NCBI GenBank assembly: GCA_949358305.1
Contig: OX442322.1
Coordinates: forward strand, 4,526,001 to 4,590,000
Reading direction: 5' to 3'
DNA: 64,000 nt
Source: Strigamia acuminata
Taxonomy: Eukaryota > Arthropoda > Chilopoda > Geophilomorpha > Linotaeniidae
The notes under the pieces were generated by a model. The model saw only the letters and a program-made list of their open reading frames with translations. It made no database searches and was not told where the DNA came from. The position numbers and the translations under genes were made by a program. Every line of letters begins with the position of its first letter. Positions within the stretch are counted from its first letter, which is position 1. Of the stretch, positions 1-64,000 are shown one piece after another.

Positions 1-230
1 ACATTTGCCAGTGATTTTTGGACTTTTTGATGCAATTTCGTAACATTACTGTTCGCACCCGGAATCGAGAACATTTCATGCCCAGGACGAGGCCCCGGCT
101 CCCGCCGATGTATACGTGGATTCTTGTCAAAATCGAAATTTTGGAATTTCGTGATTTTCATCAGAATTTCAAGTTGGTCACCGCTTCCACTGTCCAACAC
201 CGGGTCAGCAGCCTCCACCAGTGGTCATCA
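1..230 (+). repeat. Probable 3' tail of the 5' LTR of element A
   Basis: This stretch ends in CA just before a tRNA primer site, which is where a 5' LTR should end. No second copy of A's LTR is in the window, so its start and identity as an LTR cannot be confirmed. Confidence 0.5.
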
Positions 231-232
231 AT

Positions 233-250
233 TGGTAGCAGAGGGTGGTT
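233..250 (+). promoter_or_regulatory. Primer-binding site of element A (initiator tRNA-Met)
   Basis: TGGTAGCAGAGGGTGGTT differs by one base from TGGTAGCAGAGGATGGTT, the complement of the 3' end of eukaryotic initiator tRNA-Met. Elements E, H and I carry the exact version. Confidence 0.85.
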
Positions 251-376
251 TGGCTGCTGACCACACCTGGAAAATTGCCCAATGACCATTTTGGGCAATA
301 AAAGGTAAAAATTTTGATTTTTACAATTTCTGGAACTTTTTCTGCCGTGCTTTCATTTAATTTGCAGAATTCCACC

Positions 377-2295
377 ATGGCTGAGAAGGATATCACCAGG
401 TCAGCGTCTGCAGGCATCACCAAGCTGGATAAAGTGAATTATATCCAGTGGGCCATAGATGTTCAGCTCTTATTAGAAGAAAAAGGACTTTGGCCATTTG
501 CCATTGGAAAGCAGAAAGCACCTGATGCAGCGACAGCCAGCCAGGATATGAAGGACCGGTTTGAAAGGAATAAAGCGAAGTCTCGTGCAATTATTCTGCA
601 ATGCATTGCACCGAGGTTGCAGCCAGCGACGATGAAATTCAAGACAACCAAGGAGGTTTGGAACCATCTTAAGGCTTTATTTGAGCCCAGCTCCTTAGCC
701 CGTGAAGCGGTATTAATTGAGAATTTTTATTTAATGCGCCGCTTGGATAATGAGGAAGTGGACGCGTTTATTTCACGTGTGGAGAAGGCTGCCGACGATT
801 TGACAGCTGCAGGGGACCACTTAAAGCCACAGGACAGTAATAAAGCATATTTATTGATAAATCGCATTGATAAAGATTATGAGCACCAAGTTCAAGCAAT
901 TTATCAGTGGTCCAAAGCAGATTTTACCTTCGATAAAGTTTCAAAATCGTTGTTGGCTGAAGCAAATCGTCGTCGCTTGTCTGCGGAAAGTGACAAAGCT
1001 ATGGAAACAACTGTCGCATATTACTTGAATCAACAAGGTAAAAGTGATGCAAGTTCAAGTAAGACCAACCAGACCAAATCAAACTCCGAGTCCCTGATTT
1101 GCTACAACTGCGGATTACCAGGCCATTACGCACGTGACTGTACGGCGCCCAAAGTTTCAAAGGGCAATCAGAAATTCAGAGGTTGCAGACGGGGACGTGG
1201 TCGAGGTAAGAAAGGTGGGCATGTTCAAAAGGCGCAACCAAAGAGCCATTCAGGGAAAACGGCATGGATTGCAAACGTCATTGGTTCACCTCTAGTCTGC
1301 AGTGCAACAGTCGAAAATCAACTGAGTGATTGGTATTTGGACTCATGTCCGTCACATCATGTATGCGGTAATCGTGACTTATTTTATGACTTCACCGAAT
1401 TAACCCCGATGCGTTTAGAGCTTGGTGAAGGATCATCAAGCATTACCGGACGAGGTACCATTGAGTTATTGGTGAAAGTAGATGGAATTGTGAAAGAAAT
1501 TACGTTGAATAATGTGTATTATGTCAAAGGTTTCAAACGAAATTTAATTTCTATTGGTAAGATTGATTGTTCAAAGTGTGACATTGATATTTTTAATAAT
1601 GTTATGCGTATTTACCAAAATGATTCAAAGGTTTGTCTGATGTTAGGAAAACTCGATGGTGGATTATATCGAGTTGTTGGCCCAGTGAAGTGCAAGTTGG
1701 CTGACAAGCCATCTTTGAATGTTTTGCACACAGATACACTGACCAACACATCAAGCAGGCCTGAGAGTCATAGTGTTAGTGTAAATGTGTGGCATCAGAG
1801 ATATGCACACATGTATACTAAAGGTTTAAACTATTTGACTTATAACAAAGATGTAAAAGGTATTAACTTTGATGATCATGTGCATAAGGATTTATGTAAG
1901 AATTGTGAAATCTCAAAATCTACGAGAGCTAGTTTCCGACAGAAAGTAGGGTATTGGCTACTAATCCACTAGAATTATTACACATGGATTTGTGGGGGCC
2001 TTGTCAAACTCCGTCATTGGGAGGAGCAAAGTATTTGCTTTGCATTATTGACGACAGTACTCGCTATTCTTGGGTTTTTCTCCTGAAAACTAAAGATAAG
2101 GTTTTTGAGACTTACAAGAATTTCCATATGCGCGTAGAACGTTTGAGTGGTTTCAAAATTAAATCTATCCGTACTGATAGAGGGGGCGAGTTTGTTTCCA
2201 GGGAATTTGAGAACTTTTTGACAAATCTAGGCGTCTCTTTTCAGAGGACTAACAGCTTCAGTGCGGAGATGAACGGGGTAGCCGAAAGGGTAAAC
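377..2295 (+). pseudogene. Element A gag-protease-integrase polyprotein, broken copia gag-pol
   Basis: The ATG at 377 opens a copia polyprotein. It has an N-terminal Gag (UBN2-like) domain, a CCHC zinc knuckle at about residues 242-255 (CYNCGLPGHYARDC), an aspartic protease region, a GAG-pre-integrase zinc region (WHQRYAH followed by CKNC) and an integrase core with HMDLWGP, IIDDSTRYSW and RTDRGGEF. Three lesions are seen. The protease motif reads LDSCPSHH where active relatives have DSGASDH, so the conserved glycine is lost. A frameshift near 1950 puts the integrase in another frame. Homology stops at MNGVAERVNR around 2295, after the third catalytic acid. It cannot encode a working polyprotein. 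Confidence 0.88.
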
Positions 2296-3750
2296 AGGAA
2301 AGGGAAGAGGTGCAGCGTCAGTCTGGGACAACAAAGGGACAATGGGACATATATTTTGAAGTGAACCTGAACTTAACACTTAGTTTAAGCCACTAAGGAT
2401 TGCCGTTTATAGGACTTACAAATTTCTTATCACTACACTAATATTTATATTTAATTTGAACAGTGAATTTGCTACCAAATAAAGACTAGATTTTCTATTT
2501 AAGCTCTCAAGGGAGATTTATTCTGACTTGAATAAATCACAAAATACATTTAAATAATATACGAAATACAAAGCTTACTTAACTTTACGTTTTACCGTTA
2601 AAACATGGGTTAAAAAATTAAAAACTAAAATACTTAACGGGATAATCGGAAAAAGAATAGAAATAAACAAAATGACGTCAAATGGCGTCCTCGACGTGGC
2701 TCGTCTTCTCCGCGATCTGACGACGACTCGGCGTTGGATCCTTCTCTCGAACTCCGTTTCGTTGATGGAAACGTTCACGTACGCCGACGGAACGTTTTCA
2801 CGACGTTTCTCTTCAAACACGACGTCTCACAAACCTCCGCACCTTCACCACTAATTCTCCTCGATAAACGACCTCCCACACGACTCGGGTCTCTGCTCGG
2901 CACGACGGCGCGACAGACGACTGTGACGGTAGCGAAAACGTCTCGGTTACGTTACAGACTGGCCAATTTGCCAACACCCTCGACTCGGATCTCGTGCGGC
3001 ACGCCGGCACACACGACAATCTTGACGGCGGGCTGACTAAACGGTCAAATAAATATCCCGTCGCTAATTGAGCGACAAGAAACAAATATCTCACAACAAC
3101 AAATTGATTGTTGCAAGAAGCGGGCTCTCGTGATAACAATGTGGTTATCACAAGAAAATATCTCGTAATAGTGGGTTCACTATTACAAGAAATGATGAGT
3201 CTTAAAAATCTTGGCAAATTAGCCACAAAATCACAGCAGAGTTTTCAGGGTTTTCTGGATGCAATTTTCATGGTTCTGGTTTCAACAAGGTTTCAAATAA
3301 GACTGAAGTGTTTCTGCTAAATTTCCTTATTAGCAGGAAACACTTCCTGTATTGCTTAGCTTGTGGGTGGGTTGCCCTGGCAACCTCCCACTCAGCTGTT
3401 TTCTGCAGACAGGCTGAGTTCTAAAAATAACTATTAATTGGCTTTTAATTGCTCAATTACACTGCTGTCATTTTGTGGCACAAAATAATAACAAAACTGC
3501 CAATTTTGGCACTTTTAAGACTCAAAATAAATTCAACTGGTTAAAATTCAAATGCATATATTTTATTCGGTTTTCATACAAAATGGTCATATTGAACTCG
3601 AATTAGCTTATTTCGAGATAAAATGTGAAATAATAATAAAATAAAGCAAACTTTTGCTAAATGCACTAAATAAATAAAATTCGGAATTGTTTATTTCTTT
3701 TTGCTCGAAATTGGCTTGTTTTCAAAGCAACAACATAAAACATAATTTCT
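2296..3750. other. Unidentified DNA replacing the middle of element A
   Basis: Copia homology stops at the integrase (about 2295) and resumes in the integrase-RT linker (about 3751), but roughly 250 codons are missing between them. This is therefore not a clean insertion. The block has a CpG-rich part (about 2660-3040), a run of short hairpins (3060-3186) and AT-rich DNA. Short open frames exist, but none resembles a known protein. No terminal repeats or target duplication were recognised. It may be a decayed transposon or several fragments. Confidence 0.5.
3060..3186. repeat. Array of four short hairpins with a shared flanking motif
   Basis: Four perfect stems follow one another: GTCGCT/AGCGAC (3060-3065, 3071-3076), CAACAA/TTGTTG (3094-3099, 3108-3113), GTGATAAC/GTTATCAC (3130-3137, 3144-3151) and GTAATAGTG/CACTATTAC (3165-3173, 3178-3186). 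Each 3' arm is followed directly, or after one base, by AAGAA. Three are preceded by ATATC or ATATCTC. The stems differ in sequence while the flanks recur at about 35-38 bp. The function is unknown. Confidence 0.75.
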
Positions 3751-3981
3751 CGGTAGCATCCGGGCCACCGCAATTTTTATCCGCCAGGCCAGCAAACTCC
3801 ACTCCGGAGTCGACCCGAGATCAAAGAATATTGTGAGAAGGAATTAAAGGTCCCATACAATGCCAACGAGTATGATTGGAAGCTAACTCAACGTCCAATA
3901 GAGATTGTTGTACAGGAAACTTCTTTTAATGATCCTGTCGGGCAAGCAGAACCGGAGTCTCTATTGATTATCTAGAAGACC
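3751..3981 (+). pseudogene. Element A copia linker fragment between integrase and RT
   Basis: From about 3765 one frame reads a proline-containing FYPP segment, then LRSRPEIKEYC and a YDWKL-like stretch. This matches the conserved linker upstream of copia reverse transcriptase; compare LRSHGDVERYC in element G and LRSYHDIEEYC in element I. An in-frame TAG lies at about 3972. Element B's LTR begins immediately afterwards at 3982. This identifies the sequence as the continuation of A. Confidence 0.7.
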
Positions 3982-4424
3982 TGTCATGGCTGGAATAAAT
4001 TGCAAACCGTAGTTAAAACTGTTGCGGGACACCACATTTTGCGTCCGCCATTTGTTTATTCTCTAAACATCAGCCAGCACCAAAAAACGCCTGTTTTGAG
4101 GCTACAAAGCTTGAATAGAATAAATCATTGTTAACAAGCAATGATTCATTCTTTACATAACCAAAAGTAAAGCAAACTGACATAAACAATCGATAATGTA
4201 AACAAACACAATGGATAACTTAAAGATAAACGCTCCTTTGAGCAATTAACATATGGGCATGTCATTGCTAATAAATGCATTGATTGGGGTACTTAACACA
4301 AAACAGAAGTTAAAAATCATTATCAATCAATGCAGCAAAGTTCCGAAATTACAACGACATGCCTGTTGCATTTAACCGCAAATATGCAACTAAATTAGCT
4401 CAAACAGTTGGGCATAAACTAACA
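3982..4424 (-). repeat. 3' LTR of element B
   Basis: Read on the minus strand it starts TGTTAG next to a polypurine tract and ends in CA at 3982. The left end was placed by similarity to the LTR of element F, which shares a GCGTCCGCCAT segment and the general layout. The right edge is well supported and the left edge is approximate. Confidence 0.65.
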
Positions 4425-4435
4425 AGTCCCCCTTT
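4425..4435 (-). promoter_or_regulatory. Polypurine tract of element B
   Basis: AAAGGGGGACT on the minus strand lies between the pol stop (4442) and the LTR edge. This is the plus-strand DNA priming site of the element. Confidence 0.8.
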
Positions 4436-4441
4436 GCGCAA

Positions 4442-5434
4442 CTATTTGACAATTACAAAAATATGCTCACAGAGCTTACCCAATCTGTTACGCGGCAACC
4501 ACTTTGTCATCAAATCCGCGATGTTCAATTCGCCAGGCACATGTTTAATACTAAACACGCCTTTTTCATACCAATCACGGAGAAAGTGCAAATTAACATC
4601 TATATGTTTATTTGCACGGTTTTCGATTTTATTTTTCGCATAGTTGATTGCCGGCATGCTGTCGGCGTAGACGCAAGGGACATTTTGGTCAAAACATAAG
4701 ATGATATCTGCCTCGTATAAACGTTCTAGCCATATCACTTCTCTCACGCCATCGACAACCGCGAGAAACTCGCTCTCCATAATACTCAGAGAAGTCATGG
4801 ATTGTTTTCTACAATTCCATGAAATCGGAACTCCTCCCAAATATACTATGTGACCACCAAAGCTTCTTCTACTGTCTTGGTCCAAAGCGAAGGACGCGTC
4901 CGTGTAGACTGTTAAATTGTTGTTTTTACAATTAGCTAAGTTGATAACATAATCGGGGGTATTCGCCAGATATCTCAACACTTGTATTAGCATTTTAACA
5001 TGCCTGTTAGAGTGGGTCTCATTGTATTGAGATAACACAATGACGCTGAAAAGGATATCTGGGCGCGTTCTGTTCACGATAAATAGTAAACTCCCTACTA
5101 GGAACCTGTATGGGAATGTTGAGTTAATTTGCTTGCCTGTTTGCACCTTCTGGATCATGGTGCCAACAGTGACTGGAATCTTAATTTTATGGCACGGATC
5201 AATGTCATATTTCTTAACTAACTTCGCAATATAACTCTTTTGATGTACTAAAATATCCCCATTTTTCCTCTCAAAATGAATCCCTAATAGTAGAGTCACC
5301 GGTCCAAGGTTGACAATTTCAAAGCCCTCTTGAATCCACTCGATGATACATTGTCCAACGAAAGCATCACGACTGAACAAAACAATGTCGTCCACGTAAA
5401 ACAAAAGGACGGCATCTGAGCCGTAATTATATAC
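4442..5434 (-). pseudogene. Element B pol, RT C-terminus and RNase H
   Basis: Minus-strand C-terminal copia pol. It contains the RT active-site LFYVDDIVLF, the IVNLGPVTLLLG motif, a SLLFIVNRTRPDILFS segment and an RNase H domain with TDASFALD, SIMESEFLAV and YADSMPAINY. The end HIFVIVK and stop at 4442 match other family members. The frame runs to 5434, where C inserted inside the codons before the YVDD motif; it resumes in register at 15466. This segment itself has no stop codon. Confidence 0.9.
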
Positions 5435-6042
5435 TGTTACGTGGTTTCTGGGCCTAATTAGAACCTCACGCAACGCTGTTTTATTTGGGGAATGAGTGAA
5501 CATGAGAAGGGAAAGAATGAGACTGTTTATTTTGTTTTAAATTCAAGTCTATTTTATTTGACCGGACAAACTAAGTTTGTTCGATCCTTAATAAATCTGG
5601 TTACATTAATTGGAATGCAATTCTGAATCATCAATTGGGCAAATCATTATTTTACACTTATTAAGTTTGAACAACCTTTATAAACCGTTTTTATGAAACA
5701 ACTGTGTGATAACTCAATTCGATATAAACTGTTGATTTATAGTCAGTCAGTCAGCCGCTCTCAGTATCGAGGCCACATCAGACTCTCTAGTAAAGGGCGG
5801 GTGTAATTAATAGTTACCTGTTGAAGTCTGGAGAGAGAAGAGAGCTCTGTCTGAAAGCGGGCGGTTTTATAGCAAATCTGCCATAACCCCCATTCACGAA
5901 TTAATCGGTCCAATCACATGACGATGACGGTTTCCAATCGTCAACGCCATCTGTGGCCGAAATTAAGCAACATCAAACTAATAATAACTCAAATTGCGTG
6001 TTACGAATCGCGCATTAATCGACACGGTTCGTACACGTGACA
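5435..6042 (-). repeat. 3' LTR of element C
   Basis: This 608-bp repeat starts TGTTACGTGG on the plus strand and ends ACGTGACA. It is identical to 14854-15461 except for two substitutions, near 5773 and 5957. ATAC (5431-5434) on its left is one copy of the target duplication. Confidence 0.97.
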
Positions 6043-6054
6043 ACTCCCTTTTTT
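6043..6054 (-). promoter_or_regulatory. Polypurine tract of element C
   Basis: AAAAAAGGGAGT on the minus strand abuts the 3' LTR directly, the expected place for the plus-strand primer. Confidence 0.8.
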
Positions 6055-6348
6055 GCTGTGATTTGGACCCCAAATTACAAATTTCGGTCCAGACAGGTCT
6101 CTTTTATAGTCGGACATTCTTAAGGAATGTTCGGTTGCCTTTTTTTTTTTTTTTTTTTTTCTCCTTTTTATAAGTCATCACTCAGCTGTTCCACAATTAT
6201 TTCTCAAAGTCAAAAGAAAATTTCACAATTTTTACAAGTACTCCCTTTTAGTTTAATCTATACAGATCTTTTGTATTTCTATAGTTTATTTTACATGTTC
6301 CTTGAAAAAAAATGAAAAGTACAAGAATAAATCAAAACAAAATCAAAC
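6055..6348 (-). other. 3' untranslated region of element C
   Basis: Non-coding DNA between the ORF3 stop and the polypurine tract. It contains an uninterrupted run of about 22 T from about 6140, that is, poly-A on the element's sense strand. No gene was seen. Confidence 0.6.
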
Positions 6349-7791
6349 TTAAATTTCTTCAAAAGGTTCGAATTTTCCGTGCTGGATCTCGTACAGGATT
6401 CGAACTCGCAATTCCGAGCCTTCTGCCAACTTCATCATGTCTCGGCACTCAACGTATCTACGAGCAAAATGTAAAATCATGGGCCTGCAGCTGTCCCCAT
6501 CGAGCTGGGCTGCTTTTGGTGGTTCCCATGGCTCGTATCTCGGTATTTCGTATCCAGAACCTATTAAATTAAGTTTAATATTACTCCACCACGTGAAATG
6601 ATCCACGTGTGGCTTTCCCGACGAGTCGTAGAACCCCACACACGGCGGAGAACGCTCCATATCGAACACATATATGATCCAGTGCTCTTCCGCCGGTATG
6701 GGGAAGAACCAGATCTTGTGCTGCTTTGTTGGTTGGTCAAGTTGGTCACGGAACCATCGCCATGTATTGGGTTTATCCTCGCCTTTCATTAATTTTGCCA
6801 CAGTTGCCACTAGAAACGCATAAACTATTGGGTATCGCTTCATCAACATGCCCAAATAATAGTCAACCACCGTGTCGTGAACCCAAGATATGCGGCCTGG
6901 CATCAATGCTCCTAAAGAGATCATTTCTCTAGGGCCAACCGCGATGTATGGTCGCACTTCCGACACGTACATTCGCTCATCCGGGTGATGTTGAAAATAT
7001 TCCGGCCATTTCTCCAGGGCTTCCATCGCTTTTTCTGCAGAGATCTTAACTTCATAGTCGACTGGTGGTAACGGTAGGTCGATCCGTGGGTCGTAGAGCG
7101 CTGTTCGCTTCCCTAATTTCTTTGCGCGATCCACTTTGTTACGGATCTTCGCTTCTTCCAGGATCAGAACCTGTGCTTCTTGCTTATAAGCTTCGAAGAT
7201 CGGTCTTCCTTCCGCGCCCTTTGGTTGAAGAGGAATAACCGCCGCCGCTAGATTTCTCCGTTCAACGTTAATCTCCAGCAAACGACGGAAATTTCTCCTC
7301 ACCGCTCGCTGAGATTGCTCTCGAATAATTTTCAAACCCCTTGGTGTTAATTTCCTTTTCTCGATACCTTCAGTTTTACGACGCAAGGTTCTATTTCGCT
7401 TACGTCGGTCCTGACGGTTTTTCTTTTTGATATACTTCGGGTCATTTGGATCTAGCATCATTGGTGGCTGGCTATGACCTTTCTTACATCTGTTGGTAAA
7501 TGGGCGCTCGAACTGGACTATGTCTTCCAATTTAACCGTTTTACTGGTACCCGCTGTTGGATTGTTCAGGTCTATACTCCTGTCGTACCAGTTCCACATG
7601 GCCATCGGGTCGATCTCTACTTCCGCTTGATCAGGCATTACATCGTTTAAGTCTGTTGACTCTTCAGTTGGTTCAATCGGCTCAACTTCAATTGGTTCGG
7701 TTGGTTCGTATTCTGGTATTTCAGACTCGTCACTCTCATCTGAGCTCGAATGGATGTCCATCCTGTCGAATTTGCTCGCCATATTTTCCAT
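6349..7791 (-). CDS. Element C ORF3: Ulp1/SENP-like (C48) cysteine protease protein
   Basis: First ATG at 7791 (an open frame extends to 7821); about 480 residues. The acidic, Glu/Pro-rich N-terminus is followed by a strongly basic stretch (KKKNRQDRRKRNRTLRRK) that could be a nuclear signal. The C-terminal third has the Ulp1 pattern, numbered from the codon at 7821: W313-V-H-D-T-V-V-D-Y-Y-L (compare W-L-N-D-x-V-I-N-F-Y-L), F-F-P-I-P before His380-Trp, Asp399 in FYDSS, Gln439, and Cys445 in QLDGDSCRPM. The His/Asp/Gln/Cys set is complete, although Gly after Cys is replaced by Arg. Known C48 enzymes cleave SUMO or related isopeptide bonds; the substrate here is unknown. It lies between pol and the 3' LTR, where env sits in errantiviruses, and no signal peptide or membrane segment was seen. 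Translation probably needs a spliced mRNA. The frame is intact. Confidence 0.85.
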   Translation of the reverse strand: MENMASKFDRMDIHSSSDESDESEIPEYEPTEPIEVEPIEPTEESTDLNDVMPDQAEVEIDPMAMWNWYDRSIDLNNPTAGTSKTVKLEDIVQFERPFTNRCKKGHSQPPMMLDPNDPKYIKKKNRQDRRKRNRTLRRKTEGIEKRKLTPRGLKIIREQSQRAVRRNFRRLLEINVERRNLAAAVIPLQPKGAEGRPIFEAYKQEAQVLILEEAKIRNKVDRAKKLGKRTALYDPRIDLPLPPVDYEVKISAEKAMEALEKWPEYFQHHPDERMYVSEVRPYIAVGPREMISLGALMPGRISWVHDTVVDYYLGMLMKRYPIVYAFLVATVAKLMKGEDKPNTWRWFRDQLDQPTKQHKIWFFPIPAEEHWIIYVFDMERSPPCVGFYDSSGKPHVDHFTWWSNIKLNLIGSGYEIPRYEPWEPPKAAQLDGDSCRPMILHFARRYVECRDMMKLAEGSELRVRILYEIQHGKFEPFEEI

Positions 7792-8712
7792 TTGACGGTC
7801 CTTCGCACTGTCACTAAGCACTGAACGATTCCAACCTACTTATGAAGAAAATAAAACAAAACAAAATAAAATTAAATAATATCAACTATATTATGCCTAA
7901 TAAATAAAATTATTCCTATTGTAAATAAATATTCCATAATAAACTTCAAACTTCTAACAATTCCTAAAAGAATTTCAAATTAATTAAATTTTTCTTTCAT
8001 TTTTCAAGTTTTCTTTAAAAAATCATTAATATTTTCAAAAACAAACATCAACTCATTCCATTTTACTTATTTACAATAAATTACTCTTATCAAAATTCAA
8101 TCAAATTTCCATCGAAACATATTTACATTTATCAAACTTATTCAATTTTAACAAAATTCGCAATGAATTCGCTTATCGCGTCCCGAGTCATTCGTGTTGT
8201 TAGAACTAAATTTTCCAAATTTTCTCTTTGAAATTTATTTTTAATTTACTCTACTATGCTATTAAATTCAGTATTTTATAATTTTAAAACTTTACCTAAA
8301 TTATTAAGCCTAATTAAAATTCAATGCAGATGAACGAAGATCGCGTTGGGTCCTTTCGCGTCCCCGCCATTCGCACTCTCATTACTTCTTATTTATGCTT
8401 TAAAATCATTTTATTTCACACTAATGTGTCATTAAATTTTACTCCTAATTATTTAAAATGTCAGTTAAAAATATTTTTCACCTAATTAAAATTCTAACAC
8501 GAATGAACGAACATGGCGATTAGTTTCACTTTACGAAAATCGCTCAAAAAACGTTTAAAACCTCAAAGTTCATCTCTAAAATCACTTAAAATTATCAATA
8601 TCATTCGTACAAACCTTTTGAAACACAATTTTATACACAAAATATAAATAAATAGACAAAAATGATTTTGTTTCCGGGTCACACTATGAGTTCGTGTTCA
8701 CCGTAGCAAGAA
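7792..8712 (-). other. AT-rich spacer between pol and ORF3 of element C
   Basis: About 900 bases without a supported gene. On the minus strand, pyrimidine-rich DNA ending in AG just upstream of ORF3 (around 7830-7860) could be a splice acceptor. Similar segments recur at about 8310-8360 and 8490-8520, each with AATTAAAATTC followed by GATGAACGAA or GAATGAACGAA, so the spacer may have grown by old duplication. Confidence 0.5.
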
Positions 8713-11700
8713 TCAGTAGCAATGGCGATAGTCTTTTCGTTTCTGCGGTCTGAGTCTGCGCGACCGGAAATCGTCTTTTTGTGTATTTGCGCCATCTTGT
8801 GGCGGATTTTTAAGTTGATTTTCATTAGTTCCTATCAAAGGCTGTGGTTCAAATAGCGATTTTAATGAGATTTGTTCTGTATCGTCTATATAACGTTCTC
8901 TTGGTTTGATTTTCATTATTTCGACTGGTTTTTCGATGTTTTCTTCTACACTTTGTCCTTTTCTACTGATTTTCTTTACTTTATCAGCAAATTTCACTTT
9001 CTTTTCTGGTAATTCTTTCAAAACTTCGTCTATTTCTGGTTCAACTCGTTCTTTATACGGTTTTAATCTTTCTACATTCACTATATCACTTTTCTTTCTT
9101 GTTGAATTGATTATTTCATAATCATTCGGTGCAGTTCTTCGCACAATTTCATATGGGCCGGAAAATTGCGGTAAAAGCTTCTCTGACAAGCCAACTTTTC
9201 TGTTGATGGTTTTCAGATACACCAATTCACCTGGTTCAAACTCTTTGTTGACTCTATCTTCATCAAACCTTTTCTTGCTTTTTGCTGATTGCTTTTCAAG
9301 CCTCTCATTTGCAATTTTCCTGGCCGCTCGAATGAATTTCGCTGTTCTCAAAGTAAACTCTTTCTGTGGCAAATCCAAATTTACATCTACTGTCAAATCC
9401 ACGTCATATCCTCGTAAAAGATAATGTGGTGTATAACCTGTTGTTTCATGAACTCCCGTGTTATACGAAAACAGAAGAAATGGAAGAAATTCGTCCCAAT
9501 CAGTATGTTCTTCATTAACGTAACTTTGCAACATTTTTGCGAATGTCGCGTTAAATCTCTCAGTTAATCCGTTTGTTCTTGGATGATATCCTGACGTAGT
9601 TTTATGCAAACTTTTAAACATATTTGAGACTTCCTCAACCATTTTATTCCTGTATTCTGTTCCACGGTCACTTAAGATCTCTCTTGGACTGCCTTCTTTC
9701 AGAATTACTTCATAAAGCAATGTTTTTGCTGCTTCTAACGCTGTAGCTGCTGCTGCTGGTCTAGCTATTGCATTTCTCGAAAGATAATCGGTCACAACAA
9801 AAACATGTTTATTTCCAAGACGTGATAATGGAAATGGTCCAAGTGTATCTATTCCAATTCGCTCAAAAGGCTTCGAAACTGTTGACCATGGCTGCATTAG
9901 TCCTTTCGCTGGTGTAGTCATCGTTTTTGCTTTCGCGCAACTTTGGCAGGACAAGACGTAATTTCTAACGTCCCTATAAATTCTTGTCCAAAAGAATCGT
10001 GTTCTTATTCGTTTCCATGTTTTTGCCAAACCTAAATGAGCTCCTAGTAATCCATCATGCATTTCGTATAATACATCTGTCTGAAGTTGTTTTGGAACTA
10101 CTAGTAACAAATCTTCCATGTTCAGGGAACTGTTTAGTTTTTTCTTCCTGAACAACGTTTTGTTTTGAAGAACGAACTGCTTTAGAGGTCGTCTTCTTTT
10201 TCTTGGAAGTTGCTCTTGGTTTTCTAGCGCTGTTATGAGGTCCAGAAGTTTAGAATCCTTCCTCTGCTCAGCAGGGAGGTCCAAATTTTCCAAGAGAAGC
10301 GAAGGCAATTTTTGGATGTCTTCTTCACTTAACTCTTCCTGGATCCTACTCAGGGCATCAGCATCTGTGTGCTTCTTGCCACTTTTATGAAATATTTCAA
10401 AATCATACTCAGCTAGTTGCAGCGCCCACCTGGCCAGCCGTCCATTTGGATTTCGGACTCCTTTCAGCCATTGGAGGGCAGAATGGTCGGTAATAATTTG
10501 GAATTTCTGTCCATATAAGTACGGTCTAAACTTTTCAATAGCAAAAATGATTGCTAACATTTCCCTTTCAGTTGCAGTGTAATTCATTTCTGCTGTGCTC
10601 ATCATACGACTTGCATAAGCGATGGCACGCTCTTGATTGTTGACTTTTTGCTTCAAAATAGCTCCTAATCCATAAGCACTTGCATCGCATGAAATCATGA
10701 AAAGCTGAGTAAAATCTGGATGCGCTAACACCGGCACTGTTATTAATGCTGTTCGAAGCGTGTGGAATGCTTTTTCATGGGGAGGTCCCCAATCAAACTT
10801 TTCATCCTTTTTGGTTAAATTCACTAGAGGTTTGGAAATGTCCGCAAAACCTTTAATAAATTTCCGGTAATACAAGCATAATCCTAAAAAACCACGTAGT
10901 TGTTTAACGTTCACAGGAATTGGAAACTTAGCTACTGAATCCAGATTCCTGGGATCCGGTGAAATACCTTCAGCATCAACCACATGTCCGAGATATCGTA
11001 TGGTGTGTGTCGCAAACGTACATTTACTCAGTTTGACTTTTAAATTCGCTGCTCTTAGTTTTTCGAAAACTGCCTCCAAATCGACGAGGTGCTGGTCGAA
11101 AGTCTTTGAAAACACTATCAAATCGTCAAGATATGCTATGCATACTTTTCCCAGGAGGTTACCAAGTACCTTATTCATCAATTTTTGAAAGGCGGCTGGG
11201 CTATTACATAATCCCATTCCTAGGACATTAAACTCGTAATGTCCGCTTGAAGTAGTGAACGCTGTTTTCTCCCGATCTTGTTCATCTATTTCGACTTGGT
11301 GATATCCCTGAATAAGATCCATCATTGAAAAATACTTTGCACCCGCTAGCTGATCTAGGGTGTCATCTATACGCGGTAAGGGATACACCATTTTCTTTGT
11401 CACTGCATTCAAACGTCTCCAATCTACACAAAATCTCCATTTGCCATCTCTCTTCTTGATGAGTAGTACTGGTGCACTCCATGGGCTCTCGGATTCTCTA
11501 ATGACTCCTTGCTCAAGTAACTTCTTTGTTTCAGCATCCTCGATTTCTTTTTCCTTAATTGATCGTCTATAAGGTTGTAAATGGATTGGAGGAGAATCTC
11601 CAGTATCTATTCGATGCCTTATCGTATGAGCTCTGCCTAAATCATTATCAGTCTTCGCAAATCTATCTGAATTTTTCTTCAACAATTGTAGCATCAGCTC

Positions 11701-12033
11701 TTGTTGTGATGGCGTCATATTGTCATTTGCCATAGACGTGCTAAAGTCAAAATGATCATCTCTTTTTTCATTAAGCACGCCCGACTCAATTACATAAAAA
11801 GCTTTTGCAATTGCTGAATTACGTCCTAAATAGATTGTCTTTTTAGTCGGATTTGCAACTCGCAGAACTCCTTCACCTTTTCTGAATTTGGTCAATGTTT
11901 TGCAGCAAATCACTCCAAATCGATCTACTACTCCACTAAGTGGTTCAATAAATAATTCATCATCTACTTTCTTTGCAATTTTTATTGGTACTATACATTC
12001 ATGTAAAGCTGGTATAGTAATAGGTTTCAAAAC
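8713..12033 (-). CDS. pol: Element C pol: reverse transcriptase, RNase H and integrase
   Basis: About 1,106 residues of Ty3/gypsy Pol. RT motifs run from WRFCVDWRRLN through FSMMDLIQGYHQ to the catalytic AYLDDLIVF (YLDD at about residues 300-303 from codon 12030). RNase H has SCDASAYGLGAIL, ATEREMLA and TDHSALQWL. Integrase has an HHCC finger (HDGLLGAH...CQSCAK), then the DDE core: GIDTLGPFPL, ILSDRGTEY and NGLTERFN. No stop or frameshift occurs up to the TAA end at 8713. It is in the same frame as the upstream protease, separated by one TGA at 12034-12036. All catalytic residues are present, so the enzyme could be functional if that stop is bypassed. Confidence 0.95.
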   Translation of the reverse strand, partial: VLKPITIPALHECIVPIKIAKKVDDELFIEPLSGVVDRFGVICCKTLTKFRKGEGVLRVANPTKKTIYLGRNSAIAKAFYVIESGVLNEKRDDHFDFSTSMANDNMTPSQQELMLQLLKKNSDRFAKTDNDLGRAHTIRHRIDTGDSPPIHLQPYRRSIKEKEIEDAETKKLLEQGVIRESESPWSAPVLLIKKRDGKWRFCVDWRRLNAVTKKMVYPLPRIDDTLDQLAGAKYFSMMDLIQGYHQVEIDEQDREKTAFTTSSGHYEFNVLGMGLCNSPAAFQKLMNKVLGNLLGKVCIAYLDDLIVFSKTFDQHLVDLEAVFEKLRAANLKVKLSKCTFATHTIRYLGHVVDAEGISPDPRNLDSVAKFPIPVNVKQLRGFLGLCLYYRKFIKGFADISKPLVNLTKKDEKFDWGPPHEKAFHTLRTALITVPVLAHPDFTQLFMISCDASAYGLGAILKQKVNNQERAIAYASRMMSTAEMNYTATEREMLAIIFAIEKFRPYLYGQKFQIITDHSALQWLKGVRNPNGRLARWALQLAEYDFEIFHKSGKKHTDADALSRIQEELSEEDIQKLPSLLLENLDLPAEQRKDSKLLDLITALENQEQLPRKRRRPLKQFVLQNKTLFRKKKLNSSLNMEDLLLVVPKQLQTDVLYEMHDGLLGAHLGLAKTWKRIRTRFFWTRIYRDVRNYVLSCQSCAKAKTMTTPAKGLMQPWSTVSKPFERIGIDTLGPFPLSRLGNKHVFVVTDYLSRNAIARPAAAATALEAAKTLLYEVILKEGSPREILSDRGTEYRNKMVEEVSNMFKSLHKTTSGYHPRTNGLTERFNATFAKMLQSYVNEEHTDWDEFLPFLLFSYNTGVHETTGYTPHYLLRGYDVDLTVDVNLDLPQKEFTLRTAKFIRAARKIANERLEKQSAKSKKRFDEDRVNKEFEPGELVYLKTINRKVGLSEKLLPQFSGPYEIVRRTAPNDYEIINSTRKKSDIVNVERLKPYKERVEPEIDEVLKELPEKKVKFADKVKKISRKGQSVEENIEKPVEIMKIKPRERYIDDTEQISLKSLFEPQPLIGTNENQLKNPPQDGANTQKDDFRSRRLRPQKRKDYRHCY

Positions 12034-12522
12034 TCAAGCTATGTAATTTTGATCGGTATGATTTTTAGACATTGGGAAAATTTCTTGTTGTTCATCTTTT
12101 GGGCCTACAAAGATCTTCTGGTGGTCGTAATCAAGTTTACACCTCGCAGATGTCAAAAAGCTATGTCCAAGCAATAAATGGTGGCCAAATCCGTTGACGA
12201 TCAGCACTTCAATGGTGTGTTGCTGTTGTCCAACGTCAATAGTGATCTTGGTTTTTCCTTCTGGGATTATTATTGAACCATCTACAACTCTAAGTCGAAT
12301 GTATGGACATGGTTGATATTTGAGCTGCAATGTTCTTACCAAATCTTCATTAATAATATTACGATAACCTCCAGAATCCAAGACACCTGTTATCTCCATA
12401 CCATTCACCACTACCGGAATTTGCAAAAGTTCATCTGTGGCGTTCAACTCAATAATTTCTAATTTCCTTTTTCTTCTTCTCTTCTTTTTGTTATTTCGTC
12501 TTTGTGGCCATTCTAGTTTCCC
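12034..12522 (-). CDS. pro: Element C protease, reached from gag by -1 frameshift
   Basis: This frame is open from the GGGAAAC slip site through a lysine/arginine-rich linker into a retropepsin-like domain with GVLDSGGYRNII (catalytic D-S-G) and HHLLLGHSFL, the flap-distal hydrophobic-Gly motif. It ends at TGA 12034-12036. No ATG lies at its head, which fits synthesis only as a Gag-Pro fusion. The next codons continue in the same frame into pol, so TGA is either a leaky stop or a single nonsense mutation; CGA to TGA would be one transition. Confidence 0.85.
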   Translation of the reverse strand, partial: GKLEWPQRRNNKKKRRRKRKLEIIELNATDELLQIPVVVNGMEITGVLDSGGYRNIINEDLVRTLQLKYQPCPYIRLRVVDGSIIIPEGKTKITIDVGQQQHTIEVLIVNGFGHHLLLGHSFLTSARCKLDYDHQKIFVGPKDEQQEIFPMSKNHTDQNYIA

Positions 12523-13634
12523 GATGCATTAGGTGGTCCACCACGTGGGGCTCCTCGATTTCCTCGGCCTCGGTAATTTTCAATAAAATTTTTACCTTTA
12601 TAGTTTGGATTTTTAGGATGACCTTGGTTATTTGGATTTCCCTGTTGTCTTTGACCTTGTGGTGGGTTCCTTTGCTGTTGTGGCGGATTCCATTGCTGTT
12701 GTGGATATTGTTGTTGGAATCCTTGACCTGAATTATTCCACTGATCATTCCAATTACCTCTGATTTGACCTCTATTGTTCCATCCTCTACCTTGGTTCCA
12801 ATTATTGTTATTATTCCACCATCCTCGTTGTTGTCCAGGTCGTCCTCTAAAGTTACCTCTATTGTAGAACTGACCCTGGTTTGGATGTGGCGTATACCAT
12901 TGATTTTGGTAGAAGACTGGCGTAACCTCTGCATATTGGACATCCCCAAACTGCTGCTGTTGTCTTAGCACTTTGACCTCTGCTAACAACTCGTCTTTTG
13001 TTTTATTGACGTCGCTTGGTTCTACCGAGCAACTCGGTGTCACCTTGCTAGGAGTATCAACAGCTTTTTGCAGTAGGGTTAATAAAACTTCTGCAGGGTC
13101 CTCATTGAATGCATGAGCTTCCAATAACCCAAGTTGAGATGTTAGTTGATCCAACGTCTTTGGAAAGTTGACTACTAATTTATCTCTAGTCGCCTTTTTA
13201 AGTGTCTGAAACACATGAAATATCTTTTGCTCTTCAGTGAATGATGGTCTTGCAAAAGAACATTCTTTTAGTATCTTCTGCATGTGTTCCAAAGCTGTTC
13301 CATCCTTGTGCTGCATTGCTTGTAACTTCGACAGTATTGTTGTTATTTGTCGTCTAAACTTAGTCTTCAACGCATCTTTCCATTGTGTCCATGTTCTAGT
13401 CGGATACAGTGGAAGTTGATCTAAATACCATGATGATGCGGAAGATTTCAGCACAATTGACAGATGTTTAATACGTTCAGTATCATCGGTGATCGTATCT
13501 TCATATCCGATCAGCCATGTGTCAATATTTCCTGTAGCCGGATCAAAATCAACTGGATTTCTTCTATTGACCACTAAGTTTTGTAACACTGTCTGTATTG
13601 CTACCAGTTCTGATGATGGCGAAGCATTAGCCAT
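12513..13634 (-). CDS. gag: Element C gag
   Basis: ATG at 13634 (MANASPSSE) is the first in-frame methionine. The frame is open further upstream to about 14024 with plausible acidic and lysine-rich coding, so initiation may be at a non-AUG codon or an exon may be missing. The core resembles the retrotransposon Gag family (GNIDTWLIGYEDTI, then SSASSWYLDQLP, WKDALKTKFRRQ and similar). The C-terminal 130 residues or so form an extreme Gln/Asn/Gly/Arg-rich tail with GRGW and RGG-type repeats and no CCHC zinc knuckle, so RNA binding is probably through the RGG tail. It ends at TAG (12513-12515), directly after the slip site. Confidence 0.88.
   Translation of the reverse strand: MANASPSSELVAIQTVLQNLVVNRRNPVDFDPATGNIDTWLIGYEDTITDDTERIKHLSIVLKSSASSWYLDQLPLYPTRTWTQWKDALKTKFRRQITTILSKLQAMQHKDGTALEHMQKILKECSFARPSFTEEQKIFHVFQTLKKATRDKLVVNFPKTLDQLTSQLGLLEAHAFNEDPAEVLLTLLQKAVDTPSKVTPSCSVEPSDVNKTKDELLAEVKVLRQQQQFGDVQYAEVTPVFYQNQWYTPHPNQGQFYNRGNFRGRPGQQRGWWNNNNNWNQGRGWNNRGQIRGNWNDQWNNSGQGFQQQYPQQQWNPPQQQRNPPQGQRQQGNPNNQGHPKNPNYKGKNFIENYRGRGNRGAPRGGPPNASGN
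12516..12522 (-). promoter_or_regulatory. -1 ribosomal frameshift site GGGAAAC of element C
   Basis: On the minus strand the gag frame reads G_GGA_AAC then TAG. This is a perfect X_XXY_YYZ heptamer immediately before the gag stop. Slipping back one base gives GGG AAA CTA GAA and an open frame through the protease. Confidence 0.88.
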
Positions 13635-14839
13635 TTTAGTAGAAGATTGTTCAATTTTTATTTCCACTTTTGGTTGAATTGGTTCCTCGTGCTCTTCAAT
13701 ATCTTTGGCTGCGTCCTCAAATACGTCGTCCAAATTTACCTGTACCCTTTCCAAAAGATCGCCTAATTCTGATTGTTCCTTAGGCAATAACCAATTATAC
13801 ACTTCTGGATCTATTAATCTTTTATTACGCTGCTCAGGAGTTTCAAGATCTTCCCTTTTTTGTGTTTTTTGTTCACCTTTGGATTTTGATCTATACTTCC
13901 GACCAGTTACTTTATCATCCAGTAACTCTTTGGGTGTATCAGGTTCTCCTGGTTCCTTTTTGGAAAACAGATAATCTGCTACAAACTCTGGCAGTTTATA
14001 ACGTTTGGATTCCGCAATGATTAATCAATTAAACTGAAGACACAATCCTTTGTAGCACTCAGACTCAGTTTATCCAATTGCAAATAACACTATAACACTT
14101 TTAACTCTCTGAAAACAAGTCAATGATTAAACAATTCAAACAATTCAATCTTCACAATCAATTCTCAAAACTTTCAAAACAATTAAATTTTCACGATCAT
14201 AATTTACAAAAATTTATCAAACAATTTCATTTCCACAGTCATAATTCAAAATTATCAAAAACTATTATTAGTAAACATTCAAGAAAACTTTTTATTAGTA
14301 ACACTTTACAAAAATATCCTGAAACTCAAAATTATTCATTAGCAAATTCAAATAATAATTCTTTATTAATATACACTTTTATCAAAAACAGTATAACTGA
14401 ATTCTTTATTTAATTATATAAACAACACCAATTAAATTCAATTCACAATCAAACTTCACATCAGTCAACACTTAACGCAAATTCATCCAATTAAATATTC
14501 AAGAACTTTATCTTATTTTATTTTTAAACTTTGCCAATTTTCAACTCAATTAGCTATATTTACTTCATTAAGAATGAGTCACTTCTATCATTCCTATCTC
14601 TATCAGCAATGATTCACTCATATTCAAATTAAGTTGGGCTTTTTCAAAATTTTATATGATTTTAAAGCAATTTTCAAACTAAATTTCGCCAATTTTCTCG
14701 TTTTAATTCTAATTTTCAACTATTTTACTCTAATTTTTACAATTTTAAGAATTTTAACTCTAATAAATTTTGATTTTTCATGTTTTACACTCTAATTTCG
14801 GAATTTTATTCTAATTTTTATGCGGTGTGGGGAAAACTC
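13635..14839 (-). other. Leader region of element C
   Basis: Between primer site and gag ATG. Bases 13635-14024 form an open frame continuous with gag (for example YKLPEFVADYLFSKKEPG) and may be coding. From 14025 to 14839 the DNA is AT-rich and holds no supported gene. Confidence 0.6.
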
Positions 14840-14851
14840 GCACCTCCACCA
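14840..14851 (-). promoter_or_regulatory. Primer-binding site of element C (probably tRNA-Ala)
   Basis: TGGTGGAGGTGC on the minus strand begins two bases from the 5' LTR. It is complementary to the GCACCTCCA-CCA 3' end of animal tRNA-Ala. The match is only 12 bases, so the tRNA assignment is tentative. Confidence 0.65.
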
Positions 14852-14853
14852 TT

Positions 14854-15461
14854 TGTTACGTGGTTTCTGGGCCTAATTAGAACCTCACGCAACGCTGTTT
14901 TATTTGGGGAATGAGTGAACATGAGAAGGGAAAGAATGAGACTGTTTATTTTGTTTTAAATTCAAGTCTATTTTATTTGACCGGACAAACTAAGTTTGTT
15001 CGATCCTTAATAAATCTGGTTACATTAATTGGAATGCAATTCTGAATCATCAATTGGGCAAATCATTATTTTACACTTATTAAGTTTGAACAACCTTTAT
15101 AAACCGTTTTTATGAAACAACTGTGTGATAACTCAATTCGATATAAACTGTTGATTTATAGTCAGTCAGTCAGCCGCTCTCAGTATCGAGGCAACATCAG
15201 ACTCTCTAGTAAAGGGCGGGTGTAATTAATAGTTACCTGTTGAAGTCTGGAGAGAGAAGAGAGCTCTGTCTGAAAGCGGGCGGTTTTATAGCAAATCTGC
15301 CATAACCCCCATTCACGAATTAATCGGTCCAATCACATGACGATGACGGTTTCCAATCGTCAACGCCATCTGTGGCTGAAATTAAGCAACATCAAACTAA
15401 TAATAACTCAAATTGCGTGTTACGAATCGCGCATTAATCGACACGGTTCGTACACGTGACA
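14854..15461 (-). repeat. 5' LTR of element C
   Basis: 608 bp, 606 of them identical to 5435-6042. It is followed by ATAC (15462-15465), the second copy of the target duplication, after which B pol resumes. Confidence 0.97.
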
Positions 15462-15465
15462 ATAC

Positions 15466-17630
15466 GCAATTCAGTCCTAAGACTGGAGTAAATCCTATTT
15501 CCAGTAATCGTTCGTGGAGCTTGAAATACCACATCCTTCCGGACTGGTGAAATCCGTACAAGGATTTGACTAGCCGCCAACATTTGTGTTGGTTCTCCTT
15601 GGTCCGGAAGCCCTTCGGGATATTGATGTATTGTGGCACATCAAGGTCTCCGTACAAGTACGCAGACTTGATGTCGAGATGTGTATCTCGCCAGCCTTGC
15701 AGAACCACAAGAGAACAAAAGAATATCAGTACGAGAACAAAGTTGACCACTGGTGAGAATATCTCAGTAAAGTCAACTCCTTCTTTCTGCCCAAAACCTT
15801 GCGCAACTTAACGCGCTTTCCAACGCTTAATTGCCCCAGTATGGTCACGTTTGATTTTATAAATCCATTTTGTTCCCAGTAAATTTGTCCCTTCAGTTTT
15901 ATCAACTTCCTCGTAAACCTTTCTGTCATTAAAGATATTAATTTTGTCATCCATGGCATCCTGCCAGTCGGATTTGTTCGGGTCAGACATAGCTTCTTCA
16001 AAGGTGTCTGGTTTTACGGATGCATGACCAGCAAACCCAATGGTTTCATCAGCTGTTTTGAAATCAAACAATCCTCCGTCGTACAAATATCCCTCTTCGT
16101 TGCACCAACGTACTACGTCAATCCGACTGCGGATTCTGTCTCTAAGAGGCGAAATGTACAGTACATCGATTTTTCCCGCTGTTTCACCACTTTTCCTAAC
16201 GGTTGTAATTCTTTCCCATTTAGACATATCCAAAACTTTTAAACGTGGGTGTGTCACCGTGTCCCCCTTCACTCCAGCACTTCGTGGTAGATTCCTGCGC
16301 GGTAATGGGGGCGTTGTAGAAACGTTCTGCAATCGAACCTCCACTTCGTCTTCCTCATTCTCCCCACCCACAGCCTCTGCGGCCAACAATTCGTCATCAA
16401 TTTCGGGCTCGACAGGCTGTTGAACTAATTGGGGGTCGGGAAGCTTTTGCTGAGGAACAGGGGCAGGAATCGCTGCCTTTTGTGCAGGTAGCACTTGTTG
16501 AGGTACCGGTTGTTGCGCAATCGGGATAACCTCGTCGTCTGAGTCATCATCCCATGATGATCCCACAAAATTGGGTTCAGATGAAATCGACCTTAATTGC
16601 ACCGACTCGTGCCAAAACACATTTTCATTAATTTTTACATGCTTAGAAGCAATTTTTTGGTTGGATTTGGGGTCTCAAACTTGATACCCAGGCGTTCTAA
16701 TCGCGTAACCGACTAGGACCCCAGGCCAGGCCCTTTCTTCCAGTTTGCTTCGCCTTGTTTGCGAAGGAATGTGTACGAAAACTTTTGAACCGATGCATCT
16801 TAAATGTCTCAGTGACAATTTCTTATTGTAAAACAAATTGTAAGGGGCTTTCCCACTCAAACTCGCATGTGGGAACCTATTTTTAAGATAGACAACTGTC
16901 ACGGCCAATTCTGCCCATAAACCCCGTGGAAAATTGTTTTCGAAGAGCATTGCTCTAATTCCCCCAACAATTGTTCTGTTTGCTCTTTCTGCCACAAAAT
17001 TCATTTCTGGTGAGTAGGGGTTTGTTTTTATGCACTTCATTCCAATAGAAGATGCATAATCATCCCACTTTTTCGAGACAAACTCCCCACCGTTGTCAGT
17101 CTTGATGCATTTGACCTTTTTGCCAGTTGTGCGTTCAACTTCTGTCTGCCATCGTTTGAAACGCTCAAATACATCCCCCTTGTTTTTAATAATTTCTACC
17201 CACATAAAACGTGAACAATCGTCCACAATTATTAGATAATAACTGGCCCCACCCAAAGATTTAAATGGTTGAGGGCCCCACATGTCCATGTGGATTAATT
17301 CCAATATTTCTTTGCTAGAAATTTCCGGGATTGGGGGAAAGCTAGTCCTGGTGCTCTTTGCCTCCGAACACGCATCGCAAGGCGAAAGTTCTTTATCGGA
17401 GAGTTTAACTCCAAAAATATCCGGTGAAATTTCTATTTTCGCAATGCCGGTTGCATTAAAATGCCCCATCCTGGAGTGCCAAATGTTCATTGGCTGAGGT
17501 TTCACTTGTATCTTTTCCACTTTTCCTCCATTTAATCCGTTCTGCCCGGTATTCTCTTTTAAATCGCTTTTCTTAATATTTGACGCATTCGCTAGCGCAT
17601 TTACGTGTTGGATTCCATTCGAGCGTTGGG
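15466..17630 (-). pseudogene. Element B pol, integrase, linker and RT N-terminus
   Basis: Minus-strand copia pol upstream of the C insertion. It includes the GAG-pre-integrase region (IWHSRMGHFN, CDACSEAKSTR), integrase core (HMDMWGP, IIVDDCSRFMW, KTDNGGEF, EMNFVAERANR), the LRSR-type linker and the RT start (GTKWIYKIKRDHTG, HLDIKSAYLYGDLD, LYGFHQSGRMWY). Two nonsense codons interrupt a single frame. TGA at 16675 lies where relatives have Trp after GY(R/Q)V, and TAA at 15808 lies where relatives have Leu in ARLVAQGF. The upstream side ends at M's LTR at 17631, so gag and protease are not in view. Confidence 0.88.
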
Positions 17631-17954
17631 TGAGTATTGAAAAGAACAGGCATCTTTTTAAGCTTGGCTTAAAGTCCACATTCAAAATGGCTGCCACTTT
17701 ATTCACAGTTTGGCAGAGAGTGACTTCACTCAGTAAAAACATACAGAACAAATCTTGCTTACGTAAACCTGATTCTAGCAAATCATATAACATAACAGAA
17801 TCAAAAGAACAAATCATTACAATAAGTATATACAGTATATAAGTATATAAGTATATACAGTATATACATTGGAGCCATACAGTTAGATAACATTAATGAT
17901 GAACTAAGAGGCAAAACACATAGCTCAAAAGGTTGGACACATTGATTCTTAACA
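17631..17954 (-). repeat. 3' LTR of element M
   Basis: On the minus strand it runs from TGTTAAGAATC to CAATACTCA (324 bp). It contains GTGAATAAAGTG, a plausible polyadenylation signal, and a GTATATAC/TATAAG microrepeat (17826-17868). It interrupts B's reading frame. There is no second copy in the window. Confidence 0.65.
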
Positions 17955-17968
17955 TTCCCCCTCTGTCC
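17955..17968 (-). promoter_or_regulatory. Polypurine tract of element M
   Basis: GGACAGAGGGGGAA on the minus strand abuts the LTR. The same 12-base ACAGAGGGGGAA occurs again at 18334-18345 inside the ORF, a possible second (central) tract. Confidence 0.7.
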
Positions 17969-18183
17969 AATCATTTGAAAAAACAGATTCTAAATCTTAA
18001 ACCGAAAAGAAATACACGTGAAAAAAGTTCTATCATTTAACATACATAAACTCATCATCCCACGTGATGGTCTGGTTGCCAATCACAAGCCGATCATTCC
18101 GCTTCCTAAATTCCAATCATAAGGTATCACAATCCCAATTATGGATAAAATACCCATCAGAATTTCCTTCCTGGTCTTCTCCC
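17969..18183 (-). other. 3' untranslated region of element M
   Basis: Non-coding DNA between the ORF stop and the polypurine tract; nothing further seen. Confidence 0.4.
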
Positions 18184-18380
18184 TCATTGATCAAATGCAG
18201 TATCTAGAATGCTGCCATCAGAAATCGGTTCGCAAGTTGTTGATTGGCATTCATCAACTTTTGTTGTTAATACAACATCTTTGTTTGTTTTGTTTGGTTT
18301 ATTCTTTCTTTTCTTTCTCTTGGTCCCTTTAATTTCCCCCTCTGTTTCAATAGCTTTGCACTCATTTGCATCAAATAGTG
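18184..18380 (-). pseudogene. C-terminal piece of an element M ORF, cut by element D
   Basis: A 64-codon minus-strand open frame ending in TGA (18184-18186) just upstream of M's 3' region. It contains a lysine/arginine-rich run (KGTKRKKRKNKPNK) and is otherwise acidic and Thr/Ser-rich. It shows no RNase H or integrase motif. It probably continues beyond D's right end. The product is not recognised. Confidence 0.4.
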
Positions 18381-19376
18381 TGTGGTGACCCGACTGGGGT
18401 GGGGCACGAAGAGTTTCTCTCGTGGCCTACATACGGGTAAAAAAGGGGGGGTCGCACGCGCGCCTCCCTTCCCTCAGAGCATTGACATCCAGTCAATGGA
18501 CGGGCGTCTGCCCTGGGGGAGTGGGGGAGATTCGTCTTCCCCACCATTGGGTGGCTTTAGTCACCTGTCACCCCCCGCTTTGTGCAAAGGAATATGCCTT
18601 GCACTGAGCGGGCAGAACCAACACAAAAATCAACCAAGATACACGTAAAAGCCAAACGTCCTACAACGATCAAGCCTAAGTACAAAGACTTCAGGAGTGA
18701 CCTAGGACAAGGGACTTCCAACGTGAGTACGATTGATTTGTGTTAACCTCCGCAGAGTAACCTGCAAAACAAGATTACCACACTATTTTAGCAAGCCAGC
18801 TAGAAATAGTAATCCTACTCCAATTTAGCGAGTTGTGCAGACAAACGGTCGCACAAGCCTAAATTGCAGTAACCACGACGAGCGTTCCCGCTGCTGTGTG
18901 TTTCGCCGGGAACCACCAAGCGTCCGCCGCTGTGTGATCGCCGGACACCTACACAAAACCCTAAAACCTAGACAACAGCCAAAGTAAGACCTTTTAGGCA
19001 TTCACTCGCGCCCGACCAGCGTGAGCCCGAAGGACCGACCAAGAAACGTGAGACGAGGACGCCATTCATTGCCACGCCGGCCCAAGACGACACCACGTTG
19101 CCACGCGGACGCCATCTTGGATCCAGAGCGCCAACAAAGAACGACCTCGACCAGTTTCCCGCCGACTTCACACACCTTACCTTTTACCCTTATTCCTTTA
19201 CATATTTTATCCCTTTTAACTGTACATTCCCGTATAATAAATACATTTATTATATTTACCTTTTTTATTGTTTGTTGTGTCATATTCTTTTGGGTAATCG
19301 CTTGAGTAAAGCGGTATTGCGAGATTAGTAAGTGACTCAAACCACGTATTAGCGAGAGACAGAGTTGAGCGCGACA
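18381..19376 (+). repeat. 5' LTR of element D
   Basis: 996 bp from TGTGGTGACCC to GCGACA, with AATAAA-like signals near 19236. It matches 57237-57421 plus 63419-64000. The left edge follows TAGTG and the right edge is two bases before the primer site. Confidence 0.93.
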
Positions 19377-19378
19377 CG

Positions 19379-19396
19379 TGGGGGCCTGTTCGGGAT
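19379..19396 (+). promoter_or_regulatory. Primer-binding site of element D (resembles tRNA-Pro type)
   Basis: TGGGGGCCTGTTCGGGAT sits two bases after the LTR. It agrees at 15 of 18 positions with the well-known proline-tRNA site of mammalian gammaretroviruses. The tRNA used here is uncertain. Confidence 0.6.
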
Positions 19397-19446
19397 CGAT
19401 TTAAACGACTCGAACAGAACTTGAGATCATTTTCATACCCAAAGAA

Positions 19447-20637
19447 ATGGCAGACAACATCCGAGTAACGGATTCCGACTCCGAAGCAAACAAGAGAGCT
19501 GGTAGCCGTAAAGGCGCCGATTATCATTTGCGATCTGGAGGTCCCTTACCCAAAGCCTCAGCGCACGAAGCGAGGCAAAAACAGCCTAAGCCTAAACCCG
19601 ATCGTAGAAGCGCATCAGAGACATCGCACCCGTCTCACGCCGAGACGAGGCAGCAATTGGACGAGACAGAGCGGGGTGAAGAGCAATCTCACTCCAAACT
19701 GCCGCGTTCTAACCGTGACGGCGAGACGAGCGGAAACGAGGTTTTATCCCGTAACCAATCGCCTCGTCTAACACTCGACCCCGAGGTGGGCAGTCCGAAA
19801 GAGGCGTCTCCAATACAAAAGACAGCCTCAAATACGACAGCTAATTCGGCACTAAACACGCCGATTACGCAAAGCCGCCCAGCTTCGGTCAGGTCTGAAG
19901 GACACAAGTCCAATGCGTCAAATACTGAACGTGTTTCGAGCCAGCCTTACATCGTCTCGGCCACCTTGGTAGATACGATGCAGTTGGCACAGGCAGAAGG
20001 TGTACGATACACTCTGCCAACGGGAAAAATAACTGTGTACGAAACGCTACAAATCGTACGTGCAGCTTTAAGAGCGCACAGGTTATCCCCACAAATCATC
20101 ATTGTTGAAGACGCATACGCTCAACAAATGGTAGATTCCGCTCAATTCGAAGCGGATGTCGAGAATGAGGCCCGGCAAGCCATCCGCGAGAGAAAGCGGA
20201 AGCTGGCGGAAAGAGAAGCGCGAGCTCTCGAGTACGGCAAATCCCAGCGCGTTCCGACCACTCCAGAAGAGGTCGAAATAGTAGACCGAGCCCTAAATGC
20301 ACATCGTTATGCATTCCATTCTCAACAAGAAGCTGAACAAGCTTTCATGGCCAGGCTGCAACGAGACAAACCAAAATCCGTTCGCAAGCCAGAAATCAGT
20401 TCATCAGAATTGTCCGACGAGAGCGTAGAAGGCGACCCGAAGCGCCCGCTGAAATTCAACCCCAAACCCGAGCGAAAAAAGGAAGTGCCAGTCACTCCAC
20501 ACAAACGGGAAGTTTCAACCGGACAACGCGTTCGACCTCGCATGATGGCGTTAGACGATAACACTAACAACGCTATCAACCGATTAATTAATGCGAACAA
20601 CGCGCGTCGTAACGAAGAACAGACTCATACGAGCTGA
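19447..20637 (+). CDS. gag: Element D gag, N-terminal part (to an in-frame TGA)
   Basis: ATG at 19447 follows a 50-base leader. The 396 residues are polar and largely disordered, with many Arg, Glu, Ser and Pro, and a helical Glu/Arg-rich stretch (EARQAIRERKRKLAEREARALEYG). The frame ends at TGA 20635-20637 but continues open without a break from 20638 to 22527, so this is the first part of one Gag of about 1,026 codons. Either a nonsense mutation or readthrough separates the parts. Confidence 0.8.
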   Translation: MADNIRVTDSDSEANKRAGSRKGADYHLRSGGPLPKASAHEARQKQPKPKPDRRSASETSHPSHAETRQQLDETERGEEQSHSKLPRSNRDGETSGNEVLSRNQSPRLTLDPEVGSPKEASPIQKTASNTTANSALNTPITQSRPASVRSEGHKSNASNTERVSSQPYIVSATLVDTMQLAQAEGVRYTLPTGKITVYETLQIVRAALRAHRLSPQIIIVEDAYAQQMVDSAQFEADVENEARQAIRERKRKLAEREARALEYGKSQRVPTTPEEVEIVDRALNAHRYAFHSQQEAEQAFMARLQRDKPKSVRKPEISSSELSDESVEGDPKRPLKFNPKPERKKEVPVTPHKREVSTGQRVRPRMMALDDNTNNAINRLINANNARRNEEQTHTS

Positions 20638-22527
20638 CAATGTGACGACCCGCGGGGTAGCGACTGGCCACAGCCGGTACCCATCCTCAAAGACGACGGA
20701 CCTTCGAGAAAACACTCCGAAGACCGCACATCGTCACGAGAGGAACGTCAACGCGAAAGAGGACAACAACAGCATCACTACGGAAACAGTGATTCGTCGT
20801 CGGATGAACTGGAGTCGAATGCACCCAGTCATCACGATTCGGAGAGAGGTTCCGGAGAAAGACGAAGGGAAAGAGAACGCGATGAACGCAGGGAAAGGGA
20901 ACGTGACGACCGTCGTAGAGGCCGGAAAGAGTCAAGCTCTTCACGGCGCGACCTGCCACCCCACTCACCATCTCCCGACCCCAGCTCCGACCCCTCGTCC
21001 AACGACGACAGACGAAATGATAAATCAAGTAATCGCCGGAAGAGATCCAACTCTTTGCGCGATAGAGAGAAACGACGTCGATCGGAAAATAGCGGCCACC
21101 GACGGGAGGAGTTTCCGGACCCTCCCCGACAAAGTGCGTTTACCGACTCGACGGGTCGGCAGTATATGATGGGAGAGCTTGGAAGAGCCCTGCTTGGCTC
21201 GTTAAAAGCCGAAGGGATCGATCTGAGCAAACGAAATGATCGTAATCGTAGCACTGGCGACTGCGTAAAGAAAAAATACGCTGTTTCCCGGCGTGATACG
21301 ATGAGTGTCACCGAGAATATTAGGTGGCAATTTTATATCCAGAACCGTTTCGACGGGTCTTGGAAAGCGGGCGATCGCTTCCTCGACGAAGTAATTCGGA
21401 TTAAGACTGCCACTAAAGCCACCGTAGGAGACATGCTCACCCACGGTATTGTCGAGCTAATGACAGGTTCGGCACGTGAGTGGTACCAAGGATTGAAAGG
21501 CGTCGCATGGGACGACTTTTTAATGAGATTCGACCTGCGCTACGGCGAGACACCCGAGGAGGTGAGCCGGAAGATGCGAGGTCTTCGCCAGATGCCTGGT
21601 GAAACGATTATGGATTACGACATTCGCGCCAGATTGTTGTTCGAAAAGGCCCCGATGGAATTTCATGCCACGGGATTTAACTTTTTCTTTCTCGGCGGTT
21701 TGTCGGAGTACTCGCAACGGGTGCTACTTGAAGAAAGGGCACCGACAGGAGGCAGCTATGAGGAGATGAGCGCCTTCCTGTTCGAGAACACGATAGATAT
21801 CGAGAAGAGGTATTATTCCGCTTTACCAGAAGCGGAGAAAGCAGCAACCGCTACCCGCCTCAAGTTGAGCGCAGAAAGATATGGGGCAACTGACAAAATC
21901 ATGCGCCCTACAGAATATCTTAGCGGTATAATGGAGCTGGCGGAAGCTAGCGTTGGTTTACAAATAAAAAATAAACTGACATCCACGCTGCCTTCCAACC
22001 CTTTGGCCGCCTCTAAAAAGGCACCGACAGCGTCAGCCATGCAAGCGACACTGGAGGAGGTCAAGGAGGGGGAGGAAGCCGGACAAGATGCCGGGAAATC
22101 AGACGAAAAAGAAGAAAAAGACGATTATTCGACGGACGAAGAAATACGAAGCTATCGCGATACCTTATCAACGGGTTGCGATGAAGAAGGACCGCTAGTG
22201 CATCTCATCCATCGAGATAGAGCGGTAGAAGAATTTCGCGCCAGGTTAAAACCAAATGCCGGCCGAATTCCGAAGTATTTCCGAAAAAATTACACGCCAC
22301 CGTCGAAAGCAGATCCTGAAAAGAAGAAATCGATTGAAGCCCCAAGAGACAAATCAAATATTTGCTGTTTCAAGTGTAACCAACCGGGCCACTACTCCAA
22401 TGAGTGCCCAAGAACAGCGAAAGAAGATGCTAAGTTTGACGCGATAATGAAGCAGATGGCAGAGATTAAACTCGCCATGGCAAAAAACGAGTCAAAAAAC
22501 AAGTCAGCGCAGGCAGCGAAGAAATAA
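20638..22527 (+). CDS. gag: Element D gag, C-terminal part with zinc knuckle
   Basis: Same frame as 19447-20634. It starts with a Ser/Arg/Glu/Asp-rich low-complexity section (repeated RERERDERR-like runs, about 20840-20930). A retrotransposon Gag capsid-like domain follows (WQFYIQNRFDGSW, GSAREWYQGLKG, FLMRFDLRYGET, LRQMPGETIMDY), then a CCHC knuckle CFKCNQPGHYSNEC near 22372. It ends at TAA 22525-22527, after two slip sites. An ATG at 21055 could start a shorter protein. Confidence 0.85.
   Translation, partial: QCDDPRGSDWPQPVPILKDDGPSRKHSEDRTSSREERQRERGQQQHHYGNSDSSSDELESNAPSHHDSERGSGERRRERERDERRERERDDRRRGRKESSSSRRDLPPHSPSPDPSSDPSSNDDRRNDKSSNRRKRSNSLRDREKRRRSENSGHRREEFPDPPRQSAFTDSTGRQYMMGELGRALLGSLKAEGIDLSKRNDRNRSTGDCVKKKYAVSRRDTMSVTENIRWQFYIQNRFDGSWKAGDRFLDEVIRIKTATKATVGDMLTHGIVELMTGSAREWYQGLKGVAWDDFLMRFDLRYGETPEEVSRKMRGLRQMPGETIMDYDIRARLLFEKAPMEFHATGFNFFFLGGLSEYSQRVLLEERAPTGGSYEEMSAFLFENTIDIEKRYYSALPEAEKAATATRLKLSAERYGATDKIMRPTEYLSGIMELAEASVGLQIKNKLTSTLPSNPLAASKKAPTASAMQATLEEVKEGEEAGQDAGKSDEKEEKDDYSTDEEIRSYRDTLSTGCDEEGPLVHLIHRDRAVEEFRARLKPNAGRIPKYFRKNYTPPSKADPEKKKSIEAPRDKSNICCFKCNQPGHYSNECPRTAKEDAKFDAIMKQMAEIKLAMAKNESKNKSAQAAKK
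22482..22500 (+). promoter_or_regulatory. Tandem -1 frameshift sites A_AAA_AAC of element D
   Basis: Two heptamers, 22482-22488 and 22494-22500, both lie in the gag frame as A_AAA_AAC, ending 25 bases before the gag stop codon. The -1 frame is open after either, running into the protease. Confidence 0.82.
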
Positions 22528-23260
22528 CTTCTCGACCGTCTGCGCCATTCATGAAGAAGAAGGAGTTTAACAAAGGGTTCGATAAGCCGCCACCAGTCAA
22601 AGAAATGGGTAGTGACATAGCTAACGCCCAGATCCGAGACAGAGCCAACGCTTTGCAGGTTATTACCGCAAACGCTGAGGTTGAAGCGGAAGAACCAAAC
22701 CTATTACTTGAAGAGTTACCTCAAGTAGTCAACGAAGATACAGAAGAATTTCGTGTTTTCATGTGCAACGTGTCGGTTGAACACACCAGCCGCCTATGCA
22801 TGTTGCCCATGACCATAGAACGTGAGAAAATCATGGGACTGCTAGACTCGGGAGCCAATTGTTCGTTCGTTTCCGAAGATATAGTAGAATCATTGGGTCT
22901 CACCGATACAATAAAAGGCGTTAATAAGAATGTTCGTCTAAAAACCGCCAACGGATTGGCGCGTCCAAAAGGGGTTGTATTGCTGACCATGGAGTGGATC
23001 GGAGGGGTAGAGCAACACCCTTTCCTGGTCCTGCCTACGTGCGACAGAATTTTCCTGTTGGGCCTAGACCTCATGGCAATAATGGAAATACAACCAAATC
23101 CAATAACAAAATCTTGGAATTATATCAGAAATGATAAGGAAAGACCCGCAATTGTTGTGCCACCAGCTCTTATAAAAGAAGCGGCCGACAAGACACAGTG
23201 GGAGAAAGGCCTAAAGAAATTCGTTCAAGACTACGATTTTAAGGCATTCGTAACAGAATT
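22501..23260 (+). CDS. pro: Element D protease and start of RT region (interrupted by element H)
   Basis: In the -1 frame relative to gag. An N-terminal linker is followed by a retropepsin domain with IMGLLDSGANCSFVSEDIV (catalytic D-S-G) and FLLGLDLMAIM. The frame reaches the target duplication GAATT (23256-23260), where H inserts. It resumes in register at 36637 after the second GAATT copy. The segment is intact. Confidence 0.88.
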
Positions 23261-23782
23261 TGTTGGAAATAAGTTTCTTTTGTAGGCAAATAAGTTGCAT
23301 GTCCGAGTATGTTTACCTTACCAAGCGTGTTAATTGCGCGATGATATCTGGCGCGAGTTTATGGTTTATTGCGCCTTTAGTACAACGTGCCTTTAATTGT
23401 TCAGTGTTATCGTATTACCTGCCCTAAATGCAAATTTGTATAATACGCAGGAATACTGTACGTGCATTTAAGTGACATTGTTGTTAAATACATTTGTGTA
23501 TTTATATGCGTTAAGTTTATGTATATTATCTGGCATTTGTAAGATTATAAATGCCATGCCAAATGTATTTCCGTATTGTTTGCATTTTACATGATTTGTT
23601 TTATGTTCAACATTTATGTGATCATAAGTCACCTGATCAATGATTCTATGTAACTCATAAATGATTTGTCCTGTATGCACTCTTGAGTTGAAAACCATGA
23701 TTAAACATGGCCACCGCCTGTGCGGATTTTTGGCAAAGCTAAATATGCTGTTTTGGACTTACACCATCTTTTATTTTCCACA
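23261..23782 (+). repeat. 5' LTR of element H
   Basis: TGTTGGAAAT...TTTTCCACA, 522 bp, identical to 36110-36631 except one T/C difference (near 23602). Confidence 0.97.
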
Positions 23783-23783
23783 T

Positions 23784-23801
23784 TGGTAGCAGAGGATGGT
23801 T
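23784..23801 (+). promoter_or_regulatory. Primer-binding site of element H (initiator tRNA-Met)
   Basis: TGGTAGCAGAGGATGGTT, the full 18-base complement of the initiator tRNA-Met 3' end, one base after the LTR. Confidence 0.92.
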
Positions 23802-24824
23802 CTCTGTAAGTCCAGCGTGAGTTTCGTGGCCAAATTCGAACTCAGCGCGAAATTCTGACCAGGAACGCATATTTTCGGCAACCACGGACATCGTGCACGA
23901 CCCGGGCGGACCGTAGAGACAGAAACCAGGCATTGACGAACGTCTGAAGTGCGTCGTTTAGCAGCGAAGCCAAGTTCGGGGCGGCAACGACGGAATTATT
24001 CGTTTTTGGACGGTTTTCAAGCGATTTTCGGCGCTGGAACCAGAGCGTTTTTGCCGACAGCGGTGAATATAATATATATTAACATTCTTTTTGATTATTT
24101 AACAGTTGGAAACTGTTAAACCATGCTGGACTATGCATTTTCACCGAGACCGTCTTTTCCGAAATCCAAAATGGCGGCGTCCGTCTTATAAGTGTTTGCG
24201 CAGTATCAACACACATTTATCGTGGTTTTTGGATTGATTTGGACATTCAGCGGTGAGGATTACTTTATTTAATGAACATATTTATTGTTTGGATCGTTTT
24301 CGCGCTGGTTTTCAACGGAATTCGACCAGATTTTCGTCATTTCAAGCGCACGGAGATCGTCGGCAATTTAGCGGCGATTCAACGACGTACGACGTACGTT
24401 TCTTCGCGCACACGTTTCGACAACGTGCTTGGAAGCTCCGTGGACACTCCCAGGAGCATTTACGAACGTGAAACGTTCATATCATCCACTAGAAAAGCAG
24501 CAATTTGCACAACGGCAATTGCGAAGTCGCGAACGATCGCGATTGTGTGCGAGGAAGGAAATTCCGCACACACACGAGCCTGTACCCCGGCGTACTATCG
24601 TGCTACGAGGGAGCGACCAGCTGCCAGCTTGGGGATCGTCTTGCGACGCACAGTCCCGCAAATACACGAATCATCTCAACTTTGCCAACTTCACATCGAT
24701 TTAAGTGCATTTAGGGGTTCGAAATTACTTGTCATTAGTTATTTAAGGTTTTGTTTGGGCCCTTTAGTGTGTTTGGCACCCTCTAGTCAGTCGACTAGTG
24801 CTATCCTATTTCTGCACAGGTTTT
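23802..24824 (+). other. Leader of element H, upstream part
   Basis: About 1 kb without a supported gene between primer site and element I. It continues at 31985-32197, so the full leader is about 1.2 kb. GTTTT at 24820-24824 is the left target duplication of I. Confidence 0.7.
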
Positions 24825-25362
24825 TGTTGGTCAAAAGACCATTTTGTATCGATGAATATATTTGTTATTTCCTAGATTTCCCATTGTGCTTAGATATACA
24901 GCGTATTTTAGTTGTTGTTTAGTTGATTTCGATGTTACTATTCGTTTTGCGCTGTCCCGTATGTAATTCCATACTCCTGTATCCATTAGACTATGATTTG
25001 TTCTTCAATTCAAGAGATTTATTCTCTTCTAATGTAAATTCCCGGCACCAGGTGCCACTACCCATTGCTTTTTCATCCAAGATGGCGTCATACACAGCCG
25101 TGTATGACTTAGCTGCTTTCTCACCTGTTTGGATACCAATTTGTAATGTATTACCATTTAATTAAACCGTTTTTATTGTTTTACTCATTGTGTTTGATTT
25201 AAGGCACCTTTAGTGCCATTTCTCGCGCAGATAAGCGGTCTTAAACCGCGCGCATTGCCGTGAACGATTCACGCACGTTTGCGTACGTTCACCGCTATTT
25301 CGTCTTCGTTTTGCACGCTTCGATCGGCAATTTGCCGATATTTTGCGCACTCCTCTGCTACA
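24825..25362 (+). repeat. 5' LTR of element I
   Basis: TGTTGGTCAAAAG...CTGCTACA, 538 bp. One difference from 31442-31979 (CACCAGG versus CACCCGG, near 25051). Confidence 0.97.
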
Positions 25363-25363
25363 T

Positions 25364-25381
25364 TGGTAGCAGAGGATGGTT
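25364..25381 (+). promoter_or_regulatory. Primer-binding site of element I (initiator tRNA-Met)
   Basis: Exact TGGTAGCAGAGGATGGTT one base after the LTR. The LTR end TCCTCTGCTAC (25351-25361) can pair perfectly with GTAGCAGAGGA inside this site. Confidence 0.92.
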
Positions 25382-26159
25382 GCTTACTAGTTTCGAATTA
25401 TTTCCGCTAATTTTCGACGTGAAATTCGCGAAATTTCGCGATTTCCGCGCCGAAATTTTATTTTTGCAGATTTTCGACGATTTCCGGCCGATTTTCGTCC
25501 TGTGCACGTTCGCCACGACGCCCGAGACGTTCCATCGACGTTTCAAGCGATCTGCTACGTTGATTTGTTTAATTTTGCCCGATTTTCCGCGTCTTTCGCG
25601 ATTTTCGAGGCAAATTTTCATTTATTTACAGTTTTTCACACCGGTTTCGTCGTTCGACACTGCTTAGCGAAGAGCGGCAGTTGCAACGAGAAACGAATAG
25701 ACATTATTCGCGGCTTAGTTCCCCGAAGAACGGTCGTTATACGCCGATCTAATCAAGAGGAAGAAGAGCCTCGAATTTTCGAGAAGAATTCGGACATTAA
25801 CGTCCGAATTGCGCTTTTTCCGGTTTTTCGAGAAAACCGTGCCGTGCCTTCATTTGCACGAGGACTGCAACCGCAGTTGATTCATCTTTTTCTCCTTTGT
25901 GTCGAAATTACCTTTGTTAATTTTAAGGGGGATTTTGGTGGGACAATTAGAATCCTCAACGCACTACGTTCGATTCCGAACACCGCGTTGTTGTATTCCG
26001 CAACAAGGCTGAGCCCTGCGCCACCTGACATTCCCGTGACCCTAGTGAAGTGCGACGATTCTGTGCTCCGATTTAGTGCCATTAAGCAGTGCCACTCTCT
26101 GAGTTTTTGTGTTCTCCGCGTTGTGTTACGTTCTTCGTGCACCGATTCACCGATTTACG
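25382..26159 (+). other. Leader of element I
   Basis: Nearly 800 bases between primer site and gag ATG. Open frames occur by chance, but none resembles a protein. Confidence 0.7.
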
Positions 26160-29102
26160 ATGCAGAAATCGACCAATTCAAATACTTTGATTCCGGTACT
26201 CGGTGTTGGCAACTACGAGGAATGGCGGTTATCAATGCAGTTTTTGCTGAAGTCTGAGGGGCTCTGGAGGCACGTGACGGAGGACAAGGAAGCAGAGCAT
26301 ATTGCTACGTTAACGCCCAAGGAACTGGACAGATTCATGATCAAGAAAGATAAAGCGTTAGGGCACATCTACATCCATGTGAGCCCCGCCAAGCGTACTG
26401 TTTTGGAAACCTGTAACACGCCAAAGGAGGCGTGGGACAAGTTGGCGACAACGTACGCGCCCAGTTCGAGAGCCCGTCAAGCGGCTATGCGCTGGGAGTT
26501 CCTCAGCCTCCAACTCCAACCGAATGAGGATATGCCGGATTTCATTGCCCGCGTGAACAATTACGTGCGGCAATTAAAGGACGTGAATGAGATCATTAGC
26601 CCGGTTCACCATGCATACCAGTACCTGAAGTGTTTGCCGCCTGAATATGCTCAGGCCACCTTCGCGATATACCATTGGAAAGATCCACAGTTTACGCCGA
26701 AGGATGTTGCCGAACAATTGATTTCCGAGCACATGCGGCTCAAATCCATCAGGTTACTCGGAACGAGCCAATCAGCAGCTCACGCGTCTATGAAGGGACA
26801 ATTCCGACCCCGAAATAAATCCGGACCTCGTGATATTTCGACAGTGAAATGCTTTAATTGTGATCAGCTCGGACATTACGCGAACCGATGTCCACGTCCG
26901 CCCCGTCAACAACAGGGACAACCTACGGTTTCACTCCAACGTAATTCTCGGAGCAAAAGTCGCAGGCGCAACAAGAACGCTGCCGCGAAGGCCAACAACG
27001 CGCGTCCCCGAGAAAGCTCGCATCCACACCGAGAGGGGACATTTTTCGTCAACGCGCCGCAAGCGATCCAACGTCCAGTAGCCCATTTCATGCAATCCAA
27101 TGAGTGGATACTGGATTGCGGCGCCACAGATCACGTTTCTCACGTGCGTGCAGGTTTCACCGAGTTCACCGATGTCATTCCGTTCGACATCGAGTTGGGA
27201 CAGGGAAAGTCCCAAGTTACGGGCAAAGGGACCGTTCGACTTCTCCTAGCGATCGATAAAACACGTTGTACCGTGAATTTAACAAATGTACTTTACGCAC
27301 CGAATTTCGAGGCCAACTTGATTTCGGTTTCGAAGATTGATAAGGCTCAACACCACATCCATGTCTTCAATAGTGAGATACACGTTTACCAATCGGACAT
27401 TCGCAGCCCTCTTATCCGTGCAAAGGAGAGGGGCGGGTTATATTATGTGGACGGTTTGTGCTCGAATCCGACATTTGCGACAACGGTTTCTCCCACCGTA
27501 CATCCGACGACTTCACCGCCACCAGCGCAAATGTACGTAACGACCGAAGAGGATTTTATTACAATTCCAAAGCCAAAACAGGGAAAAGGACAGAAACAAC
27601 GAGAAATCACGGATTTTCGAATAGAAATGCCGATTGTTGAGACTTCGAAGCAAATTCTGAACCAACAAGCTCCTATTCCGACCAATCCGATACCTCCTCC
27701 TATCCCTACGCAAATCCACAATAACCTGACCATCCCTCCTTCCTATGCAACTGCCTTGCAGTCGATCCCGACAACCGTCCCAGCCGCAATTCCAAATGCA
27801 AATTCCTTTCCTCCCCTCGGCAATCCGTCCCAGCCGAAAGCGAAGGTCATTGCCAATCCGGCTTCGGTCAAGGATGCCACTGGTTTGTGGCACAGCCGTC
27901 TCGGCCACCTTCACACCAATGGAATGAAGTTGTTGGCCGCAAACGACCAAGTTTACGGAATGCAACCTGGGGAAGTGAGCAGAGAACTGGCCTGCAATGA
28001 TTGTCGGATCGCCAAATCGACTAGAGCTTCTCACAAGCCCGATCCGAATCCCTCGACAACGAAGCCTTTGGACCTCCTCCACATGGATATTTGGGGGCCC
28101 GCCCCTATCCCATCGTTCGGAGGAGCGCGTTTCGTCCTTACCGTCATCGACGACGCGACACGCTATTGCTGGATCATACCGCTAGCGCAGAAATCACAAG
28201 TTTTCGCAACTTTTAAGGATTTTGTTGCACGGATGGAGCGGATACAGGACGCGAAAGTCAAGGCTATCCGTACGGATCAGGGTGGCGAATTTTTATCAAA
28301 CGAATTTCTCCGCTACCTTCAAGACAAAGGTATTCAGGGTCAGCAAACGAATCCATCATTGCCACAGATGAATGGCACGGCCGAGCGCATAAACCGGACA
28401 ATGGCCGACAACTTTCGTGCAGTCTTATCCGAAACCAAGTTGCCGGAGGCGCTCTGGGCCGAGCTAGCAGTCACGTTTGCCTACATCAAGAATCGGAGCC
28501 CTCATTCTCGACTGAACAATCAAGTTCCTTACATCCTTTGGCGACAGAGAGCCCTTTCGTTACGACATCTACGAAAAGTCGGTTCCAAGTGCTGGGTGCA
28601 CTACACCGCACCAGGCCGCAAGAAGCTGGATCCGCGGGCCTGGGAGGGATATTTAGTCGGCTACGCCTCAGGGACCCGTGGATACAGAATTTGGAACCCA
28701 ACTGACAACAAAGTCTACGAATCTATTCACGTTAAGATCGATGAGCGGCAGTCGTATCGGAAATCCATCAAAATTTCGACGCAGCAGCCGCAACAATCGT
28801 TTACTGGTCCCGGACAACAAACCGTTACATTTGATGATAACCTACATTACCATCAGTGGCCGAAGGGATCTGATTCCGAGGCGTCAGAACATTCTGCGAA
28901 CGATTCCGAACGTGTGTCGACGGCATCCGCTTCGATGCACACGCCTCCGGCTTTCCCGCACATCCACATACCACCACCGACAACTCCGGAACGGGCATTG
29001 CTGGATTTATGTGCGACATTACCTCCAGGTTCTGCGTCTCTTCGTCAATCCCATCACATTTCGTATGAAGAAGAACGTGACACCGACCATGACATCCGAT
29101 AG
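26160..29102 (+). CDS. Element I gag-protease-integrase
   Basis: ATG at 26160 (MQKSTNSN), about 980 residues to an amber codon. Domains in order: copia Gag, CCHC knuckle CFNCDQLGHYANRC at about residues 231-244, protease with LDCGATDHVSH (D-C-G instead of the usual D-S/T-G), a proline-rich insert, GAG-pre-integrase (LWHSRLGHLHTNGM, CNDCRIAKSTR) and a complete DDE integrase core (HMDIWGP, VIDDATRYCW, RTDQGGEF, QMNGTAERINR) with the following GYLVGYASGTRGYRIW motif. TAG at 29100-29102 lies in the variable linker, and the frame continues into RT. Confidence 0.93.
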   Translation: MQKSTNSNTLIPVLGVGNYEEWRLSMQFLLKSEGLWRHVTEDKEAEHIATLTPKELDRFMIKKDKALGHIYIHVSPAKRTVLETCNTPKEAWDKLATTYAPSSRARQAAMRWEFLSLQLQPNEDMPDFIARVNNYVRQLKDVNEIISPVHHAYQYLKCLPPEYAQATFAIYHWKDPQFTPKDVAEQLISEHMRLKSIRLLGTSQSAAHASMKGQFRPRNKSGPRDISTVKCFNCDQLGHYANRCPRPPRQQQGQPTVSLQRNSRSKSRRRNKNAAAKANNARPRESSHPHREGTFFVNAPQAIQRPVAHFMQSNEWILDCGATDHVSHVRAGFTEFTDVIPFDIELGQGKSQVTGKGTVRLLLAIDKTRCTVNLTNVLYAPNFEANLISVSKIDKAQHHIHVFNSEIHVYQSDIRSPLIRAKERGGLYYVDGLCSNPTFATTVSPTVHPTTSPPPAQMYVTTEEDFITIPKPKQGKGQKQREITDFRIEMPIVETSKQILNQQAPIPTNPIPPPIPTQIHNNLTIPPSYATALQSIPTTVPAAIPNANSFPPLGNPSQPKAKVIANPASVKDATGLWHSRLGHLHTNGMKLLAANDQVYGMQPGEVSRELACNDCRIAKSTRASHKPDPNPSTTKPLDLLHMDIWGPAPIPSFGGARFVLTVIDDATRYCWIIPLAQKSQVFATFKDFVARMERIQDAKVKAIRTDQGGEFLSNEFLRYLQDKGIQGQQTNPSLPQMNGTAERINRTMADNFRAVLSETKLPEALWAELAVTFAYIKNRSPHSRLNNQVPYILWRQRALSLRHLRKVGSKCWVHYTAPGRKKLDPRAWEGYLVGYASGTRGYRIWNPTDNKVYESIHVKIDERQSYRKSIKISTQQPQQSFTGPGQQTVTFDDNLHYHQWPKGSDSEASEHSANDSERVSTASASMHTPPAFPHIHIPPPTTPERALLDLCATLPPGSASLRQSHHISYEEERDTDHDIR

Positions 29103-31223
29103 ATGGATGAGCTATCGGTTTATCCCGAGACGTCCGAACTTGTTGGCGCGTCAGCAGAAACATCGTCGCATCAACTACCTCCGTCGACACCTCGTCAATC
29201 TGCCCCGCCATCGCCTCGCCCATCAGCTCCACCCTCGCCTCAACGTTCGGCAGCACCTCCACTTCCCCGTGAAACACCGATACCCACGCCGAGATTCATC
29301 ACAACACGTCGTCAACAACGTGCTGGTGATTCTGCTACGCATACGTTGCAGATATTCGACCCCGATCCCATGTCACCGGCTCCGGTATTGGGAACCGAAG
29401 TTGCTGCGGCAACCGCTCGCCACACGACTCACATGTGGCGATTCGTCGGTGGAGATGGAGAGTGCAGCGAATGGGTGCGCGAAGAGCATCTCCGGAAGGA
29501 TCAAAAACCCGGATCAATCGCAATCGACGTTTATTATTTTCCAACTCCGAAGATCCGCCTAAGATCTTATCACGACATCGAGGAGTATTGCATGTTGAAC
29601 AACATCGATTACGACCCCGGACTGTTTTTCTTCGGTAATCTCGAACACAAATTGCCAACTCTTCCGGGTGTTCGTCATGCGGCTCATTTATGTCGAACTG
29701 AGCCAGCTTCATTCGCCGAAATTCCCAAGTTCGACGACGCTCCGAAATGGCGCGAAGCCATTCAAAAGGAATTGGACACTTTTAAAGAAAGGGAAATCTA
29801 CACCGAAGTTCCCCGACCACCGGATACCACCATTCTCGGCTGCAAATGGATTTTCAAGCTAAAAACCGATGCAGCCGGAACCTTCACTCGTCATCGTGCT
29901 CGCCTGGTTGCCCAAGGATTTTACCAAACCCTCGGCGTGGACTTCGATGAGGTGTTTAGTCCGGTCGTGAACTTCGTGTTAATTCGTCTCTTCTTCTGTC
30001 TCCTGGTTGTGTTGCGAGGCTGGAAAGACGCACACCTCGACGTAAAATGTGCGTACCTGTATGGCGAGTTAAAACACAAGGTATACATGAGAATCCCTGC
30101 AGGTGCCACATGCACCGATCCAAACAACGTGTGGCTTCTTCTCAAATCGCTTTACGGCCTCCACCAATCCGGGAGACAATGGTTCGAGAAACTCGACGAG
30201 ACGCTTCGGGCCCTCGGATTTCGAAGAATGCCAGCATGTAATTGTGTTTACGTGTTCGGGAATACAGCTGTTATGCTGGTCTACGTGGACGACATCGTCG
30301 TGTTTTACGCGTCCGACAGCGTTTTCAATCAGCTAATCCGTCTCATCTCTTCGAAATTCGACATAGTCAACCTCGGCCCGATCACGAAGCTATTAGGCGT
30401 CGCATTTATCCGCGACGCCGGACGCACGTTTATCACCCAACGTGCTTACATCGCCAAGCTTGTTAAGAAATTCGGGACATCAGCAAACAACCTTGTCAAG
30501 ACACCAGTGACCCCGGGAACGACACTCGTGAGAGGATCGACCGAAAACTTGGAAGATTTTCCATACCGATCTTTAATCGGTTCACTTTTGTTTTTGGCAT
30601 CGAGAACTCGTCCCGACATACTCTATTCCGTCATCGCTTTGGCACAGTACAACACGTGCTATAATCGAACCCACATCCGCGCCTTGTTGCAGGTTCTACA
30701 GTACGTAGCAAACACTGCAGAACTTTGCATCGAACTATCCGGTTGCTCTTCTAGTCAACTATCTGCATTTACCGACGCGTCGTGGGCAAGCGATCCGGAG
30801 ACATCATTGAGCTTCGGAGGATACATCGTATACGTTGGAAATGTCCCTATTGGCTGGTCCTGTCGTAAACAGTCGACCGTAGCGTGCTCAACCATGGAAG
30901 CCGAATTCATCGCCCTGGTTGAGTGCGTGAAGGAGCTCTTCTGGCTCGACAGCGTGTACACCGAATTCCCGATTCTCAATCGTCTATCTCGACCTATCGT
31001 GTATTCCGACGCCCTGGCCTCGATTCAATTCACATCTAATGATATCGAGAACGCGAAGACGAAACATATTCGCGTGAAGTTTCACTGGCTCAGGGAGTGG
31101 TTTACTGCGGGAGTCTTCGATCTTCGAAAGATAGCCGGCGAAGTCAATACCGCCGATATATTTACAAAGTGGCTATCTTCGGAACGTTTGCGATCATTGA
31201 TTTCGAAGATCTTCCGAACATAA
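29103..31223 (+). CDS. Element I reverse transcriptase and RNase H
   Basis: Same frame as the upstream gag-integrase, starting with ATG straight after the amber codon. A proline-rich linker and LRSYHDIEEYC precede RT: GCKWIFKLKTDAAG, ARLVAQGF, HLDVKCAYLYGEL, LYGLHQSGRQW, and catalytic LVYVDDIVVF. RNase H has TDASWASD, STMEAEFIAL, YSDALASIQF and NTADIFTKWL. It ends TAA at 31223. All motifs are present, so a single stop separates this copy from a full polyprotein. Confidence 0.94.
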   Translation: MDELSVYPETSELVGASAETSSHQLPPSTPRQSAPPSPRPSAPPSPQRSAAPPLPRETPIPTPRFITTRRQQRAGDSATHTLQIFDPDPMSPAPVLGTEVAAATARHTTHMWRFVGGDGECSEWVREEHLRKDQKPGSIAIDVYYFPTPKIRLRSYHDIEEYCMLNNIDYDPGLFFFGNLEHKLPTLPGVRHAAHLCRTEPASFAEIPKFDDAPKWREAIQKELDTFKEREIYTEVPRPPDTTILGCKWIFKLKTDAAGTFTRHRARLVAQGFYQTLGVDFDEVFSPVVNFVLIRLFFCLLVVLRGWKDAHLDVKCAYLYGELKHKVYMRIPAGATCTDPNNVWLLLKSLYGLHQSGRQWFEKLDETLRALGFRRMPACNCVYVFGNTAVMLVYVDDIVVFYASDSVFNQLIRLISSKFDIVNLGPITKLLGVAFIRDAGRTFITQRAYIAKLVKKFGTSANNLVKTPVTPGTTLVRGSTENLEDFPYRSLIGSLLFLASRTRPDILYSVIALAQYNTCYNRTHIRALLQVLQYVANTAELCIELSGCSSSQLSAFTDASWASDPETSLSFGGYIVYVGNVPIGWSCRKQSTVACSTMEAEFIALVECVKELFWLDSVYTEFPILNRLSRPIVYSDALASIQFTSNDIENAKTKHIRVKFHWLREWFTAGVFDLRKIAGEVNTADIFTKWLSSERLRSLISKIFRT

Positions 31224-31441
31224 ACTTATCGTGACATTCCTAGTTTCTTTTCACCCGACTTCGAGGATCATCGAGTAACAGAGGGAATTTTCGGGCTTCC
31301 TTAGAGAAGAGTTCTTCAATGACAGTACCCGGCTCGATGATTCGACTTTGTTATTTATTTATTCTCTCGTCAATTATCAACTGTAATTCCAGTATTCGTT
31401 CATATTGTCCCCTGATAAATATTTCCATCGAAAAGGGGATT
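31224..31441 (+). promoter_or_regulatory. 3' region and polypurine tract of element I
   Basis: About 200 bases of 3' untranslated DNA ending in AAAAGGGGATT (31431-31441) next to the 3' LTR. Confidence 0.8.
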
Positions 31442-31979
31442 TGTTGGTCAAAAGACCATTTTGTATCGATGAATATATTTGTTATTTCCTAGATTTCCCA
31501 TTGTGCTTAGATATACAGCGTATTTTAGTTGTTGTTTAGTTGATTTCGATGTTACTATTCGTTTTGCGCTGTCCCGTATGTAATTCCATACTCCTGTATC
31601 CATTAGACTATGATTTGTTCTTCAATTCAAGAGATTTATTCTCTTCTAATGTAAATTCCCGGCACCCGGTGCCACTACCCATTGCTTTTTCATCCAAGAT
31701 GGCGTCATACACAGCCGTGTATGACTTAGCTGCTTTCTCACCTGTTTGGATACCAATTTGTAATGTATTACCATTTAATTAAACCGTTTTTATTGTTTTA
31801 CTCATTGTGTTTGATTTAAGGCACCTTTAGTGCCATTTCTCGCGCAGATAAGCGGTCTTAAACCGCGCGCATTGCCGTGAACGATTCACGCACGTTTGCG
31901 TACGTTCACCGCTATTTCGTCTTCGTTTTGCACGCTTCGATCGGCAATTTGCCGATATTTTGCGCACTCCTCTGCTACA
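31442..31979 (+). repeat. 3' LTR of element I
   Basis: 538 bp, second copy of 24825-25362. It is followed by GTTTT (31980-31984). Confidence 0.97.
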
Positions 31980-32197
31980 GTTTTCCCTGGCCACCGAGTG
32001 TCCCGCGGTCCTAGGAGTCCGGTCGGAACTCGGGGGATACTGTGTAGAGTTTTTCATCTCACTTAGTGAGATTTGTCCCGGGTGGATTGTGATATTTCGC
32101 CTAATTTTTGGGGGAATTTTTTTGTGTTTTCAGATTATTTTTGTGAAAGTGTTTGTGCAAAGTGAATTGTGCTACGGTATTATTTTGAAATTTGATC

Positions 32198-33375
32198 ATG
32201 GCAGCCGGCGATTGGAAATTTGAGGACTTTTCAAAGCCATTCGCCCCTAATATACGTAAACTTGATGGGACGAATTATGAATCGTGGGCAACCAACATGC
32301 AGCTAATTCTAGAGCAGCAAGGCACGTGGAATCACGTGGTGGGCGATGAGCCGGCGTTAACGGCTGCGGCCACGCCACGCGAGATACGTGACTTTAAGAC
32401 ACGTGAACATAAGCACGTTCCTCGATTTGTTTAGCTTGCGCAGAAGCGCAAAAGGTTGTTGCTGTTGCTCATGCGACTTCTAAAAAGGCATGGGACGCAT
32501 TGAAGGAAGCCTACCAACCCACGACCATGGCTAGACAAGCGAGGCTGAGAAGAGAATTTCTACAAATGAAATTAGCCCCTGATGAAGAAATGGTCGTGTT
32601 TACGGCACGTGTAGATAGAAAGGCGGCAGAACTTAAAGACGTTGAAATTGTTTTGGAAGACAAATTTATTGCATTTCAATATTTGGATTTCTTGGGTCCA
32701 GAATGGGAAGGACTCAAGCAACAAATATACCACTGGGACAAAGCCGATTTCACGACGGCAAAAGTGCGTGAAAGGCTTTTAGCGGAGTACAACCGCACCC
32801 ACGCGGGATCTTCTGATAGTTCTGCAGTGCCGTCGACAGGAGCTTTTGCTAGTGGACAGCCACAACGACAAGGAAAAGGACTTATTTGTTTTAATTGTGG
32901 CGGGAGGGGCCATTTCTCGCGAGATTGTCCCACCCCGAAGCAACAAGGCTCTGCACCGATGCAGAAAGTGAGCTCGAATGTCGCACAGTCGCGCGGCCGT
33001 GGTCGTGGACGCGGTCGATCACGTGGCAAGAAGGCTAATCTCAGCGCATCTGAAGAATTGGTGAACTTTTACACGTCGCTTCATCAAACTGTCGGACAAT
33101 CTTCGATGCCAGTTGCCTCATTTGTTTCTTCGGGCCACAAAGACATGTTGTGGTACATAGATACCGCCGCGACCGACCACTTTACATTTTGTAAACACGG
33201 GTTTATCGATTTTAAGCCGCTTACTAATTATACTGTTCGCCTTGGAGAAGGATCCTCCAAGATTGAGGGTGTAGGCAGTATTAGATTGGAATCAGCTACT
33301 AAAGCTGATGGCCACCCTTTTGTATTGCGCAACGTTTTCTATGCGCCAAATTTTTGTAAAAATTTAATCTCATTT
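32198..33375 (+). pseudogene. Element H gag-protease, frameshifted and truncated
   Basis: ATG at 32198 (MAAGDWKFEDF) begins a copia Gag like those of B and F. The frame fails near 32417: KTREHK is followed by stop, while the sequence resumes in another frame as SSICLACAEAQKVVAVAHATSK, consistent with loss of one G. The CCHC knuckle CFNCGGRGHFSRDC is intact. The protease motif reads IDTAATDHF, so the active-site glycine is Ala. Homology stops at YAPNFCKNLIS, where the tandem repeats of block J begin. Confidence 0.88.
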
Positions 33376-33500
33376 GGAACTGAATTAGCGCGGAATTTGG
33401 ACAAAGTTTGGAACTGAATTAGCGCGGAATTTGGACAAAGTTTGGAACTGAATTAGCGCGGAATTTGGACAAAAGTTGGAACTGAATAAGCGCGGAATAC
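33376..33500. repeat. 34-bp tandem repeat at the left end of block J
   Basis: GGAACTGAATTAGCGCGG plus AATTTGGACAAAGTTT is repeated three times with minor changes, then once partially as GGAACTGAATAAGCGCGG. Confidence 0.9.
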
Positions 33501-33764
33501 GAAAAGCAATACAAGTTTTTAATTTGTTGTTTTCCAATCGAATTTACTTATTTTCGTGGTTTTTAGGCTTTTAAAGTCAATTTTGGACGTTTTTTCAACC
33601 AAAATTCTCACACTTGAAAAATGTTCGTTTAACGACACGATTCGTCCAATTAGTGACCTTCGTTAAGTTGGCCCCCCTATGTCCAATCCAAAAAATTTAT
33701 TGGACTAGATAGCCCTTTCAATGGACATAATTGGACTTCGTTTGTTACATTAAACAAATATAGG

Positions 33765-34380
33765 GTGTCCCAAAAATAACGCAAGATTTGAATTAGCCGC
33801 CATTTGTGCAGTAAATTTTTGGCGACCCTGAAACAACAACAAATTGACAGCTAAGAGTTTAGGGTTAGGTTTAGGGTTAGTGAAAATGGAGTGTTACACG
33901 ATACAACAACGTGTTTAGGGTTGGTAAACATGAAGCATTACGCGATACAACAACGTGTAACAATACAATTACTGCAAGAGACATTTCCTGGTCGTGTACT
34001 CTCTCGTTTCGGTGATCAGAATTGTAATGCACGGGTGGTTGTGGGCTTGTTGACATAGACCTTTGAATTCAAATAACCCCATAAAAAGAAATCTAATGGT
34101 GTTAAATCACACGATCTAGGGGGCCAATTCTGATCACCGAAACGAGAGAGTACACGACCAGGAAATGTCTCTTGAGTAATTGTATTGTTACACGTTGTTG
34201 TATCGCGTAATGCTCCATGTTTACCAACCCTAAACACGTTGTATCGTGTAACACTCCATTTTCACTAACCCTAAACCTAACCCTAAACTCTTAGCTGTCA
34301 ATTTGTTGTTGTTTCAGGGTCTCCAAAAATTTACTGCACAAATGGCGGCAAATTCAAATCTTGCGTTATTTTTGGGACAC
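33765..34380. mobile_element. Element K: fold-back Tc1/mariner-like relic
   Basis: Nearly palindromic. It has perfect 30-bp termini (GTGTCCCAAAAATAACGCAA and on), arms of about 260 bp (33765-34024 and 34125-34380) and a 100-bp spacer. TA dinucleotides flank it. On the plus strand the left arm encodes a helix-turn-helix start (MKHYAIQQRVTIQLL) fused to FPGRVLSRFGDQN. The minus strand continues through the spacer with WPPRSCDLTPLDFFLWGYL, the catalytic C-terminus of a Tc1/mariner transposase. It is an internally deleted, inverted-duplicated non-autonomous copy. Both arms carry a TTAGGG-like run. Confidence 0.8.
34016..34237 (-). pseudogene. Tc1/mariner transposase remnant in K
   Basis: About 73 codons on the minus strand: a short unrelated start, then TFPGRVLSRFGDQN and PPRSCDLTPLDFFLWGYLNS, ending soon after. 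The Asp in SCDLTPLD matches the third catalytic acid region of Tc1/mariner transposases. The middle of the protein is missing. Confidence 0.75.
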
Positions 34381-35187
34381 TTTTTATAACAAACGAAAAA
34401 CCGAAATTGTAATTGCTGACAAAAATTGCAGTTTTGAATAAGAGCCGCAGCTCTTAATTGATAAAATACGGTAGTCATTTTTTCTTTAAAAAATCGGTGA
34501 TTTATGTCATGTTCACCATTTTATTTCAAATTTCTAATTTTAAAATGCATGTCTTCGTAATTAAACTTGGGTATTTTTTTGAAAAACCGATTAACTTTCA
34601 TGTTCACCATTTTCATTTTGAATTTCGATTGACCACGAATTGTAAACAAACTAGAGCTTTATCTGGCGGAAGCCGTGACCAAAATAAAATTTAATTTTGA
34701 AATTTAAAAAAAAGACTAATTTTCAAAATTGACCTTTAGGAATATTTAACACATGAATCCTATGTGTAATCTGCCGCTGAAAACGTTGGCGTCCTTATAT
34801 TTCTCATTAAATTTAGTTAAAAAGAAGAAATCAACAAATTACGACAAAAATTAAACAAACGCTCATTGCAGTAAAGCCCCCTCCCGTCTCCTAGCGGAAT
34901 TCTCTACAGCACACCATTCCGCGCTCAGGCAATTCAAGAACTGAATAAGCGCGGAATTCTCTACAGCACACCATTCCGCGCTCAGGCAATTCAAGAACTG
35001 AATAAGCGCGGAATGGTGTTCAGTAAATAATTCCGCGCTTAGTCAGTTCTGGAATTGCCTGAGCGCGGAATTCTCATTACCACAACTGAACGGGCGCGGA
35101 ATGATCAGCCGAGAACTGAATAAGCGCGAATGAATAAGCGCGGAATTTCTTTCCACGCTCATTCATTTCGCGCCAGTTATTGTAACC

Positions 35188-36087
35188 CTTTCTTGGATTG
35201 CTAAGTATTTCAAACTGGTAAACCTTGGACCGGTCACCCTACTTTTGGTAATCCAATTTGACAGGTCGAACGGCAAGATTGTTATCCATCAACAGAACTA
35301 TATTCAAAAGCTTTGCAAGCAATTCGGAGTTGATGGTTCCAATCGTGTTCGTTTGCCGGGAGCAGTGGGAACTGAGATTGTTGGAGTTAAGAAAGATGAA
35401 ATACCTGAGGTTAAATTCCCGTACCGATCACTGATTGGTAGTTTGTTATTTCTGGCATCGAGAACAAGACCAGACATTCTGTTCTCCACAATTGTACTTT
35501 CACAGTACAACGAGGCCCATTTCCAAAGGCATGTGAACATGCTCATGCAAGTACTCAGGTACTTGAAGACAACAGAGCACTTTGGCATCAATTTGTCCAG
35601 ATGCAAAAGTGCATTCTTATCAGTCTTTACAGATGCGTCTTACGCAACTGATGTTGAACAGCGGAAGAGTTTCGGGGGCCACATCGTGTTTTCAGGCGGC
35701 ATTCCAATTTCTTGGTCATGCCGCAAACAGAAAATGACAACTTTGTCAGTTATGGAGTCAGAGTTTGTTGCCATCGTTGATGGTGTACGAGAACTTGTTT
35801 GGCTCCGACGTTTTTTCGCTATGCCCATTATGCGCGACTATTTTGGCGATCTAAGACCGTGCGTAATGGCGGACAGCACTGCCGCCATTCAATATAGTAA
35901 GAATCGCGTAGAGAATAAGTCAAACAAGCACATCGAGGTGCGCTTTCATTTTCTGCGCGATCTTTACGAGGCGAAAGTGTTTGATATCAAACACGTAATG
36001 GGCAAGCTCAATACAGCTGACTTACTGACGAAGTGGTTAGCAAGCCCGAGGCTTACACAATTATGCGACAACATTTTCGACATGTAA
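35188..36087 (+). pseudogene. Element H RT C-terminus and RNase H
   Basis: Copia pol resumes as WIAKYFKLVNLGPVTLLL, lacking the YVDD catalytic motif upstream. Then come SLIGSLLFLASRTRPDILFS, RNase H with TDASYATD, SVMESEFVAI and MADSTAAIQY, and the end LNTADLLTKWLA. Stop at 36087. The RNase H frame is open, but no active RT remains. Confidence 0.9.
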
Positions 36088-36098
36088 GCTTGTTTGCT

Positions 36099-36109
36099 AA
36101 GAGGGGGTA
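36099..36109 (+). promoter_or_regulatory. Polypurine tract of element H
   Basis: AAGAGGGGGTA immediately before the 3' LTR. Confidence 0.85.
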
Positions 36110-36631
36110 TGTTGGAAATAAGTTTCTTTTGTAGGCAAATAAGTTGCATGTCCGAGTATGTTTACCTTACCAAGCGTGTTAATTGCGCGATGATATCTGG
36201 CGCGAGTTTATGGTTTATTGCGCCTTTAGTACAACGTGCCTTTAATTGTTCAGTGTTATCGTATTACCTGCCCTAAATGCAAATTTGTATAATACGCAGG
36301 AATACTGTACGTGCATTTAAGTGACATTGTTGTTAAATACATTTGTGTATTTATATGCGTTAAGTTTATGTATATTATCTGGCATTTGTAAGATTATAAA
36401 TGCCATGCCAAATGTATTTCCGTATTGTTTGCATTTTACATGATTTGTTCTATGTTCAACATTTATGTGATCATAAGTCACCTGATCAATGATTCTATGT
36501 AACTCATAAATGATTTGTCCTGTATGCACTCTTGAGTTGAAAACCATGATTAAACATGGCCACCGCCTGTGCGGATTTTTGGCAAAGCTAAATATGCTGT
36601 TTTGGACTTACACCATCTTTTATTTTCCACA
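36110..36631 (+). repeat. 3' LTR of element H
   Basis: 522 bp, second copy of 23261-23782, followed by the GAATT duplication. Confidence 0.97.
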
Positions 36632-36636
36632 GAATT

Positions 36637-37267
36637 GCAACGGGACAATGTAGTGGAAACGCTTGTCGCCGACGCCGCTTTAGAATTAAACGAAGCGGCA
36701 GCCCTACGAAGGGTCCTACTTAAATATGAGGGAATCCTGTCGAAAAAACCGGGCCGAACAAATAGGGCTATTCACGAAATTAAATTGACGGATAATAAAC
36801 CTATACGAGTTGCGTATAAGGGAATGAACCCGCAAAAACGTGAAATAGTGCAAAAAATGTGCAAAGAAATGCTGGACAACGGTATTGTCTCCGAGGCCCA
36901 AGGAGAATACGCAACGCGAGTTGTGCTCGTGATGCGCCCGGGCTCGGATCCGCGTCTATGCATCGATTACCGCCCTTTAAACGCGATGACAAAGATAGAT
37001 CCCATACAGATGCTGTCGATCGAATCCATTTTGAGAGAGCTTAGCCCCTTTTCTTGGGTTACGACGATGGATCTGTCAAAGGGATACTGGCAGGTAGAAA
37101 TGAGGCCAGAGGATAAACTAAAGACAGCATTTTACTCGCCAATTGGACGGTTGATGTTCAACATCATGCCGTTTGGTTTAGTGAATGCTCCCAGTACCTT
37201 TCAGAGACTAATCGAAAGCGTATTGGGTGATATCCTACATCAGTTTTTTGTGGGCATACCTAGATGA
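36637..37267 (+). pseudogene. pol: Element D reverse transcriptase, N-terminal part
   Basis: Continues the protease frame after H. Gypsy RT motifs: LRRVLLKYEGILSKKPGRTN, the EMLDNGIV segment, DPRLCIDYRPLN, WVTTMDLSKGYWQVEM and MPFGLVNAPSTFQRLI. The frame ends at 37267 because a T6 run (37244-37249) has one T too many relative to the expected F-L-W-A-Y-L-D-D. The catalytic YLDD is therefore thrown out of frame. Confidence 0.92.
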
Positions 37268-40007
37268 CATAGTTATTGCCTCAAAAACATTCGAAGAGCA
37301 CATTGAGCACATCGACCAAATGCTCACCCGGCTGGCGAAAGCTGGGTTACACGTTCATCAAGGAAAAAGCAAGTTTTGCCGTAAAGAATTAGCTTTCCTG
37401 GGTTATTGCATTGGTGACAACGGGCTAGCAATCGGCCCCGAGAAAATTGATGCGATTCATCGTTTTCCACCCCCCGAAGATGTTAAGGGAGTACAGAGGT
37501 TTATGGGGATGATAACCTTCTTCGACAGACTCTTACCGGGTCTTGCTGAGGTTGCAGCTCCAATAACCAACCTCCTGAAAACTGAAATGGAGTTCGAGTG
37601 GACAAACGATTGTGACATCGCATTTAATGCGATAAAGAGGATGTTGACTGAAGTTGGAGTCATGCCTCTACCTGACTTGAACCGGCCGTTCATATTACAT
37701 ACGGACGCCAGCAGAGTTGGGTTGGGAGCCGCGTTGCTCCAAACTCACGTGCGCGACGGAGTCGAACAAGACCTGCCGTGCATGTTTATAAGTCGCAAAC
37801 TCCAAGGCGCTGAAAAAAATTACAACGCCACAGAGTTGGAGTGTTTGGCAGTTGTGTGGGCCATAAGGAAATTCAGAGATTATCTCGAATACACCAAATT
37901 TGTGGTTCACACCGACCATCAAGCCTTACAGTGGCTGATGAAGTTGAAGGAGCCAGCTGGTCGACTAGCCAGATGGCAGTTGGAACTGATGGCATGCGAC
38001 TTGACCATTCAATACAAGCCCGGCAAATATAACGTCGTGGCTGACGCTCTGTCACGGGCACCAGTGTCAGATCCTATCGACGCTGACGATGATGGCGAAG
38101 ATGATTCCCGCATTATTTACTGCCCAACGAGTTGTCATCGTTGGGATTTAAGGAAAATGAATGAAATTCCTACCGTGTCTTCAGCAGATGTAAAATTCTG
38201 CGGATTCTGGACGCGGTTATACCAACCATCTGCTGACAATTACCCGGATGCAAAGAAGGAATTTAAGCTAGAGCGGAGAATAAATGACCCGCTTCTAAGC
38301 GCCTTCCACACTCATGTCGGCAAGCAAATACAAAGCAATCCCTCGACGAGGGAGGAAATAATTGTGCAACAAAAATTAGACAAAAAATGTCAGGACAGAG
38401 CTAGATTCGTACTGACAGGAAAATATCCGCCCAACCTGACCAGAAGGCAGAAGCGTCATTATGCACACGAATCCATAGATTATCTATTGGATGACGGCCT
38501 TTTGGTGAAGCATCACCCAAATCACCAAGATGACTTGAGTGAATCAGACACCGCAGTAAAGGTAGTAATACCTGCTTCCTTAATCGGTCGCATACTGTGG
38601 TTGTTACACGGGCACCCGCTTGCAAGCCATGCGGGAGTAAGCAGAACACTCTATCGTGCTACACAGCATTTTCACTGGACAGGGATGAAAAAAGATATCG
38701 CTCTTTTTGTCCACCAATGTCAGCGATGTCAAGCGTGTAAGCCGAGGAGTAAATCACCATTCGAAACTATTTTCTTAGGGCCTTACGCGCCTTTTGACTG
38801 TTTAAGTGTCGATGTGATGGGCCCAAAACCCGTTACGGGAAATAAAAACGCGTACATTATCGTAATAATGGACGTAGCGACTCGTTGGCCCGAGTTGTAC
38901 GCCGTCGCTAGACCTTCAGCAGATAAAATCGTTGAATGTATCTACGACGTGGCGTTACGTTATGGATTTCCACGTAAAATAATATCCGATAATGGACCCC
39001 AATTTATCTCGAAAATTTGGGATAAATTTTGTGAGAAGTTCGGTATTGTAGCGTCACACACATCGACCTATAATCCCAGAACAAATCCCGTTGAGCGACT
39101 CAACAGGGACATTAAATATGCATTAAGTATATTCACTGACATCCACAATAGGTGGGATGAATACTTGAGGGAGATCGCGTTCAGCATACGAACAACAGTC
39201 TCGAGGACGAGAGATTTTTCTCCGGCCTACCTCAATTTCGCCCGAGAGCTACGTGTGCCTTGGGACCCACGAGTGGCAGAGTCGGTAAATGTGGTGGACC
39301 CTGAGAAACCACATGAGTACGTGTATAAATTGGAGCAAACTATTTCCAGCACGTACAAGCATATGATGGCGCACATTTTTAACTTGCGCGACCGCATTTT
39401 ACAAGATAAAAGCGGTAGAAAATTCGTGAATTTCGAGATCAATGATTTAGTGTGGAAAGATACCCACATCCTCTCAAATGCAACGAGAGGAATCACCGCC
39501 AGCTTAGCCGACAAGAGAGACGGTCCGTACGTGATCATCGACAAGCATGGCGGTAACGCATATAAATTGCGAAAGCTCGAGGATAATACCGAGCATAAAT
39601 CGATCCAAGTACGAGAATTAACTCCGTACGTTCCGGAATTCCCGCAAGAAATGTGGGCCAAGGGCCAAGTCAAGTCCAAAACTGACGGCCAAATCGTCGA
39701 TATGTTCGCTGGCGAGTCGGAAAAATCACTGCCAAGCGACAACGAGGAGTATTTCGACGCCCCTTCACCTCCGGCAAACGAGATCGTTGAATCCGTTCCG
39801 GATCCAATTTTGGTCGGGGGGGGGGGGGAAACAGGAGAAACTCCTGAAACAAACACAAAAAACACGGATAAAAAAGAAAACAATGATGAAGAGGTACAGC
39901 CATTAAAAACAAAAAATAATGAGCAATTACCTGGTCCGTCTCATCACCTGCGACCCCGAAAAAATAATCCATTTATAATAGGCAACAAGATCGTAGGGAG
40001 GACGTAG
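37250..40007 (+). pseudogene. pol: Element D RT C-terminus, RNase H and integrase
   Basis: Frame shifted by the T6 run. It begins with WAYLDDIVIASKTFEEH (the RT catalytic motif), then RNase H (LHTDASRVGLGAALLQ, ATELECLAVVWA, HTDHQALQW). An integrase follows with HHCC finger (HGHPLASHAG...CQRCQACK) and DDE residues in SVDVMGPKP, IISDNGPQF and NPVERLN. The C-terminal tail is acidic with a G-run low-complexity point near 39818. TAG ends it at 40007. About 920 codons open. Repairing one base would restore it, so inactivation is slight. Confidence 0.93.
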
Positions 40008-40482
40008 AATACGTTACGAGTCGATGGCGGTGTTGAAAACAAATATTTAATTGACCGACAGCACAAGCCATCACGTTTCACGACTCTGAAAATTTCGCTA
40101 AGTCCAACAAAGCGGATATCGGTCAAATTCACGTCACGAGATGGCGTGGAAACGCGGGACCCGTAGCAAAATAATCGGCACGGGTCGGATACCGCGTGCA
40201 AAAGACCCCGTAGCAGCGATCGCGCACGGGTGTAGAAACAAAGGAGCCTCGTAGCATAACATGCGCGCGGGCTGTTGCGCACAAGTCTCAAACACCTGGT
40301 TCTGGAGTAAATTACCCAGAACCCACCACGATAGCCTTGTTTTTACTCGGACTTCCGCTAAATCAGCTGATTGCCGTCCGCAAGTGATACACTTCGTGTT
40401 TATTTTAACCGAGTTTTTATCCATTTTTATGAGGAGTTTTCATCATTTTAACGTGGTTTGACTTGTGTGCGCAATCCTCACG
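40008..40482 (+). other. Spacer between pol and ORF3 of element D
   Basis: About 475 bases without a recognised gene, possibly the 5' untranslated part of a subgenomic ORF3 transcript. Confidence 0.6.
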
Positions 40483-40578
40483 ATGGCTGAGGAAGGAGGG
40501 GACGAGGAAATGCTTGAAATAGAGCATAACGCGGACGAAAACTGGGACCACGAAATCAACCAGGTTCCGCCAGACCAG
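40483..40578 (+). CDS. Element D ORF3, predicted exon 1
   Basis: ATG at 40483 starts 32 acidic codons (MAEEGGDEEMLEIEH...), ending at CAG followed by the donor GTAGTA (40579). Read through, it would stop after about 47 codons. Spliced to 41364 it stays in phase with a very long ORF. This is inferred from splice signals and phase only. A second possible donor, CAG/GTTCC at 40564, is also in phase. Confidence 0.55.
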
Positions 40579-41363
40579 GTAGTAGTCGACATCGGCGCAC
40601 GAGACTCAGCTCCGTGCTGTTGAATAAAATATTATGTTTGACTAATACTTGACATGAACGCTCTGCGTTCGCAATAGTGTATAATTGATGCATTAATATC
40701 CACGATCGCGAGAGCGATTGTTTTTCTCCTTATTGCTTGTTTTCAAGGACGCGATCGCAGACTTAATGTCGCCTCGCTCCTTGAAAATGACTCACGACAA
40801 TGTGAACGTGACAAAGGAAACAAGCTTCTTTTTATTTCCAAGAATGGGAATAATTTATCAAATAGATTATTAAATAATTTATGGGACTTTAGTTCCTATT
40901 TTTCATCCGCTATTTTGTTCGTGATTTTTTTCCGATGATAAACTTAATTAGATTCGTTTTAAATTCGATTTTACTTCCAAATTTTGGAATAGTTTTAGAC
41001 AAATTTATCTTTTACGATTTATTTACAAAGAGAACATTTTTTTACGTGTTCTATATTGTCACCTGGAATTTTTACGAACGATTTCGCGAATTTATTTGTT
41101 TAATACGACTTTACAATTTAATTTTAATTTAAATAATCCGAAGAGAATTTCTGGATTAATATGCTCGATTCCGTCGCGTGGTTATTCATTGGACGTGAGC
41201 CAGATGTGCCAAGAAGACTCTTTCTTCCTGACAAGGACGAATCGATGAACAGGAATCGGACTCGACGAACGGCCGCACGTTTCAGCGACGTTCCTCGAGC
41301 CCACCCTTATATATCTCCGTGTTATTGGCGATTTAGTAATTATTTTGTTTTCCATCATTGCAG
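40579..41363 (+). other. Predicted intron of element D ORF3
   Basis: 785 bases, GT...AG. Donor GTAGTAG; acceptor TTTTGTTTTCCATCATTGCAG ends at 41363, directly before ATG. AT-rich and with no conserved coding. It includes an AATAAA (40623) that would give a truncated mRNA if used. Confidence 0.55.
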
Positions 41364-41479
41364 ATGGAGCTTCGTAACACATGGGGAGCGTTAAGCCCTG
41401 CGTGTATGGTCCGCGCCGGCATTTATCGAGGCGTGCTGCCCGATTTTCTTCGCCGCTGCTTTGGCGAAGACGCGAACCC
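41364..41479 (+). CDS. Element D ORF3, exon 2 first segment (before E)
   Basis: Begins MELRNTWGALSPACM right after a splice acceptor and runs in frame to the AACCC duplication where E inserts. The frame resumes at 47733 with no shift. See the other two segments for the rest of the product. Confidence 0.7.
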
Positions 41480-42323
41480 TGTTGTGTTATGTGTCAATGT
41501 TGCACGTTAATGTAACTGTTCAATTAAGAATGTCATTTTATATCGGAAAATATTGTGCATATAATAAGAATATTTTATGTTAAATGTTGTGTTTAAACTC
41601 GAAATACAAATGTCTGTAATAATAATTGATTCCGATATTATGTGTGATGTTAGATTTGTTACTTATTTGACACGTGAGGGCGCCATACGTAATGTACGAC
41701 CGTCCTCATGTTATATTAGTCTTATGTGATGATGTGACAATGCTGACATCATCACATTGCAAGATTAGTTCTGTGTTTATATTATTTCATGTAAACTAAA
41801 TGATTTATTCTTTGTACATAAGTTTTGAGCACGTGAATAAAACTTCACTCACTTTTATGTTTTTCAACCGACTACACCGTGTGTTTAATTCTGTCTTTCA
41901 CCTCATTATACAAGCATGGAAATTAGGGTTATTTAATCCAACTTCACCTACTTTTGAGTCACCTATACAACTACATGTTTGCAATAGACTTTGATGATAA
42001 GTGAGAAGTTGGAATTGTGTTTGGACATCATAATTGGATTTGGTATTCAACTTTACATTTCAATTAAGGACTAATGTGTTAATAATACATTAACACATGT
42101 GAGTACATTTATTTTCAATACAATTCGTTAATATTTCCGATAAATTTATTGCCGGTTCTCGCGTCGTGAACGGAACGAGACGCAACGACGACGTACACGA
42201 GTTTGCGATACGCGCGTCGTTGGGAAGCCAAATTCTTCGTCGCCCGTTATTATTAGGATAGGACATTTGCGGTTACCGAATCGTTTCCACTGCAACTTAT
42301 TATTATTTATGTGAATGTCCTAC
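41480..42323 (+). repeat. 5' LTR of element E
   Basis: TGTTGTGTTATG...GTCCTAC. It lacks the terminal A present in the 3' copy (46883-47727). Confidence 0.96.
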
Positions 42324-42324
42324 T

Positions 42325-42342
42325 TGGTAGCAGAGGATGGTT
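42325..42342 (+). promoter_or_regulatory. Primer-binding site of element E (initiator tRNA-Met)
   Basis: Exact TGGTAGCAGAGGATGGTT. Confidence 0.92.
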
Positions 42343-42390
42343 CTGCTAAAACCCGAAATCGTCGGAAATTAGCGACCATTCAGCGAGAAA

Positions 42391-45300
42391 ATGGCGTTGA
42401 AAGGAAACACGGCGTCGGCGGCCGCGGGAATTGCGCCGCTGGATAAAATGAATTACGAGACGTGGAAGGTGGACGTTCAGCTGTTATTGCAAGAGCTCAA
42501 TTTATGGGGATTCCACGACGGAACAATTAAAGCACCGCCGGATGGAACGTCGGCAACGGACTTGGCTAAATACGAGAAGCGGAAAGCTCGTGCACGTGGG
42601 ATTTTGTGCAACAGCGTCGCAACCAGACTGAAACCGTCGCTGTTAAAGCTGGACACATCGAAGGAGGTGTGGGATTACCTCAAAAAACTGCACGAACCCA
42701 CGTCAGTCGCGAGAAATGCGAAGATTCTCAAAGATTTTTACACAATTCGTTGTGGCGACACAGAAGAAGTGGATACGTTCATTACACGTGTCGAATTAGC
42801 GGCGGACGAACTGAAATCAATAAAGCAGGAACCCAACGATAAGGTGAAGGCTTACACTTTAATAAATAGAATCCGAAAGGATTATGAGCACCAAGTGCAA
42901 GCCATTTATCAATGGAGCGACGGTGATTTCACGTTTGACAAGGTGTCGGCTGCATTGTTAGCAGAGAGCGCACGACGCAGATACACAACCGGAATTAGTG
43001 CGTCGACGACGGAATCGAGTGCGCTCAACGTCAGTGCTTCTAACAATTCACAAGGACAGAAAAAGCAAGACAACAAAGGAGGTAAGAATAACTTTTCCAA
43101 TATTCTTTGTTATAACTGCCACGAAAAGGGACATATTGCACGGAATTGTCAAATGCCAACCTCAAAGCCACAGGACAACACTCGTGGATGTGGCAAAGGG
43201 CGCGGACAGCCCCAACGAGGAAGAGGTTTACGTGGAGCATTTTATGCTTCGTTTTTGGGGGAAAGTGTGTCAAAATCAATTGAAAAAGTTTGTGATGAGG
43301 ACGCATGGTTTGTGGATTCCGGTGCGTCAGATCACGTATGCGGCAAATTAGAATATTTCCAAAGTTTCAAGCCATTACCTCCTACAAAATTACAATTGGG
43401 TCAGGGCACAGCTAGTATTACTGGCTGTGGTGCTGTAAACATTAGCACATTTGCAAATGGAATCCACAACCATGTGGACTTAATTAATGTGTATTTTGTC
43501 GAGGGTTTCAAACGCAATTTGATTTCGAGTGGTAAAATTGATGAAGCAGGATTCAATCAACACATATACAATGGTGTGTTGAAAGTTTATTTACAGAATA
43601 ATAAGGAATGTTTATTATTAGCGAACAGGCAAACAGATGGGTTGTACCGTGTCCAAGGAAAGGTTCAAATGAATCAAAATGTAACAAATGCCATTGTTAA
43701 TAACTTGAATCCGATATCACAAAATGTTACACAGGTTTTACCACTGATGGAACAGAAAGTTGTTAAAAATTTGAATAGTTCACGAGATGTAAAACGTATT
43801 GAGCAATCACAGAGCAAAAGCCCAAGTTATGCAATTGTTTTGAAACAGCCTGCACCCATTGTGCAAGGTTTTGCAGTTTCAATTGATACGTGGCATAAAC
43901 GTTTTGCACACATGCACGTACAGGGATTAGCAACATTGTTAAAAAGCGAGAAAACAACGGGGTTAGATTTCACAGGAAATGTAAATAATTTTGCGTGCGA
44001 TTCGTGCCGTATTGCAAAATCCACCCGTGCCAATTACAAAGTCAGAGATGATCGCGAACGAGGGGAGCCGCTTGAATTGTTGCATTTAGATGTATGGGGC
44101 CCATGTCCCGCAACCTCATTGGGGGGTGCACGTTACATATTGTGCATTGTGGATGATGCAACGCGATTCTCGTGGGTTTATCCTATGAAAACGAAGGACG
44201 AGGCTTTTCCAATTTTCAAAACGTTCTTGGCGCGCGTTGAGCGCCGTTCGAATAGAAAGGTGCATGAAATCAGAACGGACCGGGGTGGGGAGTTTTGCAG
44301 CAAGGAATTTGATTCTTTTCTGCAACAAAAGGGCATTGGTGCCCAAAGAACAAACCCGTACTCAGCACAAATGAACGGCATTGCGGAGCGATTAAACCGC
44401 TCAATATTTAACAATGTGCGCGCAATAATTGAGGATACAAATCTGCCGTGGATTTTATGGGCGGAATTAGCTGTCAGCTACATTTACCTGAAGAATAGGT
44501 ATCCTCATTTGTTTGCGAAAGAACAAATTCCTTACATTAAATTCAGGAATAGGAGCATGGCAGTGAAGCATTTTCGCGCAATTGGTTCATTGTGCTTTGT
44601 GCACATCCCGCAGCCAAAAAGAGATGGGAAACTAGACTCAAGAGCGTGGAAGGGCATACTTGTTGGATATGCTTTCACAACCAGAGGCTATAGGGTTTGG
44701 AATCCAATTACAAACGAAGTTGTTGAGACGAAACATTTGGTCATCGATGAGTCCAGGGACTGGAAGTCCTTTAATGCTGTAGACACGAATGTTCAACAAC
44801 CAGATCTCGATATAAATGGTTACGATTCAGATGACAGCGGGTTGTACCAGCAAGAATTCCATGAGACGACACCGCCAGCTACACCACCGGGTTCGCCTCC
44901 CGTAATACGTAAAGTCCCAGCACCCCTCGCGCAGGTCCCACCACAAGTGGGACCAATAGCCCAAGCGCCTATTCCCACACAGCCAGTCCAAGGTGGGGCA
45001 AAAGCTAAGAAACCTCGAATTGCCACCCGAACCACAGATGCAGATGGGTGGGATAGGGAGCAAGTGACCAGGCAAGGAGGTGTTACAGCTGGGAGAATTG
45101 ATGTGCTGTTTTACGCACCAGATGGCACAGGGCCTTTGAAGACAAAGAAAGAAGTCGAGGCTTTCTGCAGGGGGAATAGAATCTTCTACAATCCTTTAAA
45201 ATTCGATTTCACCCCAGTGAAGGAGCCCATCAATACAATTGAGCAATCGTCCGATGAGGAACCAATGGAAACGGTCCTCACAGCAACGACGCCTCCCATT

Positions 45301-45480
45301 AGCGTGTATTGTGCTGTCACGCAGCCCAAAACATACAAGGACGCGACTTCCTCGCCTCAGTCGAAAGAATGGAGAGAGGCGATGGAGGAAGAGATTGAGA
45401 CATTACAGGAAATGGAGGTGTACGAAGAGGTTCCACGACCAAAGGCAAAGGTCTTGGGTCACAAGTGGTTTACAAGCTGA
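42391..45480 (+). CDS. Element E gag-protease-integrase and RT start
   Basis: ATG at 42391, only 48 bases after the primer site. Gag is followed by CCHC knuckle CYNCHEKGHIARNC at about residue 240, protease with intact VDSGASDHVCG (Asp309), GAG-pre-integrase (WHKRFAHMHV, CDSCRIAKSTR) and a full DDE integrase (HLDVWGP, IVDDATRFSW, RTDRGGEF, QMNGIAERLNR). After the linker RT begins, but the frame fails at 45467: GHKW is followed by FTS and stop where GHKWVYKL is expected. One G of a G-run is missing. Confidence 0.94.
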   Translation: MALKGNTASAAAGIAPLDKMNYETWKVDVQLLLQELNLWGFHDGTIKAPPDGTSATDLAKYEKRKARARGILCNSVATRLKPSLLKLDTSKEVWDYLKKLHEPTSVARNAKILKDFYTIRCGDTEEVDTFITRVELAADELKSIKQEPNDKVKAYTLINRIRKDYEHQVQAIYQWSDGDFTFDKVSAALLAESARRRYTTGISASTTESSALNVSASNNSQGQKKQDNKGGKNNFSNILCYNCHEKGHIARNCQMPTSKPQDNTRGCGKGRGQPQRGRGLRGAFYASFLGESVSKSIEKVCDEDAWFVDSGASDHVCGKLEYFQSFKPLPPTKLQLGQGTASITGCGAVNISTFANGIHNHVDLINVYFVEGFKRNLISSGKIDEAGFNQHIYNGVLKVYLQNNKECLLLANRQTDGLYRVQGKVQMNQNVTNAIVNNLNPISQNVTQVLPLMEQKVVKNLNSSRDVKRIEQSQSKSPSYAIVLKQPAPIVQGFAVSIDTWHKRFAHMHVQGLATLLKSEKTTGLDFTGNVNNFACDSCRIAKSTRANYKVRDDRERGEPLELLHLDVWGPCPATSLGGARYILCIVDDATRFSWVYPMKTKDEAFPIFKTFLARVERRSNRKVHEIRTDRGGEFCSKEFDSFLQQKGIGAQRTNPYSAQMNGIAERLNRSIFNNVRAIIEDTNLPWILWAELAVSYIYLKNRYPHLFAKEQIPYIKFRNRSMAVKHFRAIGSLCFVHIPQPKRDGKLDSRAWKGILVGYAFTTRGYRVWNPITNEVVETKHLVIDESRDWKSFNAVDTNVQQPDLDINGYDSDDSGLYQQEFHETTPPATPPGSPPVIRKVPAPLAQVPPQVGPIAQAPIPTQPVQGGAKAKKPRIATRTTDADGWDREQVTRQGGVTAGRIDVLFYAPDGTGPLKTKKEVEAFCRGNRIFYNPLKFDFTPVKEPINTIEQSSDEEPMETVLTATTPPISVYCAVTQPKTYKDATSSPQSKEWREAMEEEIETLQEMEVYEEVPRPKAKVLGHKWFTS

Positions 45481-46847
45481 AACCAGACGAAGATGGCAAT
45501 ATCGTCAGATATCGTGCGAGAATTGTCGCACAAGGCTTTAGGCAGACACAAGGGGTTAATTACACAGAGGTGTTTTCGCCAGTCGTAAATTTCACATTAA
45601 TTCGACTGTTTTTCTGTCTGTTGGTGATCTTGCGTGGTTGGGTGGACGTCCATCTGGACGTTAAATGCGCGTACTTGTATGGCAAGTTGGACCGCCCAAT
45701 CCACATGGAAATACCACAAGGATTCAAGACACCGGGGACGGATAGTGTTTGGCTCCTATACAAAGCATTGTACGGATTACACCAATCCGGTAGAATGTGG
45801 TATGAGGAGCTGAACACTAGTCTATTGGATTTGGGTTTCACTAAAGTGATTGGGTGCAACTGTGTTTACACGTTTGATCGCAGTGCAGTCCTTTTGATTT
45901 ACGTTGATGACATGGTTTTGTTCGCGAAAGATGCAGAAACGCAGCGGGCCTTGATTGACTTGATCAAACAGAAATTCAACATTGTGAGTTTGGGCCGAAT
46001 CACGAAGTTGCTTGGAGTGCAATTTAATCGTGACAATGGGAAAGTATGCCTACATCAGAAACTTTTCATTGATAAGTTGGCAACGAAGTTTAATTTGACA
46101 CAGAATACAAGAGTTAAGGTTCCTATTGCGGCAGGGTCAACTTTTAATCACAATGCTACAGAAGTTGATCCAAATGTAGATTTCCCATTTCGATCATTAG
46201 TCGGGAGTTTAATGTTCCTGGCATCCAGAACAAGGCCGGACATTCTGTATTCCACAATATATTTGTCCCAATTCAACACAAGCTACACCCAAAAACATGT
46301 CAAGGCACTTGTACAAATTGCTCAATACGTTGTGAATACTAAAAATTATTGTGTTAATTTATCGAAATGCGTTAATACGGATTTGCGCATTTACACGGAT
46401 GCTTCCTGGGCGACGGATCTCCATCACTGCAAGAGTTTTGGGGGGTTTGCATTGTTTATGGGCGACGCCCTCATTAGTTGGGGTTGTAGGAAACAAAGTT
46501 CCGTGGCGTGCAGTACTATGGAGGCGGAATATTTGGCGCTAGTTCACGCCGTCCAGGAAGGATATTGGCTGTCCAGCATATTCGAGAGTTGTGTGCTTTT
46601 TGATTATATCAATATGCCAATAGTGTATTCGGATTCTTTATCATCGATACAATTTGTGGAAAATGATCTTGAAAATTCTAAAACTAAACATATACGAATA
46701 CGCTATTGTTTCTTAAGAGACTGGTTCGAGAAAGAGTATTTCTCAATAGACAAAATTCCATCGAAATGGAATTTAGCAGACTTATTCACGAAATGGCTGC
46801 CTCAGGACCGGTTGAAAGACTTGTGTGCAGAGATGTTGGATGTCTAA
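45469..46847 (+). pseudogene. Element E reverse transcriptase and RNase H (after frameshift)
   Basis: Continues as VYKLKPDEDGN, ARIVAQGF, HLDVKCAYLYGKL, LYGLHQSGRMW, catalytic LIYVDDMVLF and IVSLGRITKLLGV. RNase H has TDASWATD, STMEAEYLAL, YSDSLSSIQF and NLADLFTKWL. Stop at 46847. Every catalytic motif is present; only the single-base loss upstream separates it from gag-integrase. Confidence 0.93.
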
Positions 46848-46870
46848 ATGGTGACATAACGTGTAACATT

Positions 46871-46882
46871 TAAGGAGGTGAT
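46871..46882 (+). promoter_or_regulatory. Polypurine tract of element E
   Basis: TAAGGAGGTGAT just before the 3' LTR; weaker than in the other elements. Confidence 0.6.
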
Positions 46883-47727
46883 TGTTGTGTTATGTGTCAA
46901 TGTTGCACGTTAATGTAACTGTTCAATTAAAAATGTCATTTTATATCGGAAAATATTGTGCATATAATAAGAATATTTTATGTTAAATGTTGTGTTTAAA
47001 CTCGAAATACAAATGTCTGTAATAATAATTGATTCCGATATTATGTGTGATGTTAGATTTGTTACTTATTTGACACGTGAGGGCGCCATACGTAATGTAC
47101 GACCGTCCTCATGTTATATTAGTCTTATGTGATGATGTGACAATGCTGACATCATCACATTGCAAGATTAGTTCTGTGTTTATATTATTTCATGTAAACT
47201 AAATGATTTATTCTTTGTACATAAGTTTTGAGCACGTGAATAAAACTTCACTCACTTTTATGTTTTTCAACCGACTACACCGTGTGTTTAATTCTGTCTT
47301 CCACCTCATTATACAAGCATGGAAATTAGGGTTATTTAATCCAACTTCACCTACTTTTGAGTCACCTATACAACTACATGTTTGCAATAGACTTTGATGA
47401 TAAGTGAGAAGTTGGAATTGTGTTTGGACATCATAATTGGATTTGGTATTCAACTTTACATTTCAATTAAGGACTAATGTGTTAATAATACATTAACACA
47501 TGTGAGTACATTTATTTTCAATACAATTCGTTAATATTTCCGATAAATTTATTGCCGGTTCGCGCGTCGTGAACGGAACGAGACGCAACGACGACGTACA
47601 CGAGTTTGCGATACGCGCGTCGTTGGGAAGCCGAATTCTTCGTCGCCCGTTATTATTAGGATAGGACATTTGCGGTTACCGAATCGTTTCCACTGCAACT
47701 TATTATTATTTATGTGAATGTCCTACA
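46883..47727 (+). repeat. 3' LTR of element E
   Basis: 845 bp, second copy of 41480-42323, followed by AACCC. Confidence 0.96.
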
Positions 47728-47732
47728 AACCC

Positions 47733-48980
47733 TTACCGCCTTCGCGTCCTATTTTCGCGCGCCCTCGCCAAGCGTTGGGTAAACGACTGTCCACTCTTGG
47801 ACGCGTTCCCGGAGTCGGTGCGAAACGTCGTCGCTGCAGAGCTCGCTCGCATCGATGACCCGAAGTCACCGATCTTCCACCCGGCCCTGTCGAGCCAATA
47901 CTCCGGCAGGCCGGCGGAGGAGCATGTGTTGTTTGCGTGGCAAGCGGCCGAGACCGAGGAGGCCCGCGAAGAAGTGTATAATCACTACCGCCAGCAGCTA
48001 ATCGACACTGCGCCGGCGGTTGCAGAACGTGTCTTGCAGGACGAAGGCATGAGTACCGCAGACATACATCTGTGGTTCGAGATCACGCCACAGTGGCGAC
48101 CGAGAATGGGGATTCTCACGTCACAAGCCGAAATGTGGCAGTTACATTATTTGGGAATTCTCGGTCCCAAATATAATTTTCCACGGAAGCGCAAGCGCTC
48201 CAAGGGAACCGGGGGCAGCGAATCGCGTTCCCCGGGTCGGTCGAAGAAACAGTGCGTCGAAAGGCACTCGACCGTAGACGATGGAGCCGGAATGTCAGCG
48301 CAGCCACCGCGCGACTCCGCGAATTACAACAGACCAAGAGTGTTTGTCAATCGTCAGATGAAAGACGGTAAGGAGACGAGGGAAGTGTGGATTTCTGGAG
48401 ACGAAGAGCGAGTCTCTCGTCCCAGTACCAGCCGACGTCCGCTGACTCACCGCGAGCAGCGGAAACAAGACCGCAAAGAGCGGTATTTCGCTCGCTGCGA
48501 AGCGCGGGGAATTCCCCTTCCCGAACACGCTCTCAAAGCAATAGAAGCGAAGGAAGCGAGAGAAGCGAGATCGAAAACAAGTGGCAGATCTTCAGGGGAG
48601 CGTCGCGTCCTAGTGCCAGACACGCGGGACCTTCGCGAGATTATAACTCAGATGAAACGCAAGAAATTGTCGCGTTTTGACCCAGCGATGCAACACGCCC
48701 GCAGAATGGGCGTCGTCGAGGATGGTACCGTGATTCCACACGAAGTGGCACGGTGGTTGAGCGATTACGTGAATTCGGGACCCACGGCCGTCGTTCCGCC
48801 AACGAGCACCGTTACGCCCGCTCCGGCGCCTCAAGTCACGACGACTGAGGTGCAAGCGACGCTGCCGTTGCCGGCGCAGCAGTCATTGACGCTACCGCCG
48901 CCAACGCAGCCTCCGCCTCCGCCGCCGCCGCCGCCGATGCCGAGTTCGAGCACTACGCCGGACTTAGCCGTCGACGACTC
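47733..48980 (+). CDS. Element D ORF3, exon 2 second segment (between E and G)
   Basis: 416 codons in frame with 41364-41479. Notable parts: an arginine-rich start, a polar alpha-helical stretch, a basic PRKRKRSKG cluster (possible nuclear signal) near 48183, Arg/Glu-rich segments and a proline run (nine consecutive Pro near 48925). No signal peptide, membrane helix, zinc finger or enzyme motif was recognised. It ends at the GACTC duplication, where G inserts. Confidence 0.75.
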
Positions 48981-49289
48981 TGTAGATTGTCCGGAAATAA
49001 AAAGGCAAAAGTGTAGAAATCCATAGCTGCTTTATTAAGCACACTCATCATTGAAAAACAGGAAAACGTAAGTAATAACAAAGGCAATGATAAAACGAGA
49101 TACAGATATGGGTTAAACAAAACCTGATAAACGAAATCTATACAAAACAAAAGCACAAGTACGGGATCTCATTTGATCCATTCGTAAAACGATGTCTACA
49201 CAATAATACACTGATAAATATCCAAACAGTAATGTAAACATCGAGAATAAACATTAAATCAACGATCTCGGGGAACAAAAAGGCCAACA
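48981..49289 (-). repeat. 3' LTR of element G
   Basis: 309 bp, TGTAGATTGTCC...GGCCAACA on the plus strand, paired with 55491-55799. Confidence 0.96.
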
Positions 49290-49309
49290 ATAGCCCCCCA
49301 TTCTCCGAG
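49290..49309 (-). promoter_or_regulatory. Polypurine tract of element G
   Basis: CTCGGAGAATGGGGGGCTAT on the minus strand, next to the 3' LTR. Confidence 0.75.
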
Positions 49310-49463
49310 ATAATAAACAAATCTCAGTCGAAAAGAAAAACAAAAACCCCGAAAACAATATCGATAGTCAATTGGTTGCGGTACAGAACAAGCAGTGATA
49401 AAAATCAGAATCAACCAATTGACAAATGCACAAATGCGGGAACCCGAAAAACTATAGTCGAAA

Positions 49464-52035
49464 TTACCGGAAAAAATGTTTGCATAAAAATTGCAAACGG
49501 GCAGGCGAGAAAAACTTAGTGAAAATGTCGGCAGGATTTAAATCGCCGGAAATCTTTCGCAAAACAAAAACGCCCTCGGTAAGCTAATCCCGCAAAAAGA
49601 AATAGCGCACATCGATATGTTTCGTCCGACGATTCTCGATATCGTTCTTCGTGAAATAAATGGTGGATAACGAATCGGAAAACATCGTCGGAGTGGGCAA
49701 ACGGAAGATTCGGGTCCGATCGATCGCGCCGTGGAGCCAAACGATCTCCTTCGCGCCATCGCGAAGTGCCAAAAACTCGGCCTCCATGATGCTTAAAGCG
49801 CAATAGCGCTGCTTACAGCAGCCCCAGGAAATGGGAACCCCGAAAATCGAAATCGTGTACCCTCCGAAGCTCTTTCTTGTATCTCGGTCGGAGATCCAAG
49901 AAGCATCGGAGTGCCCTGACAGGATGTCTCCAGTGACCGCGGAAAGGCAAATCGAAAAATTCCGCGTGTTCTTAACGTACTGGAGAACCTGAAGAAGAAG
50001 GGCCACGTGCTTTGAGGTGAAGCACGTGTTGTACTGGGACAACAAAATCACCGGAAAGAGGATATCGGGGCGCGTGCGAGAAGCTAGAAACAAAAGCGAC
50101 CCAATGAGAAAACGGTACGGGAATTCGTCGTCGTTTAACACTCATTCTCCCTCTCTGGCGCACTTCACCATTGTGCCAACGGTGATCGGGACCCTGCACA
50201 GACGCTCGGAGGAGATTCCGAAATCTTCCGCAATCCGATCAATGTAATCGCGCTGATGAATGGAAATGCGTCCACCATCGCGATCAAACTGAACGCCCAA
50301 CAACTTCGATACCGGACCAAGATCTGTTATCGTGAAAAATCCACGAAGGGCTTTAACAGTTCGGTCTCGAGGACCGGGTCCTTTGGTGAATAACACCATG
50401 TCATCGACATAAACCAGGATGACGGCATCGTAAGTGTCGGAAATAAAAACGCCATTCACACCTAGAAGCTTGTGAAAATTAATCTCCAACAAGACTTCAA
50501 CGAGACGAAAATTCCATTGTCGCCCGCTCTGATGAAGGCCGTAAAGAGCCTTATGAAGCCGCCACACTTTTCCAGTGTTTTGAGGAGTTTCCCAGCCCCT
50601 GGGAATCCTCATAAAAATGGCTTCATCCAAGTTGCCATAAAGATAGGCACCCTTGACATCAAGGTGTGTGTCTAGCCAGCCTAAAACGACTACTAGAAGC
50701 ACAAAAAATAGGCGTATCAAGACGTAGTTGACCACGGGACTGAAAACCTCGGAATAATCAACTCCGTACTTCTGGCTGAAACCCTGAGCTACTAACATCG
50801 CCCTAAAACGGCGCACAATGCCTTCTGCATCACGCTTGATGTAGTAGACCCATTTATTCCCCACAATGTTTACATCAGGAGGAGGTTTTTCAACTTCCTC
50901 GTAAACACCTCGCTCACGAAAGAGATCAAGCTCTTTCTCCATGGCTTTCTGCCAATGGACACGGTCGGGGCTAGAAATAGCTTCCTTGTAGGTGCGAGGA
51001 ACCTGGGCAAACAAGGAATGCGCGTACCGTGGTGGTTCGGTAGAATAGCAATCCGCAAACGCTTCTTCTTCCGAAGTCGTAGGACTGCGTGGAAGAGAAA
51101 CATTAGGATCTACCGGTGGGGGATCAACCATTTGAACTGGCACATTTCGGGTGCTAAAGTCAAAGGAATTCCGATCGTATGCTAAACGATTGTCAACGCA
51201 ATATCGCTCTACGTCGCCATGACTCCGCAATCTGGTACGATCTGGCGGGAAAAAATACACATCAGTGTGACCCATAGACGCGCCAGACTGCCGAATCACC
51301 TCAGATCGAGTCCACTTGCCCCCCACAGCCGGAGAACCAGGCGGAGGCTGACGCAGTGGCGAGTGAACAGGAGGTGGAGGCAAAGGATGTGCTCTCAATG
51401 GGGGTTGCATAGCAATAGGTGAACCTGGAGGTGGAATTCCAGGAGGTGGAGGTCCAGGAGGTGGAAGTCCAGGAGGAGGCGGAGGAGGAATTGTAGGTGG
51501 AGGAAGACCACCAACAGGAGGACGCGGAGGAAGTGGAGGAGGAATTGGGTCAGAACCAAAATCCGGCTCGAGCTCCACCGATATCGCACCTTCATCAGTG
51601 ATTTCGGTGCCCTCATAAAAACGAGGATGTCCCCACATACATTCCTCATCAAAACGAATGTGTTTTGACTCAAAAACTTCTCTGCGCTTAGGGCACCACA
51701 CGCGATAACCCCGCGTGCGAAAAGCATAGCCAACCACGACGCCAGTCCAGGCTCGGGATTCAAATTTCGAGCCGCGGACTTGCTTCGGGATGTGCACGAA
51801 ACACCGTGACCCAATCACCTTAAGGTGTTTGAGTGGAACAGTCTTGCCATACCACAGACAATAGGGGACAAGATTGTTCAGAGACTTATGTGGGAAGCGG
51901 TTCTTCAAATAAATCATGGTAACCGCAAGCTCAGCCCACAGCTGTCGAGGCAAAGACGTCGATAAAAAGAAGAAAAGCACGCCCTCAAGTAAGGTGCGGT
52001 TAAGGCATTCCGCGACGCCATTTTGCTCGGGTGTG
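49464..52035 (-). pseudogene. Element G integrase end, linker, RT and RNase H
   Basis: One frame resumes after the MITE with YTPEQNGVAECLNRTLLEG (integrase third acid). A long proline/glycine-rich linker (51360-51560) and LRSHGDVERYC follow. RT has GNKWVYYIKRDAEG, HLDVKGAYLYGNLD, LYGLHQSGRQW and LVYVDDMVLF. RNase H has HSDASWISD, SIMEAEFLAL and FSDSLSTIYF. TGA at 50142 and TAG at 49584 (where Trp is expected in FLRDW) break it. Homology continues through NPADIFTKFF to TAA at 49464. Confidence 0.9.
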
Positions 52036-52037
52036 TA

Positions 52038-52211
52038 AACTCTATTCCAAAAAGTATTACAAATACTCCCATTGGTTGGGAGATTCACAGTTCAGTTGTG
52101 TCTTGAATATGATGCTGTTTTCAGATTCCAGTAGACTTGTGCGAAGATTTTTTAAAGTGTCTCAACCAACCAACCAATGGGAGTATTTGTAATACTTTTT
52201 GGAATAGAGTT
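52038..52211. mobile_element. MITE with 42-bp perfect terminal inverted repeats in element G
   Basis: 174 bp, flanked by TA on both sides (52036-52037, 52212-52213). Removing it and one TA restores N-V-Y-T-P across the integrase. Termini AACTCTATTCCAAAAAGTAT onward are perfect for 42 bp. TA duplication and non-coding content suggest a Tc1/mariner-type MITE. Confidence 0.88.
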
Positions 52212-52213
52212 TA

Positions 52214-54157
52214 GACATTCGTGCGCTGTGCTTTGATGCCGCGCTGGACTAGGAAATTTTCGAAATTTCTGGAACAAAATTCCATGCCATTATCAGTCCT
52301 GACTGCTTTAATGCAGCCAGCCCCCCATAAAACCTCCATCCGAGCATGGAATAGCTTAAAAACTTCGAAAACTTCCCCCTTCGTTTTCATGGGCACAACA
52401 AAGGAGTAACGGGAAAAGTCGTCTACGATCGTTAGTAAATAACGAGCGCCACCGATGGATGTGGTATTCGAATGACCCCAAACATCCATATGAAGCAAAT
52501 CTAAAGGCTTCTTGGAAGAAATACCTTCCTTAATGCTTGGAAATGAAGCACGGGTGGATTTGGCGCGGGCACACACAGCACATGCTGGCAATGCGGAAGT
52601 AGAAATTTCTATTCCGGAAGCATTCGGAGATTTCGCCAAGTGACGAATACCGTCGGCATTAAAATGCCCAAATCTCCGGTGCCAAAGCTCCAAATCAGAC
52701 AACTTTCTCTTCGGGGGTTTGGGAGAAGAGGTTGAAACAAGTTCCTCGGCAAAAGTGACATGCCGGACAGGTGACTGCAAAGTCGACGCAGAAAGAACCT
52801 GTTTGGGAACTGGGGCGGATGTAGCCGCAGGAGGCTTCGCAGATGTAAGATCCGCGGGCAAAATATTCTGAAGGGAGTATAAATCGTCCTTCAGTTTGGC
52901 CGTTAAAAGAAATTGTTTGGCCTTATCATCAGGGTGATAAATGGACATTAAGCCATTAGGGGCTGCAAAATGCAGTCCGGCACGATCGATCTTCGACAAA
53001 CTCACCAAATTACGCGAGAAAGCGGGGGCATGCAAAACATTATGCATAGTCACGGGAAAATTAGACCCCCCAGCGCCGCCACGGCCAACTCGCAACACCA
53101 CATCTCCAATACCATCCACTCGAGAACGACCTTCACCTAAAATGATGAAATAATTGGAGACCGGCTTGTAATTGGTGAAACGATCACGCACTGGACACAC
53201 ATGGTCGGAAGAACCCGAATCGATGAGCCACTCATTCGATGAAGCCGAAGTCACATTCGATTCCGATCGCGAGAAGAAATTGATCCCGGTGACCACGTTT
53301 GAAGAAACAGTGGCTGTCTGCGCAGCACCACCACCGCGTCCACGCTTGCGGTTGCGCGAATTCGAGCATCGACCACGATTAGCGGATGGAGCGGAAGAGG
53401 CAGCGCCCTGGACTCGGGGTTTGGGGCACTTGTTCGCGTAGTGTCCCATTTCCTTGCAATTAAAGCACTGAATTTGCGACAATGGCTTGAAAACCTTTGT
53501 CGGTGCACTCGAAGTCGAACTCGCTGACTGCAAACTAGTCGATGATCCCGAATCAGCACTCTTTATCTTCAAACGGTTAAATTCCGAGAGAAGATGGTCG
53601 GTGACTGCCTTTAAGGTGAAATCTGCCTTAGACCAATGATAAATGGTCTGTACTGTCGCTTCGTACGAATCCGGTAAAAAATCCAGAAGTTGATAAGCGA
53701 CATCCGAATCCGAAAATTTGACATCCAATTCAACCAAAACCGTACGGGCTTTGGTCACGCGGCTTACGAAGACTGACATATCTTCATTTGGAAGTAACCG
53801 CATCATGAGGAAATCACGTCGGAGTTTTGCAATTCAGGCAAGTGAAGTCGGTTGAAACGTCGCTTTCAATGCAACCCAGGCATCGCGCGCGGTATCCGCA
53901 GCGAGAACGATGTCCTGATATTGTGGCTCAACAAATAAGCCAAGCAAGGCTTTCGCACGTTTGGAGCGGTCATCGTAGAGTTGTTTCCTGGTCTGATCCC
54001 ACGTATCATCCTTCACGGGAGGTTTTTCGTCAATAAACTGGTCCACGCCTTTCTCGAGTAATAAAAACTGAATATTTCTCGACCACGATTCGTAATTGTC
54101 CGAATTAAGTCGTGCAATAGAGAAATGATGCGTGGTTGCTTTGTCGGATTCAGCCAT
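52214..54157 (-). pseudogene. Element G gag, protease and integrase start
   Basis: ATG at 54157 (MAESDKATTHHF). Copia Gag is interrupted by TGA at 53834 within LA-stop-IAKLRRDF, then continues in the same frame. CCHC knuckle CFNCKEMGHYANKC, protease with LIDSGSSDHVCP (D-S-G intact), GAG-pre-integrase (LWHRRFGHFN, CAVCARAKSTR) and integrase with HMDVWGH, IVDDFSRYSF and RTDNGMEF. The frame breaks at the MITE. Confidence 0.9.
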
Positions 54158-55476
54158 TTCGTAGAGCGGTAATGAAGAGCGGTGTCACTTTGAGAAATGT
54201 CAACCGTGGCAAAGAAAAATGCAAATTACGCGCTGGAAAACCGTTGACGATGTTCAAGGCGGATATCCAACGAATGGGCTATACAGGTTACTAGTTAACC
54301 CGTCTAAACAATGGCCGTTTAGGAGTTGTCGGGAATTAACGGCCCTGTGGCCCCCGGATACCCCACTGTCGGGCACGGCAAAATAAATACAATGGTCAAA
54401 GTGCAATGACCAAGGCAAGGAATCAAATCTGCAAAAATAATTAAATTCTTGCAGAATTAATCCCAGGATCCTACACAGGGTCCCCCAAAAGTTTCACAAA
54501 GTTTCACGACTGGGAAGGCGAAAAATATGAAAATAAGAAAACAAAAGAGGCGAATTAAACAAAATTCGCAGGAGAGTCTCTGTTGCGCACACCGGGGTGC
54601 GAAAATCCTTCGAAATCGTTGAAAATCCTCGGCAATCGTCAGCCGCTTCGCACACGTCGTGCGGGAATAATCCAACGAAAAACAGCTAGAAAAATAGATG
54701 AAAACATTAGAAATAAGTTCACAAATGTTCGTGTGCTGGAAAATTGTCGAAAAATTCAAAAAATCGTCGTACACGGCGCCTCGTGTTCGTATTGCGAACG
54801 AACACGGAAAAACGACGAAAAATCGACGAAACGTGACCAAAAACACACTAAATAAACTCGACAGTACTCACAAATGCTTGTGAAAACAAGCATACAATCC
54901 AATAATCCCTGGCACAACACAAAAGCACTGAACACGGTGAAAATCTCGATGAATGTCGACACGTCGCAATGCGCACGGGCTTACGGCGCAAAAACGATGA
55001 AAATCGGCTCGAAAAAATCGGAAAACGCCGTGAAAAGCACTCACAATTGTGTGTACAACACGTACACTGCTAAACATAAGCAGAACTTAGTCGCACACAG
55101 ACAAAAACACGGTGAGAAACGTCGAATCGGGCGGCTGAAATCATCGTAACTCGTCGCATCGCAATTGGGCACTTTGGCGGTGATCATCGGCCAAAATCGA
55201 CGGAATTTCATCGGGAAAAGTACTCACAATCACTCAACTAGGTCCCTAGAACTCCCACGAAATTTTTCAGCGCTGAAATCCGTTGAAAATTGCGGAAAAA
55301 GCATCAAATTCGTCGGGTGAGCGGGCGTGAAGAAACGAGGTCGGCCATTGTTCCAGGAATGAGCAAACGATAAGCAATGAGTGTTGGAACGTCCCGGACG
55401 AAATTTCGATGGAAAAACGACCGTGACAGCTCGTAAAAACGTCAAAAACGAACTTACAATGATGGAATACACCTTA
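54158..55476 (-). other. Leader of element G
   Basis: About 1.3 kb between primer site and gag ATG, of the same type as the long leader of H. No protein was recognised on either strand. Confidence 0.7.
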
Positions 55477-55490
55477 ATCCTCTGCTACCA
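55477..55490 (-). promoter_or_regulatory. Primer-binding site of element G (initiator tRNA-Met)
   Basis: TGGTAGCAGAGGAT on the minus strand directly abuts the LTR; 14 bases match the initiator tRNA-Met tail. Confidence 0.85.
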
Positions 55491-55799
55491 TGTAGATTGT
55501 CCGGAAATAAAGAAACAAAAGTGTAGAAATCCATAGCTGCTTTATTAAGCACACTCATCATTGAAAAACAGGAAAACGTAAGTAATAACAAAGGCAATGA
55601 TAAAACGAGATACAGATATGGGTTAAACAAAACCCGATAAACGAAATCTATACAAAACAAAAGCACAAGTACGGGATCTCATTTGATCCATTCGTAAAAC
55701 GATGTCTACACAATAATACACTGATAAATATCCAAACAGTAATGTAAACATCGAGAATAAACATTAAATCAACGATCTCGGGGAACAAAAAGGCCAACA
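55491..55799 (-). repeat. 5' LTR of element G
   Basis: 309 bp, paired with 48981-49289 (four substitutions), followed by GACTC. Confidence 0.96.
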
Positions 55800-55804
55800 G
55801 ACTC

Positions 55805-57197
55805 TGTGATGTTGCCCGTGCACCAGAGTATTGTGCGGGAATGCCAGAACGCCCGGACCGGAGAATATTACCCGAGCACGGCAAGACACGACCGCACAGC
55901 GATGTGGTATGAACAGCGTGACAAAAACACACGGCTAGCTCGAGAAGCAGCCAATCCATCGGTCGAAGAGCTCTTGGCCTTCTCATTCGTGATGGAGGAC
56001 CCGAGAGCCGCCGCCGCTGCTCTGCAGGGCGCCGACGTCACTCAGCGCCATTTCATCGAGTGGGGAATTTCGATGATGCGACATCACTCGCGTGCGTTCG
56101 CTGAGGATTCCGACCGCAGCAATCTCGTAAACCGCCGTCGCCTGCAGCTGGCTTTGACCGAAATCATGGTCCAGTTGTTAACCCCTTCGCTCTTTGGGGT
56201 CGGGCGACAAGCGATGGCCTGCTGGTCCGTCGTAGACCGAGAAGGTGTACAGATACCTCGTGCACTTGTTGGGGAATGGAGCGCCATTCTCCCCAACCCG
56301 GCGATGACTCGATTCGAGCTGACCCGGGACGTGGTGAACCTCGAATGGGAGGGGTACAAGTTGCGGAGCATGGCCTTCCGCCACGCCGTTACCACGTGGG
56401 CGCCAACACCGTCAACGCAGCCGCGCGCGATGATGGTCACGAGTGAGAAGCCGATGGTGAGCAACACCGCCTCTTCGACTGCCTCACAGGTAACCCAGAC
56501 TCCACTACCGCCGCCGCCACCGACGCCACCAGCGGCGGCCCCACAGACACCCGTCCTATCGAATGCGGCGGGTAAGCCGAGACGCCTGTTATGTCGGACG
56601 CCACCAACGCTGTCCGCCGCTCGTCAGAGCCTGACGCCTCCCGCAGCCCAACAAGAGCGGGAAGAGACTGTCAAGCAGGCCGTGGTCTCGAAGAGTGCCA
56701 AGCCAGCGAAAGCGGCGAAGCCTCAGACAAACTATTATGAAAAGTTATGTGACGAGTTCTCTCAGCTGTCGATGACGACAGCAACGCGGAAGTTCATTCT
56801 CGCCCAGAGAGACAAGGGGAAATCGGTATTTGTTTGGTTGCACAACCAGGTGCGCCAGACCACCGATTTGATCCTCCATCAGCGTTTGCCGAGGGCCCAC
56901 CGTGCGCCTCGAACGGCCGCGGAGGGGAATGCGATCCGGCACACCAATTCCGAATTTTCAGCATTCATTCCGCGGGTCTGGCTGCATGAGAGGAGACGTG
57001 CCCCGTACGAGCCAGCCGGCGGCCATGACTTATGTTTCATTTCGGAGCACGAGGACCCCCGCAACCAGTCTTCGGCCTTGGTTTGGGATCTGGTGTTGCC
57101 GCCCGGCGTTGTGCCGCCCGGCGCTGAGCCGCCCGTCCCTGGAGTGAGTTTCGCCCAGGCGATGGATCCAGCGTCGGGTCCCAGCAAGAAGGACTGA
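55805..57197 (+). CDS. Element D ORF3, exon 2 final segment
   Basis: 463 codons plus TGA, in frame with 47733-48980. The three exon-2 segments total 2,757 bases, exactly 919 codons including the stop, with no internal stop. Together with exon 1 the product is about 950 residues. This part has an alpha-helical region (SVEELLAFSFVMEDPRAAAA and following), a Pro/Ala-rich linker, a possible second helical domain (YYEKLCDEFSQLSMTTATRK) and a proline-rich tail. It is not recognised. The lack of signal peptide or hydrophobic helix argues against an envelope protein. A polypurine tract and the 3' LTR follow. Confidence 0.78.
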
Positions 57198-57224
57198 TCG
57201 CTCTGGACACCCGCGGTCAGAGCT

Positions 57225-57235
57225 GGGAGGGGGAC
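57225..57235 (+). promoter_or_regulatory. Polypurine tract of element D
   Basis: GGGAGGGGGAC one base before the 3' LTR. Confidence 0.85.
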
Positions 57236-57236
57236 G

Positions 57237-57421
57237 TGTGGTGACCCGACTGGGGTGGGGCACGAAGAGTTTCTCTCGTGGCCTACATACGGGTAAAGAA
57301 GGGGGGGTCGCACGCGCGCCTCCCTTCCCTCAAAGCATTGACATCCAGTCAATGGACAGGCGTCTGCCCTGGGGGAGTGGGGGAGATTCGTCTTCTCCAC
57401 CATTGGGTGGCTTTAGTCACC
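57237..57421 (+). repeat. 3' LTR of element D, first part
   Basis: Matches 18381-18565 of the 5' LTR. Element F then interrupts it. Confidence 0.95.
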
Positions 57422-57889
57422 TGTGAAGAGCTGAAAGGGCCTGTGCGCTGCAGAAATAACTGGAAACATCCTTTTTGGCTGGGCGGATAAATCGGACACG
57501 CGTCCGCCATCTTTTATTACAAAAGTATGTGTGTAACATAAAAACCCGGTTCGAGGCTAATCGCCCTCGATCTCAAACACAATGAAATCATAGAACAAAT
57601 CATTGTTTCAATACACTGACTTGTTCTTTACAGAAAGACAAAACTAATGGATAAAACAAACAGAACAACATAAACAATAACTGCTCATTTGAGCAGATGA
57701 CAGGTTGTGTGTGTTGTCACGTAATGAGAGTCGGTTGCGGTACAAAACCAGCATTGAGATTAAAATTCAGAATCAACCGACTGCGATACGGGACATCAAC
57801 ATGGCAACACACTGATTGCATTTATCCACAATATGCAATCTGATAAGATACGCGCATACGAGGACAAACAGGAAAACGCCAACCCAACA
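57422..57889 (-). repeat. 3' LTR of element F
   Basis: 468 bp, TGTGAAGAGC...CCAACCCAACA on the plus strand. Related to B's LTR. Both edges are supported: D's LTR sequence on the left and the polypurine tract on the right. Confidence 0.8.
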
Positions 57890-57901
57890 AATCCCCCTTC
57901 G
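57890..57901 (-). promoter_or_regulatory. Polypurine tract of element F
   Basis: CGAAGGGGGATT on the minus strand, between the RNase H stop and the LTR. Confidence 0.8.
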
Positions 57902-57906
57902 TTTAG

Positions 57907-59114
57907 CTATTTGTCAATTACAAAGATGTATTCGCATAGCGCGTTCAGTCTGGATTTAGCTAACCATTTTGTCAGAATATCGGCGACATTTAATTCGCCG
58001 GAAACATGCTCGATCAAAAACGTTCCTTTCTCGAACCAATCTCTAACGAAGTGAAGCTTCACGTCTATATGTTTATTCGCCCTGTTCTCAATCCTATTCT
58101 TACAGTATTGGATAGCCGGCTGGCTATCCGCAAAAACACAGGGCGTATTTTGCTCGAAACAAAACATTATTTTCGCGTCGTAAAGGCGCTCGAGCCAAAT
58201 AACTTCTTTCACCCCATCGACCACGGCGAGAAATTCGCTCTCCATGATCGACAGGGAGGTCATCGATTGTTTGTGGCAATTCCACGAGATGGGAATGCTA
58301 CCCATATAGACAATATGTCCCCCAAAGCTTCGTCGTCTAGGGCAAACGACGCGTCGGTGTAAACTGTCAAATTCTCGTTTTTACATTTCGATAAGTTAAT
58401 CGAATAATTCGACGTGGTGGTCAAATATCGCAGGACCTGCAGTAACATATTGACATGGCGCGCCGAATGCGTCTCGTTATACTGAGAAAGCACTATTACT
58501 AAAAACAGTATGTCGGGTCTGGTTCGGCTGGCGATGAACAATAGACTTCCGACCAAAGATCTGTACGGGAATGAAGTATCGACTTTTTCCCCGGTTCTCA
58601 CACTTTGAATCATGGTTCCCGGGGTTACTGGAACTTTCACTCGATGGCACGAGTCAATCCCGTACGCCTTACAAAGCTTTTCAATATATTTCCGTTGGTG
58701 GATTTTAATCATGCCCCCGGACCTATCAAACTCGATTCCTAAAAGTAAAGTTACGGGTCCCAGACTCACTACTTCAAACGATTCCCGTAACCACTTTAAA
58801 ACGCATTGTTCCACATAGTCATCCTTCGAGAATAGCACGATATCGTCCACGTAGAAGATGACTATCGCGTCGTTGTCTAGGGCATAGACACAGTTTAAGC
58901 CCAATAACGGTTGGAAGCCCAATTCAAGTAGTCGTATGTGGAGAACCTTGTACCACATACGACCGGACTGGTGTAATCCATAAAGTGCTTTTAAAAGCAT
59001 CCAGCAATTATTCTGATTATGGGCGGTACGATATCCCTTGGGGATCTCCATGTACTGTACCGTATCGAGGTCCCCGTAAAGGTACGCGGCCTTGATATCC
59101 AGGTGTAAATCCCG
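57907..59114 (-). pseudogene. Element F RT and RNase H
   Basis: Starts after a TGA with RDLHLDIKAAYLYGDLD, LYGLHQSGRMWY, catalytic IFYVDDIVLFSKD, VVSLGPVTLLLGI and SLLFIASRTRPDILF. In RNase H the frame breaks near 58335: TDASFALDDEALGD versus FALDQDSRRSFGGH in B, consistent with a deletion of about 10 bases. It then resumes as SWNCHKQSMTSLSIMESEF and FADSQPAIQYC, ending VIDK at 57907. Confidence 0.9.
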
Positions 59115-61029
59115 TCACCCCTTGAGTATTACCAAAGTGCAGAAGAACACTATTACTAGCACGAAGTTGACGACGAGGGAGAACACCTCCGTAAAGTCAA
59201 CTCCGGCCTTTTGCTTGAAGCCCTGTGCGACGAGTCGGGCTCGGTAGCGTTGGATAACACCTGTATGGTCGCGCTTCATTTTATATATCCATTTCGATCC
59301 CAAGAGAGTCGTACCCTCGTCTAAAGTTGTTTTGTCAACTTCCTTGTAAACCGTCCTTTCATCGAACACATCAATTTCCTCTCTCATGGCTTTCATCCAA
59401 TCAGGGCGCTTGATGTGATACATGGCTTCTTCGTAGGTTTCTGGCTCGACGGCGCAGAAACCTGCAAACCCTAACGGTTCACCGTCCCTCTCTAATGTCT
59501 TAAAGTCAAATAAGGTCGCATCATATGCGTACCCTTCTTCATCGCACCACCGTGCGATATCAACACGACTTCTTATCTTGTCCTTTAAGGGCGTGATATA
59601 AACAACATCTATTTGTCCCGCCGTCGCTCCGTCTTTGCGGACGGATGCGCGTCGTTCCCATTTCGCCATATTTAACGGCAGTAGTTCCGGGTGTAACCTC
59701 ACGTCCCCTTTCTTTTTCTTTGATCGTGATCCACGTCGTGTTTGAATCCCAGGGGGAATTTCAGGTTCCCCATCATCGTCAGGGTAGACGTTGAAGTAAT
59801 TCCCATCATCCCCCTTCGCCCCACCAATTTCTTCAACAGGCTCATCCCCTGTATCCCTGTCCCCAAGAATAGGGTTCCCCTCAACGGGTATAAGTGGGGG
59901 TTGCTGAGCTGCCTGTTTAGCGACTGGCCTCAATTCAGGTCTAAAAGCAGGCTTTGGGGTCGTGGGCAATGCGGGTTTCACTTTTTGCTGCGGAACAGGT
60001 TGTGGGACTTCCTGTATCGCAGGAGGGGGTTCCGGGATGTCCGGAGCTTTCTGAATTATTGGGTCGCCAGCAACACTGTCGTCGTCAGAAAATGACCCAT
60101 TGAACGAGTCCGAACTCGAAGCATCAAAGTCATTCTCAAGTTCAGGCGACGTGACCGTCCCTAATTCAAACCAAAAATTGTTTTCAAAAATTTTGACGTG
60201 TTTAGATAAAAACACCTGATTTTTATTCGGATCCCAAATTCTATAGCCGCGTGTAGAAGCGGCGTATCCAATTAATGCTCCAGCCCATGCCCTGTCTTGT
60301 AATTTCCCAACCCGAGTTTGAGAAGGGATGTGAACATACGTCAGTGAACCGATACACTTGACATGGCGAAGGGACAGTTTCTTGTTATGAAACACGTTAT
60401 ATGGTGTTTTCCCGCCAATTCCCAAAACGGTTTTTCAGATATACAACTGAAACGGCAAGTTCTGCCCATAAAGTAGGGGGGAATTTGTTCTCGATAAGGA
60501 GTGCCCGGACTCCATTAATAATGGTACGATTAGCCCTTTCCGCGACCGAATTCATTTCTGGGCTGTATGCATTAGTCCTCATACACTTAAGCCCAATTGT
60601 CGCCACATAATTGTCCCATTGTCTAGATACGAACTCCCCTCCGTTGTCCGTTTTGATGGCCTTAACCTTCCTGGAGGTTGTTCTTTCGATTTCAAGCAGC
60701 CATTGTTTGAAATGCCCCAAAAAATCACTTTTCCGTTTCATGATAATTATCCACATAAAGCGGGAAAAATCATCAATGAGAATGAGATAATAGTACGCCC
60801 CACCCAATGTTTGAACTGGAGCGGGGCCCCACACGTCTAAGTGCACTATTTCCAAAATACTTTTTGTCGTAATTCCAATTATTGGGAGAAAACTAGCACG
60901 TGTGCTCTTCGCCATGGCGCAAGAGTCACACGTTGACAACTCCTTATTCGAGAGTTTCAGCCCAAAAACATCAGTTGACTTTTCTAAACCCGCAATTCCC
61001 TTTGCATTTAAATGCCCTAAGCGGGAGTG
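59115..61029 (-). pseudogene. Element F integrase, linker and RT start
   Basis: GAG-pre-integrase residues (HSRLGHLNAKGIAG, CDSCAMAKSTR), integrase (HLDVWGP, LIDDFSRFMW, KTDNGGEF, EMNSVAERANR), a frameshift near 60420 (FGNWRENTI instead of the expected FPHAS-like continuation), proline-rich linker, LRSR-type motif, and RT up to FFCTLVILKG, where TGA at 59115 replaces the Trp of KGWRD. Confidence 0.88.
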
Positions 61030-62721
61030 CTAAATGTCCATCGTTTGAGCCTTATCTTTCTTGTCAAAAGTTTTAACCCCATTAGTAGAATTATTCCCAT
61101 TCTCTGCTTTGTTCTGGACAATTGAACTTGCCTGCCTAGAGGCATTGGCAGTCTTTGTCTTGATTTTATTCAAAACATTCGCTTGCGCATTGTCCGTAAT
61201 GTTCGCAGACGCGTTATTCGCAACACTTGCTTGCCCCTTAATCGCTGGTGCAGGTTTCCCTGACTCACTCGAATTTTGGGTTAATGCGTCCTTAAAACTA
61301 GGGTATGTTAGTATCGAATCTACAACTTCATCGCCCTTTATAAGCGGACTAGAAGACACTGTCGCAGCCTGTTGCGCAGGTGATGCGGCAGTGTTCACAG
61401 GAGAAATACGACAATTGACCTTATACATCCGATCACTCGTACGTTCCGCAGTGATGGAGGGGTCATCAATTTTGTCGTTATAAATAACCATTTTGCCATT
61501 TTTAATCATGGTCGTTGCCCCAGCTTCATCCGTGCGACCCAACGAAATCAAGTTTTTCCTAAAGTTGGGTGCATAAAATACATTTTGCAATGTAAGTGCA
61601 CGGGTGCGAGTTCCGTAAACTGATGTCAATGTTATATTTTCTATCCCTTCGATTCTTGACTTTCCTTCTCCCTGTTGGACGTGGCCAGTTAATGGCTTGA
61701 AGTCGGAGAACCAGTCTTTGTTGAAGGAGAAATGATCCGTCGCCCCTGTGTTGACGTACCATTGCGAATCATAATTCGTGTGAGACACGTGGGAAGCCGG
61801 CACAGGGGGTTGCTGCTGAAGCCAAACCGCTGCTGAGTAATATGAAACTGGAGAGTCACTGAATATGTCAGCCTGTGTGACAGTGGCCTTTTGTTGGCCT
61901 CTTCCACGTCCCTTGCCCCGTGGATTGCCTCTGAATTGTCCAGTTTGGTTTCCTTTTGGTTGGAATTGCTGTTTTGGCGGAGTAGGGCATTCACGGGCGA
62001 AGTGGCCCGTCCCACCGCAAGTAAAACAGATGCGTGGGCCGCCGGGAGCATTTCCGCCACGGCCGCGTTGTCTTCCGCCTTGGTTAAAGAAGGCACCAGT
62101 GTTCTCCAGTGGTGTTTTGGAAGGCACGCCAAATTCGTCGGTCGTCACATGTAAGCGCTTATATTCGCTTATGAGGCGTTCCTTGACCGCTGCTGCCGTG
62201 AACTCTGCGTCACCCCAGTGATAAACCGTCTGCTTGACCGGCAGCAGGTCGAGGTATTGAAAAGCGTGAAACTCGTCCGTAATTTTAATCTTAACGTCGG
62301 CAAGTTGCACGACCTTTCGATCAACTCGTGCGGTGAAAACAAACATGTCTTCGTTTTCATGCAACCGCATGTCCAAAAATTCCCGGCGAAGACAGGCTTT
62401 ACGTGCCCGTGTCGTGGGCTGGTAGGCAGCTTTCAGTGCCTCCCACATCTCTTTAGCAGTGGCTTGGGCGACAGCCACGACCTGTTGGGCCTCGCCGCAA
62501 GCCAAACAAATGGTGGAGCGAGCCCGCTCTTCGCCTTTCTCAAAGTCCCTTGTCTCTCGAAACGGTGATCTGGCCGGCGGCTCTTTCGTCTTGCCGGTCA
62601 CGTAGCCCCAAACTCCGTACGATTGGAGAAGGAGCTGGACTTGTACGCTCCAAGTCGGGTAGTTGGTTCCGTCCAACTTTCTCACGTTCTTGTAATCGTC
62701 GTGGCGCTCATATGACGCCAT
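61030..62721 (-). pseudogene. Element F gag and protease
   Basis: ATG at 62721 (MASYERHDDYKNVRKLDG). Copia Gag, glycine/arginine-rich stretch, CCHC knuckle CFTCGGTGHFAREC and protease with YVNTGATDHF, where the catalytic Asp is Asn. The polar region before the integrase ends at TAG 61030-61032, exactly where relatives have the Trp of IWHSR. The Gag part itself is open. Confidence 0.9.
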
Positions 62722-63418
62722 TTCGGGTAATTTTGCGACGAAATCCAGTGAAAACGAAGCACAAATCACACAAATCACGTACAAATTCGTCGCACGGATG
62801 CAGAATTCCCCCAAAAGTGAAGACGAATTATGCAAAACTTCCCGGGGAGAAGGAGAAAATACTTCAATTGGGGACTCTACCAGCTTCCGACCGAGTCACC
62901 TAGTGCCCGCGGGACGACTGGCTTGCCACGAGACAGCCCCAATTGAAAATGAGACTCCACGTGGGCGACTGCCCGAAGAGTGGAGAATATGCTAAATATC
63001 CCACAACAAAAACCTTAATATATAACAAAGTTTCACGACAAATCAAAAAATACACTTGCTCGGTGTTAAGATGATAAAGTTGCGGCGAATTGCGGGTGCA
63101 AAGCGTCGCAATAACGTCCTTCGAGGACGAAACGTTGCTCCCACGTCGTCGTCCGCACGGAAAATGGGCTGTCGTGCCGTCCGCGTGCACACTTCCGTGC
63201 GATCGCGGGAAAATCAATGTTGCGCTCGTCCGCGCCTTCGTGAGATGAACTCCGGGGTTCAAATCACGGAAAATAATGCCTGCACACACGCTTATCGTGT
63301 GCAGGACTTCTCGTTGGCCACAGACTTCTCTGTGTGTTGTGAAAATCGCCGTCCGCGACAAAAAATCCCAAAAGAAAATGGCCGCCGTCGCGAAAATCTT
63401 CGATGACGACGTCCAAAC
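62722..63418 (-). other. Leader remnant of element F
   Basis: About 700 bases of non-coding leader. A segment around 62850-62930 resembles the leader of H (both contain a GTCCCGCGG core followed by a CTAGG and a CGGTCGGAA segment), supporting common ancestry. No LTR or primer site lies at its right end. Confidence 0.7.
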
Positions 63419-64000
63419 GTCACCCCCCGCTTTGTGCAAAGGAATGTGCCTTGCACTGAGCGGGCAGAACCAACACAAAAATCAACCAAGATACACGTAA
63501 AAGCCAAACGTCCTACAACGATCAAGCCTAAGTACAAAGACTTCAGGAGTGACCTAGGACAAGGAACTTCCAACGTGAGTACGATTGATTTGTGTTAACC
63601 TCCGCAGAGTAACCTGCGAAACAAGATTACCACACTATTTTAGCAAGCCAGCTAGAAATAGTAACCCTACTCCAATTTAGCGAGTTGTGCAGACAAACGG
63701 TCGCACAAGCCTAAATTGCAGTAACCACGACGAGCGTTCCCGTCGCTGTGTGTTTCGCCGGGAACCACCAAGCGTCCGCCGCTGTGTAATCGCCGGACAC
63801 CTACACAAAACCCTAAAACCTAGACAACAGCCGAAGTAAGACCTTTTAGGCATTCACTCGCGCCCGACCAGCGTGAGCCCGAAGGACCGACCAAGAAACG
63901 TAAGACGAGGACGCCATTCATTGCCACGCCGGCCCAAGACGACACCACGTTGCCACGCGGACGCCATCTTGGATCCAGAGCGCCAACAAAGAACGACCTC
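63419..64000 (+). repeat. 3' LTR of element D, second part
   Basis: Matches 18567-19148 of the 5' LTR with about nine differences. The last ~228 bases of the LTR are predicted to lie just beyond the window. Confidence 0.95.

Follow-up and report, generated by a model that had tools for sequence, protein, structure and literature searches.

The 64-kb window, i.e., the whole stretch of DNA that was analyzed, harbors an LTR retrotransposon of 10,027 bp on the minus strand (15461..5435). The element is bounded by a 5′ LTR (14854..15461) and a 3′ LTR (5435..6042), both on the minus strand, of 608 bp each (sense TGTCAC...GTAACA) and differing from each other by two mismatches; the length of 609 bp given by BLAST arises because one flanking base agrees too. 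The target-site duplication ATAC is present at both outer edges (5431..5434 and 15462..15465). Inspection by eye revealed a candidate primer-binding site starting with TGG at 14840..14851 (minus strand), 2 nt inside the 5′ LTR, and the polypurine tract AAAAAAGGGAG at 6044..6054 (minus strand), adjoining the 3′ LTR. A tRNA scan of the window found no tRNA gene with which the primer-binding site could be compared, and an Rfam scan of the window at gathering cut-offs returned no match. By eye, the element is nested in a copia element, the pol frames of which lie on either side of it.

The gag frame (12516..14024, minus strand, 503 codons) encodes a Ty3-capsid-like protein with a Gly/Gln/Asn-rich tail, and its match to PF19259 (E 4.6e-6, 26.6 bits) falls under the curated cut-off of 29.1. 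The first ATG of this frame is codon 131. The 130 codons ahead of it (13634-14024) have a GC3 of 0.25-0.33, like the remaining gag. An aspartic protease in another frame overlaps the end of gag (12037..12528, minus strand) and matches retropepsin-like Pfam families (PF13975, E 2.6e-9); an in-frame TGA (12034..12036, minus strand) separates it from the pol frame (8716..12033, minus strand), which encodes reverse transcriptase, RNase H, and integrase and has Ty3 Gag-Pol as its top PDB match (E 4.4e-118). With an LTR pair and target-site duplication, the domain order PR-RT-RH-IN, and Ty3 as the nearest solved relative, the carrier is, by its sequence, a Ty3/gypsy (Metaviridae) LTR retrotransposon, in agreement with the first-pass annotation. 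The element is young. Its earlier description as nearly pristine is borne out by the two LTR differences, but not by the in-frame TGA or by the lack of a gag ATG before codon 131. The TGA may be a readthrough signal or a defect, and together with the late gag ATG, it may reflect either defects of this single copy or an expression strategy. The AT-rich leader between the 5′ LTR and gag contains a tandem repeat with a 42-bp period (14135-14248, 2.8 copies), and a comparison of the leader with the spacer of the element showed weak AT-rich similarity alone (best E 1.7e-4 over 50 nt).

The part of the window from 18380 to 64000 is occupied by a stack of young LTR elements, many of them copia by eye. 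Repeat pairs were observed at 23261-23782/36110-36631 and 24823-25362/31440-31979 (99.8% each), 41480-42323/46883-47726 (99.5%), 48981-49289/55491-55799 (98.7%), and 18567-19148/63419-64000 (98.5%), the last of which extends to the window end. A second gypsy-like pol, at 36752-39629, is 29.9-38.4% identical to the first in three segments.

A Third Open Reading Frame in the Envelope Position

An intact ORF had been claimed between pol and the 3′ LTR with its strand unstated; it is present on the minus strand, in the sense orientation of the element, between the integrase end of pol and the polypurine tract. This frame, ORF3, comprises 480 codons when read from its ATG at 7791 (6352..7791, stop 6351-6349) and encodes a protein with an acidic N-terminus, a basic middle region, and a Ulp1/SENP-like C-terminus. 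The frame is open from 7839, giving 496 codons. In comparison, the longest frame obtained in 300 dinucleotide shuffles of 6043-8712, read in six frames, was 211 codons, and 300 shuffles of the GC-richer ORF3 region alone reached 268 codons; an ORF3 arising by chance is therefore unlikely. Its non-coding flanks are very AT-rich (GC 0.249 and 0.291). The acidic and then strongly basic N-terminal half reported earlier is evident from the residue counts, with 24 D+E against 3 K+R in residues 1-80 and 28 K+R against 10 D+E in residues 111-200. Seven short matches to SIM-like hydrophobic cores were also seen in ORF3 and were set aside as evidence.

Third ORFs in this position are envelope genes in insect errantiviruses, and the distinctness of ORF3 from an envelope, as proposed previously, was supported by its hydropathy. 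The maximum Kyte-Doolittle mean over 19 residues was 1.32, below what is expected of the transmembrane segment of an errantivirus envelope, and an envelope function is unlikely since no strongly hydrophobic stretch is present. Immediately upstream of ORF3, a U-rich tract (7836..7880, minus strand) contains two candidate 3′ splice sites, one ending in AAG at 7839 and one (TAG|G) ending at 7836. When the 714 AGs of the element were ranked by the pyrimidine content upstream, these candidates took ranks 2 and 5, and rank 1 fell after ORF3. The TAG|G site looks better, yet another AG sits just upstream of it. A search for a splice donor with a short pattern list over 13600-15461 gave no match. ORF3 would probably be translated from a spliced subgenomic RNA through the 3′ splice site just upstream, as the position and rank of these candidates suggest.

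Homology of ORF3 to Ulp1/SENP (C48) Proteases

Comparison of whole ORF3 with PDB sequences by phmmer yielded 17 matches, the top 12 of which were Ulp1/SENP proteases, while the other five were ribosomal eS6 proteins matched through the basic stretch. The Ulp1/SENP-like region corresponds to the C-terminal 216 residues (residues 265-480; 6352..6999, minus strand), delimited by PDB matches and profile alignment. When this region was used alone, all 13 PDB matches at E<=10 were Ulp1/SENP (best E 3.6e-4), whereas the reversed domain, serving as a control, gave two unrelated matches, neither of them a protease (best E 0.27). A C48 profile built on Ulp1, SENP1, and part of SENP2 scored ORF3 at 24.7 bits, ahead of all other ORFs of the window (368 in total) and of 5000 shuffles, the best of which reached 8.7 bits. 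None of the remaining 367 ORFs of at least 60 residues scored above 4.4 bits, so no second domain of this kind is apparent in window frames of that size at this sensitivity.

The first-pass annotation had proposed a comparison with PF02902 and SENP. The SENP sequences in the PDB were matched, but Pfam assigned ORF3 to no family, neither PF02902 nor envelope families, with matches reported up to E 10, although the HMMER filters discard most of those above about E 0.1. As PF02902 was not matched, the domain is termed C48-like here. NCBIfam and PHROGs likewise gave no meaningful match to ORF3, their best E-values being 0.075 and 0.11, respectively. Single-sequence AlphaFold prediction, run on the sequence alone and not on an alignment, gave a mean pLDDT of 39 for whole ORF3 and 35 for its last 225 residues; neither model provided a confident fold, and both were set aside. 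The PDB and profile matches make it highly probable that the C-terminal region of ORF3 is homologous to the C48 proteases, as had been suggested.

The key residues of the family were found in ORF3 in the expected order. Trp303 and Asp306 of the WLND motif, His370, Trp371, and Asp389 fall on matching Ulp1/SENP positions. His370 (6682..6684, minus strand), which precedes Trp371, was matched to the His of the HW in Ulp1, and Asp389 (6625..6627, minus strand) aligned with the Asp of the Ulp1 YVDS. The presumed oxyanion-hole residue Gln429 (6505..6507, minus strand) and the presumed nucleophile Cys435 (6487..6489, minus strand) were assigned from the MAFFT row. The residues listed previously are thus present, but their earlier numbers (His380, Asp399, Gln439, and Cys445) count from a GTG at 7821 and not from the ATG. 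The His-Asp, Asp-Gln, and Gln-Cys distances (19, 40, and 6) are close to those of Ulp1 (17, 43, and 6), in line with the C48-like spacing noted before; His, Asp, Gln, and Cys follow one another as in the family, with the MAFFT row and the spacing of the motif as the basis for Gln and Cys. In 20,000 tail shuffles, Gln-x5-Cys occurred in the expected stretch in 1.4%, and in 0.1% when Gly was also required. Three observations count against the Gln and Cys assignments: an Arg comes directly after the Cys, the local profile alignment (hhalign) reaches the Asp at 88% probability and ends ahead of the Gln and Cys, and a global hhalign of the domain against a small C48 alignment, which was not relied on, threads the tail differently. 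The two Trp residues of these motifs would clamp the di-glycine terminus of SUMO. ORF3 is on balance predicted to be an active protease of ubiquitin-like modifiers, and its most likely identity is that of a nuclear enzyme acting on SUMO or a related modifier.

Origin and Proposed Function of ORF3

The GC3 of ORF3 (0.496) differs from that of gag (0.306) and pol (0.316), and its codon usage correlates with that of pol at r of about 0.30, compared to 0.82 for gag. In 5000 resamplings of ORF3 with gag-pol codon choice, GC3 reached a maximum of 0.402 and r never fell under 0.62. Codon usage so unlike that of gag-pol suggests acquisition, and ORF3 was probably acquired later than gag-pol. Other elements of the window frequently have a GC3 of about 0.5 (the second gypsy pol, for instance, has 0.491), so ORF3 stands out against its carrier but not against the window; the best codon-usage match among 17 other frames had an r of 0.45, and hence no donor is indicated. 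The shifted frames of ORF3 correlated with pol at r of 0.22 and 0.41 and the antisense frames at up to 0.33. Codon usage as a sign of gag-pol-like translation was rejected since the shifted frames match pol equally well. Two T-rich repeats of 27 nt flank ORF3 at its 3′ edge (6326..6352) and 5′ edge (7850..7876) on the minus strand and are identical at 23 of 27 positions, a level reached in 0 of 1000 shuffles with boundaries picked after the fact. In addition, an A21 tract (sense; 6140..6160, minus strand) lies between ORF3 and the 3′ LTR. These features are compatible with the capture of an intronless cDNA, but as simple sequence they prove nothing.

It is proposed that the gypsy element acquired a C48 gene from a cellular or transposon-borne source, probably as an intronless cDNA. 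The basic middle region of the encoded protein would bring it to the nucleus and to nucleic acid, where nuclear proteins would be freed of SUMO or a related modifier by the C-terminal domain. Such deconjugation would weaken the transcriptional silencing that depends on SUMO and acts on the element, or would let the element's own proteins escape modification. For the reading as a whole, in which an acquired protease gene of the C48 kind is kept in the envelope position, expressed from spliced RNA, and used for nuclear deconjugation, the arguments for and against appear evenly poised. Anti-silencing as the main benefit of ORF3 is put forward tentatively, as a possibility somewhat less probable than the reading itself, and a link to piRNA-SUMO silencing is assumed here. 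A more ambitious version, in which an animal gypsy lineage has swapped its envelope for a captured SUMO-type protease that is translated from spliced RNA and removes SUMO from proteins of chromatin or of the piRNA pathway where the element has inserted, is unlikely on the present evidence.

To our knowledge, the counter-measures of animal retrotransposons to SUMO-dependent, piRNA-guided silencing are largely unknown. With an element that carries a candidate deSUMOylating enzyme of its own, the counter-silencing question could be tested directly by means of a single protein and a single point mutant. Such an element would also show the reuse of the envelope position for an intracellular enzyme.

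The evidence on ORF3 comes from one copy of the element. A scan of viral contigs with ORF3, its C-terminal domain, and the pol, reverse transcriptase, and integrase pieces found 0 relatives. Among genome contigs scanned with ORF3, 14 stretches fitted the pattern and one locus passed; this 24-residue match on an alphaproteobacterial MAG contig (L001) was rejected as chance, the pol and gag of the element having no meaningful match there. A single known copy would fit ORF3 being a passenger, i.e., a host or transposon C48 gene transduced by template switching into one small subfamily or into this element alone and conferring no benefit. The GC3 and codon usage that set ORF3 apart from gag-pol would fit such an event, and the A21 tract and edge repeats could be scars of RNA capture, though they are simple sequence and may have arisen by chance. 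However, ORF3 lies in the sense orientation exactly between pol and the polypurine tract, as for an expressed third gene, it runs for 480 codons without a stop, and a good 3′ splice-site candidate directly precedes it. The passenger explanation is accordingly considered possible but doubtful.

A somewhat smaller chance is given to ORF3 being a C48 relative without catalytic activity, which would bind a ubiquitin-like modifier or simply serve as an accessory nucleic-acid-binding protein. Gly after the nucleophile Cys is conserved widely in C48, and both Ulp1 and SENP1 have Gly there, whereas Cys435 of ORF3 is followed by Arg436. This substitution, the missing Pfam match, and the very basic middle region would suit a protein devoid of protease activity. 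Against it, the His, Asp, Gln, and Cys along with the Trp residues of WLND and HW are retained despite strong divergence, which would be surprising after an ancient loss of catalysis. A role in maturing the Gag or other ORF products of the element, like that of adenain in adenovirus, is highly improbable: adenain-type enzymes share the fold and are present in virus-like mobile elements, but the element already encodes an aspartic protease frame, the PDB matches are Ulp1/SENP with none named adenain or adenovirus protease, and, of the WLND motif of Ulp1/SENP, ORF3 retains both Trp and Asp. Most improbable is the disfavored view of ORF3 as an ordinary envelope-like or orphan frame with a chance likeness to proteases, which would account for the modest E-values and the lack of a curated family match but is opposed by the specific PDB matches, the reversed and shuffled controls, and the absence of a strongly hydrophobic stretch.

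Comparison with Known Systems

The interpretation of ORF3 as an acquired C48-like protease invites comparison with cellular enzymes and with other mobile elements. ORF3 resembles Ulp1 and SENP1/2/5 (C48, PF02902) in having the W..D motif, His-Trp, Asp, and Gln-x5-Cys in the same order. It differs from them in being missed by the Pfam model, in carrying Arg in place of Gly, in being encoded by a retrotransposon, and in its acidic and basic N-terminal half. The arrangement had been thought undescribed, and a limited search of openly licensed papers in PubMed Central found no LTR retrotransposon with a Ulp1/SENP gene; no third ORF bearing a protease appeared in the consulted portions of PMC12440569 and PMC7264820. 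C48 genes are already known in several DNA transposons, and their presence in an LTR retrotransposon is apparently new within the literature covered. If confirmed, ORF3 would extend the recurrent pairing of Ulp1 proteases with transposons (Mutator-like, Ginger1, and Crypton) to LTR retrotransposons.

With respect to gene order, a parallel is found in insect errantiviruses, which likewise have a third ORF after pol and ahead of the 3′ LTR; in errantiviruses, it is expressed from a spliced RNA. According to the available part of the source (PMC12992720), the errantivirus ORF encodes an envelope with a signal peptide and a transmembrane domain, unlike ORF3, which has no strongly hydrophobic stretch. 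With respect to the protease, Ginger1 is similar in joining a C-terminal Ulp1 domain to the gypsy-type integrase lineage; as far as described in the sections consulted (PMC2836005), it is a DNA transposon with terminal inverted repeats whose Ulp1 domain lies inside the transposase and not in a separate ORF. The CryptonF and CryptonS elements of oomycetes are likewise mobile elements with a C48 peptidase domain but, from the accessible portion of their description (PMC3212892), are tyrosine-recombinase DNA transposons.

In terms of proposed function, ORF3 can be likened to the Mutator-like Vandal transposons of plants, in which a Ulp1 domain is present in some of the anti-silencing VANC genes, as indicated in the part of PMC13317346 available. 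The portion of a Vandal anti-silencing study that could be consulted (PMC5735166) mentions ULP and SUMO 0 times. The Kaonashi (KIU) Ulp1 genes resemble ORF3 in placing a transposon-borne Ulp1 domain in an accessory gene, one tied in their case to element-specific anti-silencing; they differ, again within the available text (PMC13317346), in residing in a plant DNA transposon with the Ulp1 domain located within the VANC gene, whereas ORF3 resides in an LTR retrotransposon. If the proposed function holds true, ORF3 would be an anti-silencing enzyme encoded by a retrotransposon and would correspond, in animals, to the Vandal anti-silencing genes of plants that carry a Ulp1 domain.
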